The position numbers and the translations under genes are program-made. Below the pieces are notes generated by a model that worked only from the letters and a program-made list of their open reading frames with translations, was not told where the DNA came from and made no database searches. A DNA stretch of 64,000 bases from Campylobacteraceae bacterium (lineage in GTDB: Bacteria > Campylobacterota > Campylobacteria > Campylobacterales > Sulfurovaceae), in contig JAMOOP010000130.1 of NCBI GenBank assembly GCA_027065385.1, positions 20,028-84,027 on the forward strand, in the 5' to 3' direction. Below, one piece after another: positions 1-64,000 of the stretch. Numbering within the stretch: the first letter of the stretch is position 1; each line of letters starts with the position of its first letter.

Positions 1-318
1 ATTACTGTACTTGTAGAGTTAAGTGTAGCTGAAGTTTTAGGAAAACTAGGTAAATTCCCATATTGGCTTCTTTTAAATGGTGGTAAGCCAAATAGAGATA
101 TAATTAATTATCTATCACATAGTTTCCTTCAAGAACCACTAAATAGAAAGATACAGTTAGTTAGTTATCTTTTAGCACTTCATGGTAAAAATGTTCAAAT
201 TACTAGAATAATGACAGATGATTTAAAAAGAGCTATTATAGAGTATAAGAGTGAGCATGGATTACCAGCAGATGATACTCTATCTAAAAAATTCTATATT
301 AGCCTTTTAAATCCATAA
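1..318 (+). CDS. hypothetical protein, C-terminal part only (5' end outside the window)
   Basis: Frame 1 is open from base 1 to TAA at 316-318 (..ITVLVELSVAEVLGKLGKFPYWLL..FYISLLNP*). Confidence 0.6.
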   Translation: MTVLVELSVAEVLGKLGKFPYWLLLNGGKPNRDIINYLSHSFLQEPLNRKIQLVSYLLALHGKNVQITRIMTDDLKRAIIEYKSEHGLPADDTLSKKFYISLLNP

Positions 319-354
319 ACAATAAATCTATAAAATTAAATTTTATAGATTTTA

Positions 355-1032
355 TTAAATTTGAGATAAAATATCCATTGGTATAATTTGAGGGTAGAGT
401 CTTCTATACTCTTTATTATCACCAATAAATTTCCAACCACTCTTTTTTTCATTAATAGCTAAAAGAGTCTCTTCCTTTTTTATCACTATATCTCTATTTT
501 GTGGGTCAATTTTAATATTTTCTTTGCCATATTTACTTGTTAATACATCATTTAAAACACGAATGCTTAACTCATCATTATATAAATCAGGATTAATAAA
601 TGCTAGTTTAATACTACTTTTATATTTTACTGTAGCAAACTCTCCATCACTAAACTCTTGTATATCTCCTATATCTATAATTTTTGTATCGAATGACTCT
701 ATTGCAATATGTGGTGAGGTTAAAAGAGTATCTATATATCTTTTAAACATATTTTTATTAATTGGTATAAAAAGTTTTGGATAGGTCATATCTATAATAC
801 CCTCTGTATTTAAAGTTTTTAACTGCTCTAAATACTCCTCAAGAGCTTTTTTTAATATAAGTTGCTCTTTTGTATAGATTATCTTATCTTCCTTTGGAAC
901 TTTTTTTGTAATATTTTTATCAACCTCTTTTACAACTTTTGTAGTATTTGTCTCTTTTTTTATCTCTTCTTTACAACCTACTATTAATAGTAGTGTTGTA
1001 AGTAATAAAATATTTTTCATATCTCTCCCCAT
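355..1032 (-). CDS. putative lipoprotein of unknown function
   Basis: Signal peptide with lipobox (LLLIVGC|KEE). Likely true start is the internal MKNILLL. Confidence 0.6.
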   Translation of the reverse strand: MGRDMKNILLLTTLLLIVGCKEEIKKETNTTKVVKEVDKNITKKVPKEDKIIYTKEQLILKKALEEYLEQLKTLNTEGIIDMTYPKLFIPINKNMFKRYIDTLLTSPHIAIESFDTKIIDIGDIQEFSDGEFATVKYKSSIKLAFINPDLYNDELSIRVLNDVLTSKYGKENIKIDPQNRDIVIKKEETLLAINEKKSGWKFIGDNKEYRRLYPQIIPMDILSQI

Positions 1033-1044
1033 ATTATAGTGGTA

Positions 1045-2565
1045 CTATTTTTCTGAAATTATATCATTTTCTAAATAGAGTAGTAGTACTTTTGTCATTT
1101 TTGGGTAGCTTAAAGGTTGACGCATTAAATTATATGAGTTTATCTCTAGTGTTTTAAATAAGAACTCGCTATATTCTCCCTCAACTAAAGGTGAAATTTT
1201 TTCTATTAGATAAAGAACTGTAGATATAGCAGATGGATAAGTTAAATCATATATATCATCATATACTATTATATCACTTTTAGAAAATTTCCATCTCCCA
1301 TACTCATAAAATTTCTCTATAGCTTTATTTAGTAGTGTTTGAGAAATAATTAAATACTCTCTATTATTTGTGACTTTATAGGCTTTTAAAAGAGCAACTC
1401 CTAAATAGGCATAATCATCTAAAAAGGCTTTTATATTTTCTGTATGATATAGTTCTCCATTTATATAATATTTTTCTAAAAGTTTATCTATAGATTTTAT
1501 AGCAATATTATAATATTTATTTTCTATTGTAGAGGCATTAAATAGTGTATCTATTACCATAGCATTTATTGAAGTAGTAATTTTGGTATCTGTAAATATA
1601 GAACCATCACTATTTTCCAATAAGTTAGAGTAGAAAAGATTATCTTTGCTCATATTATTTATTATAAAATCTATAGTTTTAAAAGCTATATTCTTATAAA
1701 AATTATCTTTTGTTATTTTATAAGCTTTTATATAGATAGATGCAATATTTGCATTATCATAACCAATTTTCTCTCTTCTTGGATTTGACCAATCTTTACT
1801 ATTTGCATATCTATAGAAACCACCTCTTTTTGAGTCAAAAATATCTCTTTTTGCCATCTCTTTAAGGGTAAAAAGAGCTTTTTCTAAAATATCTTTATCT
1901 TTAGTTAATCTAAAATATTCAAATATTAAATCAATTATAGAAATTTGAAGAAATTTTGGCATATCTCCAAAGCCTCCGTTCTTTTTATCAAAGAGTTCAT
2001 TAATATGTTGTTTTATTATATTTATTATGTTTTTATTAAGTTTAGTAGCCTCTACTTTTCTATTTTTAGGATTTATAAAGGATAAAACCTCTCTACCTTT
2101 TTCTACCATTGTCTCTTTATCATTTTTATACTTATCTATAATTACTTCTAATAACTCTTTAAAACCTAATACATTTGCTTTAGTAGATGAAGGAATATAT
2201 GCTACACTATAAAATGGCTCTAAGTTTTCACTCATAAATATAGATATTGGTGAAGAGCAGTTTTGTCCATTCATTACTTTATAAACTTGTTTATAATATT
2301 TATCTATATCAACCCTTTCATCTTTATCAACTTTTATAGATATAAAGTTTTTATTAAGTAAAGATGCAATCTCTTTATTTTTAAAAGAGTCCTCTTTCAT
2401 TCTTTTACATAGTGCTGAACCACTGTATCCAATAGATAAAAAAATAGGTTTTTTTTCTCTCTTTGCTTTTTTTAAAGTCTCTTTATTCCAAGTGTGCCAA
2501 TCGACTAATGTATTATTATACTCTTGTAAATATAATGAAACTTCATTTATTAAATTAAATGACAA
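1045..2565 (-). CDS. DUF255/thioredoxin-domain protein (YyaL/SSP411-like), divergent
   Basis: N-terminus YLQEYNNTLVDWHTWNKETLKKAKREKKPIFLSIGYS matches the DUF255 signature; C-terminal alpha/alpha-barrel-like repeats. Confidence 0.75.
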   Translation of the reverse strand: MSFNLINEVSLYLQEYNNTLVDWHTWNKETLKKAKREKKPIFLSIGYSGSALCKRMKEDSFKNKEIASLLNKNFISIKVDKDERVDIDKYYKQVYKVMNGQNCSSPISIFMSENLEPFYSVAYIPSSTKANVLGFKELLEVIIDKYKNDKETMVEKGREVLSFINPKNRKVEATKLNKNIINIIKQHINELFDKKNGGFGDMPKFLQISIIDLIFEYFRLTKDKDILEKALFTLKEMAKRDIFDSKRGGFYRYANSKDWSNPRREKIGYDNANIASIYIKAYKITKDNFYKNIAFKTIDFIINNMSKDNLFYSNLLENSDGSIFTDTKITTSINAMVIDTLFNASTIENKYYNIAIKSIDKLLEKYYINGELYHTENIKAFLDDYAYLGVALLKAYKVTNNREYLIISQTLLNKAIEKFYEYGRWKFSKSDIIVYDDIYDLTYPSAISTVLYLIEKISPLVEGEYSEFLFKTLEINSYNLMRQPLSYPKMTKVLLLYLENDIISEK

Positions 2566-2764
2566 ATTAAATCCTTTTTATATTTTTTGCTATAAATATA
2601 TACTATAACTAGTGCTTTTTTATAAAATTTTGTAAATATGATAATTATAAGCACTTTTTATTAATATATTAACGAAAATTTTACACTTCATTCGCTATAG
2701 TACTATAGATATTTTAGATATATAACTATATACACTATTCACTTGTAAAAAGGGATTAAATCGA

Positions 2765-4558
2765 ATGAGAATGTTAAAATTACTTTTGTTAGTAACACTT
2801 TTTTTAAATGCTGGTTTTGAATCTGCCTTAAAAGGGCAATCAAAATTTTTATCGCCTGAAGAGGCGTTTAAAGTTTCTGCTGTTGAAAATGGGGATACAA
2901 TAGAGACTAAGATTATTTTAGGTAACAAAATCCATGTGACCGACGAATCTTTAAAATATACTGTGGAGTCGCCTAAGAAATTTGAGCTAAATGTTACAAG
3001 GCCTAAAGCTCATAAAGTAAATGGGGATATGGTCTATGAGAAGGCAATTTTAATAAATATTCCTATTTCAGATATAACATCAAAAGTAAATGGTGCTTAT
3101 ACTTTTGCTATAGAGTTACAAGGTTGTTCAGATAATGGTATCTGTTATAATACAATAAAAAAAGAGTATCATTTTAAAACGCCAGAACCAAGTTTTTTTA
3201 GTAAAATTATGTCTCTTACAGATGAGGCAAATGCTGGAAATATAGTTGATGTATTAAAAAGTGAAAGTTCATTTTTTATTATTTTCCTATTTTTAATTTT
3301 AGGACTACTTCTAGCTTTAACTCCTTGTATTTTCCCAATGATACCAATTCTATCATCTATTATTGTTTCTCAATCAGGAAATAGAGAACCTAGTGCAATG
3401 AGAGGGCTTTTTACCTCTTTAGTTTATGTTTTATCTATGGCAATTACATATACAGCTGTTGGTGTAATTTCTGGACTATTAGGTGCTGATATTCAAGCTG
3501 GTATGCAGAACCCTTGGGTATTGACCACATTTGGTATTATGTTTTTTGCATTAGCAATTTCACTTTTTGGTTATTATGAGCTTCAACTTCCATCAAAATG
3601 GCAATCAAAAATAAATAGTGCAAGTGATAATGCACAAGGTAAGGGGATATTAGGTACGGCTATAATGGGCTTTTTATCAGCGTTTATAATTGGTCCTTGT
3701 GTAGCTCCACCACTAGCAGGAGCTGTTATATTTATATCTCAAACAGGTGATGCTTTTCTTGGAGGAGTTGCACTATTTGTAATGAGTATTGGTATGGGAC
3801 TTCCTCTTATTTTAGTTGGTATTGGTGCAGGTAAATTTATGCCAAGACCTGGTGGTTGGATGACAGTTGTTTCACAAGTGTTTGGTGTTATTATGTTAGC
3901 ACTTGCTATTTTTATGTTTGGTAAAGTATTACCAGCAGGATTTACACTATTTTTATGGTCTCTGCTATTTATGGGGACTGCTCTATATATGGGTGTATTT
4001 AATAGTAGTTCAGCAACAACTGGGGCATCAAAGTTATCTCAACTATTGGCATTGGTTATATTAATTTATGGTATATCTCTATTTATAGGACTTTTAAGTG
4101 GCTCTAAATCTATGTTACACCCATTTGAAAAATTTGTATCTAAACAAGCACTTATATTACCTTCATCTTCTATTGAAAAAGGCTCTGTAGTTGGTGAAAA
4201 GAAAATTGCTTCTCCACATACAGGTTACTCTATTGAAAAACTTTTAGAAGAGGTAAAGAAAAGTAAAAAACCTGTAATGGTTGATTTTAATAAAAAATCT
4301 TGTCCTTCATGTAGAGAGCTTGAAGAGATAACTTTTCCTGACCCTAAAGTAAAAGCTGAAATGGATAGATTTACATTTATTAGTATTGATGTTACAGAGC
4401 ATACAGCAGAAGATAGGGCTCTTATGAAAAAATATGGTCTCTTTGGTACTCCAAATATTATCTTTTTTGATAAAGATAATAAATTTTTACCTAAAAAATC
4501 TATAACAGGTTTTGTAAAACCTGAAGCTTTTGTAAAAAAGTTAAAGTCTATTAAGTGA
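2765..4558 (+). CDS. dsbD: thiol:disulfide interchange protein DsbD
   Basis: N-terminal periplasmic domain (CSDNGICY), polytopic core (LTPCIFPMIPILSS, GPCVAPPLAGA), C-terminal thioredoxin domain with CPSC. Confidence 0.93.
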   Translation: MRMLKLLLLVTLFLNAGFESALKGQSKFLSPEEAFKVSAVENGDTIETKIILGNKIHVTDESLKYTVESPKKFELNVTRPKAHKVNGDMVYEKAILINIPISDITSKVNGAYTFAIELQGCSDNGICYNTIKKEYHFKTPEPSFFSKIMSLTDEANAGNIVDVLKSESSFFIIFLFLILGLLLALTPCIFPMIPILSSIIVSQSGNREPSAMRGLFTSLVYVLSMAITYTAVGVISGLLGADIQAGMQNPWVLTTFGIMFFALAISLFGYYELQLPSKWQSKINSASDNAQGKGILGTAIMGFLSAFIIGPCVAPPLAGAVIFISQTGDAFLGGVALFVMSIGMGLPLILVGIGAGKFMPRPGGWMTVVSQVFGVIMLALAIFMFGKVLPAGFTLFLWSLLFMGTALYMGVFNSSSATTGASKLSQLLALVILIYGISLFIGLLSGSKSMLHPFEKFVSKQALILPSSSIEKGSVVGEKKIASPHTGYSIEKLLEEVKKSKKPVMVDFNKKSCPSCRELEEITFPDPKVKAEMDRFTFISIDVTEHTAEDRALMKKYGLFGTPNIIFFDKDNKFLPKKSITGFVKPEAFVKKLKSIK

Positions 4559-5412
4559 ATAGAACTATAGAGATAGGTAGAATCAACTCTTTACGAGTTG
4601 AGAGAGATAGTGAATATGGATTATATTTAAGAGCAGAGAACTTTGAAGAGGTTCTATTACCAAATGCTTATGTTATAGAAGAAGAGATGCCTATTGGTTC
4701 ATTGGTTGATGTTTTTATCTATACAGATAGTGAAGATAGATTAGTAGCATCAACTAAACAGCCTTATGCCATGCTTGGTGAATTTGGTTATTTTACAGTA
4801 GTTGACTATAAACAGTATGGAGCATTTGTAAACTGGGGTCTTTTAAAAGATCTTTTTGTACCCCTTTCACAACAAAAGAGTTATTTTCATATTGGTAAAA
4901 AATATATTTTAAGAGTCTGTTTAGATAAAGAGACAGGACGACTATATGGAACTCAGAAGATTGGTAAATGGTTATCTTATGAGCCAAAAGATTTAGAAAA
5001 AAATCAAAAAGTTTCTATTTTAGTTCTATCTAAAACACCACTAGGCTATAAAGTTATAGTTGAAAATTTATATGAGGGTATGCTTTTTGATAATGAGATA
5101 TTTGAAAAGTTATTAATAGGAGATAGAAAAGAGGCTTATATTAAAAATATAAGAGTTGATGGAAAATTAGATTTATCCTTGCAACCTATAGGTAAAAAGG
5201 CTAAGGGTGATATATTTGAACTGAAAATATTGGAAGTTTTAAAAGATAGAGGTGGTTTTATTGAAATAAATTCAAAAAGTGATGCCTCTAAAATTATGGA
5301 ACTATTTGCTATGAGCAAAAAAAGTTTTAAAAGAGCAGTTACAGCTTTAATTAAAGATAAAAAAATTATCTTAGATGGTTTAGGTATTAAAAATTTGGAG
5401 AATAAAAGTTAA
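4555..5412 (+). CDS. S1-domain RNA-binding protein, CvfB/YitL-like
   Basis: S1-like repeats (YGAFVNWGLLKDLFVPLSQQ..) and C-terminal winged-helix (KSFKRAVTALIKDKKI). GTG start overlaps the dsbD stop. Confidence 0.75.
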   Translation: MNRTIEIGRINSLRVERDSEYGLYLRAENFEEVLLPNAYVIEEEMPIGSLVDVFIYTDSEDRLVASTKQPYAMLGEFGYFTVVDYKQYGAFVNWGLLKDLFVPLSQQKSYFHIGKKYILRVCLDKETGRLYGTQKIGKWLSYEPKDLEKNQKVSILVLSKTPLGYKVIVENLYEGMLFDNEIFEKLLIGDRKEAYIKNIRVDGKLDLSLQPIGKKAKGDIFELKILEVLKDRGGFIEINSKSDASKIMELFAMSKKSFKRAVTALIKDKKIILDGLGIKNLENKS

Positions 5413-5511
5413 ATAATCAAAAAATTACTTAATTTTTATTATTATCTTTTTTCATGATTGTTACCAATTCTAGTGTTATACTTCATTCATAAGAAAAATA
5501 AAGGGGTAAGA

Positions 5512-6126
5512 ATGCAGGTATATAGACCATTGCCAATAGATGAAGAGATAAAACTTAATTCAAAAAAAATCATTGTGAGTAAAACAGATAAAAATGGTAA
5601 TATTTTATATGTTAATGATTACTTTTGTAAAGTTACAGGTTATGAGGCAAATGAGGTAATAGGTGCTCCACATAATATAATAAGACACCCTGATATGCCA
5701 AAAGCTATTTTCTATTTAATGTGGAGAACAATAGAGAGTGGGGGAAATATTACAGCTGTGGTTAAGAATTTATCAAAATCTGGTAAATACTATTGGGTTA
5801 CAACAGATTTTGAAAATCATAGAGATATAAGAGGTGAGATAGATAGTTATATAGCCTTTAGAAGACCAGCTTCAAGAAAAATAGTTAATGCAATAGAGGA
5901 GTTATATCAATCTCTTTTAGATGTAGAAAAAAAGCATGGTATGGAGGCATCTTTAGTATATCTTCAAGGTTATTTAGATGAGAGACATACTAACTATAAT
6001 GAGTTTATAGAGGGTATTGTAAAACCAAAGAGTTTAATGGAAAAACTATTTAGTTTAATGAAGAAATCTTTTATACATAGTAATAGTAATAACTACTCTT
6101 CTAATACCTATAGACATGCAGTTTAA
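5512..6126 (+). CDS. PAS-domain protein (Aer-like redox/aerotaxis sensor)
   Basis: GNILYVNDYFCKVTGYEANEVIGAPHNIIRHPDMPKAIFYLMWRTI is a PAS core. ATG at 5512 with upstream AAGGGG is a better start than 5458. Confidence 0.8.
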   Translation: MQVYRPLPIDEEIKLNSKKIIVSKTDKNGNILYVNDYFCKVTGYEANEVIGAPHNIIRHPDMPKAIFYLMWRTIESGGNITAVVKNLSKSGKYYWVTTDFENHRDIRGEIDSYIAFRRPASRKIVNAIEELYQSLLDVEKKHGMEASLVYLQGYLDERHTNYNEFIEGIVKPKSLMEKLFSLMKKSFIHSNSNNYSSNTYRHAV

Positions 6127-6181
6127 ATTAACTATTTTTAAGATATACTTATTTTCATAATTGATAATAAGGATAAATATA

Positions 6182-6628
6182 ATGGATTTTAATGAGTTAT
6201 TTAAAATGGGTGCTGATTTAATACAGAATAATAGCGATGATAGTACAACAGGACTTGATAGTAATTCAATTACAGATGCACTTGGTAAACTTTTAGGTGG
6301 AGAGAATGGTGGAATTGATTTAAGTTCAATAGTTTCTAAATTCTCTGAAGGTAATTTAGGTGAGACTATTAGTTCATGGTTAGGAGATGGTGAAAATATG
6401 CCTATATCTGCTGATGCAGTAAAAGACCTATTTGGAAGTGATAAAATCTCTGAATTTGCATCAAGTTTGGGATTAAGTGAAGATAGTGCTAAAGGTGCTA
6501 TTGCAGACGCTTTACCAGATGTTGTTGATAAAGCAACAAGTGGTGAAAACTCTTTAATTAACGATATGTTAGAAAGAGTTGGAGGTGTTGATGGTGCTAT
6601 GGATATGCTAGGTAAAATGTTTAAATAA
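6182..6628 (+). CDS. small hypothetical protein, YidB/DUF937-like
   Basis: Gly/Ser/Asp-rich, repeated LGKLLGGENGG / SSWLGDGENMPIS / LGLSEDSAKGAIADALPDVVDK. ATG at 6182 preceded by an AAGGA-like RBS. Confidence 0.5.
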   Translation: MDFNELFKMGADLIQNNSDDSTTGLDSNSITDALGKLLGGENGGIDLSSIVSKFSEGNLGETISSWLGDGENMPISADAVKDLFGSDKISEFASSLGLSEDSAKGAIADALPDVVDKATSGENSLINDMLERVGGVDGAMDMLGKMFK

Positions 6629-6651
6629 TTCTAAAAGAGTCTTTTATAAAT

Positions 6652-7857
6652 ATGAAAAAGGCTCTTTCTCTTTTAACTCTTTTTTTTTCTTTTCTTCACT
6701 CAACCCAGTTAAAAATAGCTTCATATAATATAGAAAATCTTTTTGATATGTACTATAATGGTACAGAGTATAAAGAGTATATTCCAAATAAGCATAATTG
6801 GACAAAGTCCATATTAAATAAAAAATTAACAAATATATCAGAAGTTATATGTGAAATAGATGCTGATATTATAGGTTTGCAAGAGGTAGAAAATATAAAT
6901 GCTTTAAAACTTCTTCAAAAATCACTTAAATATTATGGTTGTAATTATAAATATAGTGCTATAACTCATAAATCTAAAAGTGCCATACAGATAGCAGTTC
7001 TTTCAAAAATACCAATTAAAAGCCATAAAGATATTATAGTTACAAAAGTATTAGGAGTTAGAAATATTTTAGAAGCTAAATTTATAATAGATAAAAATCC
7101 TCTATATTTATATATTAATCATTGGAATTCAAAACGCTCATCTATTGGTAAAAGGGTACTTTCAGCTAAAGCATTAAAGAGAATAATTTTATCTCTTCCA
7201 GAGAGCGCTGAATATATTATATTAGGTGATTTTAATACCAATTATAATAATAGTAAAATTAATTCTATTTTAAATAGTGTTAGAAAGTGCAATCTATTAA
7301 AAGATAAATTTAGTCTCTATAATTTATGGTTAGAAGAGCCTATATATAGAAGATGGAGTTATAATTTTTATGGAAAAAAAGAGGGAATAGATGCTATATT
7401 TATACCTTACTCTTTAATAGATGGTAAAGGAGTAGATTATATTAATAACTCATTTTCTATTTTTAAGAAAAGGTATATATTTCATAAAAGAGGTTATATT
7501 TTGCGTTGGGAGTATAAAAAAGGAAGACATAAGGGAGTAGGGTACTCTGACCATTTAGCAATATCTGCTAACTTTTCTACTAAAGCTTATATAAAAGAAA
7601 ATTGTAAAATTAAATTAGGTTCAATTAAAAAGCTTTTATTAGATAAGGTAGATTTACCTATTAAATTAGAGCAAGTAAAAGTTATAAAAAAATTTAAAAA
7701 TGGAGTCTATATAGAGGATAATTTATCTAAAGAGAAGATTGCTATTTTTGGCATTAATGAAGAGTTGCTTTTAGGAGAGAAATATAATATTATTGTATAT
7801 AAAAGAAAATTTTATAATGGTAAGTATGAAATTACAGATTATAGTATTATAAGGTAA
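6652..7857 (+). CDS. endonuclease/exonuclease/phosphatase family protein, secreted
   Basis: Signal peptide, then IASYNIENLFD, ADIIGLQEVEN, LGDFNTNY and YSDHLAISA, the EEP motifs. Confidence 0.85.
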   Translation: MKKALSLLTLFFSFLHSTQLKIASYNIENLFDMYYNGTEYKEYIPNKHNWTKSILNKKLTNISEVICEIDADIIGLQEVENINALKLLQKSLKYYGCNYKYSAITHKSKSAIQIAVLSKIPIKSHKDIIVTKVLGVRNILEAKFIIDKNPLYLYINHWNSKRSSIGKRVLSAKALKRIILSLPESAEYIILGDFNTNYNNSKINSILNSVRKCNLLKDKFSLYNLWLEEPIYRRWSYNFYGKKEGIDAIFIPYSLIDGKGVDYINNSFSIFKKRYIFHKRGYILRWEYKKGRHKGVGYSDHLAISANFSTKAYIKENCKIKLGSIKKLLLDKVDLPIKLEQVKVIKKFKNGVYIEDNLSKEKIAIFGINEELLLGEKYNIIVYKRKFYNGKYEITDYSIIR

Positions 7858-7862
7858 AAACA

Positions 7863-8453
7863 GTGAATAAAAATGAATTTAGAAAAGAGTGTATAGATAA
7901 ATTAAAGAGTCAAAATAGTGTAAGAAATTTTTATATGGATAAAATAGTAACTCAAAAACTATATAGATATATAAAACAGAATAGATACAAAGTTATAATG
8001 CTTTATGTTCCTTTGAAAATAGAAATTAACATCTCTAATTTAATAAAACAGCTTAGAATTGATAAGATAACAGTTTTAGTTCCATTTATGGAAGGTAAAA
8101 GCTTTAGATTGGTAAAATATAGATTGCCTATAAAAGTAAAAAAATTTGGTGTAAAAGAACCCAATATATCTAATAATTTTTATAAACGAATAGACTTAGC
8201 AGTAGTCCCAATAATCGGTACAGATAAGTCCTTTAGACGGGTTGGTTTTGGTAAAGGCTTCTATGATAGATTTTTTGAAAAGAGTGGAGGAGATATAGAT
8301 AGAGTCTTTTTTATAGGAAGAAGGAGTTGTATCTGTTCAGAAATTATAACTGATAATTATGATGTAGAGGGTAATCTTTATATTACACCAAAAAAAGTTT
8401 TAAATAAAAAACAATTAAAAAGATTAAATATTCGGAATTTAGGCTCCCAATAA
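7863..8453 (+). CDS. 5-formyltetrahydrofolate cyclo-ligase
   Basis: VPIIGTDKSFRRVGFGKGFYDRFF motif; GTG start. Confidence 0.85.
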   Translation: MNKNEFRKECIDKLKSQNSVRNFYMDKIVTQKLYRYIKQNRYKVIMLYVPLKIEINISNLIKQLRIDKITVLVPFMEGKSFRLVKYRLPIKVKKFGVKEPNISNNFYKRIDLAVVPIIGTDKSFRRVGFGKGFYDRFFEKSGGDIDRVFFIGRRSCICSEIITDNYDVEGNLYITPKKVLNKKQLKRLNIRNLGSQ

Positions 8454-8463
8454 GGAGAAGTAT

Positions 8464-9987
8464 ATGATAGGAGAAATATCAATATCGACAGTTACGGCGA
8501 TTTTAGGTGCATTGGCCAGTTATTTTTTTGTTAAAAATGAGAATAAAAAGCAGTTTAAATATTATGAAACTGAAGCAAAAGCAAAAGCTAGTGCAATTTC
8601 GCATGAGGCAGAGAGAAAGTTACAAGATGCTAATATTAAGATAAAAGAGAAAGAGATAGAGCTTGATAAAAAGTTTCAAGATAAAATCTTAGAGATAGAA
8701 AAACATAAAACAGAGCTTTTAATAGAGTTAGAAGATATAAAAGAAAAAAAAGAAGAGCTATCTATAAGAAAAAGAGAGATAGAGAAAAAAGAGGACTATT
8801 TAGACCTTTTAGAGCAACAAAAACAAGAAGATATAGCAAAAAGTATTACTATTTTAGAGAAGAGTGCAGAGATGACTAAAGAGGAGGCTAAAAAATGTCT
8901 CTTAAAGCAGGTTGAAGAGCAATCACAACTTGAAATGGCTCAGTTAATAAGAAAATATGAGAAACAGGCACATCACGATGCAAAGAGAAAAGCAGACTAT
9001 ATTATATCACAAGCAGTAACTAGATATGCAGGTGAGTTTGCAGGTGAGAGACTTATTAATATTGTAAATCTTCCAAGCGATGAACACAAGGGTCGTATTA
9101 TTGGAAAAGAGGGAAGAAATATTAAGAGTTTAGAGCAACTTTTAGGAGTTGATATTATTATAGATGAGACCCCAGGTGTTATAATAGTTAGTAACTTTAA
9201 TCTATATCGTAGAGCGATAGCTACAAGAACTATTGAGCTTTTAGTAAAAGATGGAAGAATTCACCCCGGAAGAATTGAGGCTGTTCATAAAAAAGTGGAG
9301 AGTGAGTTTGAGCAGAAGATTTTAGAAGAGGGTGAAAATATTGTAGTTGAGTTAGGACTATTACCAATGGACGAAGAGCTTATGAGACTAATAGGTAGAA
9401 TGAAATATAGAGCAAGTTATGGACAGAATGCCTTAGCTCACACTTTGGAGGTTGCAAAACTAGCATCACTAATGGCTGCTGAAATGGACGGAGACCATAA
9501 GTTAGCACTAAGAGCTGGACTTCTTCACGATATAGGAAAAGCCTTAACACAAGATGTTGGTGGAAACCATGTTGATTTGGGTGTAGAGGTGTGTAAAAGA
9601 CATAATGAACACCCAACTGTAATAAATGCAATATATGCACACCATGGACATAGAGAGCCAGATAGTATAGAGAGTGCAGCTGTTTGTGCAGCAGATGCTA
9701 TTAGTGCATCAAGACCAGGTGCTAGACGAGAGGTTTTAGAGAGTTTTGTAAATCGTGTAAAAGAGATAGAAGATATAGCAAGAGAACAAAGAGGTGTAAG
9801 AGATGCTTATGCAATTAATGCAGGTAGAGAGGTTAGAGTCTTTGTAGATGCAGGAAAAGTAAAAGATGCACAGATGACACTTTTATCTAAAAAGATTGCA
9901 AAAGAGATTGAGAATAAGGTACAATACCCTGGTGAAATTAAGGTGACCGTTATTCGTGAAAAACGGGATATTAATTACGCTAGATAA
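8464..9987 (+). CDS. rny: ribonuclease Y
   Basis: N-terminal TM plus coiled coil, KH domain (IIGKEGRNIKSLEQLLGVDIIIDETPG), HD domain (GLLHDIGKAL). Confidence 0.95.
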   Translation: MIGEISISTVTAILGALASYFFVKNENKKQFKYYETEAKAKASAISHEAERKLQDANIKIKEKEIELDKKFQDKILEIEKHKTELLIELEDIKEKKEELSIRKREIEKKEDYLDLLEQQKQEDIAKSITILEKSAEMTKEEAKKCLLKQVEEQSQLEMAQLIRKYEKQAHHDAKRKADYIISQAVTRYAGEFAGERLINIVNLPSDEHKGRIIGKEGRNIKSLEQLLGVDIIIDETPGVIIVSNFNLYRRAIATRTIELLVKDGRIHPGRIEAVHKKVESEFEQKILEEGENIVVELGLLPMDEELMRLIGRMKYRASYGQNALAHTLEVAKLASLMAAEMDGDHKLALRAGLLHDIGKALTQDVGGNHVDLGVEVCKRHNEHPTVINAIYAHHGHREPDSIESAAVCAADAISASRPGARREVLESFVNRVKEIEDIAREQRGVRDAYAINAGREVRVFVDAGKVKDAQMTLLSKKIAKEIENKVQYPGEIKVTVIREKRDINYAR

Positions 9988-10004
9988 TTTAAAAAAGGAA
10001 AAAT

Positions 10005-10589
10005 ATGAAAAAGTTTGGATTGCTTCTACTACTATCGTTAATGGTGTTCTTTACAGCGTGTAATGCACAACCTACTGATAGTAATAAAACAGATGTTAAG
10101 AAAAATGATAGTAATGGTTCTATAATTGTAGTTTTAGAGACAAATCAGGGAAATATTGAGCTTAAGATGTTTCCTAAAGTTGCTCCATTAGCTGTTGAGA
10201 ATTTTACTACTCATGTAAAAAATGGTTACTATAATGGTTTAATTTTTCATAGAGTTATTAAAAACTTTATGATACAGGGTGGTGACCCAACAGGAACAGG
10301 TAGAGGTGGAGAGTCTATTTGGAAAAAAGAGTTTATTAATGAGTACGGTAAAAATGTGGTTTTTGATAGACCTTTTCTACTCGCTATGGCAAATCATGGG
10401 CCAAATACTAATGGAAGTCAATTCTTTATTACAACAAAAGCTACACCTTGGTTAAATGGTGGATATACTATTTTTGGAGAGGTAATATCTGGACAAGATG
10501 CTGTTAAAAAGATAGAAAACACTAAAACAGGAAAAGCTGATAGACCAGAGGTTGAGCAAAAAATTATTAAAGCTTATATTAAAAAGTAG
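10005..10589 (+). CDS. peptidyl-prolyl cis-trans isomerase, cyclophilin type, lipoprotein
   Basis: Lipobox (FFTAC|NA) and cyclophilin motifs (VENFTTHVKNGYYNGLIFHRVIKNFMIQGGDPTGTG; NGSQFFIT). Confidence 0.93.
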   Translation: MKKFGLLLLLSLMVFFTACNAQPTDSNKTDVKKNDSNGSIIVVLETNQGNIELKMFPKVAPLAVENFTTHVKNGYYNGLIFHRVIKNFMIQGGDPTGTGRGGESIWKKEFINEYGKNVVFDRPFLLAMANHGPNTNGSQFFITTKATPWLNGGYTIFGEVISGQDAVKKIENTKTGKADRPEVEQKIIKAYIKK

Positions 10590-10592
10590 TTT

Positions 10593-11510
10593 ATGATAGA
10601 CTTAGATAAGTTACGAGCAGATAGAGAGAAGTGTATAGAGTGGAAAAATATTAAGCCAAGATGGGAGGCTATTAAAGGGCTTCCTATTTTAGATGATATT
10701 GAAATTGTTTTGGGTAAAAGTGTAGATATATACTCTCCCTCTCTATCTAAAGAAGATGAGGAGTATATATATAAGAGTGCAAAACTTATTCAACCTTGGA
10801 GAAAAGGTCCATTTAGAGTATCTACAACTTTTATAGATAGTGAGTGGCAGAGTTATATAAAATATGATTTATTAAAACCTCACTTTAATATAAAAGATAA
10901 AATAGTGGGTGATATTGGGTGTAATAATGGATATTATCTATTTAGAATGATGGAAGATAAACCCAAAAGATTAGTAGGATTTGACCCATCATCTATTCCA
11001 TATTGTCAATTTAAATTTTTAGACCATTTTATACAAAGTGGTATTAAATATGAACTTTTAGGAGTAGAGCATGTTGAGTTCTATGAGCATAAGTTTGATA
11101 TACTTTTCTGTTTAGGTGTACTATATCATAGACCTGACCCAGTTGGTGCTTTAAAATCATTATATAAAGGGTTAAATTGGGGTGGAGAGCTTATTTTAGA
11201 TACTTTTATGATAGATGGAGAAGATGAGGTGTGTCTAACTCCTAAAAAAAGATACTCAAAAATACCAAATATATATTTTATTCCAACTATTAATGCTCTG
11301 AAAAATTGGTGTTATAGAGCAGGATTTCAAGAGATAGATGTTTTAGAAATTTCTAAAACAGAGCCTAATGAGCAGAGAAAAACAGAGTGGATAGATACAG
11401 AGTCGTTAAATGATTTCTTAGATGAGAGTGATAAAAGCAAAACTGTAGAGGGGTATCCAGCACCTAAAAGGGTGTATATTAAAGCTCGGAAGATTAGAAA
11501 AAAGAGTTGA
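10593..11510 (+). CDS. cmoB: tRNA U34 carboxymethyltransferase CmoB
   Basis: RKGPF, DIGCNNGYYLFRM, FCLGVLYHRPDPVGALKSL, LDTFMIDGE. Confidence 0.9.
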   Translation: MIDLDKLRADREKCIEWKNIKPRWEAIKGLPILDDIEIVLGKSVDIYSPSLSKEDEEYIYKSAKLIQPWRKGPFRVSTTFIDSEWQSYIKYDLLKPHFNIKDKIVGDIGCNNGYYLFRMMEDKPKRLVGFDPSSIPYCQFKFLDHFIQSGIKYELLGVEHVEFYEHKFDILFCLGVLYHRPDPVGALKSLYKGLNWGGELILDTFMIDGEDEVCLTPKKRYSKIPNIYFIPTINALKNWCYRAGFQEIDVLEISKTEPNEQRKTEWIDTESLNDFLDESDKSKTVEGYPAPKRVYIKARKIRKKS

Positions 11511-11677
11511 TTGTAAAAATTTATTTTCAAAAACGGCAAAAATAAGGTATAATTAAAGAAATATTTGAATCTTTTAGGCTTTAAAAAAATTTTGTATAAA
11601 AATATAATTATTATATCTTATTTTAAAATAAGTATTTTTTAGATATAACCTTAAGCCATAAGATAATTAGGATTACA

Positions 11678-12349
11678 ATGAGAATATTGACCATAGGGTT
11701 CGAAGACGAGTTTGTGAAACAGTTAGAGGTCGAACTTGAAAAATACTTTATATGTATTGTAGATAGTGCAAAAGATTTATACGATGCCACTAACTTTACT
11801 GACTTTAGACATTATGAACTTATTATAATTGTTGATGAAAATCAAAAATACTCATTAGAAAAATATAGTAATGAGGTCAAAAAGAAGAAAAGAGAGACTA
11901 AGATTATTATTATAACTGATAATCCAGATAATCAAATTCCTCTTTTTGAGTTAGGTGCAGATGATGTTCTTGTAAATCATATAGATTCGCCAGAGTTAAT
12001 ATCTGCTAGAGTTTTATCAAATATGCGTAAACTATTTGGTACTAGAATTGATGTGGGAAAATTAGTAATTGATATTGCCCATAAAAAGATAGAGTATGAT
12101 GATAAGATAGTATCATTAAATGGTAAAACATTTGATATTTTAGCCTATTTAGCACTTCGTGAAGAGAGAGTTTTTTCTAAAGATGAGATTATTAATGCAC
12201 TTTGGGAAGAGCCTGAATATGTAAGTGATAACACAGTGGAGGTGGCTATTAATCAGATACGAAAAAGACTAAAGAGTATATTAGGTTTTCAAGTTATTCA
12301 TACTGTAAGAAGAAGAGGCTATAAGTTCTCTTATGAAAAAACTGCCTAA
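11678..12349 (+). CDS. orphan OmpR-family response regulator, HsrA/HP1043-like
   Basis: C-terminal winged helix (ALWEEPEYVSDNTVEVAINQIRKRL..VIHTVRRRGYKFSY) closely resembles HP1043; atypical receiver domain. Confidence 0.85.
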   Translation: MRILTIGFEDEFVKQLEVELEKYFICIVDSAKDLYDATNFTDFRHYELIIIVDENQKYSLEKYSNEVKKKKRETKIIIITDNPDNQIPLFELGADDVLVNHIDSPELISARVLSNMRKLFGTRIDVGKLVIDIAHKKIEYDDKIVSLNGKTFDILAYLALREERVFSKDEIINALWEEPEYVSDNTVEVAINQIRKRLKSILGFQVIHTVRRRGYKFSYEKTA

Positions 12350-12368
12350 TAGGCAGTTTTATTTTTTT
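12338..12368. terminator. bidirectional rho-independent terminator
   Basis: AAAACTGCCT-AAT-AGGCAGTTTT followed by ATTTTTTTAG, between convergent genes; the 5' arm overlaps the end of the regulator CDS. Confidence 0.8.
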
Positions 12369-13531
12369 AGATTTTGAACAAATCTATCTAGTCTTTTTAA
12401 TCCCTCTCTAATAGTATTTATATCTGTAGCAAAAGATAGTCTAATATACCCCTCTGCTCCAAAAGCAATACCAGGAACTACAGCTACCCCCTCTTTAGCT
12501 AGAAGTTCTTTAGAGAACTCCATAGAGTCACTACTTACATTTTTAATATTAATAAATAGATAAAATGCACCATCTGGTTTTACAACTGATAACCCCTCAA
12601 TACTATTTACAATATCATAAGCTTCATCTCTTCTTTCTTCAAAGACTTTTCTCATATCTTGAACAGTTTTATCTACAGAGCCATTAAGTCCTGCAATAGC
12701 TGCTGATTGTGTAATTGAGCTAATATTTGATGTACTTTGAGATTGAAGTTTATTCATAGCACTAACTAATTCAACTTTTGGAGTTGCTAAATATCCAAAT
12801 CTCCACCCTGTCATAGATGCCGATTTACTTAGACCATTAATAGTTACTGTTCTTTGGAACATATCTTCAGAGATTGAAGCTAGTGCTGTAAACTCTACAC
12901 CACCGTAAACTAGTTTCTCATACATCTCATCACTAAATACAAGAATATCAGTTCCCTTTAAAACCTCTGCTAAAGCCTCTAACTCTTCTTTACTATATAC
13001 GGAGCCTGTTGGGTTAGATGGAGTAGTAATTACTAAAACTTTTGTTTTAGGAGTAATAGCCTCTTCTAACTGTTTAGGAGTAATTTTAAAGCTTGTTGTA
13101 TCATCTGTCTCTATAATTACAGCTGTTCCACCAGAGTATTTTACAACTTCAGGATATGTTACCCAATATGGTGCAGGAATAATAACCTCATCACCCTCAT
13201 CTATAAGTGCTTGAAATAGATTAAATAGAGAGTGTTTAGCTCCATTATTAGTCTGTATCATATTAGTATCATAATCTAAGTTATTATCTCTTTTTAACTT
13301 ATCAGCTACAGCTTTTAGTAGTTCAGGAGTACCAGGTATTGCTGTATATTTAGTCTTACCTTCATCAAGAGCTTTTTTAGCAGCCTCTTTAATCTCTACT
13401 GGAGTATCAAAGTCAGGTTCTCCTGCTGAAAAAGATAATATATCTTTTCCTTCAGCCTTAAGTTCTAGTGCTAAAGTCGTAATAGCAATAGTCATAGAAG
13501 TAGATAGCGTTTGTATTCGTTTTGAAAGCAT
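12359..13531 (-). CDS. aspC: pyridoxal-phosphate aspartate aminotransferase, class I
   Basis: FSAGEPDFDTPVEIKEAA, NNGAKHSLFNLFQAL, TTPSNPTGSVYSKEEL, GLSKSASMTGWRFGY. Confidence 0.9.
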   Translation of the reverse strand: MLSKRIQTLSTSMTIAITTLALELKAEGKDILSFSAGEPDFDTPVEIKEAAKKALDEGKTKYTAIPGTPELLKAVADKLKRDNNLDYDTNMIQTNNGAKHSLFNLFQALIDEGDEVIIPAPYWVTYPEVVKYSGGTAVIIETDDTTSFKITPKQLEEAITPKTKVLVITTPSNPTGSVYSKEELEALAEVLKGTDILVFSDEMYEKLVYGGVEFTALASISEDMFQRTVTINGLSKSASMTGWRFGYLATPKVELVSAMNKLQSQSTSNISSITQSAAIAGLNGSVDKTVQDMRKVFEERRDEAYDIVNSIEGLSVVKPDGAFYLFINIKNVSSDSMEFSKELLAKEGVAVVPGIAFGAEGYIRLSFATDINTIREGLKRLDRFVQNLKK

Positions 13532-13701
13532 AGTTTCGCCTTATTTAGATATTGAAAAAATCCAAGGATTATACTAAAAATTTGATTATATTGACTTGAT
13601 ATGTTTTAGGCTATTTGATATGGGATAAGTTCAGTTATATTAATAACAAATTATAATATAATATTGCATGAATATTATTTGAGCAAAAAGGATTAATCTG
13701 T

Positions 13702-14745
13702 ATGAAGAGAAGCAGTAAAATAGTTTTATATGGTTTATTAATCTCTATTTTATATATAATTTTGTGTGTTTTTATAAAAAAAGATGATTTTAATAATAAA
13801 CTTGAAACTATAAATAAGCAAGAGTTAAAAGAGCCACAAATAGAGTCTGTAGATATAAATAACTCCTCTATTAAAGATAGTAAAAGAGTAGTAAAAAATA
13901 GCTCTACACTAGATTATAAAATAGAAAATGGAGCAATTACAATAGGTGGGAATATGCCTATATTAGCAGAAGATGATAGTTTAAAAAAGAGTATGATGCG
14001 ATTTTGTTCAAAAGAGTATTGTAAAAGAACAATAATATTTTCAGCTAATAAAGAGATGCCTTTATGGAAAAATTTAGCAAAAGATATTATAGATATATTT
14101 TATGATGAGAATTTAACCAATGCCTCTTTTTTAGCAAATGAGCAGGGTGATATTACTATTGGAGGAGAGTTTTTAACAAAAAGTTCAAAAGATAGATTAT
14201 TAGAGATATTAAAGCAGTATGGTACAGCTCATATTACAGATAATAGTTATATAAAAGAGAAGGAGATATTATCTACACCTAAAGAGGAAAAAGATACTGT
14301 TATTAGTGATAAAAATGAGAGTGAGAGTGTTAAAATAGCAGATAGTATTATTAATAATAGTACTGTAGCTAAGAGAGATAAAATAGATATAGCACAAGAA
14401 AAAATTACAGAACTTCTAAAAAGTGAAAATATAAATTTCTATAGAAGCCGTGCAAAACTAACATCAAGAGGGAAAAGAACTTTAAGAAAGATTATAGCTA
14501 TTTTAAAAGAGATACCAGATGTAAAAATAGAGGTTAGAGGCTATACTGATGCTAGTGGAAAAAGGAGAGTTAATAAATGGATAAGTGATGTAAGAGCTAA
14601 AAGTGTAAAGTTATATTTAGGAAGTCATGGAATAAATTCTGATAATATAGAAGCAAAAGGATTTGGAGAAGATGATTTATTATATAAAGATAAACCTTAT
14701 AGCCCTTTAAATAGAAGAGTAGAAATAGAGATAAAAAGGAGATAA
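13702..14745 (+). CDS. OmpA-family protein with N-terminal membrane anchor
   Basis: N-terminal TM; C-terminal VKIEVRGYTDASGKRRVNKWISDVRAKSVKLYLGSHGI..GFGEDDLL..NRRVEIEI, OmpA-like. Confidence 0.85.
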   Translation: MKRSSKIVLYGLLISILYIILCVFIKKDDFNNKLETINKQELKEPQIESVDINNSSIKDSKRVVKNSSTLDYKIENGAITIGGNMPILAEDDSLKKSMMRFCSKEYCKRTIIFSANKEMPLWKNLAKDIIDIFYDENLTNASFLANEQGDITIGGEFLTKSSKDRLLEILKQYGTAHITDNSYIKEKEILSTPKEEKDTVISDKNESESVKIADSIINNSTVAKRDKIDIAQEKITELLKSENINFYRSRAKLTSRGKRTLRKIIAILKEIPDVKIEVRGYTDASGKRRVNKWISDVRAKSVKLYLGSHGINSDNIEAKGFGEDDLLYKDKPYSPLNRRVEIEIKRR

Positions 14746-15192
14746 ATGATGTTAGAGTTAATAGGAGAGATGATATTGTGTCTAGTAGTGGCACTACTAA
14801 TAGGTTTTTTAATAGGTTGGTTTTTTTCAAAGGCTTTAAATGCAGAAGAGTATGATATAGATTATGATGAGTTAAGTGTAAGAGAAGATGAACATAGCTC
14901 TCAAATAAAAAACTTAGAAGCAAAATATAAGAAAGAAAAAGAGCAACTTTCAGAGTGTGATAAGAAAAATAGGGAGTTAAAGGGTGAATTAATGAAAAAG
15001 ATAAACCTTTTACAAAATACATCTAATACACTCCAAGAGATACAGAAAAAACATGGCAATAATACAACAGAGAGAATAGCTGAATTAGAAGCTATGTTAC
15101 AACAAAAAGATATTGAACTTTTAGAGTTTGAAACAGTTTTAGTAAAAGCTGAAGAGACTATTGAGAAGTTAAAAGCCCAAAAAGATAAGTAA
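14746..15192 (+). CDS. hypothetical protein, single TM plus coiled coil
   Basis: Abuts the OmpA-like gene. TM (VALLIGFLIGWFFS) then a charged coiled coil. Confidence 0.6.
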   Translation: MMLELIGEMILCLVVALLIGFLIGWFFSKALNAEEYDIDYDELSVREDEHSSQIKNLEAKYKKEKEQLSECDKKNRELKGELMKKINLLQNTSNTLQEIQKKHGNNTTERIAELEAMLQQKDIELLEFETVLVKAEETIEKLKAQKDK

Positions 15193-15197
15193 AATTT

Positions 15198-15220
15198 AAA
15201 TAACCAAAATTTGGTTATTT
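15198..15220. terminator. palindrome between convergent genes, probable bidirectional terminator
   Basis: AAATAACCAAA-A-TTTGGTTATTT perfect inverted repeat. Confidence 0.6.
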
Positions 15221-15226
15221 AAAATA

Positions 15227-16258
15227 TTATAATATAACCTTATTTACAACATTAAGTCCAAAACCAGAAAGACCAATAAACTCTGTATCTACTGTTGATG
15301 TTAGTAGATTAATATGCTCTATACCTAAATCTTTAAGTATTTGAGCTCCAATTCCAAACTCTTTAGCTTGTTCTTTAGATATAGTTTTTGTATCTAAAAA
15401 GACAAGTACACCACCATTTATTTTTAAATACTCTAATGAGTTTTGCATAGTTTCAAAACGATTTGAATTTAAAACAAGATCAACATCTAAACCTATATTA
15501 TGAAATTTAACATTAGATGTTTGTTTAATATCTCCAAACTTAATTACTTTATGAACTCTACCTAAATGGTCTTCATAATTAATCTTTTCAACTCTTATAC
15601 CCATAAAATCCATCTCTCTCTCTTTAATACGAGCTACCAATTTTTCATTAGCTAAACGATACTCAACTAAATCAGATATATAGACTATTGGAATATTATG
15701 TTTTTTAGAAAATATTTCAAGGTCATCATGTCTAGCCATTGTTCCATCATCTTTAATAATTTCACATATAACACCAACTGGAGCAAGTCCTGCTAATTTA
15801 CATATATCAACAGAACCTTCTGTATGACCAGTTCTAACTAATACCCCACCATCTTTAGCTATAAGTGGAAAGATATGACCAGGGCGAACAAAATCTTCAC
15901 TACTAGTTAAAGGGTTAGCAAGTTTTGAGATACAATCATCTCTCTCTATAGCTGATATTCCTGTATCTGCATTAGCAGAATCTATAGAGATAGTAAATGC
16001 TGTTTCATGGTTCGAGATATTATTATCAACCATTGGTAAAAGATGTAATTTTTTAGCAATAGCTTTGGTTACAGGTGTGCAGATAAGTCCTCTTGCCTCT
16101 TTTGCCATAAAGTTAACATGTTCTGGAGTAGAAAATGTAGCAGCGTAAACTAAATCACCCTCATTTTCTCTATTTTCATCGTCCATCATAATAACCATAC
16201 GACCTTTTTTTATCTCACTAATAGCAGTTTCAACGCGTTCTAAAGCAACTTTAAACAT
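15227..16258 (-). CDS. ribB: 3,4-dihydroxy-2-butanone-4-phosphate synthase with divergent GTP cyclohydrolase II-like C-terminus
   Basis: MMDDENRENEGDLVYAA, ARGLICTPVT, RPGHIFPLIAKDGGVLVRTGHTEGSVDI; the C-terminal RibA-like region has no Zn-Cys motif. Confidence 0.88.
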   Translation of the reverse strand: MFKVALERVETAISEIKKGRMVIMMDDENRENEGDLVYAATFSTPEHVNFMAKEARGLICTPVTKAIAKKLHLLPMVDNNISNHETAFTISIDSANADTGISAIERDDCISKLANPLTSSEDFVRPGHIFPLIAKDGGVLVRTGHTEGSVDICKLAGLAPVGVICEIIKDDGTMARHDDLEIFSKKHNIPIVYISDLVEYRLANEKLVARIKEREMDFMGIRVEKINYEDHLGRVHKVIKFGDIKQTSNVKFHNIGLDVDLVLNSNRFETMQNSLEYLKINGGVLVFLDTKTISKEQAKEFGIGAQILKDLGIEHINLLTSTVDTEFIGLSGFGLNVVNKVIL

Positions 16259-16317
16259 AAATTGTATTCCCTTTTTTATAAATAGAAGGTATTATACTAT
16301 TTTTTTTATATAAACCC

Positions 16318-16346
16318 TTGACATTTTATGATTTTTTCTCTATAAT
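16318..16346 (+). promoter_or_regulatory. sigma-70-type promoter for the tRNA operon
   Basis: TTGACA, 17 nt, TATAAT, directly upstream of the first tRNA. Confidence 0.8.
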
Positions 16347-16378
16347 GCCGTCCACACAAACAAATGTGTAACATCTCT

Positions 16379-16453
16379 TGGGGTATGGCCAAGCGGTAAG
16401 GCAACGGTTTTTGGTACCGTTATTCGGGGGTTCGAATCCCTCTACCCCATCCA
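16379..16453 (+). tRNA. tRNA-Gln (TTG)
   Basis: Cloverleaf with anticodon loop TTTTGGT, T-loop GGTTCGAATCC, encoded CCA. Confidence 0.95.
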
Positions 16454-16461
16454 TTAAATGT

Positions 16462-16538
<77 letters not shown>

Positions 16539-16556
16539 ATTTTTAAAACAGAATGT

Positions 16557-16633
<77 letters not shown>

Positions 16634-16660
16634 AATTTATTTATATGTTAAGTTTACGAT

Positions 16661-16735
16661 TGGGGTATGGCCAAGCGGTAAGGCAACGGTTTTTGGTACC
16701 GTTATTCGGGGGTTCGAATCCCTCTACCCCATCCA
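16661..16735 (+). tRNA. tRNA-Gln (TTG), identical second copy
   Basis: Same 75-nt sequence as 16379-16453. Confidence 0.95.
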
Positions 16736-16743
16736 TTAAATAT

Positions 16744-16820
<77 letters not shown>

Positions 16821-16834
16821 AATTAAATAGCCAT

Positions 16835-16911
<77 letters not shown>

Positions 16912-16921
16912 CCTCATATTT

Positions 16922-18010
16922 TTATTTTAAATTACTTAAATTTATCTCATTAAATAATATTATTTTTTTACCATTATGGTCACGCATAAAAGTTTGAGCA
17001 TCTTGTTTATTTTTAAAAGGGATTAACTCTTCACCCATAGGACCTGTTATATCTGAACCAATTACAAAAAATGCACTCTTTGCATCTATAGTCTCTTGGC
17101 TATAGTAGTCTCTTACTAATATATTAGATATATTCTCTTTTGTTAATGTTTCAAATTTACCATACTTAGTTCTATTAAAATAGAATTTCATCATATCTTT
17201 TACACCATCAAAAGATAACTTATTTCCATCTTTATATACTATTTGTGTAATCCATTTTGGATACTTATATACAAACATTCCACAAACAGGACATTTATCA
17301 TCTTTTGTTACACTAATTTCAATAGAGTTTTTACTCTTTTTATCTCTTTTTATATCCCAAAGATATAGAGCTACTGCTTGAAGTTGTTTTTCATTTATAC
17401 CTTTACAGATATTATTATCTTTGATATAAGCTTTTAATTCATTAATAGCTTTAAAACTATTTAAATCTATATTGCCTTGACACTTTTTAGTAAAGATTTT
17501 TTTACCCATAGGATACATCATTTTTTGCTTTTTTATGCCAACCATTGCACTATCTCTATCTAATGATGCTTTTGCATCTTTTATTACTCTATTAAAATTA
17601 GCTATCTCTCCACCATGTTTTTTTATAAACTTCTCTGCTTCCTCTGAACGGCTAAATGCTAGTTTGCTAACTTTACTCATAGTTCCCTTAACATCTGAAC
17701 CAATTACAAAAACTGCACTTTTAGCTAAAATTGGCTGTTGAGTATTAATATCAATAACTTTTACACTATCTAAGTCTATATTGCTATTTCTCATATCTGC
17801 TACTAAACATCTAACCGAACAGTACTGTTTATTTCCTGCTATATATGATGTTTTATAGAACATTTTTAAATTCATTCCACAAATACCACACCACATCTTT
17901 TTATCACCCTCTTGGACAAGAGTCGGTTTAACTGTTGCCATTTTACTAAATGGCTCTGCATTTACTGTTACAAATAACAATACTATTAACAATGCTATTT
18001 TTTTTAACAT
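16922..18010 (-). CDS. secreted protein with two NosL-like domains
   Basis: Signal peptide; MWCGICGMNLKMFYKTSYIAGNKQYCSVRCLVADM and CPVCGMFVYKYPKWITQIVYKDGNKLSFDGVKDMMKF, each followed by an SAFFVIGSD-type segment. Confidence 0.75.
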   Translation of the reverse strand: MLKKIALLIVLLFVTVNAEPFSKMATVKPTLVQEGDKKMWCGICGMNLKMFYKTSYIAGNKQYCSVRCLVADMRNSNIDLDSVKVIDINTQQPILAKSAVFVIGSDVKGTMSKVSKLAFSRSEEAEKFIKKHGGEIANFNRVIKDAKASLDRDSAMVGIKKQKMMYPMGKKIFTKKCQGNIDLNSFKAINELKAYIKDNNICKGINEKQLQAVALYLWDIKRDKKSKNSIEISVTKDDKCPVCGMFVYKYPKWITQIVYKDGNKLSFDGVKDMMKFYFNRTKYGKFETLTKENISNILVRDYYSQETIDAKSAFFVIGSDITGPMGEELIPFKNKQDAQTFMRDHNGKKIILFNEINLSNLK

Positions 18011-18147
18011 TACTTTTCCTTATTTTATAGATTGGCTTATATTATAACTATCAATTGTTAAATTAGTGTTAAATATTACTCTATTCGTAACTCTAGGGAA
18101 CTTTGCGATATAATCGCAAAAAATTTTTAAGATAGATAGGAAATATT

Positions 18148-19914
18148 GTGAGAACACACTATTGTGCAGATATAAATGAGACACTTATTGGTCAAGAGGT
18201 AACGGTTGCTGGTTGGGTATCTAGCAGAAGAGACCATGGTGGTTTAATTTTTATAGATTTAAGAGATAAAGATGAGGTAGTACAACTTGTTTGTGACCCA
18301 GCGGACAATATTGAAGCTCATAAGAGGGCTGAAAGTGTTAGAGACCAATTTGTACTAATTGCTACAGGAAAAGTAAGAGCTAGAGGTGAAGGGTTAGAGA
18401 ACCCAAAACTTAAAACTGGTAGAGTTGAAATTGTAGTAGATAATTTAGTAATAGAGAATAAATCTCTACCTATGCCATTTGATTTGGGTGATGAGAAAGT
18501 TAATGAAGAGATTAAACTAAAACATAGATATTTAGAGCTTAGAACACAAAAATCTTATGATATTTTTAAACTCCGTTCAAAAGCTACTATTGCTACTAGA
18601 AACACACTAGATGAGTTAGGATTTTTAGAGGTAGAGACTCCTATTATTACAAAATCAACTCCAGAGGGAGCAAGAGATTATTTAGTGCCATCTCGTGTTC
18701 ATGGTGGTGAGTTTTACGCACTTCCTCAATCTCCACAACTCTTTAAACAGCTTTTAATGGTTGGTGGATTTGATAGATATTTTCAGATAGCAAAATGTTT
18801 TAGAGATGAGGATTTAAGAGCAGATAGACAACCAGAGTTTACTCAAATAGATATAGAGATGAGTTTTTGTGACCAAGAAGATGTTATTGATGTAGCAGAG
18901 AAACTTATGTACTCAATCTTTACTAAGTGTGGGTTTGATATTCCTAAAACATTTAAGAGAATGCCATATAGTGAAGCTATGGAGAAGTACGGTTCAGATA
19001 AACCAGATATGCGTTATGATTTGGCTATGGTTGATGTTATTGATATTTTTGCTAGATGTGATAATGAGATATTCTCTAATATTGCGAAAGACAGCAAGAA
19101 AAATAGAATTAAAGCACTAAAAGTTCCAAATGGAGATAATATCTTCTCTAAAAGAGAGATGAAAAGATTTGAGCAGTATGTTAGAAAATTTGGAGCATCT
19201 GGACTTGGATATTTCCAAATGAAAGAAGATGGATTAAAAGGACCTCTTACTAAATTCTTTACATCTGAAGATATAGAAGCAATTATTGAAAGATGTGATT
19301 TAAAAGTTGGAGATGCTGTATTCTTTGGTGCAGGAGATAAAAAGTTAGTATTAGATTATATGGGAAGATTTAGAATTCACTTAGCTGAACTTATGGGAAT
19401 AATTCCAGAAGATAAGTTTGAGTTTTTATGGGTTATGGATTTTCCTATGTTTGAAGAAGAAGATGGAAGAGTTAAAGCACTACACCACCCATTTACAATG
19501 CCAAAAATTGATAAGAATGGAAAAATCTCATTTGATGATATAGAAGATATAGAGTCTATAGCCTATGATTTAGTATTAAATGGTACAGAGTTAGGTGGTG
19601 GTTCAATCCGTATTCATAAAGAGGATATTCAATCAGAGGTATTTAAACTTTTAGGAATTTCAGATGAAGAGGCAGAGGCTAAATTTGGTTTCTTACTAAA
19701 TGCACTTAAATTTGGCGCACCTCCACATGGTGGTATTGCATTTGGTCTTGATAGACTTGTTATGTTAATGACAGGTGCTAGTAGTATTAGAGAGGTTATT
19801 GCATTCCCTAAAACTCAAAAAGCACAGTGTCTATTAACAGATGCACCAAGTGAAGTTGATAGTGAACAGTTAAGTGAACTTAGTATTAGAGTAAGAAAAC
19901 AGTTAGTAAAATAG
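18148..19914 (+). CDS. aspS: aspartyl-tRNA synthetase
   Basis: [66 protein letters not shown]. Confidence 0.97.
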
Positions 19915-19924
19915 AGGAGAAGAG

Positions 19925-20521
19925 ATGTCAAAAAAACTATTTTTAATAATCGGCGCACCAGGAAGTGGAAAAACAACAGATGCTAGTTTAATAGCAAAAA
20001 AACATAGTGATAGTATAGTACACTACTCAACAGGTGATATGTTAAGAGAGGAAGTATCAAGTGGAAGTGAATTAGGGGCTACGATTGAGAGTTATATATC
20101 AAGAGGGGCTTTAGTTCCTTTAAATATTATTATAGATACTATAATTTCAGCTATTAACCAAGCACCAGTACCAAATGTTCTAATTGATGGGTATCCTAGA
20201 AGTGTAGAGCAGATGAAAGCTTTAGATGAGATTTTGGCTGATAATAGTGATATAGAGCTAGTTTCAGTTATTGAAGTTAGAGTTAGTGAACAGGTAGCAA
20301 AAGAGAGAATATTAGGTCGTGCAGCTGAAGCTAAAGAGGGAGAGCAGAGAAGTGATGATAGTGTAGAGGTATTCTATGATAGAATGAAAATCTATACCGA
20401 CCCATTGGCTGAAATTCAAGAGTTTTATACTAATAAAAGTTTATTACATGTAATTAATGGTGAAAGAACACTTGATGTTATTGTTGAGGATATGGATAAC
20501 TTTATTCAGAGTAAAATTTAA
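19925..20521 (+). CDS. adk: adenylate kinase
   Basis: IIGAPGSGKTTDASLIAKK, HYSTGDMLREE, LIDGYPRS. Confidence 0.93.
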   Translation: MSKKLFLIIGAPGSGKTTDASLIAKKHSDSIVHYSTGDMLREEVSSGSELGATIESYISRGALVPLNIIIDTIISAINQAPVPNVLIDGYPRSVEQMKALDEILADNSDIELVSVIEVRVSEQVAKERILGRAAEAKEGEQRSDDSVEVFYDRMKIYTDPLAEIQEFYTNKSLLHVINGERTLDVIVEDMDNFIQSKI

Positions 20522-20533
20522 TAATTTCCACTT

Positions 20534-20555
20534 CCCCTTATAATATAATAAGGGG
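20534..20555. terminator. hairpin downstream of adk
   Basis: CCCCTTAT..ATAAGGGG inverted repeat; no strong T-tract. Confidence 0.45.
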
Positions 20556-20679
20556 CTACTAAAATAGCAAAATAAATCCACTTTTTCCCAAATATAAATC
20601 AGACTTATACTATAAATAATATATAATTTCGTCACTATTTAAATTGATAAAAATTTAAATATAAAAAAAGGTAAATAAT

Positions 20680-20937
20680 ATGCTTAATTTCTTAATTTTA
20701 CTAATTCTGTTTGCAATATTTCTATCATTTATAAGGTTTATAAAAGGACCTCATTTAACAGATAGAGTTGTTGCTTTTGACACTATGGGGATAATTGCTG
20801 TATCTCTTTTAGTTTTGCTCTCTGTTACAGTTAAAGATAGTATATATCTTGATGTAGCTTTTGTATTTGCAGTTATTGGATTTATTGGTACAATAATTTT
20901 TGCACGATTTAATGTGGCAAAGGATAGTGATGCTTAA
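20680..20937 (+). CDS. MnhF/MrpF-like subunit of Mrp-linked membrane complex
   Basis: 85 aa, three TMs, RFIKGPHLTDRVVAFDTMGII..DVAFVFAVIGFIGTIIFAR. Confidence 0.85.
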   Translation: MLNFLILLILFAIFLSFIRFIKGPHLTDRVVAFDTMGIIAVSLLVLLSVTVKDSIYLDVAFVFAVIGFIGTIIFARFNVAKDSDA

Positions 20938-21244
20938 TGTTATTGGATTGATTTTAATAACTCCTGGTGCTACTCTTTTAGTTATTAGTGCTATTGGGCT
21001 TTTACGAATGCCTGATACTATTACTAGAATGCACGCAGGAACAAAAGCCTCAACGCTCGGTAGTCTGCTTGTTATTATGGGAGTTGCATTTTTAGAGCCT
21101 ACTTTATGGTTTAAACTTCTCTTTTTAGCTCTTTTTATCTTAATTACTAACCCTCTCTCATCTTCAATTTTAGCTAGAAGTACTTACCTTAAACACGGTT
21201 TTTTTAATATGAGTGGAATGGACGATTTAAAGGATAATAGATGA
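20930..21244 (+). CDS. MnhG/MrpG-like subunit
   Basis: GATLLVISAIGLLRMPDTITRMHAGTKASTLGSLLVIMG. ATG at 20930 preferred over the TTG at 20900. Confidence 0.85.
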   Translation: MLNVIGLILITPGATLLVISAIGLLRMPDTITRMHAGTKASTLGSLLVIMGVAFLEPTLWFKLLFLALFILITNPLSSSILARSTYLKHGFFNMSGMDDLKDNR

Positions 21245-21489
21245 TTGGATTAATAGTATTAGCTATATTTATAACACTTATAATCTTAGCTGTATTGATT
21301 ATAGAAAATGATGATTTACCCCATAGTGTTATTCTATTTATGGGATTTGGATTAGGGAGTGTAATACTCTATTTCATATTTTCAGCACCTGATGTAGCAT
21401 TGACAGAGGCTGTAATTGGAACTGGTATTAGTGGAGTGGTATTTTTAGTAACTCTTTTACAGATAAGAAGTAAGGAGATAAAGAGATGA
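21241..21489 (+). CDS. MbhD-like (DUF4040) subunit
   Basis: VILYFIFSAPDVALTEAVIGTGISGVVFLVTL, typical MbhD/MnhA C-terminal-type fragment. Confidence 0.8.
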   Translation: MIGLIVLAIFITLIILAVLIIENDDLPHSVILFMGFGLGSVILYFIFSAPDVALTEAVIGTGISGVVFLVTLLQIRSKEIKR

Positions 21490-22193
21490 ATTTAAAAAAA
21501 GAGATTAGAGTCTCTACCCTTTTTATATCGCTTATAGTATCTATTATGACTATTTTACTACTTCCAATATTTTTAGATTTTAATCTTGCTTCAAACTCTT
21601 TAGGAGATAGCTTACTTAATATAAATGAGATAGAGACCAATAGTGCAAATGGTGTAACCTCTGTTGTTACATACTTTAGGGGTTTTGATACCTTAGGAGA
21701 GGTTACTATTCTATTTTTATCTATCTTTGGTATTGGTTTAGGATTAGATGGGTATAGAGATAAATTAAATATCTTTGCTTATGAGAATAGACTACTTAAA
21801 AGTAGTGTTGATATTCTATTTCCTCTTATTATTCTATTTGGATTTTATATTATAATTCATGGACATCTAAGCCCTGGTGGTGGATTTCAAGGTGGTGTTA
21901 TAATTGCGAGTGCATTTTTATTAATGTTTTTAGCTAAAGGAGATGAGTTTTCTCTAAATCATAAAATTATATCTATTACAGAAGCACTAAGTGGAGCAGG
22001 ATTTATACTAATTGGTATATTGGGCGTTCTTTTAGTAGATAGGTTTTTAGGGAACTTTTTACCACTTGGTACTATAAAAGAGCTTTTTAGTGGTGGAGTT
22101 ATACCACTTATATATATATTTGTAGGGATTAAGGTCTCTGCTGAAATTACTGCTTTAGTTGAGTATTTTATAAGGATTAAAGATGTTAGATAG
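21486..22193 (+). CDS. MnhB/MbhE-F-like subunit
   Basis: YFRGFDTLGEVTILFLSIFGIG and IIHGHLSPGGGFQGGVIIASAFLLMFLA. Confidence 0.85.
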   Translation: MNLKKEIRVSTLFISLIVSIMTILLLPIFLDFNLASNSLGDSLLNINEIETNSANGVTSVVTYFRGFDTLGEVTILFLSIFGIGLGLDGYRDKLNIFAYENRLLKSSVDILFPLIILFGFYIIIHGHLSPGGGFQGGVIIASAFLLMFLAKGDEFSLNHKIISITEALSGAGFILIGILGVLLVDRFLGNFLPLGTIKELFSGGVIPLIYIFVGIKVSAEITALVEYFIRIKDVR

Positions 22194-22569
22194 TTTTAAT
22201 CAGACACAATTTTTACATAGTGTAATTACTATCGGGTCACTATTAATTTTTGCTATAGGGTTAGTTGGAGTTTTAATTAAAAAGAACCTATTTAAGATTT
22301 TTCTCTCATTTGCTATTATTGAGAGTAGTCTATTTATCTATTTTATTGGAATGCACTTTGAGGTAGAAAAGGTAGCTCCAATGTTAACAGACAAGGTTAC
22401 AAAGTTCTCTACTAATATGACAGACCCTGTTCCACAAGCTATGATTTTAACTACTATTGTTATTGGTATTGCTGTTTTGGCTTTAGCACTATCTTTTATT
22501 ATTAACTATTTTAAACTAACTAATAATATGAGAGTTGATGATATGAATGAGTTAGGAGATGAGAAGTGA
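22183..22569 (+). CDS. MnhC/NuoK-like subunit
   Basis: AIGLVGVLIKKNLFKIFLSFAIIESSLFIYFIG..DPVPQAMILTTIVIGIAVLALALS. Confidence 0.85.
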   Translation: MLDSFNQTQFLHSVITIGSLLIFAIGLVGVLIKKNLFKIFLSFAIIESSLFIYFIGMHFEVEKVAPMLTDKVTKFSTNMTDPVPQAMILTTIVIGIAVLALALSFIINYFKLTNNMRVDDMNELGDEK

Positions 22570-23957
22570 GCCTTTTATATTTTGTAATCTTACCACTTTT
22601 AGCATCTTTTTTAACTCCATTTTTTAGAAATTATCTAAGATATATCTCTTTGGCAGTTAATCTTATGCTATTAGCTCTATCATTTAGCTTTTTAGGCTCT
22701 CTTCCTATAAGAGAGTCTATCTCTTTTGACTCTCCTCTTAGTATAGCATTTGTATTGGATAGTGCTTCACTATTTTTTATAGTTCTATTTCTATCTATAA
22801 TGACACTATTTTCAATATATGCTATTAGAGATAAGAGTAGAAAAGATATATTTATCTTAACCAATATGCTACTAGCTAGTGTATCGGGACTTGTATTAAG
22901 TGGAGATATTTTCAATATATATATCTTTTTTGAAATAGCATCAATTTCAGCCTATATTTTAACCTCTCTACAAAAAGATAAAGAGGCGTATAGTGGTGCT
23001 ATTAGATATATGATAATGGGTGCAGTAGCCTCTATATTTTTATTAATTGGAATAATGACAATATATCTAAATTTAGGAACTTTAAATCTAGTAACTATTG
23101 GTGAGAAGTTTTCAACTATAGATAATCAGATTAAATCTCTTACTCTTATATCACTATTTATAGGATTTGGAATAAAAGCGGAGATTTTCCCTTTAAACTT
23201 TTGGGTAGTTGACATCTATCAAGCATCTACTAATAGAGTAAATGCCCTATTTAGTTCTGTTTTATCAAAAGCTTATATATTTCTATTTTTTCATATTGCC
23301 TATATTTTAGGAGTAAATATTAAGATACTTAGTTTTTTAGCAATTTTAGGTATTATCTCTTTTGGTGTCTCTGAAATATCTGCTTTAAGTAGTAAAAATT
23401 TAAAAAGAGTTTTTGCCTACTCAACTTTAGGGCAAATTGGGGTCTTATTTATTGCTCTATCTAGTAGTAGTATAGTAGCTACAACAGGGGCTATATTTTT
23501 GATTGCACTTCATGCCATAACTAAACTAATGCTATTTTTATCTTTAGATATTTTAGAAGATAGATTTAGTAGTGTTAATATAGATATATTTAAAAAGTTT
23601 AATTCACTCTTTTTAATCTCTATTTTTGCTATTGGATTTTTATCTCTTTTAGGAGTTCCTCCATTTGGTGGATTTATAGCTAAACTTACAATACTAGAGG
23701 GTTTAATAACTAAAAGTGAATATATTTTAGTTGGAGCTATTTTGGTTATCTCTTTAATCGAAGCTGTTTACCTATTTAAACTTTTAGGTATGAGTCGAGA
23801 AGCAGGAGAGAAGAGTAGTTTAGATATACCTATTTTAAAAAGAGGAGTTTTATCTATTATGGCTCTATCTATTATATATCTTGGAATTTTTCCTGAACTA
23901 TTTTTACAAATATGTAAAAGTGTAGCTTTAGCTCTTGTAGGAGTAGATAATGTTTAG
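22566..23957 (+). CDS. antiporter-like subunit 1 (MnhD/NuoN/MbhH family)
   Basis: Polytopic; DIFNIYIFFEIASISAYILTSL, LKRVFAYSTLGQIG, LLGVPPFGGFIAKLTI. Confidence 0.88.
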   Translation: MSLLYFVILPLLASFLTPFFRNYLRYISLAVNLMLLALSFSFLGSLPIRESISFDSPLSIAFVLDSASLFFIVLFLSIMTLFSIYAIRDKSRKDIFILTNMLLASVSGLVLSGDIFNIYIFFEIASISAYILTSLQKDKEAYSGAIRYMIMGAVASIFLLIGIMTIYLNLGTLNLVTIGEKFSTIDNQIKSLTLISLFIGFGIKAEIFPLNFWVVDIYQASTNRVNALFSSVLSKAYIFLFFHIAYILGVNIKILSFLAILGIISFGVSEISALSSKNLKRVFAYSTLGQIGVLFIALSSSSIVATTGAIFLIALHAITKLMLFLSLDILEDRFSSVNIDIFKKFNSLFLISIFAIGFLSLLGVPPFGGFIAKLTILEGLITKSEYILVGAILVISLIEAVYLFKLLGMSREAGEKSSLDIPILKRGVLSIMALSIIYLGIFPELFLQICKSVALALVGVDNV

Positions 23958-25563
23958 TTTTGAAATTACACCTTTAGGTAACCTATTTCTTGCACTTAAT
24001 TTAGCTGTATTTGGCTCTTTAATCTTTATGAAAAGAGAAAACTTAGCCTTAATGTTACTTCTATTTCTCTCTTTGAGTACTATATTTTATGCCAATAATT
24101 TAATTACACTATTTATTGGTTGGGAGGTAATGAGCTGGAGTAGCTACTTTATAATAGTAAAAGATGTTAAATTAAAAACAGCACAAAAGTATATTATATT
24201 TAATCTAGGTGCAGGTTTTGCACTTTTGGGGGCTATAGTTTTAATATATAATTTTAGTGGAACTTTTATCTATAGTGATATAATTTTTAATAAAGTTCCA
24301 ATACCATTTAGAACACCTATATATATTTTACTCTTTATTACTATATTTGTAAAATCTGGTATTATCCCTTTTCACTATTGGGTAATTGATACCTATAAAG
24401 AGGCAGAAGATATATTTAGTGCTATCTTAAGTGCTATTATCTCAAAAGCTGGTATTTTTCTATTTATTACCCTATTTATAAAAATAATAGGATATAAATA
24501 TATAGAGACAAATCTATTAGATATTGTAGCGTGGCTTGGTGTAATCACCTCTATAGTTGCCACATTTAAAGCAATATCTCAAAATAGCCTAAAGAGACTT
24601 TTAGCATACTCATCTATTGCACAAGTTGGATATATTGTAACAGTATTAACTATCTTAAATAGTAGTGGATTAGAGGCTGGATTATATCATACCGTTATTC
24701 ACACATTTGTAAAACTACTTCTATTTGTAAATATAGCATCAATTATCTATATTACTAAAAAAGATAAATTTAGTGAGTTGGGAGGATTAATATATAGTTA
24801 TCCTACCCTATTTATTATGCTTCTAATTGGAATAATAGGATTGGCTGGAATGCCACCACTTGGAGGATTTAGTAGTAAGTTTCTTATATATACAACTTTA
24901 CTAGAAGAGAAAAAAGCTCTACTTTTAGTAGCCATTATGTTTAGTTCAGCTTCTGCTTTTCTATACTGCTATAAACTAATATATGGTATCTATCTTGGTC
25001 ACTCAAAAACCGATAAAAAAGAGCATAGAAAACTATCAACTCTATATTATATACCTCAATATATAGCCTCTTTAATCTTAATAGTTTTAGGCTTTTTACC
25101 ATCTTTAGCTATAGAGATATTTAATCCAATATTAATCTCTTTAGGATTTAAACCAACTAACTTCTCAACTCTATTTGAACTAAACTCAAACTTTGCATCA
25201 TTTAATGGTGGGGCTATTATGGCAATATTTATTGCTATATTTGTAGTAATTTTACTTATTGTAACCTCTATAAAAAATAGAACTGTGAAAACGAGAGATA
25301 AGTTAGATATAAGCTACTGTGGAGAAGTACCAAATCCAAACAGTAATCTACACTACGGTTATGGAGTTGGAGAGGAGTTAAGACGAGTTAGCTTTATTGG
25401 ATTTATACTAAAAAATAGTGTATCTCCATACTGGGAAAGAGTATTAGTAGTTGTTAAAGAGAGTTCTATCTTTTTAAAGAGACTATATAGCTTAACTATT
25501 CAAAATGTAGGAGTAGTTACTATAATACTCTTTAGCATACTACTTTATATAGGAGTTGAATAA
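23950..25563 (+). CDS. antiporter-like subunit 2 (NuoL/M/MbhH'-like)
   Basis: LITLFIGWEVMSWSSYFII, LKRLLAYSSIAQVGY, GLAGMPPLGGFSSKFLI. Confidence 0.88.
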   Translation: MFSFEITPLGNLFLALNLAVFGSLIFMKRENLALMLLLFLSLSTIFYANNLITLFIGWEVMSWSSYFIIVKDVKLKTAQKYIIFNLGAGFALLGAIVLIYNFSGTFIYSDIIFNKVPIPFRTPIYILLFITIFVKSGIIPFHYWVIDTYKEAEDIFSAILSAIISKAGIFLFITLFIKIIGYKYIETNLLDIVAWLGVITSIVATFKAISQNSLKRLLAYSSIAQVGYIVTVLTILNSSGLEAGLYHTVIHTFVKLLLFVNIASIIYITKKDKFSELGGLIYSYPTLFIMLLIGIIGLAGMPPLGGFSSKFLIYTTLLEEKKALLLVAIMFSSASAFLYCYKLIYGIYLGHSKTDKKEHRKLSTLYYIPQYIASLILIVLGFLPSLAIEIFNPILISLGFKPTNFSTLFELNSNFASFNGGAIMAIFIAIFVVILLIVTSIKNRTVKTRDKLDISYCGEVPNPNSNLHYGYGVGEELRRVSFIGFILKNSVSPYWERVLVVVKESSIFLKRLYSLTIQNVGVVTIILFSILLYIGVE

Positions 25564-26441
25564 TGTTTTTAGATGTAATATATATGCTAATCTTAGCATA
25601 CTTTTTTGGTTTTTTATACTACGGACTATATAGAAATATATCTGCTAGAGTTCATGGAAGATTTGGACCATCTATAGCTCAATCTTTTTACGATAGTATT
25701 AAATTATTTCTAAAAGATACAACCATAAATTTTGGTTGGGCATTTTATGGTGGAATAGTTATTATGGCAACAGGTGCAGTAACTACTGTTTTATTTATTC
25801 CATACCTAAATAACTCTAACTCTCTAACAGGATTTAGCTCTTATGGAAATTTAATAGTAGTTTTATATCTTATGGTTTTAGGACCTTTGGGAAATGCTAT
25901 TGGGATTGGAAGTAATGGAAACCCATTTGGAGCTATGGGAATAACTAGAGGTTTGACTAGACTTATAGGTTTAGAGTTACCTTTTTATATAGCATCTATT
26001 GGCATTATGATAGCCTCTCAAAGTGCAGATATTACAACTATTATGCATAATCAATCACAAACTTGGAATGTTTTTTCACACCCACTACTATTTATTGGAG
26101 CTTTTATCTCATTTTTAGGATTTATGGGAAAATCTCCATTTGATGTAGTAGGTGCGCCACAAGAGGTATATAGTGGACCAGCCACTGAATTTAGTGGTAA
26201 ATTTTTTGCTCTTGCCTTGTCTCAAAGTGCTATATTCTCATTTGCTAAACTTCTTTTAATGGTTGATTTATTTTTAGGTGGAGCATCTAATCTATTAGAG
26301 TTAGTTATTAAGACATTTATTCTATTTATTATGGCTGTTTTTGTAGGGAGCGTTTATGCTAGATTTACTACTATTCAAAGTGTTGAATTTTTAATTCGCA
26401 TACCGACTATTATTGCTTTAGTTGGACTATTTTTTATATAG
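25563..26441 (+). CDS. NuoH/MbhM-like membrane subunit
   Basis: GPSIAQSFYDSIKLFLKD, FLGFMGKSPFDVVGAPQEVYSGPATEFSGKFFAL. Confidence 0.9.
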   Translation: MFLDVIYMLILAYFFGFLYYGLYRNISARVHGRFGPSIAQSFYDSIKLFLKDTTINFGWAFYGGIVIMATGAVTTVLFIPYLNNSNSLTGFSSYGNLIVVLYLMVLGPLGNAIGIGSNGNPFGAMGITRGLTRLIGLELPFYIASIGIMIASQSADITTIMHNQSQTWNVFSHPLLFIGAFISFLGFMGKSPFDVVGAPQEVYSGPATEFSGKFFALALSQSAIFSFAKLLLMVDLFLGGASNLLELVIKTFILFIMAVFVGSVYARFTTIQSVEFLIRIPTIIALVGLFFI

Positions 26442-26449
26442 GAAAAGTT

Positions 26450-27106
26450 ATGAAAATTTTTAAAAAATTAATACTACCAATAGTAATGGTAGTAGCAAGT
26501 GTAGTAAATTTAGCTCTTATTATCTCTTTATACATATATATTCAAGCTGTAACGCATGAAAATATAAATGAGTGTACCAACTCAACAATAAATGATTTTA
26601 ATGTTAAAATATGCACATATAGAGCCAATAATAGAGAGGTAGATATAACAACTTATGATTTTAATCAAAAAAGAGTAATTATTTTAAGTGCAAATAACTC
26701 TTATGATAGTAATCAAACCAAGTTTATAACTAAAGTATTAAAAGAGAGTATAGGAGAACCTAAAAAAGTAAAAGCAATTAAAATAGTTGCACACTCAAAT
26801 ATTGCTGAAAATAGTGACTCTCTAGCTAAAAAAAGAGCTTTAAAACTAAAAAATATTATTAGTAAAATAGGTTGTAGTAGAAATACTATCTCAACTAAAT
26901 ATAATAAAGAGCCATTTTTAAATGAGATAGATATGAAACTAAATGGAACTCTACTTAGAGTTTTAGAGCTACATTCAGATGTAGTAGAGTTAAAAAATGA
27001 GCTAAATATCTCAAAAGGAAGAAAAATAAAAAAAGAGCTACTTGATAAATATAGAGATAGATTAGAGCCTTATAGTAGTAGTGTTATTTTGGTCTCTTTT
27101 AAATAG
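26450..27106 (+). CDS. membrane-anchored protein with divergent OmpA-like C-terminus
   Basis: N-terminal TM; KAIKIVAHSNIAENSDSLAKKRALKLKNIISKIG resembles the OmpA core. Confidence 0.5.
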   Translation: MKIFKKLILPIVMVVASVVNLALIISLYIYIQAVTHENINECTNSTINDFNVKICTYRANNREVDITTYDFNQKRVIILSANNSYDSNQTKFITKVLKESIGEPKKVKAIKIVAHSNIAENSDSLAKKRALKLKNIISKIGCSRNTISTKYNKEPFLNEIDMKLNGTLLRVLELHSDVVELKNELNISKGRKIKKELLDKYRDRLEPYSSSVILVSFK

Positions 27107-28922
27107 TAAAGGATTTATAATTAGTAGATTAAATACTCAAAAAGAATATACCGTTATAGAACTCTTTGCAGGTGCAGGTGGTTTAGCCTTAGGATTGGAA
27201 CAAGCAGGATTTAGTACTAAAATAGCTGTAGAGTTAAATAGATGGGCAATCGAAACACTAAAAGCTAATCGCCCACATTGGAATATTGTTCAAGAGGATA
27301 TTACTAAGATTTCAGAAATTGGAATTAAATCCTATCTCAGAGATAATCAGGAGATAGATTTATTATCAGGTGGGTATCCTTGTCAATCTTTTAGTTATGC
27401 AGGTAAAAAACTCGGATTAGAAGATACTAGAGGTACACTATTTTCCGATTTTGCTAAAATCCTAAAAGAGATTAAGCCTAAAATGTTTTTAGCTGAAAAT
27501 GTAAAAGGTTTAGTAACTCATGATAAGGGTAGAACTTTACAAGTTATGATTGATGTCTTTAAAGAGGTTGGATATTTTGTTCAATACAAAGTTCTTAATT
27601 CAGTAGATTATGGAGTAGCTCAAAAGAGACAAAGAGTTTTAATTATTGGAACAAGAGAGGATATTAGAGAAAAGATTGGTGAAGATTATACTTTTCCTAA
27701 ACCATATAAAAAGAAATTAGTTCTAAAAGATGTCTTAAAAGATGTTCCTCCATCTCCTTGTGCAACCTATAATGAAAAGAAAAAAGAGGTATTAAAATAT
27801 GTAAAAGCTGGTGGTTGTTGGAGAGATTTACCTGATGAGGTAGCGAGAGAGTATATGATGAGTACTTACTTTATGGGAGGGGGTAGAACTGGAATTGCAA
27901 GAAGATTATCTTGGGACGAAGCAGGACTTACAGTTTTATGTACCCCATCACAAAAACAGACTGAAAGATGTCACCCTGATGAATTAAGACCTTTTAGTGT
28001 ACGAGAAAATGCTAGAATTCAATCTTTTCCTGATAGTTGGGAGTTTAAAGGCTCAATGGCAGAGCAGTATAAACAGGTAGGAAATGCTGTACCTGTTAAT
28101 ATGGCTAAAGAGGTTGGATTATCTATTATAGAATATCTAAGCAAACTAGAGGAAAAAAGTATGAAAAGATATAATCTTAGTTTTATAGATGATAAAGATT
28201 TATTTAACCATGTTAAAGAGACTATAGAAAAATATAGATTTAAAATAACTCTAAAAGAGTTTAATAAAAATTTAATAGACCCTATAAAATTAACCTTTGA
28301 TTCTAAAGTGTATGGAAAAAGTATAGAAGAGATTATTGAAGCAGAGTCAATAAGACAGATGGATAAATCAAATAGCAATAATATTGGATATTTCCAACAA
28401 AATATCTTTAAATATATATATCATAAAGATACAAAACAGACAAATTGGAGTGTTCCTAAAAAAGGTTTTGATATTATAAATGAGGTTGATAAAATCTATG
28501 TAGAAATGAAAAATAAACACAATACTATGAACTCCTCATCTTCTCAAAAAACCTTTATGAGAATGCAGAGTAAAATTTTAAATACCCCAAATGCTGAATG
28601 TATGTTAGTAGAGGTCATAGCTAAAAATAGTCAAAATATACCATGGCAAATCTCTTTAGATGGAGAGAGTATAACTAATAAACAGATTAGAAGAGTATCA
28701 ATAGATAAATTTTATGAGTTAGTTACAGGAGAGAAAGAGGGATTTAAACAGTTAGTAGAGACTCTACCAAAAGTAATGAATGATGTTTTAGAAGAAATAA
28801 AACAAAATGGTATTGAAAATAGTGTATTTAGTGAATTAAAAAATATAGATAGTAATATCTTAAAAAGTTTGTATCTCTTGTCTTTTAAGAAGTATGAAGG
28901 GTTTGAGAAATTTGATATATAA
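27081..28922 (+). CDS. C5 cytosine methyltransferase fused to Eco47II-like restriction endonuclease
   Basis: MTase: ELFAGAGGLALGLEQAGF, GGYPCQSFSYAGKKLGLEDTRG, ENVKGL, QVGNAVPV. C-terminal half: IGYFQQNIFKYI..KGFDIINEVDKIYVEMKNKHNTMNSSSSQKTFMRMQ (FD..VEMK nuclease-like core). Confidence 0.85.
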   Translation: MLFWSLLNSKGFIISRLNTQKEYTVIELFAGAGGLALGLEQAGFSTKIAVELNRWAIETLKANRPHWNIVQEDITKISEIGIKSYLRDNQEIDLLSGGYPCQSFSYAGKKLGLEDTRGTLFSDFAKILKEIKPKMFLAENVKGLVTHDKGRTLQVMIDVFKEVGYFVQYKVLNSVDYGVAQKRQRVLIIGTREDIREKIGEDYTFPKPYKKKLVLKDVLKDVPPSPCATYNEKKKEVLKYVKAGGCWRDLPDEVAREYMMSTYFMGGGRTGIARRLSWDEAGLTVLCTPSQKQTERCHPDELRPFSVRENARIQSFPDSWEFKGSMAEQYKQVGNAVPVNMAKEVGLSIIEYLSKLEEKSMKRYNLSFIDDKDLFNHVKETIEKYRFKITLKEFNKNLIDPIKLTFDSKVYGKSIEEIIEAESIRQMDKSNSNNIGYFQQNIFKYIYHKDTKQTNWSVPKKGFDIINEVDKIYVEMKNKHNTMNSSSSQKTFMRMQSKILNTPNAECMLVEVIAKNSQNIPWQISLDGESITNKQIRRVSIDKFYELVTGEKEGFKQLVETLPKVMNDVLEEIKQNGIENSVFSELKNIDSNILKSLYLLSFKKYEGFEKFDI

Positions 28923-28946
28923 TATCTAAATAATAAGGAAGATAAA

Positions 28947-29558
28947 ATGCAAGAAGGATTTATAGACTATCAAAAAGTCTTAGAAAATGAGGAACATGCA
29001 ATAAAAAGTACCCAAAGTGCAATACAAAAAGCTATAGATTGGTTTCGCTCTAAGAGTATGTTTGTTTTAGCTTATGGAACAGGTTGTGGGGCTATTGAGA
29101 TGCCACCAACCTTTACAAGTCGATATGATATTGAGAGGATTGGAGTAGTAGGAGTTGCAACCCCTAGACAAGCTGATGTTTTAATAGTTTCAGGATATTG
29201 CTCTTATAAGACTCTCAAAAGAGTTATACGAAGTTATGAGCAGATGAGTGAACCAAAATATGTTATAGCTTTGGGGAGTTGTACTATTAATGGTGGTATG
29301 TATTGGGACAGTTATAATACTATTAAGAGATTAGAAGATTATATACCTGTAGATATATTTGTTAATGGGTGTATGCCTAGACCTGAAGCTCTGATTGAGG
29401 GGTTTGTTAAACTTCAAGATAATATTAAAAATAGTAAAAAAGAGGCTGGATTTATTAAATATAGAGAAAATAATGAGTTTTATAAAGAAAACCAAAAAAA
29501 GATATTTGGGGATAATATAGAACCTACTTATGAGGCTAATTTTGCAGGAATGAATTAA
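28947..29558 (+). CDS. NuoB/MbhJ-like Fe-S subunit
   Basis: GTGCGAIEMPP, TPRQADVLIVSGYCSYK, ALGSCTINGGMYWDSYN, VNGCMPRPEAL. Confidence 0.9.
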   Translation: MQEGFIDYQKVLENEEHAIKSTQSAIQKAIDWFRSKSMFVLAYGTGCGAIEMPPTFTSRYDIERIGVVGVATPRQADVLIVSGYCSYKTLKRVIRSYEQMSEPKYVIALGSCTINGGMYWDSYNTIKRLEDYIPVDIFVNGCMPRPEALIEGFVKLQDNIKNSKKEAGFIKYRENNEFYKENQKKIFGDNIEPTYEANFAGMN

Positions 29559-29570
29559 TATCTAAAACAA

Positions 29571-32500
29571 ATGAAAAAAGAAATAGAATTAGAAATACAA
29601 AAACGGAAAGATATTTATAAATCATCTCCTGATGATATGATTTCTGCATATAATAGAGAACTTGAAACAGAAAAAGAGTACAACGGTAGACAACTTTTAG
29701 AACTTCTTCAAAATGCTGACGATGAAAATTCAGATGAAGTCTATATTGAGTTAAATACTAAAAATAGTCAGCTAATTATTGCTAATAGAGGTACACATTG
29801 TAAATCATTCAGCCTCGATGGTATTAAATCTTTAATGATTTCAAATTTAAGTTCAAAAGTTACAAAAAAATATATAGGGAATAAAGGATTAGGGTTTCGT
29901 TCTATTATAAATTGGAGCAATAAAGTTATTATTAATAGTAATAATCTTGATATTATTTTTTCTAAAGAGATAGTTAATGATATATTTGATGAACTTTTCA
30001 CCAAAGATGATGAAAATAAATTTATTGAAAAGAGAAATTTGCCACAAGGCACAAAACCTATTCCTTTTTTGGCTATGCCAAAAGTAGTTGAAAATATACA
30101 AAATAAATGGATAACAAAAATAACCATAGAGTATAAAGATAGTTTTTTAGATGATATAAAAGAACAGATAAATGACTTAAAAAATGAAATTTTACTTTTT
30201 TTAAATCACTTAGTAAAACTAACGCTTAATATTGATGGAGAAATTAGAGAAGTTATAAAAAAACAAGATAATGAATTTATTTATATAAATAATGAAAAAT
30301 GGACAATATATGAGGATGAAGCTAAACTTCCTAAGAGGTTATGGGAAAAAAAGAATGAAGAAGAATTTTATAATCTAAAACTTGCTCTTAAAGAGGATTA
30401 TGATATTCAAAATAATTTACTTTTTGCCTATTTTCCCACTCATATAAGTATGGATTTTCCTTTTATTATTCATGGTACATTTGATTTAAATAGTTCAAGA
30501 AATAGTATTAATAAAAGTGATAAAAATAGATATATCTTAGAAAAACTTGTATTGTTAATTACAAAAACAGCAAAAGAGTTAACCCAAAATGAAGTAAGTT
30601 ATAAAGCATTAGAATTTTTATTATATAAGGATGAACATCCAACTTTAGAGACATTAGGTTTTTATGAACAGTTAGATAATGCCATAGAAGAATTGGAAAT
30701 CTTTCCTTGTATAGATAATACTTATCGGAAAAGAGAAGATGTAGTTTATATTAGTAATGAATTTTCCAATTTTATAACAAAAGTAAATGCAGTTGACTTA
30801 TTTTCAAATCTTTTAATTTCGACAGAACAAAGCGTTATAGATGTATCTATATATGAACTAAATAATTCCATTTCTACTTCTACTGAGAAACTCAATCTCT
30901 TAAGTCAAAAAATTTCAAATATAGAGGATAGAGTCAATTTAATTTATATTTTTTATCATACATTTAAAAGAGAAAATAAATTGTTGTTTCTCATTGATGA
31001 AAAAAAAGAGTTTATTCCTATAGAAGATAAAGTTTATACTCCTAACTTAGGTGTGCATATTGAAATTCCTAGTTATGTAGATATTAGATTTATACATAAT
31101 GAACTTTATAAAAAATTACTTCAAAAATTTAATGCTACACCTCAACAATTAGTTGAGAAATTAAAGGAAATGACTAATATTGAAAGTTATAATGCAAAAT
31201 CTATTTTAAATAAAATTGTAGTAGCTACGAATAAAGAGTTAAAAAAAGACAATATAGATAAAATAAGAATTATTAAAGAGATGGTATTATCTTTATATTC
31301 TAACTATAAATCTCTTGATAGTAAAATTTTTATTGATGCTAAAGTGCAATTAATTGCAAAAAATAAGAGCATAGTTAAAGCAAATGATTTATACTTATCA
31401 AAAACCTATCCATCTGGAGAATTAACTGAAGAGTTATTTGGAGAAATATTTAAAGATAATCAATTTTTAATTGATATTAATTTTTGGGAATTTAAATATG
31501 AGAATAAAAATGATATTGAAAGCTTTTTTTTATGGTTAGGAGTTAATCAATATACTAAATATAGTATTTCTAATATAAATAAACAATGGGAATATAAAAA
31601 AAATATTTTTAAAAATACAAACTATACAAAAATATATGATGAAGAAATTATACAAATTGATAATATAGAGTTAATTTTGCATTATATATCTAAAGAAAAA
31701 TTATTAACTTGGATTTTATTGGATAGAAAACTTTTTAGTGAGATATTAGATAAAAAGATATATAAATATTTTTATAGAACATACCATTATTTAACAGATA
31801 CCATCTCTTATATTAGATTTCAATTATCGAAAGCTTTTAAAGACTATTTTATAACTACAGATGAAAAATTTTCTAAAATTATAAATGATAATCCAATTAA
31901 TTTTAATTATTATTTATTAAAAAAATATGCTTTATCACAAAGAGATATTGAAAGTTTAATTTTAAAGTTAGGTGCAGTTGAAGAGTTTAAAGAGTTATCA
32001 AAAGATAAAGTCATTGATATTTTAAAAAAATTATCTTTTACATCTCTAAATGGAGAATATACTCAAAGAGTATATCAGTTGGCATATAAAAATTTTTATG
32101 AACAATATTTTTATATTCATCTTGGAGAGATTAATTTATTTGCAAAAAAAGATGGTATTTCTAGTTATTTTAATCAAAATAAAGTTTATTATAGTGGCAA
32201 TACAAAAATACCCAAACAGATTATTAGAAGAAAAGCTATTTTTAATTTTCCAAAAGGATATGGTAGTAAAAAAGTTACAGATTTTTTTGCTATAAATGAT
32301 TTAAGTAAATTAGAACTTAAATTAATTAGTAAAATTCCTATATCTCATTTAACGGATAAATTCAATAAGCTTTTTAAAAGATTAATTCCATTTATTTTAG
32401 CTTATAGGATAAAAGATATTGAAAAAGATAAAACTGCATATAGTGAATTTAATAAATTAAAAAAAATATATTTAATTCTTTGTGAAGAGGTTCGATATGA

Positions 32501-33905
32501 TTTTGAAACTCAAGAGTATGAGTTAGAATATAGTGATTATTTAAAAGATGGAAATGAGTATCTTATTCATGTGAATAGAGATAGTACAATTGATGAGTTA
32601 AGAAATGATTTTGATTTTATTGATACTTTTTCAGATATTTTAGGTTTAGTTTTTGGACTTGAAGAGACAAAAATATTTAGAGATATTATTAAAAATAATA
32701 TCAATTATATTGAAAGAATGATTATTAATAATTTAGGAATAGAAGCATTACATAGAGCTAAATCTATAATGGGAATAGATAATGAAGAAGAATTATTTTG
32801 GAAAATAGTTTATAAATCTCTTAATAGAGAATATATAGATAAATCTAATAATTTATTAGACTTAATAAAAAATGATTTAGAGTTAAAAATAGATATAACA
32901 ACAATAAATTATCAAAATTTAAATGCCAAAAACAGTTTAAAAGTAATAAAAGAGCTATTTATAGAATTAGGATTAGAGGTTGAAAATTATAATAATCACG
33001 AACCATATTATCAACTTAATTTTTCAAAATATCATAATTATAATCTATTAAACTGTTTTCATGATAATCAAAAAAGATTTGAACAGCATCTTTATAAATA
33101 TTGCAAAAAGAACTCAAAAGAGAAAGATTTTTTATTTCTTTTAGATAAATATACTCATAATAGTGAATTTGTAAAAGACAATGTATTAAATATAGATTAT
33201 CAAAATATTGTTCAACAATTTATTAAAGAAAATTTTGAATTTAATATAGATAGTCCAATAGATGAGGTTATAGATTATCAATCAATATACGAAAAAAATA
33301 AATTAGAGATTGATTTTGAAAAGATTAAAGGGCAAAGAGAATATGATAGCCTTTTATATTTTGATAAGTTAGATGAAATTAAAAAATATATAAAAAGTTT
33401 AAAAAAAGAAGAACAGCCCAAGTCAAATAATTCTCCTAAGAAACCCCCTAAACCCATTATTGAAAATCCAAAAATAGAAAAGCCTTTTCTACCTAAAAGA
33501 AATGGAGGAAAAGGAGGTAAGGGTGGAACTTATAATCCTAATAGAGATAGAGCCAAAGAAGATAAAGGGAAAAATGCAGAAAAAAATGTTGTTCAAACGC
33601 TAAAAAAAGAGTTTGGAGAAAATAATGTTGATTGGGTAAATGATGATACTATTGGATATGATATTAAATATAAAAATAAACAAGATATATGGAAATATGT
33701 AGAGGTTAAAGTTTATTCAAATAGTAAATTCTTTTTGAGTAAAAATGAAAAGAGATTTGTAGAGAAAAATAAAGAAAATTATGAGATTTTTTTAGTAGCA
33801 GAAGAAGAGATTTATAGGCTAACAAATATAGATTTTTATGATAGAGATAAATTTATTTTAGAGGCTAATAGTTATGAAGTTTATTATAATATCAAAAAGA
33901 GATAA
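29571..33905 (+). CDS. large sacsin-like (Hsp90-type ATPase) protein with C-terminal DUF3883 nuclease-like domain
   Basis: N-terminus RQLLELLQNADDENSDEVYIEL..ANRGTHCKSFSLDGIKSL..YIGNKGLGFRSIINW; C-terminus GKNAEKNVVQTLKKEFG..GYDIKYKN..KYVEVKVYS. Confidence 0.82.
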   Translation: MKKEIELEIQKRKDIYKSSPDDMISAYNRELETEKEYNGRQLLELLQNADDENSDEVYIELNTKNSQLIIANRGTHCKSFSLDGIKSLMISNLSSKVTKKYIGNKGLGFRSIINWSNKVIINSNNLDIIFSKEIVNDIFDELFTKDDENKFIEKRNLPQGTKPIPFLAMPKVVENIQNKWITKITIEYKDSFLDDIKEQINDLKNEILLFLNHLVKLTLNIDGEIREVIKKQDNEFIYINNEKWTIYEDEAKLPKRLWEKKNEEEFYNLKLALKEDYDIQNNLLFAYFPTHISMDFPFIIHGTFDLNSSRNSINKSDKNRYILEKLVLLITKTAKELTQNEVSYKALEFLLYKDEHPTLETLGFYEQLDNAIEELEIFPCIDNTYRKREDVVYISNEFSNFITKVNAVDLFSNLLISTEQSVIDVSIYELNNSISTSTEKLNLLSQKISNIEDRVNLIYIFYHTFKRENKLLFLIDEKKEFIPIEDKVYTPNLGVHIEIPSYVDIRFIHNELYKKLLQKFNATPQQLVEKLKEMTNIESYNAKSILNKIVVATNKELKKDNIDKIRIIKEMVLSLYSNYKSLDSKIFIDAKVQLIAKNKSIVKANDLYLSKTYPSGELTEELFGEIFKDNQFLIDINFWEFKYENKNDIESFFLWLGVNQYTKYSISNINKQWEYKKNIFKNTNYTKIYDEEIIQIDNIELILHYISKEKLLTWILLDRKLFSEILDKKIYKYFYRTYHYLTDTISYIRFQLSKAFKDYFITTDEKFSKIINDNPINFNYYLLKKYALSQRDIESLILKLGAVEEFKELSKDKVIDILKKLSFTSLNGEYTQRVYQLAYKNFYEQYFYIHLGEINLFAKKDGISSYFNQNKVYYSGNTKIPKQIIRRKAIFNFPKGYGSKKVTDFFAINDLSKLELKLISKIPISHLTDKFNKLFKRLIPFILAYRIKDIEKDKTAYSEFNKLKKIYLILCEEVRYDFETQEYELEYSDYLKDGNEYLIHVNRDSTIDELRNDFDFIDTFSDILGLVFGLEETKIFRDIIKNNINYIERMIINNLGIEALHRAKSIMGIDNEEELFWKIVYKSLNREYIDKSNNLLDLIKNDLELKIDITTINYQNLNAKNSLKVIKELFIELGLEVENYNNHEPYYQLNFSKYHNYNLLNCFHDNQKRFEQHLYKYCKKNSKEKDFLFLLDKYTHNSEFVKDNVLNIDYQNIVQQFIKENFEFNIDSPIDEVIDYQSIYEKNKLEIDFEKIKGQREYDSLLYFDKLDEIKKYIKSLKKEEQPKSNNSPKKPPKPIIENPKIEKPFLPKRNGGKGGKGGTYNPNRDRAKEDKGKNAEKNVVQTLKKEFGENNVDWVNDDTIGYDIKYKNKQDIWKYVEVKVYSNSKFFLSKNEKRFVEKNKENYEIFLVAEEEIYRLTNIDFYDRDKFILEANSYEVYYNIKKR

Positions 33906-33907
33906 TT

Positions 33908-34996
33908 ATGCAATTAATAGATAAATTTGAAACCCTTATATTTCAAATAGAAGAGATTCATAATATATTGCAAAATAGAGCAATTAAAAGTGTTAGTAGA
34001 AATTTAACTATTCGTAATTGGCTTATTGGTTATTATATTATTGAGTATGAACAAAAAGGGGAAGATAGAGCTAAGTATGGTGATAGGGTTATAGATAATT
34101 TAGTAAAAAGATTAAAACATATAAAAGGAATGTCAAAAAGTAATCTTAAACTATTTAGACAATTCTATACCTCATATCCACAGATAATAGAGGTTATATC
34201 AAATGATTTTAAACAGATAAATCAAAAAAGCCTGACACTGTCTGACCAATTTATAATTCCTACAGAAAAACTTATAAATAGTTTCTCTTTTAGTCATTTT
34301 ATTGAACTCTTAAAAATTAACGAACCAACTAAACGCCTATTTTATGAGATTGAAGGAGTTAAAGGAAATTGGAGTGTGCGAGAATTAAGAAGACAGATAA
34401 ATTCGGCAACTTATGAAAGAATAGGATTATCTAAAGATAAAAAAGATATGATTAAAACTATTCAATCTAAAAGTGAAACTATATTACCTCAACAGATTAT
34501 TAAAGACCCATATATATTAGAATTTACAGGTTTAGAAGAGAAGATAAAATATAGTGAAAATGATTTAGAAGAGGCACTACTTAATCATTTTCAAGATTTT
34601 TTATTGGAACTTGGTAATGGTTTCTGTTTTGAGGCTAGACAAAAGAGAATTTCAATAGATAATGAGCATGATAGAGTTGATTTAGTATTTTATCATCGTA
34701 TTTTAAAATGTCATATTCTTATAGATTTAAAGATACGAGAGTTCTCTTATGCTGATATTGGGCAGATGAATTTTTATTTAAACTTTTACAAAAATGAGAT
34801 AATTCAGAAGACAGATAATCCACCTATTGGATTAATATTATGTGCCAATAAAAATAAAACTAAAGTTGAATATGCTACAGCAGGATTAGATAATCAACTT
34901 TTTGTATCAAAATATAAAATAAATTTACCATCAATTAAAAAAATAGAAACTTTTTTACATGATGAATTTATTAATCTAAATAAAGGATTGAAATGA
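33908..34996 (+). CDS. DUF1016 / PDDEXK nuclease (YhcG-like) protein
   Basis: LTIRNWLIGYYIIEYEQKGEDRAKYGDRVIDNLVKRLKHIKGMSKSNLKLFRQFY; DRVDLVFYHRILKCHILIDLKIREFSYADIGQMNFYLNFY. Confidence 0.88.
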   Translation: MQLIDKFETLIFQIEEIHNILQNRAIKSVSRNLTIRNWLIGYYIIEYEQKGEDRAKYGDRVIDNLVKRLKHIKGMSKSNLKLFRQFYTSYPQIIEVISNDFKQINQKSLTLSDQFIIPTEKLINSFSFSHFIELLKINEPTKRLFYEIEGVKGNWSVRELRRQINSATYERIGLSKDKKDMIKTIQSKSETILPQQIIKDPYILEFTGLEEKIKYSENDLEEALLNHFQDFLLELGNGFCFEARQKRISIDNEHDRVDLVFYHRILKCHILIDLKIREFSYADIGQMNFYLNFYKNEIIQKTDNPPIGLILCANKNKTKVEYATAGLDNQLFVSKYKINLPSIKKIETFLHDEFINLNKGLK

Positions 34997-35541
34997 TAGA
35001 AATTTTAAAAAAACAGTACGAAATAGAAGAAAAAGGTAATAGACTCTTTAAAATCAATATAGAAAAAGATAAGCTCTTAAATACTATAGATTTTATTAGT
35101 CTAAATAGTAACTTTATAACACTATCTCAAATAGCTTGTGCTGATTGGATAGAAGATGAGATTTTTAGTTTAAATTATATTTTAACTACTGATAGAAGAG
35201 ATAAAAATTTAATGGTTGAGGTTAATATTCCAAGAGTTGATAGTAAACTTCCAACCCTTTTAAATCTTTTTCCACAAGCTGAAGTTATGGAGAGAGATTT
35301 ACATGAGATGTATGGTATTGATTTTATTGGAAACCCTACTCTATACGATTTTGCTCTTGAAGATTGGAAAGAGATACCACCTTTAAGAAGAGAGTTTGAT
35401 ACTTTAGAGTATGTAAATAGTAACTTTGAATTTAGAAAAGGTAGAGAAGATAATAGAGATGTTAAGGTTGAGATAAAAAGAAGAAGAGCCGAAGCTAAAA
35501 AATTAAAAGCTAAAAAGGAGGCTAAAAATGGTAGCAGATAA
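34993..35541 (+). CDS. NuoC/MbhK-like subunit
   Basis: PRVDSKLPTLLNLFPQAEVMERDLHEMYGIDFIGNP..PPLRREFD. Confidence 0.88.
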   Translation: MIEILKKQYEIEEKGNRLFKINIEKDKLLNTIDFISLNSNFITLSQIACADWIEDEIFSLNYILTTDRRDKNLMVEVNIPRVDSKLPTLLNLFPQAEVMERDLHEMYGIDFIGNPTLYDFALEDWKEIPPLRREFDTLEYVNSNFEFRKGREDNRDVKVEIKRRRAEAKKLKAKKEAKNGSR

Positions 35542-36640
35542 TAGACTAATAAAAATCTATCATGGTCCTCAACACCCTGGTATTACTGGAAATATGAGTG
35601 TAGAGTTAGACCTTTTAGGAGAGACTATAAAAGGGGCTAGAACTCATGTAGGGTATCTGCACCGAGGGTTTGAAAAGTTGGTTGAGAGAAGAACTATTAT
35701 TCAAGCCTTTACTATAGTTTGTAGAATTTGTGTGCCTGAACCTGACCCAAATGAGGAGAATTTTGCAAGAGCCATTGAAAATTTAGCAGGTATTGAAATA
35801 AGTGATAGGGCAAAATATATTAGAACTATGGTTTTAGAGATGGCTAGAATTGCCTCTTTAATGTTATGGATTGGAGGACAGAGTGGCTCTATTGGACTTG
35901 GAACTGTTGGGCAGTGGAGTATATATGATAGAGATTTAATCTTAGACCTTTTTGAAGAGTTAACAGGAGGTAGAGTATATCACATGTATATTTACCCTGG
36001 GGGAGTTAGAAGAGAACTTCCTAATGGATTTTTAGAGAAACTTTCTCAACTTTTAGACTATTTGGAGAAGAGACTTCCACTATATGATAGTATCTTTTTT
36101 GAAAATAGCACCTTTAAAAAAAGAGCTATAGGGGTTGGAGTTGTTAAAAAAGAGGAGGCTTTAAAAAATGGGTATGTAGGGCAAGTTTTAAGAGGTTGTG
36201 GAATTAAAAGAGATGTAAGACGAGATAATCCATATTTGGTTTATAATAGTCTTGATTTTGAAATTCCAACTTTTGAGGGGTGTGATGTCTATGCTAGAGC
36301 AATGGTAAGAAGAGCTGAAATTAGAGAGTCTATTAAGATACTTAGACAAGTAATTAAACAGATGCCAAAAGAGGGACTAATTATGCAAAAGCTCCCAAAA
36401 CATAGAAAATTTAAAATCCCAAAAAATGATACATTAGTCTCAACCGAGTCAGCTAGAGGAGAATTTAATTATTATATGGCAGGAGATGGAACAGAGAAAA
36501 TTAGAAGAATGCAAGTAAGAGGTGCTTCACTTATTCATGGATTTACACTTTTAGAGAAACTTCTAATAGATGAAGAGCTTTCAAATGTGGCTATGATTAT
36601 GAATTCACTCGGTATCTGCCCACCTGAAATTGAAAGATAG
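35528..36640 (+). CDS. NuoD / [NiFe]-hydrogenase-large-subunit-like (group-4-like) protein with CxxE motifs
   Basis: YHGPQHPGITGNMSVELDLLGETI, VGYLHRGFEKLVERRT, CRICVPEP, C-terminal GICPPEIER. Confidence 0.9.
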   Translation: MVADNRLIKIYHGPQHPGITGNMSVELDLLGETIKGARTHVGYLHRGFEKLVERRTIIQAFTIVCRICVPEPDPNEENFARAIENLAGIEISDRAKYIRTMVLEMARIASLMLWIGGQSGSIGLGTVGQWSIYDRDLILDLFEELTGGRVYHMYIYPGGVRRELPNGFLEKLSQLLDYLEKRLPLYDSIFFENSTFKKRAIGVGVVKKEEALKNGYVGQVLRGCGIKRDVRRDNPYLVYNSLDFEIPTFEGCDVYARAMVRRAEIRESIKILRQVIKQMPKEGLIMQKLPKHRKFKIPKNDTLVSTESARGEFNYYMAGDGTEKIRRMQVRGASLIHGFTLLEKLLIDEELSNVAMIMNSLGICPPEIER

Positions 36641-36649
36641 GAGAGAGAT

Positions 36650-37042
36650 ATGAAATTTAATTTAGATATAAAAGGAACAATAGCCCCATTTAATGCCATA
36701 GCACAACTTTTTGAACAGCCCAATACTATCTGTTATCCTAGTGAAAAGAAAGATACTATAAGTGGATATAGAGGATTTCACACTAATCTATTAACAAGTT
36801 GTATTGGGTGTGCAAATTGTCAAGATGTCTGTATGAATGAGGCTATAGATATGATACCAATAGAAGAGGATAAAAATCCAAAAAATAGTAGTGGGTGTAT
36901 TCCAAGAATAGATTATGGAAGATGTTGTTGGTGTAGTCTATGTACTGATGTTTGTCCTCCTAGCTCTCTTAAATTAGAAGATGATTGTATTTTTGCAACT
37001 GATAGTAGCAATAATTTTTTATATATGCCAAAGGATAAATAA
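36650..37042 (+). CDS. NuoI/MbhN-like 2[4Fe-4S] ferredoxin subunit
   Basis: CIGCANCQDVC and CCWCSLCTDVCPPSSL. Confidence 0.88.
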   Translation: MKFNLDIKGTIAPFNAIAQLFEQPNTICYPSEKKDTISGYRGFHTNLLTSCIGCANCQDVCMNEAIDMIPIEEDKNPKNSSGCIPRIDYGRCCWCSLCTDVCPPSSLKLEDDCIFATDSSNNFLYMPKDK

Positions 37043-37500
37043 TGTTAGCAAAATTTATATTACTTTTTATAGTTTGGATAGGACTTACAAACTCGTTAAA
37101 TATTCAAGAGTTAATAGTTGGAGCAGTAGTAGCTTTTACTGTTGCTAGATTTTTTACTCCAAACAGAGAGCTACATTTAAGGAAATTGGCTTTAAAATAT
37201 ATTAAATTTATTCCAATATTTTTAAAAAATTTAGTTCAATCAAATATAGCTGTAGCTAAAATTGTTTTAAATCCAAAATTACCAATTAATACAGGTATAG
37301 TTAAACTTCAAACCTCTTTAAAAGATGATTATGATAAGTTAATTTTAGCAAATGCCATAACTCTAACACCTGGTACAATTACTGTAGAGCTTAGAGATAA
37401 AGAGCTTTTTATCCATATTTTAAATATGGGTAGTTTAGATAGGGAGGTTTTACAAAAAGAGATTGTTGATGAATTAGAGAGAGGTATAACGCACAATTAA
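37042..37500 (+). CDS. MnhE/MrpE-like subunit
   Basis: NIQELIVGAVVAFTVARFF..LANAITLTPGTITVELRDKELFIHIL. Confidence 0.88.
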   Translation: MLAKFILLFIVWIGLTNSLNIQELIVGAVVAFTVARFFTPNRELHLRKLALKYIKFIPIFLKNLVQSNIAVAKIVLNPKLPINTGIVKLQTSLKDDYDKLILANAITLTPGTITVELRDKELFIHILNMGSLDREVLQKEIVDELERGITHN

Positions 37501-37512
37501 ATAGTGCGTTAT
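37486..37512. terminator. hairpin between convergent operons
   Basis: ATAACGCAC-(9 nt)-GTGCGTTAT perfect inverted repeat. Confidence 0.55.
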
Positions 37513-37520
37513 AATCTTTC

Positions 37521-38780
37521 TTATTTCACAGCTTTTCCTAAATCCCACATAGGCATAAATATTCCTAGTGCCATTAAAAGAACTAATCCTGCAATAAAAA
37601 AGAGCATAATAGGCTCAATATAGGCTGCTAAGTTATCAATAAGGTCTTGAAATCTACTATCATAATAACCTGTTACTTTTTCTAACATGGCATCTAACTG
37701 TCCACTTGTCTCCCCTGCTCTTATCATCTGTAGAAGCATATTTTCAAATAGTTCAGTCTGTTCAAAAGCGTCTGATAATGATATACCTCTTGATATATTT
37801 GCATTTACAGTTAAGAGTTTCTGTTTAATATATAGGTTATCTACCATATCAACAGCAGTATCTAAAGCCTCCGATACTGGAATACCTGATTTTACTAACT
37901 CGCCAAATACTAAAGTGTATTTGTGCATTGTAGCAAAAAATATAATTTTATGAATAAGATAAAATCTTGGGTGTATTAATATCTTGTCAACTTTATATTT
38001 AAAATCTCTATTGGTTTTATAGGCGTGTATAAATAGAAATATTGTACTAGCTAAAAAGGCTAATACATATAGACCATAATTATTTAAAATATTTTCCAAA
38101 AATAGAAGTATTTGTGTAGGAACTGGTAACTCTGCTTTAAACTTCTCAAATATCTCTTTAAATTTAGGAACAACAACCATAATCAAAATGGTAAATGCTA
38201 CTCCCATAGCAGCCAAAGTAATAAGAGGTGTACGGATTGCTTTTTTAAACTTTTTAGTATTATCTCTAATGGATTCTAATATATCTGCTAGTTTATGGTA
38301 TGCTCCTGCTATATTACCTGTTTTTTCTCCTAGATTTGTCATGGCTAAAGCTACATGACCAAAATCCTCTTTAAATGGTTCTATTGAGTCACTAATTCCT
38401 TTACCTGCATTAATATCATTACTAATAGTTGTATATATCTTTTTTAACTTCTCATTTTCTGTATTTTTAGCCACCTCATCAATAGAGTCATGAATAGATA
38501 TACCAGCATCTGTCATAACAGCTATCTGTCTTATTGATGAGATTTTATTTCCAATATCTATTTTAGGTTCAAAAGAACCCTTTAATCCTCCTAGCATATC
38601 AGCTATTTTTGAACCAAAATCTGGTGTTGTCTCTTCAGCTTTTATTATATTAAATCCACTAAACTCTTGTTTTGCTGTCCTAATTGCACTTATTTTACTC
38701 TTTGCTTTTATAACCTCTTGTGTTCTTTTGCCTCTATGGCTCATTGTCACTTTATAGTAGTTCATTAACCTACCTCGCAA
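37521..38780 (-). CDS. type II secretion/competence system F protein (CtsF-like)
   Basis: Two GspF domains (AVMTDAGISIHDSIDEVAKNTENEKLKKI; GELVKSGIPVSEALDTAVDMVDN). Confidence 0.88.
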   Translation of the reverse strand: MRGRLMNYYKVTMSHRGKRTQEVIKAKSKISAIRTAKQEFSGFNIIKAEETTPDFGSKIADMLGGLKGSFEPKIDIGNKISSIRQIAVMTDAGISIHDSIDEVAKNTENEKLKKIYTTISNDINAGKGISDSIEPFKEDFGHVALAMTNLGEKTGNIAGAYHKLADILESIRDNTKKFKKAIRTPLITLAAMGVAFTILIMVVVPKFKEIFEKFKAELPVPTQILLFLENILNNYGLYVLAFLASTIFLFIHAYKTNRDFKYKVDKILIHPRFYLIHKIIFFATMHKYTLVFGELVKSGIPVSEALDTAVDMVDNLYIKQKLLTVNANISRGISLSDAFEQTELFENMLLQMIRAGETSGQLDAMLEKVTGYYDSRFQDLIDNLAAYIEPIMLFFIAGLVLLMALGIFMPMWDLGKAVK

Positions 38781-40512
38781 CTCTTAAGACCTCTTCAAGT
38801 GAGGTTTTTCCTTGAAGAGCCTTATTTACACCATCTTGAAGCATAGTTATAAATCCCTCTTTATATGCCTGTTCTCTCATTTTCTCTTTTGATGCACCGT
38901 TTGCTATCATTGTTGAGAGTTCTTCCGAGATTAATAAAACTTCTGAAATCATCTCTCTTCCTATATATCCACTATTATTACAAACAGCACACCCTTTACC
39001 TTTATAGAATTTAGGATTTTTAGGTAAATAGTGAGCTATCTCTTTTAAATTATCAGGATTTACATCTTTCTCTTCCTCTTTACAAACTTCACATATCTTT
39101 CTTACAAGTCTTTGACCTTGAATTCCAATAACAGCTCCTGCTAGTAGATAATCTTCTATTCCCATATCTTGCATTCTATTAATTGCCGATATTGCATCAT
39201 TTGTATGAAGTGTAGATAGAACTAAGTGTCCTGTTAACGCAGCTTCTATAGCAATTCTTAAAGTCTCTTGGTCTCGTATCTCCCCAATCATAATTTTATC
39301 TGGGTCTTGTCTAAGTATAGAACGAAGAGCTGCTGCAAATGTTAAACCTGTATTTGCACTAACTTGAACTTGTTGAATTCCACTCATTTGATACTCAACT
39401 GGGTCTTCAACTGTAATAATCTTATCTTTTACATCAATAATAGCATTCAATGCCCCATACAGAGTTGTAGTTTTTCCAGAACCCGTAGGTCCAGTTACTA
39501 GCATAATGCCATAAGGAGATTTTATACCTTTTGTAAACTTTTTATAAGCTATTGAGTTCATTCCTGCATCTTCTAGTTTTACTAAAGCTTTAGATTTATC
39601 TAATATCCTCATAACTATAGACTCACCAAAAAGAGTAGGTAGAGTTGAAACCCTAAAGTCATATACATTTCCGTCAACTATTTGTGTAAATCTTCCATCT
39701 TGTGGTTTCCTTTTTTCTGCAATATCAAGGTTAGATAGAAGTTTAGTTCTTGAAGCAAGAGGACCAAAGATTATTTTTTCTAATTTAAAATACTCTTGTA
39801 ACATTCCATCAACTCTATATCTAACTATACAGTTGTGTTCTGTAGCTTCTATATGAATATCACTAGCTTTTCCATCAATTGCTGTTTTTAAAATAGTCTC
39901 AATAAGTTTTAAAACAGCAGGAGACTCTTTACTATCATCTGCTGTCTCACTTGCACCCTCTGTTAGGTCATGTTTAATATCTTCTGAAAACTCTCCAACC
40001 TCTTCATTTGTTTTAAGTTTTAGAAGCTCTTTTTGTATCATTTTCTCTTTAGCAATAGCTATTTCCATAATTTTACCACGGAAAAATCTCTCTATTGCAC
40101 CTTTTGCTTCAAAATCAGATGGATTTGCAAATGCTACAGTTACTACAGAATCTTGAACATAAAGAGGAAGAGCATTATATCTTAGTAGCTGTTTTAAAGG
40201 CAATCTCTCTACTAATTTATAATCTATATCTATATCATTTATCTCTATATATTTAATATCTAAATTAGAGGCTATTCTTTTTAAAATTCTAGTTGTATCT
40301 ATTCCATGTATAGGCTCTAAATCGTCCATCTCAATAGTATGTAATCTAAGTTCTTTAATTAAAGCCTCTTCCATTTGAGCAATATTTATAATCTTAACTT
40401 TAATAAGATTTTCAATATTAACTCTCTCTTCGCCATATTTTTTTATAAAAAGGTCTAATTTACTCTGGTCTATAACACCATTATCTATTAATATATCTAA
40501 AACTCTTTGCAT
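38770..40512 (-). CDS. GspE/PilB-family ATPase (CtsE-like)
   Basis: GPTGSGKTTTLYGAL, ITVEDPVEYQMSGIQQVQV, LRSILRQDPDKIMIGEIRDQET, STLHTNDA, CEVC..CAVC. Confidence 0.93.
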   Translation of the reverse strand: MQRVLDILIDNGVIDQSKLDLFIKKYGEERVNIENLIKVKIINIAQMEEALIKELRLHTIEMDDLEPIHGIDTTRILKRIASNLDIKYIEINDIDIDYKLVERLPLKQLLRYNALPLYVQDSVVTVAFANPSDFEAKGAIERFFRGKIMEIAIAKEKMIQKELLKLKTNEEVGEFSEDIKHDLTEGASETADDSKESPAVLKLIETILKTAIDGKASDIHIEATEHNCIVRYRVDGMLQEYFKLEKIIFGPLASRTKLLSNLDIAEKRKPQDGRFTQIVDGNVYDFRVSTLPTLFGESIVMRILDKSKALVKLEDAGMNSIAYKKFTKGIKSPYGIMLVTGPTGSGKTTTLYGALNAIIDVKDKIITVEDPVEYQMSGIQQVQVSANTGLTFAAALRSILRQDPDKIMIGEIRDQETLRIAIEAALTGHLVLSTLHTNDAISAINRMQDMGIEDYLLAGAVIGIQGQRLVRKICEVCKEEEKDVNPDNLKEIAHYLPKNPKFYKGKGCAVCNNSGYIGREMISEVLLISEELSTMIANGASKEKMREQAYKEGFITMLQDGVNKALQGKTSLEEVLRVAR

Positions 40513-40520
40513 CTTTTCTC

Positions 40521-41063
40521 CTAATATATATATCGTTTTATAAATTTACTATCTTTATAAATATCAACCACCATAAGATTTTTATTTGATGTTTTTTTAA
40601 TATATAGCTGATATTTAATAGTACTATCTTGACTATCTTTCAATATATAAATGTCATCTTTTAAGTTATATCTCTTTTTAACAAAGAGATTAAAAATCTT
40701 TGACAAAATAAAATCTGTTTTTGGTAGTTTAAGTTCACCTAACTCTTTATGGTCTAAGAGTGCCTGTTTTAGTAACTGTTTTTGTAATAGAATAGTTCCA
40801 AAATAACTAGCATTCTCTCTTGAACTCTTTGTACTATTTAACCTTACCATTGGAATAGCTATACGATTTATATTATTAGTCTCTAAACAAGATAAACCAT
40901 AAAGAGTTAAAAACTTTTCGCTATTTCTATTTTTTTTAAAATATTTAAAGGCGTAATTACACCCTTTATTATATTTTTGCTTCTCATATAGTTTATATAG
41001 AGTTGATAGATTTGAAGAGAATATAGTTGAAGTAAATAGAATAAAAAATATAACTACTCTCAT
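40521..41063 (-). CDS. hypothetical secreted protein of competence cluster
   Basis: Signal peptide; tight linkage between the CtsE-like gene and upstream genes. Confidence 0.5.
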   Translation of the reverse strand: MRVVIFFILFTSTIFSSNLSTLYKLYEKQKYNKGCNYAFKYFKKNRNSEKFLTLYGLSCLETNNINRIAIPMVRLNSTKSSRENASYFGTILLQKQLLKQALLDHKELGELKLPKTDFILSKIFNLFVKKRYNLKDDIYILKDSQDSTIKYQLYIKKTSNKNLMVVDIYKDSKFIKRYIY

Positions 41064-41899
41064 TATATACTCTTTGAACTAATTTTTTCTATTAAAAGTT
41101 TTACTTTTGCTGATTTAGTCTGATTATAATAGGCTATTAAAATTTTTAATGCCTCTTTTTTCTTTCCTAGTGCATCTTTACTTTTAGCAAAAAGTAGCCA
41201 ACTCTCTTCTATATTTTTATCTAAATTATTAGCTTTTAATGCCCACTCTTCGGACTTTTTATAATTACCTGCTCTATAATAAGCTTTTGCTATAAGAAGA
41301 GCCTCTCTTGGATTTTTATTTTCATTAAACTTCTCTTTCATAATATTCATATAGTTACTAGTTGTTCTTTTAAAATCTATTTTTTTCTTATCTTGTTTTA
41401 TTAAAATTTTATGCTTTTTAGTTGATAGCTCCTTAGCCGTTAAATAGTCTGACTCTTTTGCTCTTATTAATTTTTTTCTTTTTTCTATATGTTTTTTTCT
41501 ATAAGTCTCTTTTCTTTTAATAGTTTTTTTTGAATGCACCTTCTCTTTAGTAATATCTTTAGCCTTTTCACTCTCTAAATCAATAATTGGTATTGTAGGA
41601 GATAAAGAGACTATATCACTTTGTTTATCTTCTACTTTTTCTATTACCTCTTTTACTATGGTTGGTATTGGCATAGGTTTATTAATTGTAATATTTTTAT
41701 CTTCTACTCTTTTAACAGCTGACATTACAGCTGTAGGTTTAGTAATCTCTTTTTTATCCATATTTAAATCTAATTTATATAATATATAGTATCCACCATA
41801 AATCAATAAAATTACAATAGCTATAATAGAAAAGAGTAAAAGAAAACTTTTTGTTTTATATTTGTACCATCTTTTTTCAAGTTCTTTTGTATTAATCAT
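41063..41899 (-). CDS. membrane-anchored TPR-like protein of competence cluster
   Basis: N-terminal TM, Lys-rich linker, C-terminal AYYRAGNYKKSEEWALKANNLDKNIEESWLLFAKSKDALGKKKEAL. Confidence 0.6.
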   Translation of the reverse strand: MINTKELEKRWYKYKTKSFLLLFSIIAIVILLIYGGYYILYKLDLNMDKKEITKPTAVMSAVKRVEDKNITINKPMPIPTIVKEVIEKVEDKQSDIVSLSPTIPIIDLESEKAKDITKEKVHSKKTIKRKETYRKKHIEKRKKLIRAKESDYLTAKELSTKKHKILIKQDKKKIDFKRTTSNYMNIMKEKFNENKNPREALLIAKAYYRAGNYKKSEEWALKANNLDKNIEESWLLFAKSKDALGKKKEALKILIAYYNQTKSAKVKLLIEKISSKSI

Positions 41900-42710
41900 G
41901 TATATATCCTATCTTTATTGCTGTCATCTCTAAAATTTTTTTAGATAACTTTGTTGTTCCTGAAATCTTCTCCGGGTTATAAATATCGTAGTACTCATAG
42001 ATATTAAAAATAATATATAAAAATTTATTTGTCTCTCTAAAGTTACCTTTTGTATAGGTGTGAATAAATTTAATATCTTTTTTACTTATCATATTGGCAA
42101 CCTCAACAAAACCTTTTTTTATAAGCTTTTTTTGTATATAAATCTCTAAATCTTCAATAGATGCGTTTTTAAGCTCAACAATCTCCCAAATACGAGTTTT
42201 AAAATGCTCTTTTGCTATAATATCTTCATTTTCTGTCTTATGTAAAGTTATAACAAATTTAACAACCCTTGTATCAGATAGCAATCTAATCTTTTCCATA
42301 AGTGCTTCACTATATAGTTGGCACTCATCTAATAAAAATACAATCTCTCTTTTACCTTTAAGTTTTTGACAATATTTTAAAAGACCATCAAAATTAACAC
42401 GCATATTTGGAGGAATTGATTGAGAAGAGATTGATTCATATATATTTTTTAAAAACTCCTTTTCACTAAGAATTGGAGCTTCAAAATAGTGTATTTCTCT
42501 TTTATCTTTTAAATTATGAAAAAGCCTATTTAAAATCATACTCTTTCCAGTACCTGGTTTTCCAAAAAGAAGTATCATTTTTAGAGGTTTATCTAAACTC
42601 TCCTCTAATATATGATAGTTAAAAAGAGTGGTCTCTAGCTCTACAAAATTGTCATTATTGACTGTATCTATAAAAATATTTTTTATATCACTATATTTAC
42701 TTCTTTTCAT
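41892..42710 (-). CDS. AAA ATPase, ExeA/CtsP-like
   Basis: LLFGKPGTGKSMILNRLF, IVFLLDECQLYS. Confidence 0.8.
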   Translation of the reverse strand: MKRSKYSDIKNIFIDTVNNDNFVELETTLFNYHILEESLDKPLKMILLFGKPGTGKSMILNRLFHNLKDKREIHYFEAPILSEKEFLKNIYESISSQSIPPNMRVNFDGLLKYCQKLKGKREIVFLLDECQLYSEALMEKIRLLSDTRVVKFVITLHKTENEDIIAKEHFKTRIWEIVELKNASIEDLEIYIQKKLIKKGFVEVANMISKKDIKFIHTYTKGNFRETNKFLYIIFNIYEYYDIYNPEKISGTTKLSKKILEMTAIKIGYIHD

Positions 42711-44292
42711 CTTTAAGCTTTCGATATCCTAACTCTTCTAGGGATAACTCTTTCTCTTTAGTAATAATATGTGGTGTAATTACAAGTACTAACTCCTCAA
42801 CATTATTAATCTTTACCTCTCTTTTAAAGATAGTATCAAGAAGTGGTAAATCTCCTAAAAGTGGAACTTTAGAGACCTTAGTTCCTGTTTTAGAAGATAT
42901 AAGTCCACCTAAGATTACATGTTGTCCATCTTGCATAGTTACAACAGAAGATATTTGCTTTCTTGATAAATCTGGTGGAATATTTCTTGAACCTGTATTA
43001 TCTCTTTGAACTGCATCTAGCGTATCAGAGATTGAAGGGTTAATCTTTAGCGTAATGGTTCCATCTTCTGCAATCTCTGGTGTAATATCTAGTAAAATAC
43101 CTGCAAAAACAGAGTCTATTATCTCCCCACTTGTTGAAGTTCCTGCTCCATTACTACCTTGTAAAACTGATTGAGATTGAATTTTATAAAAAAGTTCATT
43201 ACCAACTGAAATTAGTGCTGGTTGATTATTTAGAGTTAATACTTTTGGGTTAGAGATAGACTTAACATCTCCTTGTGTCTTTAAAAACTTAATAATATCA
43301 TTCATTTTTACAGAACCAGTAGCAACTATTGCTCTAGCATTAGGAAGTCCACCCTCTCCTAACTCTCCACTACCAATGCTATTTCCTCCTCCTGCTTCAC
43401 TACTCCAACCAACAGAGGTAAGATTTTTCTTAGCTAAAGCAAAGGTAGATACTGCAATATTTTGCATACTATATAACTGACTCCAATCAACACCTGTTGT
43501 TGAACTATCATCAAACGATACACTTAAAATACTAACATCAATTAAAACTTGATTTTTTAACTGTTTTGAAATTTCATTAATATATGTAGATACTCTTTTT
43601 AACTGTTGAGGCGTACCTGTTACTGTAATCATTCCAGCTTCAGCATTTACAATAGGTTCTGGTGCTTTATAGTTATCTTCTGGTCTATTAATTAGGCTAT
43701 GTAATTCTTTTGTAATAGTTGTCCAAAACTTAAAATCATCACTACTTTCAATAGATACACCTGTTTTTGAACCATTTACTCCACCTTCACCTCCACCATC
43801 TTTTCCACCTGAACTGCCACTACCATTACTATTATTAGCAATAGTTACATGAGCATTGCTTTTTCCTGTTCTATCACCTGATAGATAATCTAATCTAAAA
43901 GTTTTGGTTTTAAGATAAGAGATTTTAAGTCTATTTCCATCTAACTCATACCCTATATTATTTTCAGTTAAAATAACATCTAAAAACTCATTAAGTGAAG
44001 CATTTTGTAAATTTACAAAATATAGATGTTCTTGAAGTCTTTTTTTAGCCTCTTTATCTTTTACAATAATAGTAAGTCCACACTCATCTGCAATATTCTC
44101 AATAACATCACTATAGGTTAATGAACTATTAAGTGTTGCTGTAAACATTTGAGTAGCACAACCTCTAGCCTCTGCTTTAACTAATATTAAATTTAAAAAT
44201 AGAGATAATAGTAATAGTGTCTTTATATTTTTTTTTAAAAATCTCATTTTAATTTCCTTTAAACATTTTAAATTTTTTCTTTCTTTCTGCAA
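42697..44292 (-). CDS. secretin (MshL/PilQ/CtsD-like)
   Basis: Secretin N-domain plus VLTLNNQPALISVGNELFYK..QDGQHVILGGLISSKTGTKVSKVPLLGDLPLLDTIF. Confidence 0.9.
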   Translation of the reverse strand: MQKERKNLKCLKEIKMRFLKKNIKTLLLLSLFLNLILVKAEARGCATQMFTATLNSSLTYSDVIENIADECGLTIIVKDKEAKKRLQEHLYFVNLQNASLNEFLDVILTENNIGYELDGNRLKISYLKTKTFRLDYLSGDRTGKSNAHVTIANNSNGSGSSGGKDGGGEGGVNGSKTGVSIESSDDFKFWTTITKELHSLINRPEDNYKAPEPIVNAEAGMITVTGTPQQLKRVSTYINEISKQLKNQVLIDVSILSVSFDDSSTTGVDWSQLYSMQNIAVSTFALAKKNLTSVGWSSEAGGGNSIGSGELGEGGLPNARAIVATGSVKMNDIIKFLKTQGDVKSISNPKVLTLNNQPALISVGNELFYKIQSQSVLQGSNGAGTSTSGEIIDSVFAGILLDITPEIAEDGTITLKINPSISDTLDAVQRDNTGSRNIPPDLSRKQISSVVTMQDGQHVILGGLISSKTGTKVSKVPLLGDLPLLDTIFKREVKINNVEELVLVITPHIITKEKELSLEELGYRKLKDEKK

Positions 44293-44668
44293 TAATTAGT
44301 TTTTTCACCTCTTTTTTACTTTTTAAAATTACACTTCTATTTCCTATGCTATATACTCTAAAAGAGCCTATTTTATCGCCAGTTTGATACCATCTTTTAT
44401 TAATAAATGCTTTATGGTTTAAGATAGCTGTTAGGTCATAAACCTCTTCTACTTTTACAACTGTAGGCTTTTGAACTTTTACCTCTTTTGGTGTTTCTAC
44501 AACCTCTTTTTCTATAGCAAATGGGTTAGGAGTATCATCTAATGTTGACAGACCAATTCCACCTCTCTCCTCTTTTATTTTTGCTACCATTTGAGTTATC
44601 TCTTGATGACTTAAAGAGGTTGAGAATAGAAATATTGGTAAGATAATTAATATATATAACTTTTTCAT
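44249..44668 (-). CDS. small secreted competence-cluster protein (CtsR-like by position)
   Basis: Signal peptide; AFINKRWYQTGDKIGSFRVYSIGNRSVILKSKKEVKKL (pilin-assembly accessory-like). Confidence 0.5.
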   Translation of the reverse strand: MKKLYILIILPIFLFSTSLSHQEITQMVAKIKEERGGIGLSTLDDTPNPFAIEKEVVETPKEVKVQKPTVVKVEEVYDLTAILNHKAFINKRWYQTGDKIGSFRVYSIGNRSVILKSKKEVKKLIIAERKKKFKMFKGN

Positions 44669-45312
44669 TAGTGATTAATCCCCCATACAGAAATATTAAT
44701 ATCAGCTATTGTTGTAGTTTTATTCTCATCTAGCCTTATATCACTCTGATATATATCGGTTACTAATATATTCTTCTCTAATCTATTCATAAACTTAGCT
44801 ATATTTTTATACTCACCAACGCAACCTACAGAAATCTCTAAAATATGTCCAAAACTACCATTACTATCAATATATTTATTATTAATATAATCTATTTTTA
44901 CCTCCTGCTTTTTAGCCTGTGCTGTTATACTATTTAAAAATATAGACCAACTCTCCTTATTAAATAGAAGTGGAGATAACTCTTCTAATTTAGCTGATAT
45001 AAAATTAATATCTTTATTTACTTTTTTTATATTTTTTTCTAATTTTAATATATCACCATCATACTTTTTTACATAATGGTCTCTATCTCCATTAAGAGTA
45101 ATAGATGCAAGATACTGCTTATTTTCTCTAATACTTTTATCAAGTCTCTTCTTCTCTTTTAACGAGTGGTCATATTTCTCTTCTGCATAAGGTAAAAAGA
45201 GTGTATATGATAGATAACCAATTACTACAGTTAACATCATAATAATCATCCACTTCTCATTCTCACTTTTATCTTTAAAAAAATTATCTAAACTATGTAA
45301 TATACTATTCAT
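44668..45312 (-). CDS. PilO-like assembly protein
   Basis: N-terminal TM, coiled coil, ferredoxin-like C-terminus; positional context. Confidence 0.55.
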   Translation of the reverse strand: MNSILHSLDNFFKDKSENEKWMIIMMLTVVIGYLSYTLFLPYAEEKYDHSLKEKKRLDKSIRENKQYLASITLNGDRDHYVKKYDGDILKLEKNIKKVNKDINFISAKLEELSPLLFNKESWSIFLNSITAQAKKQEVKIDYINNKYIDSNGSFGHILEISVGCVGEYKNIAKFMNRLEKNILVTDIYQSDIRLDENKTTTIADINISVWGINH

Positions 45313-46847
45313 TATATAAAACTCACTTCCAAAATACCTCTATATAACAAATCCTCTTGGCTAATAGAAATTCGTTTTATATCAATACTTTTAATTTTGT
45401 CGAAATATTTTTTTGATATATACTTAATATATTTTGTTATCTTTTTATCATCATCACTAACAACAAAAAGAGTAAAAAAGTCTTCATTACTCTTCATCTC
45501 TTCTAATTTAACACCATACTCTATAAGGTCACGAGCAAATATATTTAAAAAATTAGATTTAAGATTATAATCTACCTTTTTATTGTGTATATAGGTTAGA
45601 GTTTTAGCTTTTCCCTCAAAAATATCTTTTAGCCCTTTTAACTCTTTCTTATTTTGATTTATAATTGCTCTTTTATCATTTAATATCTTTTTATATTTAG
45701 CAGTAGTAGCACTTAATCTTCTGTTTTGGGCATCTAATTTTAAATTATAAACATCTGCACTATAAGATACAAATAGATAGTATAAAGGCCAACCAAGTGC
45801 CACTAATGAAGTAACTACTGTACTAATAATAAATTGTCCACTAGCTCTTTTAGCAAAAACAGGAGGTCTAGGGGTGGGAGTTAAATTTACAAATTTATTT
45901 GGATTTTGAATATAATCGAGTCCAGATTGAACCATCATATATTGTAACTGGTCAACATACCACTCATCATTTTTTATATCAAAATTAAAATCTAAATTAA
46001 ATGTTGGAATTCCTAAATAGTTATATCCATAATCACCCAAACCAATAATTGGACTTTTAATTGAACCTAAAAAGAGTCTCTGAATAGTATCTATTCCATA
46101 AGCTCTTTTAGCATAAATAATAATATCATTTATCTGTAAGAATATTTCACTAAAAAGTTTCATAAGATTTTGTTGATATGATGAGTCTGTAGCCTTTAAA
46201 CCTTCAGCTTCAAGTGTTTCAAAAAACTCTTTTTCATCAACCCTCTCACCAATCATTGCACAATATTTTTCATATATTTGAGTAAGTGAAAACTCTAACG
46301 ATTTAGAGTATAAAAATTCTCCATCTTTATATATAGTAACAAAAGCATCACTCATTGTAAAATATATAAAACAGTGTGCCTCACTTGCTTCTAGCGTACC
46401 ACTTGTATATAGTGTTCTATATAATAGAGGAGCTGGAAGCAGAAGGTCAATATATGTAGTTTTATCTATAGTAGAAGCTATAGTCTCCTCTATAATTTCA
46501 GGCTCTGTTATAAAAAGATTATATACTCCACTACCTTCATCTGTAGATGCTTTTTGATGAGTAATTGTATATTCCTTTTCAGGGTCAAGCCCCAACTCAT
46601 CATAAGCTTTCATATAAATCATATCATCAAGTTCAGCCTCATTAATACTATATCCAAGGTCAAAAGATGCAATTATCATATCTCTATTTTGAATATAAGA
46701 TATAACAAAATTCTTAGTATTTAATGATAAATTCTCTATAGGTTTTAGTGTCTGATTTCTATATTCATAATTTTTCTGAAAATAAGCATCAACTGATATA
46801 ATTTTTTTAAATTTTTTTATTCTAGGGTCTATAATTTCTGTTGACAT
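45312..46847 (-). CDS. PilM/PilN-like competence assembly protein
   Basis: N-terminal actin-like portion, central TM (FIISTVVTSLVALGWPLYYLFV), coiled coil. Confidence 0.5.
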   Translation of the reverse strand: MSTEIIDPRIKKFKKIISVDAYFQKNYEYRNQTLKPIENLSLNTKNFVISYIQNRDMIIASFDLGYSINEAELDDMIYMKAYDELGLDPEKEYTITHQKASTDEGSGVYNLFITEPEIIEETIASTIDKTTYIDLLLPAPLLYRTLYTSGTLEASEAHCFIYFTMSDAFVTIYKDGEFLYSKSLEFSLTQIYEKYCAMIGERVDEKEFFETLEAEGLKATDSSYQQNLMKLFSEIFLQINDIIIYAKRAYGIDTIQRLFLGSIKSPIIGLGDYGYNYLGIPTFNLDFNFDIKNDEWYVDQLQYMMVQSGLDYIQNPNKFVNLTPTPRPPVFAKRASGQFIISTVVTSLVALGWPLYYLFVSYSADVYNLKLDAQNRRLSATTAKYKKILNDKRAIINQNKKELKGLKDIFEGKAKTLTYIHNKKVDYNLKSNFLNIFARDLIEYGVKLEEMKSNEDFFTLFVVSDDDKKITKYIKYISKKYFDKIKSIDIKRISISQEDLLYRGILEVSFI

Positions 46848-47093
46848 AATTGTTTATTTTACCATTCCCTTATAATATTACTAATATCAATTATATTAAT
46901 TATAGGATTAATTTAAGCTTGTAAGTTTATCTTAAGGAGAATTATTCTGAAAAAAGAATATTAAAACAAACAGTTAGTGTTGTATTAAAATATTTTTTAA
47001 GATTTAGAAATATAAAAATTAAATAGAGTTAAAAACTGAAATATAAGATTTTTAACATTTTTTAGGTATAATTAAACAAAAAAGGATTTTATT

Positions 47094-47684
47094 ATGATAA
47101 AAAAAGCTCTATTTATTTTAACTATTTTTTTTACAGTGGCTAATGCTGATTTAATTAGACCTATTATACAGTTTGGATTTAATAGTGGTGGTGATGAGTT
47201 AGTAACAGTTCAACATGATTATGCAAGTGATTATACAATTGATGCAGGTGATGGGATTAATTTAGAGGTTGGTATGGCAATAGATAATCCTATTAATAAT
47301 TTTGAAACACAACTTCTAATTGGATATAAATTTGATAGTGATAATGCCGATAATGGTGATATTACATGGGATATAATACCAATTTCTGCTCTAGCTTTTG
47401 TAAAAGCTCAAGGGTGGAAATTTGGTGGAGGGATTACTTACCATATTAGTCCATCATTAGAGGGTGATTTTAGTGGTGGAACTCGTATTAGAGATGAGTT
47501 CGATGATGCCTTAGGTGCTATTATACAGATACAATATGAACCTGTAGAGGCTTTTGCAATAGGTGTAAGAGGTACATTTATAGAGTATCAATTAAGAGAT
47601 AAACCTTCACAAAAAGCAAATGGAAATAGTATTGGATTAGTTGCTACATTTAAATTTGGTGGTAGTAGTCCTAGATATAGATAA
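47094..47684 (+). CDS. outer-membrane beta-barrel-like protein
   Basis: Signal peptide, alternating amphipathic strands, ends in a basic/aromatic tail. Confidence 0.55.
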   Translation: MIKKALFILTIFFTVANADLIRPIIQFGFNSGGDELVTVQHDYASDYTIDAGDGINLEVGMAIDNPINNFETQLLIGYKFDSDNADNGDITWDIIPISALAFVKAQGWKFGGGITYHISPSLEGDFSGGTRIRDEFDDALGAIIQIQYEPVEAFAIGVRGTFIEYQLRDKPSQKANGNSIGLVATFKFGGSSPRYR

Positions 47685-48476
47685 CTACCACTTAAGTATC
47701 ATAAATATAGTAGATAGGAAATAGTTTGCTATAAAGATAGTAATTGATGCTAAAACAACAGCTTTGGTTGTAGAAATCCCTACACCCTTAGCTCCTCCTG
47801 ATGTGTGATAACCTATATAAGCTCCAATTGAACCAATAAAATATCCAAATACTAAACCCTTAATAAGACCTGTTCCAATATCTGAAAATGTAAGTAGCTG
47901 TTTAATTGTATCAATATATCCAATAGGATTTAAATCTAACATTAACCATGAGATTAAAAATGCACTAAGGTTTGAGATAAAATCAAAAAATATAACTAAA
48001 AGTGGTAAAGAAATCATTGTAGCAATAACTCTTGGAATTATAAGATACTTTTTAGAGTCAACTGCTAGAGTCTCAATAGCATCTATCTGTTCAGTAACTC
48101 TCATAGTTCCAAGTTCGGCAGCCATAGATGATATTGCACGAGAGATAACCATTAAAGATGCAAATACAGGTCCTAACTCACGAGTAATAGAGATAAATAT
48201 AGTATATCCCATAAAACTCTCTGCTCCAAATTTACTAAACCCTTGATAGAGTTGAACAGCCTCTACCATACCAGTAAATAGAGCTGTTAAAAAGATAACT
48301 GCAATAGTTCCAACCCCAATAACTTCTAACTGTTCAAAAATCTGTTTAACTCTCCATGGTCGTCTTAAAGCTAGTGGTAAGAGACGCAGTTGAAATAGAA
48401 TAAACGTCCCAAACCTATCCATGCTTTTCATCATAGCTACAAAGGGAGTTCCAATAAATGCAAATATAGTTTCCAT
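47685..48476 (-). CDS. mlaE: MlaE-family ABC permease
   Basis: IGVGTIAVIFLTALFTGMVEAVQLYQGF, ITRELGPVFASLMVISRAISSMAAELGTMRVTEQIDAIETLAV. Confidence 0.9.
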   Translation of the reverse strand: METIFAFIGTPFVAMMKSMDRFGTFILFQLRLLPLALRRPWRVKQIFEQLEVIGVGTIAVIFLTALFTGMVEAVQLYQGFSKFGAESFMGYTIFISITRELGPVFASLMVISRAISSMAAELGTMRVTEQIDAIETLAVDSKKYLIIPRVIATMISLPLLVIFFDFISNLSAFLISWLMLDLNPIGYIDTIKQLLTFSDIGTGLIKGLVFGYFIGSIGAYIGYHTSGGAKGVGISTTKAVVLASITIFIANYFLSTIFMILKW

Positions 48477-48531
48477 ATAGTTCTTTTTAATTTTTTCTTT
48501 ATTTTATCTAAAAATTGGGTAAACTTAGATT

Positions 48532-48894
48532 ATGAAAATAGGAACAGATATAACAGTAGTTAGTAGAATTGAAAAATCTATAGAAAAGTTTGGAGATAAA
48601 TTTTTAAATAGATTTTTAAACCAAGATGAGAAAGAGATAGCTAAAAAAGTAGAAACTATTGCTGGGTTTTGGGCAGGAAAAGAGGCTGTAGCTAAGGCTT
48701 TAGGTTGTGGAATAGGTAAAGAGTTATCTTTTCATGATATTATTATATATAAAGATAAAAAAAATGCTCCACACTTTAAACTTACACCAAAAGCTCAAAA
48801 AAGTCATAAAATAATAGACTCTTCACTATCTATTGCCCATGATGGTGGATTTGCTATTGCTGTTGTAGTTTTAACAAATAACTTCATCTCTTAA
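48532..48894 (+). CDS. acpS: holo-[acyl-carrier-protein] synthase
   Basis: MKIGTDITVVSRIEKSIEKFG, FWAGKEAVAKALGCGIG, LSIAHDGGFAIAVVV. Confidence 0.92.
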   Translation: MKIGTDITVVSRIEKSIEKFGDKFLNRFLNQDEKEIAKKVETIAGFWAGKEAVAKALGCGIGKELSFHDIIIYKDKKNAPHFKLTPKAQKSHKIIDSSLSIAHDGGFAIAVVVLTNNFIS

Positions 48895-48907
48895 AAAAGA
48901 TGAAGTT
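48880..48907. terminator. hairpin terminator overlapping the acpS stop
   Basis: AACTTCATCT..AGATGAAGTT inverted repeat between convergent genes. Confidence 0.55.
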
Positions 48908-48921
48908 TATAATAAATAATT

Positions 48922-49587
48922 CTATTTTTTTATTTCAGCTACAACTGCACCTCTAAATTCACCTAATTTAAATCCTGTAGCTAAATCGTGTGGATATTGA
49001 GTATGGTTCATTTTAGCTATTTTAGGAGATATTTGATTACTATCACCATGACATAAAAGACAAGCTTGTTTTGTTTTTAATGGCTTATATACTCTATACG
49101 AGCCACCCATATCAACAGCAACTGGTTTACCATCATTTACTGCTTGCAGTCTATACATAACCTCTTTATCTGTACTATCTGGTTTATTTTTAGAGTTACG
49201 ATATTTTAAAGCAGTTCTTCTTATTTTTACATCTTGAGTTACCTTATTATACTCATCTGTCATATCCATTGCCATAGATGAACATGCACCCATTGCTGTT
49301 ACACTAGTTTTATCTTGCTTTAATGCACTTTTAAGTGTCGGTTTCAATGTTCCCATAAAACCTTTAATATGCAACATTCCTTGCTCTATAACAATAGGTT
49401 TACTGACATAATTTACACTTGTTGTACTTGTGGAACTAGATACTGGTGGTTTACTATCTACAACTCTCTTTGCAACTGCTACTGCTGTGTGAACCTCTTC
49501 CTTTGGTGCAGGTGCTTGTGACTCTGGGGAATTACATGCACCAAAAAGTAAAGGTAGCAAAGCTAAAGAATAAAATTTATTTTTCAT
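48922..49587 (-). CDS. DUF3365/Tll0287-like c-type heme lipoprotein
   Basis: Lipobox LLFGAC; single CLLCH motif; GLATGFKLGEFRGAVVAEI-like ending. Confidence 0.75.
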   Translation of the reverse strand: MKNKFYSLALLPLLFGACNSPESQAPAPKEEVHTAVAVAKRVVDSKPPVSSSTSTTSVNYVSKPIVIEQGMLHIKGFMGTLKPTLKSALKQDKTSVTAMGACSSMAMDMTDEYNKVTQDVKIRRTALKYRNSKNKPDSTDKEVMYRLQAVNDGKPVAVDMGGSYRVYKPLKTKQACLLCHGDSNQISPKIAKMNHTQYPHDLATGFKLGEFRGAVVAEIKK

Positions 49588-49621
49588 TGTTTCTCCTAAA
49601 TAAAATATATTAGAAGTATAA

Positions 49622-50593
49622 CTATTTTGATAGAACCATTAGCTTAATTTTATTCTTAACTTTTACACCAATCTTGATACGGTCTCTATAAACTCTCTTA
49701 TTTGCATGATAAATTATTTTTCCATTTTTAACTTTTACTTTTTTCCAACCATGATTAGAGATAAAAATATCAGCACTTTTTATACTCTTATCATTAAGAG
49801 TTACCTCTACAGTTTTTACTATTTTATTTTTTGGAAATGATAATGGTTTTTTAAAATGAACACCACAAAGCTCTTTAAAATATAGATATAGTTTAAAATC
49901 TTTTGAATTACTTCCCACAACAGCACTTCTATCTATATCATAAGCATTAGAACAACTACCATTTACTGCACCCATATTCTGATTAAATACTGCCTCAAAA
50001 CCATAACTATTTACAATTTTTTCAACTCTGTTATCATATTCACCATAAGGATATACAAAAAGTTTAGGCTGATAGTTTAAATGTTTTTTCATAAAAGCTA
50101 AACCCTTATCCATATCTGCTTTTATTTGAGCATTACTCATTCTTCCAAAGTGACCGTGTCCATAGCTATGAAACTCAACAGAGCCATATTTTACTATCTC
50201 TTTTAACTGTTTCCATGAGACATAGTCTCTATATTTTTCTTGTGTATATTTTACAGCAATAAATAGTGTAAATGGGTAACCATACTGTTTAAATATAGGC
50301 AGACCATTTGTATAAAAACTTTTAAAGCCATCATCAATACTAAAAGCTACCCACTTATCGGGAACTTTCTCTCCTGCTTGAATTTTCTTTACAATATTAA
50401 TTAATGGAACAACTTTATAGTTATGTTTTTTAAGATAGTTAAACTCTTTTTTTAGTGTATGTGTAGATATATTTGTTGTAGGGTACCGATTATCATCAAA
50501 ACGGTGATAGACAAAGATGTGTCCATCAGCCAATAACAGATAAGGAGACAAAAGCAGGAGGAGTTTTAAAAGTAAGAATTTAGCCTTTGTCAT
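49622..50593 (-). CDS. secreted polysaccharide deacetylase
   Basis: IFVYHRFDDNRYPTTN, WVAFSIDDGFKSFYTNGLPIFKQYGYPFTLF, FHSYGHGHFG. Confidence 0.88.
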   Translation of the reverse strand: MTKAKFLLLKLLLLLSPYLLLADGHIFVYHRFDDNRYPTTNISTHTLKKEFNYLKKHNYKVVPLINIVKKIQAGEKVPDKWVAFSIDDGFKSFYTNGLPIFKQYGYPFTLFIAVKYTQEKYRDYVSWKQLKEIVKYGSVEFHSYGHGHFGRMSNAQIKADMDKGLAFMKKHLNYQPKLFVYPYGEYDNRVEKIVNSYGFEAVFNQNMGAVNGSCSNAYDIDRSAVVGSNSKDFKLYLYFKELCGVHFKKPLSFPKNKIVKTVEVTLNDKSIKSADIFISNHGWKKVKVKNGKIIYHANKRVYRDRIKIGVKVKNKIKLMVLSK

Positions 50594-50598
50594 CTATA

Positions 50599-51858
50599 TT
50601 AATCCATCTGCTTTCTTAAAAAAGTAGGAGTATCTAAATAGTCATCTCCACTATTACTATAATCTCCACCAACAACTCTAGCTCTATTTAAATATGTTCC
50701 TTGAACAGGTTTTTTTAGTTCTGGCTTTTTATGAATATTTGCATTATGTTGGTTATGTTGATGCGAATGTTGAGCCTGATGCTGATGGTGTGATGAGTGA
50801 TGCTGATGTGAATGATGAGACTGCTGACTAGGTGTATTTCTTTGGTCATTTTGATGTCTAGTATCAACTTCCAAATCAGATGGGTCTTCAAAACCTGTAG
50901 CAATAATAGTAAGTTTTACCTCATCAAGAGGGAAATCTTCACTTGTTGTTGTACCAAAGATAATATTTGCATCTTCATCAGCATTCTCTTCAACTATATC
51001 CATAGCCTCTGAAATTTCAGCTAAAGGATAATCTGGGTGAATATGGAAATGAACCAAGATACCCATAGCACCATCAATAGATAAGTTATCAAGAAGTGGA
51101 GACTCAATAGCAGTTTTTGCTGCATCATAAGCTGCACTACTCCCTTGTGACTCACCAACACCCATAAGTGCCAATCCTCTATGGCTCATAACTGTTTTCA
51201 CATCGGCAAAGTCAAGGTTAATATCATTAGCTCCATGAGATAAAATTACATTTGAAATTCCACTTACAGCTTGTGATAATACATTATCAACCAATCTAAA
51301 GCTATCTCTCATTCCAAGATTTTTTTCAACTATAGATAAGAGTCTCTCATTTGGAACTACAATAATAGAGTCACTCTCTTTTTTGAGCTCCTCTAAACCC
51401 TCTTTGGCTAATCTTTTTCTTTTTCTACCCTCAAAGGCAAATGGACTAGTAACTATAGATACAGTCAAAGCCCCTATCTCTTTGGCAGCTTGAGCAATAA
51501 CTGGAGCTGCTCCTGTTCCTGTTCCACCACCAAGTCCAGCTGAAATAAATACTAAATCAGCACCATTTAACATAGTTTTAATATTATCATAGCTCTCTTC
51601 AGCTGCAGCTTTTCCAACTTCTGGCTTCATTCCTGCACCAAGACCTTTAGTTACATTCATACCAAGTTGCATTTTATATGGTGCTAATGACGCATCAAGT
51701 GCTTGTGCATCAGTATTTGCTACAAGTAAATCAATTCCACTTACACCCTCATTTATCATGTGGTTAATCATATTTCCACCACCACCACCAACACCAATGG
51801 CTTTAATCTTTGCTCCGTGAACTCCAGAGTGTGCTTCTGTTATGTTAAATTCTTCCAT
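50599..51858 (-). CDS. ftsZ: cell division GTPase FtsZ
   Basis: IKAIGVGGGGGNMINHMI, SAGLGGGTGTGAAPVIA, C-terminal peptide DTPTFLRKQ. Confidence 0.98.
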   Translation of the reverse strand: MEEFNITEAHSGVHGAKIKAIGVGGGGGNMINHMINEGVSGIDLLVANTDAQALDASLAPYKMQLGMNVTKGLGAGMKPEVGKAAAEESYDNIKTMLNGADLVFISAGLGGGTGTGAAPVIAQAAKEIGALTVSIVTSPFAFEGRKRKRLAKEGLEELKKESDSIIVVPNERLLSIVEKNLGMRDSFRLVDNVLSQAVSGISNVILSHGANDINLDFADVKTVMSHRGLALMGVGESQGSSAAYDAAKTAIESPLLDNLSIDGAMGILVHFHIHPDYPLAEISEAMDIVEENADEDANIIFGTTTSEDFPLDEVKLTIIATGFEDPSDLEVDTRHQNDQRNTPSQQSHHSHQHHSSHHQHQAQHSHQHNQHNANIHKKPELKKPVQGTYLNRARVVGGDYSNSGDDYLDTPTFLRKQMD

Positions 51859-51907
51859 CTTTTCCTCCTTACCTACTCTATTTAATCTGTTTTATTACTT
51901 TATCTGT

Positions 51908-53293
51908 TTAAAATATCTTTTTTGCCCACTCTACAAAACTGTGCATTGGGTTACTATTATCTTTTACGGGTTCTCTACTAAGGTCAGCAAATAGGTCATT
52001 TTCTGATTTATTTGAAAATGATGGTTGTGAAACCGAAATCTTTGGTTTTAAATCAGAAGATGAACCATGAATTGCTATATCTCTTAATGACTCTTTAGGT
52101 ATATATTCTTTAGAGTGCAACATCTGTTTATGTCGTTCTAGTTCATATTCCGTATTATATCCTGCTTCATATAATAAAAGACCAATAGCAGTGGAATATT
52201 CTACAGATAATAGCTCATTTGATGCCTTATAAATATATTGAGGTTCACCTATTCTAATTGGGATATTTGGCATAAGAGCTTGTGCTAACTCTCTAGTTCC
52301 TTCTATATGGGTCATTCCACCTGTTAGCATTATACCAGCACCTATCTGATTTTTAAGTCCACTACTTGCTATTGAGTTGGCTAAAATTGTAATTGCTTCT
52401 TCCATTCTACTATGAATTATACTATGAACTATATCCATTGAGACAATATTTAAATTATGTTCATCTCCAATAATCGGCAGTTCAATATTTTCATTAAATC
52501 CTGTATCTAATAGGCTACCTTTAGAAATTTTTAACTCTTCAGCCACATCAAGTGGAGTGTGAAGAGCAATTGATAAATCATTTGTAATATGGTTTGAACC
52601 AACTGCTAAAAAATCATTATACTGTATGGCATTTCCTACATGGATAACTAAATTACTCGTATGTCCACCCAAATCAATAACAGCTATACCTCTCTCTTTA
52701 TCATCTTCATTTATTACAGCTATAGCAGAGGCATAACCACTTAAAACTACTTTTCCTATCTCAATTCCAGCTGCATTTACTGCTTTTTTAAGGTTCTCTA
52801 AACTGGATTTAGCCGTCATTATAATATGAGTATCAACCTCCATACGACTAGCATTCATTCCGTAAGGGTCTTCTATATAGTCTTGGTCATCAATTTTAAA
52901 TTTAAAAGGTAATACATGTAAGATTTCAAATTCATTTGGTATATTTGCATTATATAATGCTGTTTGCATTACACGGTTAATTTCATTTATAGATATATCA
53001 TTATTTGGGATATTTACAACGCCTGTTGAGTTTATACTTTTGGTGTATGCACCTGAAATTGATATTGTAGCAGTTGTAATATTTAGACCAGATACCCGTT
53101 TTGCATCATCTACAGCCTTTTTAATAGACCTAGATGCAAGTTCAATATTAGTAATAGTACCTTTTTTGATACCTTGAGATTTAGCAATACCGTGACCACT
53201 AATCTCAACCCTACCATCTTGTTTTCTCCCAATAATTGCACATATTTTTGTAGAGCCTATATCAATGGCTAAGATGAGTGTACTCAAATTCAA
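51908..53293 (-). CDS. ftsA: cell division protein FtsA
   Basis: LAIDIGSTKICAIIG, VIDLGGHTSNLVI, MLTGGMTHIEGTRELA. Confidence 0.95.
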   Translation of the reverse strand: MNLSTLILAIDIGSTKICAIIGRKQDGRVEISGHGIAKSQGIKKGTITNIELASRSIKKAVDDAKRVSGLNITTATISISGAYTKSINSTGVVNIPNNDISINEINRVMQTALYNANIPNEFEILHVLPFKFKIDDQDYIEDPYGMNASRMEVDTHIIMTAKSSLENLKKAVNAAGIEIGKVVLSGYASAIAVINEDDKERGIAVIDLGGHTSNLVIHVGNAIQYNDFLAVGSNHITNDLSIALHTPLDVAEELKISKGSLLDTGFNENIELPIIGDEHNLNIVSMDIVHSIIHSRMEEAITILANSIASSGLKNQIGAGIMLTGGMTHIEGTRELAQALMPNIPIRIGEPQYIYKASNELLSVEYSTAIGLLLYEAGYNTEYELERHKQMLHSKEYIPKESLRDIAIHGSSSDLKPKISVSQPSFSNKSENDLFADLSREPVKDNSNPMHSFVEWAKKIF

Positions 53294-53305
53294 TCCTTGG
53301 TTTTA

Positions 53306-54763
53306 TCATTTATAAAATTTTGTAGGATACTTCTTGTCTAACTGTTTCATTAAATTTGATTGAAATGATTGCTTTTTGAGTTGGTCAACATTTGCCTTTA
53401 AACCAACGGTCTCATTTTTATCAAGTGAAATTAATTTTTGTTCCATAACTTTATAGACAACAACTTTATCTCCTATAGATATAATACCCTTTTCTTGGTC
53501 AGAAGTAAAGAGTTTTGAAGCCAATTCTGAACTTTCTTGTTTGTTTAAGCCTAGTTTTTGTTTTTCAATGTTTTTTAATGTGATAAAGTTAGATATTTTT
53601 GCTTTGATTTTATCAATATTTTTTAAGTTTTCTTCAGATAGTTTTGCTAATAACTCTTTTGATTTATCATTTTTATATAGTGGAATTAGTTCATCTTTTG
53701 CATCTTTAAATGACTTAATAGTAGGCTCTTTTATGTTAACTATTTTAATAATTGCATATCTACTACCTACAACTTTTGGCTTAAGTAAATCTCCACTATT
53801 TTTAGATAAAACCTCACTCCATACCTCTTTTGAAAGTCTAAAATCATTTACATCATAAGTGAGAGTTTCACTCTTATTAATTTGAGCTTTTTTATAAGAT
53901 ATATATTGTCTATTTGCACTCTTTTTAGATTTTTTTAGTTTTATCTCTTTAATAATTCTAGGTTTTGCCTCATTTAAAGATAGAAGTTTTCCTTTAGTAT
54001 CTGTATATTTAAAACTATTCTCTTTAAAGTGAGCCTCTATTTCGCTATCTGTAACATTTACATCTTTTGTCTCAACCCAAACCACATCAAATGTATATTT
54101 TTTAGCTGTTTTAAACATATCTTTTCTAACTTCCCAAAACTCTTTAAGTTTAGTATCATCAATAGTTACATTTATATCTTTAGGTGATAGAATAGTATAT
54201 TTTAATTTATCTGCAACTTCAAATGGTGTGGTAAATGTTTTATACTCCTCTTCTATACCTTTTAGATTTAAAAATGAAAATGTTTTTTCTATAGTAATAT
54301 TATCTCTAAGACTATTTTCAAAAGTTTTAGCACTTAGTCCCATATTTCTTAAAAAATTCATATATATACTTTTATTAAAAACACCATCTTTTTGAAATGA
54401 TGGTATAGATGCTAATTTTTCACCTATCTCTTTACCTTCAACTACAATACCAAACTCTTTAGCAAGATTTAATATTAAAGCTTGACCTGCCATAGAGTTT
54501 AAAACCTGCTCTTGAAGTCTCATCTGTTTAGCTTGTTCCTCATCAAACTTACCTTGAAGCATCTGATTATATCTGTTGTAAAGATTGCGATACTCCATCT
54601 GAAATCTATCTCTAGTTAGCTCAATATCGCCTGTTTTTCCAATACTACTACTCTTTATTCCAAACGAAAAACCGTAAGTTGCTCCTGTAAAAATAAATGA
54701 GATTGTTGCTATCCATATAGTAACAATTAGAAATTTGTTGTTTTTTTGCATCCAACTTATCAT
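53306..54763 (-). CDS. PpiD/SurA-like periplasmic folding factor
   Basis: MISWMQKNNKFLIVTIWIATISFIF anchor plus SurA_N-like region; upstream of ftsA. Confidence 0.8.
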   Translation of the reverse strand: MISWMQKNNKFLIVTIWIATISFIFTGATYGFSFGIKSSSIGKTGDIELTRDRFQMEYRNLYNRYNQMLQGKFDEEQAKQMRLQEQVLNSMAGQALILNLAKEFGIVVEGKEIGEKLASIPSFQKDGVFNKSIYMNFLRNMGLSAKTFENSLRDNITIEKTFSFLNLKGIEEEYKTFTTPFEVADKLKYTILSPKDINVTIDDTKLKEFWEVRKDMFKTAKKYTFDVVWVETKDVNVTDSEIEAHFKENSFKYTDTKGKLLSLNEAKPRIIKEIKLKKSKKSANRQYISYKKAQINKSETLTYDVNDFRLSKEVWSEVLSKNSGDLLKPKVVGSRYAIIKIVNIKEPTIKSFKDAKDELIPLYKNDKSKELLAKLSEENLKNIDKIKAKISNFITLKNIEKQKLGLNKQESSELASKLFTSDQEKGIISIGDKVVVYKVMEQKLISLDKNETVGLKANVDQLKKQSFQSNLMKQLDKKYPTKFYK

Positions 54764-54876
54764 GTTAAAAATACCTTAATATAAAAATTTGCATAATTTT
54801 AGTCTAGTTGTTATTAATTATTAATGAAATAATCATAATAATAGTAGTATATTTAGGAAAAAACTAAAGAGATGTA

Positions 54877-56178
54877 ATGAATAATAATAATACTCAAATA
54901 GTAACAGAAGATTTAAACCATATATGGCACCCATGCACACAGATGAAAGACCATGAGACCTTACCACTTATTCCAATAAAAAGAGCAAAAGGTGTATATC
55001 TTTATGATTTTGAAGATAATAGATATATTGATGCTATTAGCTCATGGTGGGTAAATATTTTTGGACATACCAATGAGTATATATCGTCTAAAGTAAAAGA
55101 GCAATTAGATACCTTAGAGCATGTACTTTTAGCAGGGTTTACCCATAAACCAGCTGTTGATTTAGCAAATAGATTAGTTGAAATTACTCCAAAAGGGTTA
55201 GAAAAGGTTTTCTTTGCAGATAATGGTTCATCTGCTGTTGAGGTGGCTCTGAAAATGAGTTTTCATTATCATAAAAATATGGGAGAAAACAGACCTCTAT
55301 TTTTATCTCTTTCTAATTCATATCATGGCGAGACTATTGGAGCTTTAAGTGTTGGAGATGTAGAATTATATAAAGATACCTATGCACCACTTCTTATATC
55401 TTGCATTCAGACACCTGTACCTTTTGACCAAACTATTGAGAGTGCTAATATTGCAATAAAAGAGCTTAAAAAGATATTAGAAAAAAGAGGCAGTGAGATT
55501 TCAGCCTTTATAATAGAGCCTTTAGTACAAGGTGCTGGATATATGAATATGTACCACCCAATATACATAACTAAAGCTAAAGATATTTGCCAAAGGTATG
55601 GAGTTCATTTAATAGCAGATGAGATTATGACAGGATTTGGAAGAACTGGAACTATGTTTGCATCTGAACAAGCTAATATAACTCCTGATTTTATGACACT
55701 ATCAAAAGGTTTAACTGGAGGATATTTACCTTTAGCTGTTGTTATGACAAATAACACTATATATAATGCTTTCTATTGTGACTATAGTGAATATAAAGCT
55801 TTTTTACACTCTCATAGTTATACAGGAAACCCTTTAGCTTGTAGCTCTGCTTTAGCTACACTAGATTTATTTCAACAGAGTGATATAATAGGTGAAAATA
55901 GAAAAAAATCAGCATATATTTTAGAAAAGTTAGAAAAGTTTAAAACTTTACCAAATGTAAAAGAGGTTCGGCAAACAGGAATGATTTCAGCTATTGAACT
56001 AAAAGGGTATAAAGCCCAAGAGAGAATAGGACTTAAAGTTTATCAATATGGATTAGATAATGGTGTACTTCTTCGCCCATTAGGTCATATTATCTACTTT
56101 ATGCCACCATTTATTATAACATATAAGCAGATAGATAAAATGATAGATACAGCTTATAATGCTATATTACAGCTCTAA
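54877..56178 (+). CDS. bioA: adenosylmethionine-8-amino-7-oxononanoate aminotransferase
   Basis: HIWHPCTQMKDHE, SSWWVNIFGHTNEYI, FFADNGSSAVEVALKM, LIADEIMTGFGRTGTMFASEQA. Confidence 0.95.
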   Translation: MNNNNTQIVTEDLNHIWHPCTQMKDHETLPLIPIKRAKGVYLYDFEDNRYIDAISSWWVNIFGHTNEYISSKVKEQLDTLEHVLLAGFTHKPAVDLANRLVEITPKGLEKVFFADNGSSAVEVALKMSFHYHKNMGENRPLFLSLSNSYHGETIGALSVGDVELYKDTYAPLLISCIQTPVPFDQTIESANIAIKELKKILEKRGSEISAFIIEPLVQGAGYMNMYHPIYITKAKDICQRYGVHLIADEIMTGFGRTGTMFASEQANITPDFMTLSKGLTGGYLPLAVVMTNNTIYNAFYCDYSEYKAFLHSHSYTGNPLACSSALATLDLFQQSDIIGENRKKSAYILEKLEKFKTLPNVKEVRQTGMISAIELKGYKAQERIGLKVYQYGLDNGVLLRPLGHIIYFMPPFIITYKQIDKMIDTAYNAILQL

Positions 56179-59100
56179 CTTTTTAGAAGAGCTAGTAACT
56201 CTTTACCGTCAAATTTATTATCTCTCTTCTCTTTGCCGTGATATATGCTAGATTGTAGAGATTTCTTCTTCTCTTGAAGTTTTAAGATATTCTCTTCTAT
56301 AGAGTTTTCAACTATTAATTTATATACAAAAACAGCTTTATCTTGACCTATTCTATAGGCTCTATCTGTTGCTTGGTTCTCTACAGCAGGGTTCCACCAC
56401 GGGTCATAATGTATAACTGTATCTGCTTCTACTAAATTAAGTCCGACCCCTCCTGCTCTTAGACTAATTAAAAATATGGTGGCATCCCCTTTGGTAAATT
56501 TAGCTATAGCTTCCTCTCTTTTTCTTGTAGCTCCTGTTAATTTACTATATTTAATCTTTCTCTTTTTAATCTCATCTTCAATAATAGATAACATAGTTGT
56601 AAATTGAGAAAATACTAATACCTTTTTACCATTTAAGTTTAAATCATCAATTAACTCTAAAAACATATTTAGTTTAGCTGATTCTTTAATAGCTTTTGCA
56701 CTATCTAATTTTAATAGTTTAGGGTGACAACATACCTGTCTTAATTTAAGCAAAGCATCTAATATTGTAATGTGACTTCTTGATAACCCTTTATCTTTGA
56801 TAGCATCTCTTACTTTTTTCTCCATTGTAACACGAATATTCTCATATAGTTTTGCCTGTTTTTTATCAAATTGTGCTTTTTTTACTATCTCTGTTTTTGG
56901 TGGTAGCTCTAATACAACCTCCTCTTTAGTTCGTCTTAATATAAATGGGGCTATTTTTCTATTTAATAACTCTCTTCTTTTTAAATCATGCTCTTTTTCT
57001 ATAGGATTTTGATATAGAGATTTAAATGTTTTAAGATTATCTAAAAAACCACCCATTAAAAAGTCAAAAATAGACCACAATTCACCTAAATGGTTCTCAA
57101 TTGGTGTTCCACTTAGGGCTAATTTGTAATCTGCTTTAAATGATTTTATAGCTATTGCCATTTTAGTTTTTGGATTTTTTATCTTTTGAGCCTCATCTAA
57201 GATTATATATAAAAAATCAATCTTTTTAAACTTCTCCTCATCTCTTTGAGCCAATTGATAGGTGGTTAAGATTAAATCATATTTAGATATATTTTTAAAC
57301 TTTGTAGCTCTATCCGAACCATAAAGCTCTAAAATTGTTAGATTGGGTGTAAATTTTGCTATCTCACTTTTCCAATTTCCAATAAGAGAGGTTGGCATTA
57401 CAACTAAGCTAGGTTTAGTTAACTCCTCTTTAAATTTTAATAGTTGTAAAAAAGCTAATGTTTGAACAGTCTTTCCAAGACCCATATCATCAGCCAATAT
57501 TCCACCAAATTTAAACTGATGTAAAAAGTTTAGCCAATCTAATCCTATCTGCTGATACTCTCTTAACGAGGCGTTTAAGTTAGGTGCTGGATTTACCCTC
57601 TCTATCCCTTTAAAATTTTTTAATTTAGAAGATAACTCCTTTAACTCTTTTGCACCTTTCCAAATAATATCTGCTTCGCTATCAAAATCTAATAGATGAG
57701 CATCAAAAGGGTTAATAACTAAATTATCTCCTCTCTTTTTATCAAAAAGTTCAAATATAGTCTTTAAAATAGGTTTTATATCTTTAGAGTTAATATGTAA
57801 AAATCTACCCTCCTCCATCTCTAAATTCAGTTTTTCAGGTAACTCATCTACACTATCAAACTCCTCCAATAAAGAGGCAACAATAGGAAGAAGAGATACA
57901 CTTTTTCCACCAATATCGACAGAAAAAGATAACTCAAACCATTTATTGGTATCTCCAGACTCTACACTCTCAACCGTAATAGTATCTATATACTCAAACT
58001 CATAATTAAAGTTATCATCAATCCGAATATCCCAACCATTATCTCTTAATTTAGGAACTTCATCTGTAATAAAAGCTCTCCATCTCTCAATGGCAACCTG
58101 CATAGACTCTTCTGCAAAACTTAAATATGCCAAAATAGCACTATCTTCTTCAAATTTAAATCCAAAATCCTCAATAACCTTTTTATAACTAGACTCTAAC
58201 TCTATATCTCTAATAACCTTAATGCTTTTATTATCTTGCATAAATATTACAGTTTCTAACTCATTATATGAGTCTATTTTATAATTATTATATAGAAAGC
58301 TAAGTTTCATAGCATGAATTGTTTTACTATTATAACTTTTTAGACCATAAAGATATAAATGTGGTTTAGGATTAGTTTTTAACTCCTCTACCTCAAATTC
58401 CTTAGGTATAGGAAACTCAATATCTGGAAACTTCTCTAAAATATTTTGTGTAACTGTTATTAGACTACTGTTTGGTAATTCAGGAGAGTTTAGCATAAAA
58501 GTTAATAGCTCTTTGGAGTAGCTACTTTCAACTTCATAAATTAAATTATCTACCTTATCTATACAAAAAGCAGGAATGGTATCTGTAACTAAAAACTCAT
58601 TTTCATTTAAATTGGCTATAAGTTTACTTTTATTTCGATTTTCTTTCCAAGTAAATGAGAGTTTTTTAGGTCTATCAATAAATTTTAATGGCTCTGTATT
58701 AGAACGAAAAAAACAGCGATTAGTATCTATAAGTTTTCTTAAAACCATTGCTCCATACTCATCTGCAAATTTAATGGATTTAGAGTAACTCTCAGCTAAA
58801 TTTAAAAGAGAGGCTACAATTTCTCTATCTCTATTATCTAAATAACTTTTATATTCATAACTAGTAAAAAAATTATCTCTTCTCATGTATGTACCTTTTG
58901 ATAATTTTCCACTTTTTAATACAACAGCTCTATAAAACTCCAATTCACTACCGTCATAATATCTAATATCAAAAATTCTATATATTAAAAAATCTATCTG
59001 TTTCTCTTTTTTAATTGATTTTTTAATATTAAGCTGTTCATTCCTTATTGAAATAAATTTATTAATCCACTTAAAAGCTTCTGTTTCTTTAGTTTCATTT

Positions 59101-59417
59101 GAGTTATTAGAGATTTTGTGCTCTAATAGTTTAAATAAAACAGCTACTACATGTTTACAGTTATACCCTACAGGACAACTACACTCCCCATCTACCATGT
59201 CATCATACTCATTAGGTAGTACTATTTTCTGTTTATACAGATAATTTCCATCTACCTTGGAAAAAACTGTGACCTTAGGATATAATCTTTTACTATCAGT
59301 AGTAATAAAACTTTTAACCTCAATTACTCTACCATCTTTATAGTAGTTTTTTCCTCTATATATAGTTCTTTTATCAAAATTATTTCTAATATCACTAAGT
59401 GTTATATTAATATCCAT
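56175..59417 (-). CDS. SWIM zinc-finger SNF2-family helicase
   Basis: SWIM: CSCPVGYNCKHVVAVLF; SNF2: GGILADDMGLGKTVQTLAFL, ILDEAQKIKNP, ALSGTPIENHLGELWSIFDFL, RAGGVGLNLVEADTVIHYDPWWNPAVENQATDRAYRIGQ. Confidence 0.93.
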   Translation of the reverse strand: MDINITLSDIRNNFDKRTIYRGKNYYKDGRVIEVKSFITTDSKRLYPKVTVFSKVDGNYLYKQKIVLPNEYDDMVDGECSCPVGYNCKHVVAVLFKLLEHKISNNSNETKETEAFKWINKFISIRNEQLNIKKSIKKEKQIDFLIYRIFDIRYYDGSELEFYRAVVLKSGKLSKGTYMRRDNFFTSYEYKSYLDNRDREIVASLLNLAESYSKSIKFADEYGAMVLRKLIDTNRCFFRSNTEPLKFIDRPKKLSFTWKENRNKSKLIANLNENEFLVTDTIPAFCIDKVDNLIYEVESSYSKELLTFMLNSPELPNSSLITVTQNILEKFPDIEFPIPKEFEVEELKTNPKPHLYLYGLKSYNSKTIHAMKLSFLYNNYKIDSYNELETVIFMQDNKSIKVIRDIELESSYKKVIEDFGFKFEEDSAILAYLSFAEESMQVAIERWRAFITDEVPKLRDNGWDIRIDDNFNYEFEYIDTITVESVESGDTNKWFELSFSVDIGGKSVSLLPIVASLLEEFDSVDELPEKLNLEMEEGRFLHINSKDIKPILKTIFELFDKKRGDNLVINPFDAHLLDFDSEADIIWKGAKELKELSSKLKNFKGIERVNPAPNLNASLREYQQIGLDWLNFLHQFKFGGILADDMGLGKTVQTLAFLQLLKFKEELTKPSLVVMPTSLIGNWKSEIAKFTPNLTILELYGSDRATKFKNISKYDLILTTYQLAQRDEEKFKKIDFLYIILDEAQKIKNPKTKMAIAIKSFKADYKLALSGTPIENHLGELWSIFDFLMGGFLDNLKTFKSLYQNPIEKEHDLKRRELLNRKIAPFILRRTKEEVVLELPPKTEIVKKAQFDKKQAKLYENIRVTMEKKVRDAIKDKGLSRSHITILDALLKLRQVCCHPKLLKLDSAKAIKESAKLNMFLELIDDLNLNGKKVLVFSQFTTMLSIIEDEIKKRKIKYSKLTGATRKREEAIAKFTKGDATIFLISLRAGGVGLNLVEADTVIHYDPWWNPAVENQATDRAYRIGQDKAVFVYKLIVENSIEENILKLQEKKKSLQSSIYHGKEKRDNKFDGKELLALLKS

Positions 59418-59563
59418 TATTAGTATTACCTATATGTTAAATTATATTAAAATAATAGTATAAAATCTATTTAAGAGTGGTTAAATTATTTAAATAGTTT
59501 ATTATAATACCTTTATTATCTCTTTTTGATATTATGTCATCTCAAAGATTATAAAGGTAAATA

Positions 59564-60493
59564 ATGGATACTCCACACACACCCGTACTTCTTAAAGAGG
59601 TAATAGATAGTTTTAAAGATATAAAATCAGGATATTTTGTAGATTGTACTTTAGGGTATGCAGGTCACTCTAAAGCTATATTAGAAGAGTTTAATTATAT
59701 AAAACATATAGGTATAGATAGAGATAGTGAGGCTCTAAATTTTTCTAAAAAGAGACTAGAGGAGTTTAAAGATAGAACCACCTTTTATAAAGGAACTTTT
59801 GCATCTATTTTACCTACTTTAAAAGAGTCTCCTATAGTTGGGATTTTAGCAGATTTTGGTGTATCATCTTTGCAATTAGATAAAAAAGATAGAGGTTTTA
59901 GCTTTGATAGTAATAATCTTGATATGAGAATGGATACTACTGCACCTTTAAATGCTTATGATGTCGTCAATAGTTATAGTAGAGAGAGGTTAGAGTATAT
60001 ATTAAACCACTATGGAGAGGTTCGTCTATATAAAAAAGTGGCTAGTGCTATTATTAATGCAAGAGCTAAAGAGCCAATTAAGAGTGCTAGAGAGTTATCT
60101 ACTATAATATCTAAAGTTGTGCCACGAGGAGGTAAAATACACCCTGCTACACTAGCTTTTCAAGGTATTAGAATAGAGGTAAATAGTGAGTTAGCTGAGA
60201 TAGAGAATTTACTTGATAGTTTAGAAAAAAAGGCTAAAAATGGGGAACTGAAAGGTGCTATAGTCTCTTTAATAACTTTTCACTCTCTTGAAGATAGATT
60301 AGTTAAAAATAGATATAAAAAGTGGATAAAATCGTGTATCTGTGACCCACACGCTATAAGATGTAATTGTGGAAAAAACCATGAACTAGGTAAAATGTTA
60401 GTTAGAAAACCAATTACAGCTTCAAAAGATGAGCTAAAAATAAATGCTCGTTCAAGAAGTGCTAAGCTTAGAACATTTATATTTAAAAGTTGA
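59564..60493 (+). CDS. rsmH: 16S rRNA (cytosine1402-N4)-methyltransferase RsmH
   Basis: HTPVLLKEVID, DCTLGYAGHSKAIL, DFGVSSLQLD, RGFSF..LDMRMD, VSLITFHSLEDRLVK. Confidence 0.95.
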   Translation: MDTPHTPVLLKEVIDSFKDIKSGYFVDCTLGYAGHSKAILEEFNYIKHIGIDRDSEALNFSKKRLEEFKDRTTFYKGTFASILPTLKESPIVGILADFGVSSLQLDKKDRGFSFDSNNLDMRMDTTAPLNAYDVVNSYSRERLEYILNHYGEVRLYKKVASAIINARAKEPIKSARELSTIISKVVPRGGKIHPATLAFQGIRIEVNSELAEIENLLDSLEKKAKNGELKGAIVSLITFHSLEDRLVKNRYKKWIKSCICDPHAIRCNCGKNHELGKMLVRKPITASKDELKINARSRSAKLRTFIFKS

Positions 60494-60502
60494 TATTTGT
60501 AT

Positions 60503-62188
60503 CTATCCAAATATCTTTTTAAGTATTGGACTCTCTTTCTCCTCACCACATAGTGCATAATATAGTTCATAAACATTAGATGCTATAAGTTCTATCTCCT
60601 CTTTACTTCTTTTATCACAGGCAAATAGTATTTTATCGTTTATCTGAAGAGGTCTATTTCTTGGTAGCAGTATCTCTTCATTCTTTCTATGAATAAGAAG
60701 TGGTACAATTTTATTATTTTTTTTCCAATCACTTAAGGAGTGAAGTAGAACATCTACTGTTATCTCTTTTCCATCTAAAAGTTCATGGTAGATAGCATAA
60801 CTCTCTTGTTCATTAATTCTTAATGCTGTTATTATAGGATTTACTCCAATATTTCTTCTTAGTAGTTTAACTAAAGTTTCAGCCCAAATATCATCTTTTT
60901 TTAGAATAAGTTTTAAAAAACGGTGTTTTAGTGGTTTACTTAGTGCTAAAGATGTTTTATTTATAAGTATCTTTTCTATTATAAAGACCCAATCAATTTT
61001 TGCGGCTTGAAAAATACTTATCTCTTGTACTGTATTTTCTCTGGCAATTAGATAAAGATTAGGATTTATTTTTTTTGCTGTTATCATAATAGATAAGTTA
61101 GATATATCATTTTGTGTACCAACAATAAGAGCAACAGCTTTTTTTATTCCTGCATCTATTAGAATATCTTTATCATCAGGATTTGCTCTAATAAATTTTT
61201 TACTCTCTATCATTTGATGACTTGCTATTCTTTTTTCATCAATAAAGACATAGTCTAAATTATGTTTTTCAAATTTTTCTTTTAAAATTCTACCAAATCG
61301 TCCATAACCACAAACTATATATTTACCCTTTGGTAAAAACATAGCTTTATCCATTAAATCACTATTTCCATAAATCCAATTTTCAAGTACTAATACATTT
61401 GGAGAACTTAAAGCAATATCTAATCTTTTTGCAAAAATCTCAAAAGGATTAAGAGCTTTTGCAATATCTGTATCTAAAATACTAACGGTAATATCTCTAA
61501 AAGTTGATTTTGCTACCACTTTGACTTTTGGATTTAAAAATTTAGTTAAAATTGATACTTTAAGATTATCCTCTTCATTATTGAATAGTGAGACAATAGC
61601 TTTACAGTTAGAGCGTAAAATACCTGCATCTTGAAGAGTCTCGGCTAGAAGAGCATTTCCTACCATTACAGGAACATCATAATTTGACTCTTCTAATAAA
61701 AAGTGGCTAATTTTATCTTCATCTTCATCTATTAAAACAGCCTCTATATTTACTGAATGAAATCTTTTAATAATCTCTGCATTAACATAGGTATAACCTA
61801 GTACAATAACAAAATCATTGGAGATAGTTTGTACCTGTTTTCGAAATCTACTTTTCATCATCTCAAATTTTAAAGTTTTATCAGTAACAGCAGAGACTAA
61901 AGCTCCAATACCATAAAACCAACCAACAACAGTAATATATATACATACTGCAACCCAAAGCCTTTGAGTATAGGTAAAAGTGTAAGGGGCTTCTCCAAAT
62001 CCAATGGTTGAAGCCATATATGATACAAAATAGAAAGCATCAAAAAAGGTCAAATGATAAACTTTGCCATTATCGTCCATACCAGGTATTAGTACCATTC
62101 CAAGTATTGCTATAGAATAGGTAACAATAATAACTAAAAGTGGTGTTCTTAACTTTTGTAAAATAATCCAAATAGCATTATTATTCAT
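60503..62188 (-). CDS. two-TM K+ channel with TrkA-N/RCK domains
   Basis: Pore-like YMASTIGFGEAPYTFT; two Rossmann segments (FVIVLGYTYVNAEIIKRF; YIVCGYGRFGRILKEKF). Confidence 0.85.
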   Translation of the reverse strand: MNNNAIWIILQKLRTPLLVIIVTYSIAILGMVLIPGMDDNGKVYHLTFFDAFYFVSYMASTIGFGEAPYTFTYTQRLWVAVCIYITVVGWFYGIGALVSAVTDKTLKFEMMKSRFRKQVQTISNDFVIVLGYTYVNAEIIKRFHSVNIEAVLIDEDEDKISHFLLEESNYDVPVMVGNALLAETLQDAGILRSNCKAIVSLFNNEEDNLKVSILTKFLNPKVKVVAKSTFRDITVSILDTDIAKALNPFEIFAKRLDIALSSPNVLVLENWIYGNSDLMDKAMFLPKGKYIVCGYGRFGRILKEKFEKHNLDYVFIDEKRIASHQMIESKKFIRANPDDKDILIDAGIKKAVALIVGTQNDISNLSIMITAKKINPNLYLIARENTVQEISIFQAAKIDWVFIIEKILINKTSLALSKPLKHRFLKLILKKDDIWAETLVKLLRRNIGVNPIITALRINEQESYAIYHELLDGKEITVDVLLHSLSDWKKNNKIVPLLIHRKNEEILLPRNRPLQINDKILFACDKRSKEEIELIASNVYELYYALCGEEKESPILKKIFG

Positions 62189-62192
62189 AATA

Positions 62193-62570
62193 CTACCTTT
62201 TAGACTTTAGTGTTTCACCTATATATAAAATAACAGATGTAATATTGGCTAAGAGAGCCCCACCTGATAAAGAGATAATTGCAGCAAATGCCTCAACATC
62301 AACAATAGAAAGATACTCTGTAACAGTCCATACTACAACAGCAGAGAGTAGTTGAATATCTGCAACTAAACTTGTAGCTAATAAAACAGCTCCTAATTGA
62401 GTTTTATCTCCAATTTTTAAAACTGTAGATATAAGACTAACAACTAATGCAACAAATAACTCATAAACACTATGAAGTTCAGGATTATCTATGTCTCCAT
62501 AAAAGAAACCAAAATTAATTGTCATTGCCAAAATAAAAAAGAAACCTGATACCACTTTTTGTAAGTTCAT
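62193..62570 (-). CDS. small multi-TM protein of unknown function in K+ channel operon
   Basis: Four hydrophobic segments; four nt upstream of the channel gene. Confidence 0.6.
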   Translation of the reverse strand: MNLQKVVSGFFFILAMTINFGFFYGDIDNPELHSVYELFVALVVSLISTVLKIGDKTQLGAVLLATSLVADIQLLSAVVVWTVTEYLSIVDVEAFAAIISLSGGALLANITSVILYIGETLKSKR

Positions 62571-62698
62571 AAACTCTCCAACCCTGATTATATTATTTAA
62601 TAGATTATATTAAATTTTGTCTTAATAAAAGAGCTTAATAACTATTTTTTTTGGCAATTTTTTATTATTATATACTTTATAATGTAATGTTTAAATTT

Positions 62699-63091
62699 TT
62701 AATCTATTGGCTCCATTAAAGTTTCAATAATATCAGTCATAGTTAAAATACCTTTTAACTCATTATTATCTAATATAAGTATTCTTTTTATACTATTTTT
62801 TATCATCATTTGTGAAGCGTATTTAATATCTAGCTTTGCAGATACAGATATGGCAGGGGTTGAGGCTATATCATAAACATTAAGCAAATCAATATCTCCA
62901 TCTTCTGCTACAATACTTTGTAGAATATTCTTAAAAGTAATTAAACCATAAGCACCATGAGGGTTTACTTTATCAACAATAATAGAGCGAATACTATTTT
63001 TTTTCATTAGCTCTAAAGCCTCTCTTACTGTTGCCATAGGTGAGATTTTAATTAATTTATCTGCTGGGGTCATAATATTTTCTACTAACAT
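62699..63091 (-). CDS. CBS-domain pair protein
   Basis: VENIMTPADKLIKISPMATVREALELMKKNSIRSIIVDK..ILDNNELKGILTMTDII. Confidence 0.88.
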   Translation of the reverse strand: MLVENIMTPADKLIKISPMATVREALELMKKNSIRSIIVDKVNPHGAYGLITFKNILQSIVAEDGDIDLLNVYDIASTPAISVSAKLDIKYASQMMIKNSIKRILILDNNELKGILTMTDIIETLMEPID

Positions 63092-63103
63092 CTTTATCCT
63101 CCG

Positions 63104-63454
63104 TTATAGCATTGTTTTAATATTATTTTCAAATTTGTGTAGCTCGTCCGTATCAAGACCCGATACATGACTCAATGGAAATGTAAAAAGTATATTACCA
63201 CTTTTATTGTTTTTTATATCAAGTTTATCTCGTAAAGCTTTCATTACAGTTAAAGATAATCTTTTAGGTAAAATAAAGAGTAATAGAGAGACATTCTCCT
63301 CTAATGTTAAGCCAAAAAATACCTTTTTCTCCTCTAAACCAATATTTTTACCGTGAATAATGGTAACACCACCTGCACCTGCCTCTTTAGCAGTATCTAT
63401 GGCTTTCTCTTCATCTTTATCTTGAATAATAGCCACTAATGCTGTAAATTTCAT
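63104..63454 (-). CDS. PII-like signalling protein
   Basis: AGAGGVTIIHGKN-type core and ferredoxin-like pattern. Confidence 0.65.
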   Translation of the reverse strand: MKFTALVAIIQDKDEEKAIDTAKEAGAGGVTIIHGKNIGLEEKKVFFGLTLEENVSLLLFILPKRLSLTVMKALRDKLDIKNNKSGNILFTFPLSHVSGLDTDELHKFENNIKTML

Positions 63455-63788
63455 ACTTTACTCCTTTTTAATCTTTTTTGTCTTAAATATTTATCTCAAT
63501 AGTAGCAAAAAATAATGATATTTAAGAAATAAAGCTATAAATATACTCCTACTTTAATCTATATATAATAAAAAAACGCTATAATTTCACATATTATAAC
63601 AAAAAAGATGTTTTTTTATGATAAAAATATTAATATTAGCACGAGATTTAGGCATTCATCGTAATACTTTGTATACTTAGAACAAAGAAAGTAAGATAAA
63701 ATTCATAAAAGTCAATAAATTAAATTATGTAACTTATAAAACTTATAGTAGTATTATAAATAAAAAATAATTTTAAAAAGCAAAAAAA

Positions 63789-64000
63789 ATGATATTTAAA
63801 AAGATAAAAGAGGTCATTACCAAATTTTTTTATCCTGACAATTTAAATCAAAAAAAAGAGAAAGAGATATTTAATAAAGCATTTCAATTAAGATTAGTTA
63901 AAAACTATATATCAGAGATACTTTTTAAGGATTTGGATAAATATAAAGAGTATTCCAAGGTTGATTTAATAAAAGAGTTGGCTTCAACTATAAGCAACCC
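63789..64000 (+). CDS. hypothetical protein, N-terminal part (runs off the window)
   Basis: Open from ATG at 63789 to the window end (MIFKKIKEVITKFFYPDNLNQKKEKEIFNKAF..). Confidence 0.5.
   Translation, partial: MIFKKIKEVITKFFYPDNLNQKKEKEIFNKAFQLRLVKNYISEILFKDLDKYKEYSKVDLIKELASTISN

Follow-up and report, generated by a model that had tools for sequence, protein, structure and literature searches.

A putative MBS/Mbx-type complex whose large subunit lacks the [NiFe] site, encoded in a Campylobacterota genome close to Sulfurovum

The window, meaning the whole stretch of 64,000 nucleotides analysed here, was found to contain an operon spanning positions 20680 to 37500 approximately. It comprises Mrp-type small subunits, two antiporter-like subunits, the subunits M, J, K, L and N, and MnhE, together with inserted genes that do not encode complex subunits. 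The large subunit MbsL, a NuoD-like protein, is the main subject of this study. The features are as follows.

20680 to 22569, + strand: five ORFs for small Mrp-type subunits (MnhF, MnhG, MnhB and MnhC types), named from their position and sequence type rather than from profiles
22566 to 23957, + strand: second antiporter-like subunit (MrpD/MbsH type), assigned by sequence type and position; its homologues adjoin the antiporter gene in relatives
23950 to 25563, + strand: antiporter-like subunit (MbsH-prime type); best PDB match 6u8y_X, 1.9e-50
25563 to 26441, + strand: MbsM, NuoH-like membrane anchor; best PDB match 6u8y_M, 6.3e-40
27081 to 28922, + strand: cytosine methyltransferase fused to an Eco47II-type nuclease, not a complex subunit; Pfam DNA_methylase 3.8e-91, RE_Eco47II 2.3e-82
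28947 to 29558, + strand: MbsJ, NuoB-like, with proximal cluster ligands C47, C112 and C142; best PDB match 6u8y_J, 2.1e-59
29571 to 34996, + strand: TmtA-like protein and YhcG (DUF1016) nuclease, not complex subunits; PADLOC TmtA 1012.7 bits, PDC-S02 6.5e-125; Pfam YhcG_C 2.4e-56
34993 to 35541, + strand: MbsK, NuoC-like; best PDB match 6u8y_K, 8.7e-16
35528 to 36640, + strand: MbsL, NuoD-like large subunit, 370 aa; best PDB match 6u8y_L; placed in the MBS-like tree group
36650 to 37042, + strand: MbsN, NuoI-like ferredoxin subunit, standalone, 130 aa; best PDB match 6u8y_N, 5.2e-19
37042 to 37500, + strand: MnhE-type antiporter subunit; Pfam MNHE 2e-39

The subunit set of an MBS complex with a Mrp-type antiporter arm is complete, the small subunits apart from MnhE having been assigned by reading. 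For all five neighbours of MbsL that were examined (J, M, K, N and the antiporter subunit at 23950 to 25563), 6u8y was the best solved match. The sequence of MbsJ also carries the three-cysteine site for a proximal [4Fe-4S] cluster with a shortened motif, a trait that defines MBS. It reads GTGCGAIEMPP where Pyrococcus furiosus reads CTGCGGIEMPP: the ligand C28 is kept as C47, the non-ligand C25 corresponds to Gly44, and C112 and C142 match the remaining two P. furiosus proximal-cluster ligands. These ligand columns hold cysteine in every aligned row that has a residue there. MbsN exhibits two CxxCxxC-type cluster motifs, and its match to the 611-position NCBIfam profile PRK13984 (putative oxidoreductase) covers the first 131 positions. 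Reading of the flanks of the operon revealed no sulfur-specific gene.

The inserted genes lie on the same strand as the operon at two junctions. The M-J junction holds the methyltransferase/nuclease gene and an ORF of 218 aa (26450 to 27106), located between MbsM and this restriction-modification gene, for which no match was found in NCBIfam, Pfam or PADLOC and whose middle part appears OmpA-like by eye only. The J-K junction holds the TmtA-like and YhcG genes. Same-genus genomes fill these junctions differently (loci L021, L023, L122, L123, L125 and L126). In one genome (G027), K directly follows J and an apparent antitoxin/PIN pair stands after M; in another (G006), M and J adjoin and are followed by an AAA-like ATPase. 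The names antitoxin/PIN and ATPase were given by reading, not by profile. In G015, M-J is contiguous, two apparent antitoxin/PIN pairs follow J, and a relative of the YhcG protein (79%) precedes K on another contig; M-J is also contiguous in G028. TmtA was found in none of the five other same-genus genomes, and some Campylobacterota loci, L024 and L025 among them, exhibit M-J-K-L without inserted genes. Defence genes seem to have been inserted repeatedly at these two junctions of an energy operon.

With regard to MbsL, the full ORF begins at 35528; position 35720, given as the start in the preliminary description, is the codon of C65. The motifs VC65RIC68VPE71 and GIC364PPE367IER reported there are present as read, and the residue numbers are right. 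In the N-terminal region, HRG (45-47) is followed by V64, C65, R66, I67, C68, V69, P70 and E71, then by PD and by GIE (88-90). The protein ends at G362-I-C364-P-P-E367-I-E-R370 with nothing beyond R370; the local CxxC proteins of L109-L111 and L114 likewise stop directly after the motif, so that the lack of a C-terminal extension is uninformative about maturation. Pairwise and multiple alignments agree with the earlier assignment: where CxxC group-4 proteins have the first cysteine of each pair, MbsL has C68 and C364, and where they have the second, it has E71 and E367. An extra cysteine, C65, precedes C68. Chance or misalignment as the source of the motif was ruled out, given that the columns agree in both kinds of alignment and that the motif is also present in five same-genus genomes and in most of 80 wider relatives. 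The C-terminal motif occurs in the MbsL copy of each of the five same-genus genomes, and four of the five also span and have the N-terminal motif. The AlphaFold model of MbsL has a sound global fold (mean pLDDT 81.5, pTM 0.87), and a fold search with it scored complex I chains equal to 6u8y_L. Its pLDDT drops under 50 for residues 64-68 and 365-370, and the geometry of the site was therefore left unread.

A phmmer search of MbsL against all PDB chains returned 6u8y_L, the P. furiosus MbsL, as the top chain (E=1.4e-90, 307 bits, 41% identity), with complex I next (5.7e-62) and a far weaker match to 6cfw_L, the MBH hydrogenase subunit (1.8e-39). The P. furiosus chain reads RICVPEPD and ends in NCPPDIDR. 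Counted along the alignment, C68 and C364 of the window protein are equivalent to C85 and C385 of P. furiosus MbsL, and in both former [NiFe] pairs the first cysteine alone is kept, as in MBS. The two CxxC motifs of group-4 [NiFe] hydrogenases are absent, E71 and E367 standing in the second-cysteine columns, and the columns of the complex I quinone-site residues His38 and Tyr87 (Thermus thermophilus Nqo4 numbering) are occupied by T20 and V69. The statement in the preliminary description that the protein is neither a classical hydrogenase nor complex I is thus borne out. In P. furiosus MbsL, C85 and C385 remain and the other two cysteines of the [NiFe] site are gone; a C85A/C385A MBS showed activity comparable to that of the wild type, and catalysis has been assigned to the proximal [4Fe-4S] cluster bound by three MbsJ cysteines (PMC7684303).

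From these matches, we assign the window protein to the large subunit MbsL of a bacterial MBS/Mbx-type complex. Since the [NiFe] site has likewise been lost in the solved archaeal MBS, the altered motif is best read as a family trait rather than a new metal site. The window MbsL is a new bacterial case of the known MBS family, and its motif is the known signature of that family. The novelty that had been implied for the CxxE/CxxE pattern is therefore not supported, as this is the already described state of MBS. It had been stated at the outset that the claim would fall if the pattern proved to be the signature of a characterised Mbx/MBS clade, which is what we found, P. furiosus differing only by Asp for Glu at the last acid. 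No relevant publication on Mbx/MBS in Sulfurovum or Campylobacterota emerged from literature searches.

A tree of 100 rows, built with a quick method and SH-aLRT values alone, placed the window and P. furiosus MbsL in a single MBS-like group of 80 rows (SH-aLRT 100), set apart from complex I (14 rows), the CxxC group-4 proteins (4 rows) and a pair of 550-aa proteins. P. furiosus MbsL is distant (41% identity) and has a long branch in this tree. The pair, from two Campylobacterota loci of the same order (L017 and L112), comprises group-4-like large subunits of 550-560 aa with ERICFMDN and the end ICQGDLDR; cysteines are kept, Asp stands in the second-cysteine columns, and the branch is separate. 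The window's own clade of 14 rows comprises Campylobacterota, four Chromatiaceae and one Spirochaetales MAG, and is almost wholly made up of Sulfurovum/Nitratifractor-type Campylobacterota and Chromatiaceae. Readable MbsN frames in this clade are short (134 to 211 aa, and 130 aa in the window), and the MbsN open frame reaches about 600 aa in most other relatives (L037-L047 and L050-L103). The long form suggests a fused extra redox module resembling NCBIfam PRK13984, and its occurrence in most other bacterial relatives means that the chemistry may differ within the group.

Relatives were found by a scan of genome contigs, which yielded at least 583 stretches with a confirmed relative in one species-level genome collection and shows that MBS-type complexes are widespread in bacteria; 80 loci were kept. 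Column counts were made on 84 rows, namely these 80 loci, the window and three loci from the same genus. All 83 rows filled at position 71 have Glu or Asp there, a count biased by the scan pattern, which was RICVPEPD; the 32 rows without RICVPEPD were therefore counted apart and show Glu in 22 and Asp in 10. Position 367 is acidic in 81 of 82 filled rows. Cysteine occupies position 68 in 74 of 83 filled rows (Ala in 8, Ser in 1), position 364 in 55 of 82 (Tyr in 27, reading HTYPPEIER, for example in L057, L065, L072 and L079) and position 65 in 70 of 83. One or both of C68 and C364 are replaced in 27 rows with the acids kept, and nine of the 27 Tyr364 rows also have Ala or Ser at position 68, so that all four ligand cysteines are lost. 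Within the window's clade, the window and all 13 other rows that span both motifs keep both cysteines and both acids. The drift of the cysteines to Ala, Ser or Tyr beside near-invariant acids indicates that the retained thiolates do not form a conserved metal site; it supports the view that the cysteines of MbsL are dispensable relics. The near-invariance of the acids and the presence of Glu in the E367 column of complex I suggest that the carboxylates have a general structural role.

Taking donor, acceptor, ion and direction of flow from work on P. furiosus, in which MBS passes electrons from ferredoxin to sulfur (PMC7684303), we consider it likely that this MbsL belongs to an MBS/Mbx-type complex without a [NiFe] site which transfers electrons from reduced ferredoxin to sulfane sulfur and performs Mrp-type Na+/H+ transport. 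Reduced ferredoxin would deliver electrons through the two MbsN clusters to the proximal [4Fe-4S] cluster in MbsJ. MbsL, MbsJ and MbsM would form a chamber in which sulfane sulfur reacts with an iron of this cluster, left open because the cluster has just three cysteine ligands. The membrane arm would couple this reaction to Mrp-type Na+/H+ transport. The former bridging-cysteine columns are occupied by E71 and E367, which would act as structural or electrostatic residues. In Thermotoga maritima, mbxA is up about fourfold with sulfur, and MBX has been proposed as a sulfur reductase (PMC9431562).

Sulfurovum/Nitratifractor-type Campylobacterota and Chromatiaceae are known for sulfur oxidation and CO2 fixation. 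As these organisms make up almost all of the window's clade, the complex with standalone MbsN could run mainly in reverse in them, with an ion gradient, together with sulfide or sulfane sulfur as donor, driving the reduction of ferredoxin for CO2 fixation. Three genes with an oxoacid:ferredoxin oxidoreductase gamma domain in the genome are consistent with this, and a standalone MbsN fits a soluble ferredoxin partner. Nevertheless, the P. furiosus complex works from ferredoxin to sulfur, and we regard reversed flow as unlikely.

The original proposal for Mbx/Ehr complexes, in which quinone or NADP rather than sulfur is reduced, appears still less probable here. In earlier work, P. furiosus Mbx was described as a ferredoxin:NADP oxidoreductase and quinone was considered for the Ehr complexes of bacteria, and the NCBIfam profile NADH-quinone oxidoreductase subunit D scores above its cut-off for the window MbsL. 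However, no NAD(P)-binding subunit was found among the operon genes, MbsN is only 130 aa long, Thr and Val stand in the columns of the quinone-site His and Tyr, and the genome encodes a separate NuoD of its own complex I. An altered metal site of two cysteines and two carboxylates, to which the filling of all four ligand columns and its conservation throughout the window's clade had pointed, is very improbable and was rejected, since P. furiosus MbsL has the same pattern with no metal described and remains active as a double cysteine mutant, the cysteines are replaced in the 27 rows of the wider group while the acids persist, and the Glu in the E367 column is shared with complex I. Of the earlier suggestion of an altered metal site or non-hydrogen chemistry, the latter part is retained as likely and the carboxylate-bridged site is removed as a false lead. 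Two strong matches to [NiFe] hydrogenase large subunits, one more that is split, and hypD also occur in the genome; because the genome has [NiFe] hydrogenase large subunits of its own, Hyp genes are uninformative about the MbsL site.

Compared with known systems, the putative ferredoxin:sulfane-sulfur complex of the window most resembles P. furiosus MBS (PDB 6u8y; PMC7684303), with which it shares the C..E and C..acid motifs in matching positions, the three-cysteine MbsJ proximal cluster, the loss of quinone-site residues, the Mrp-type membrane arm and the J-K-L-M-N subunits. It differs in having Glu in place of Asp as the last acid of MbsL, the additional C65, Gly for the non-ligand MbsJ C25, a shorter MbsN, a bacterial host, and defence genes between its subunit genes. 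The MBX of T. maritima (PMC9431562), a bacterial MBS homologue with 13 subunits that is induced by sulfur, is similar by its description. The group-4 [NiFe] hydrogenases (MBH, Ech and FHL) have the fold and ligand columns in common with it, and MBH also the Mrp-type arm, whereas they carry four cysteines in the ligand columns where the window has Glu as the second residue of each pair. Respiratory complex I (NuoD/Nqo4 and NuoB) has the same fold and the Glu in the E367 column; in contrast to the window MbsL, it lacks both cysteines and possesses the quinone His/Tyr pair.
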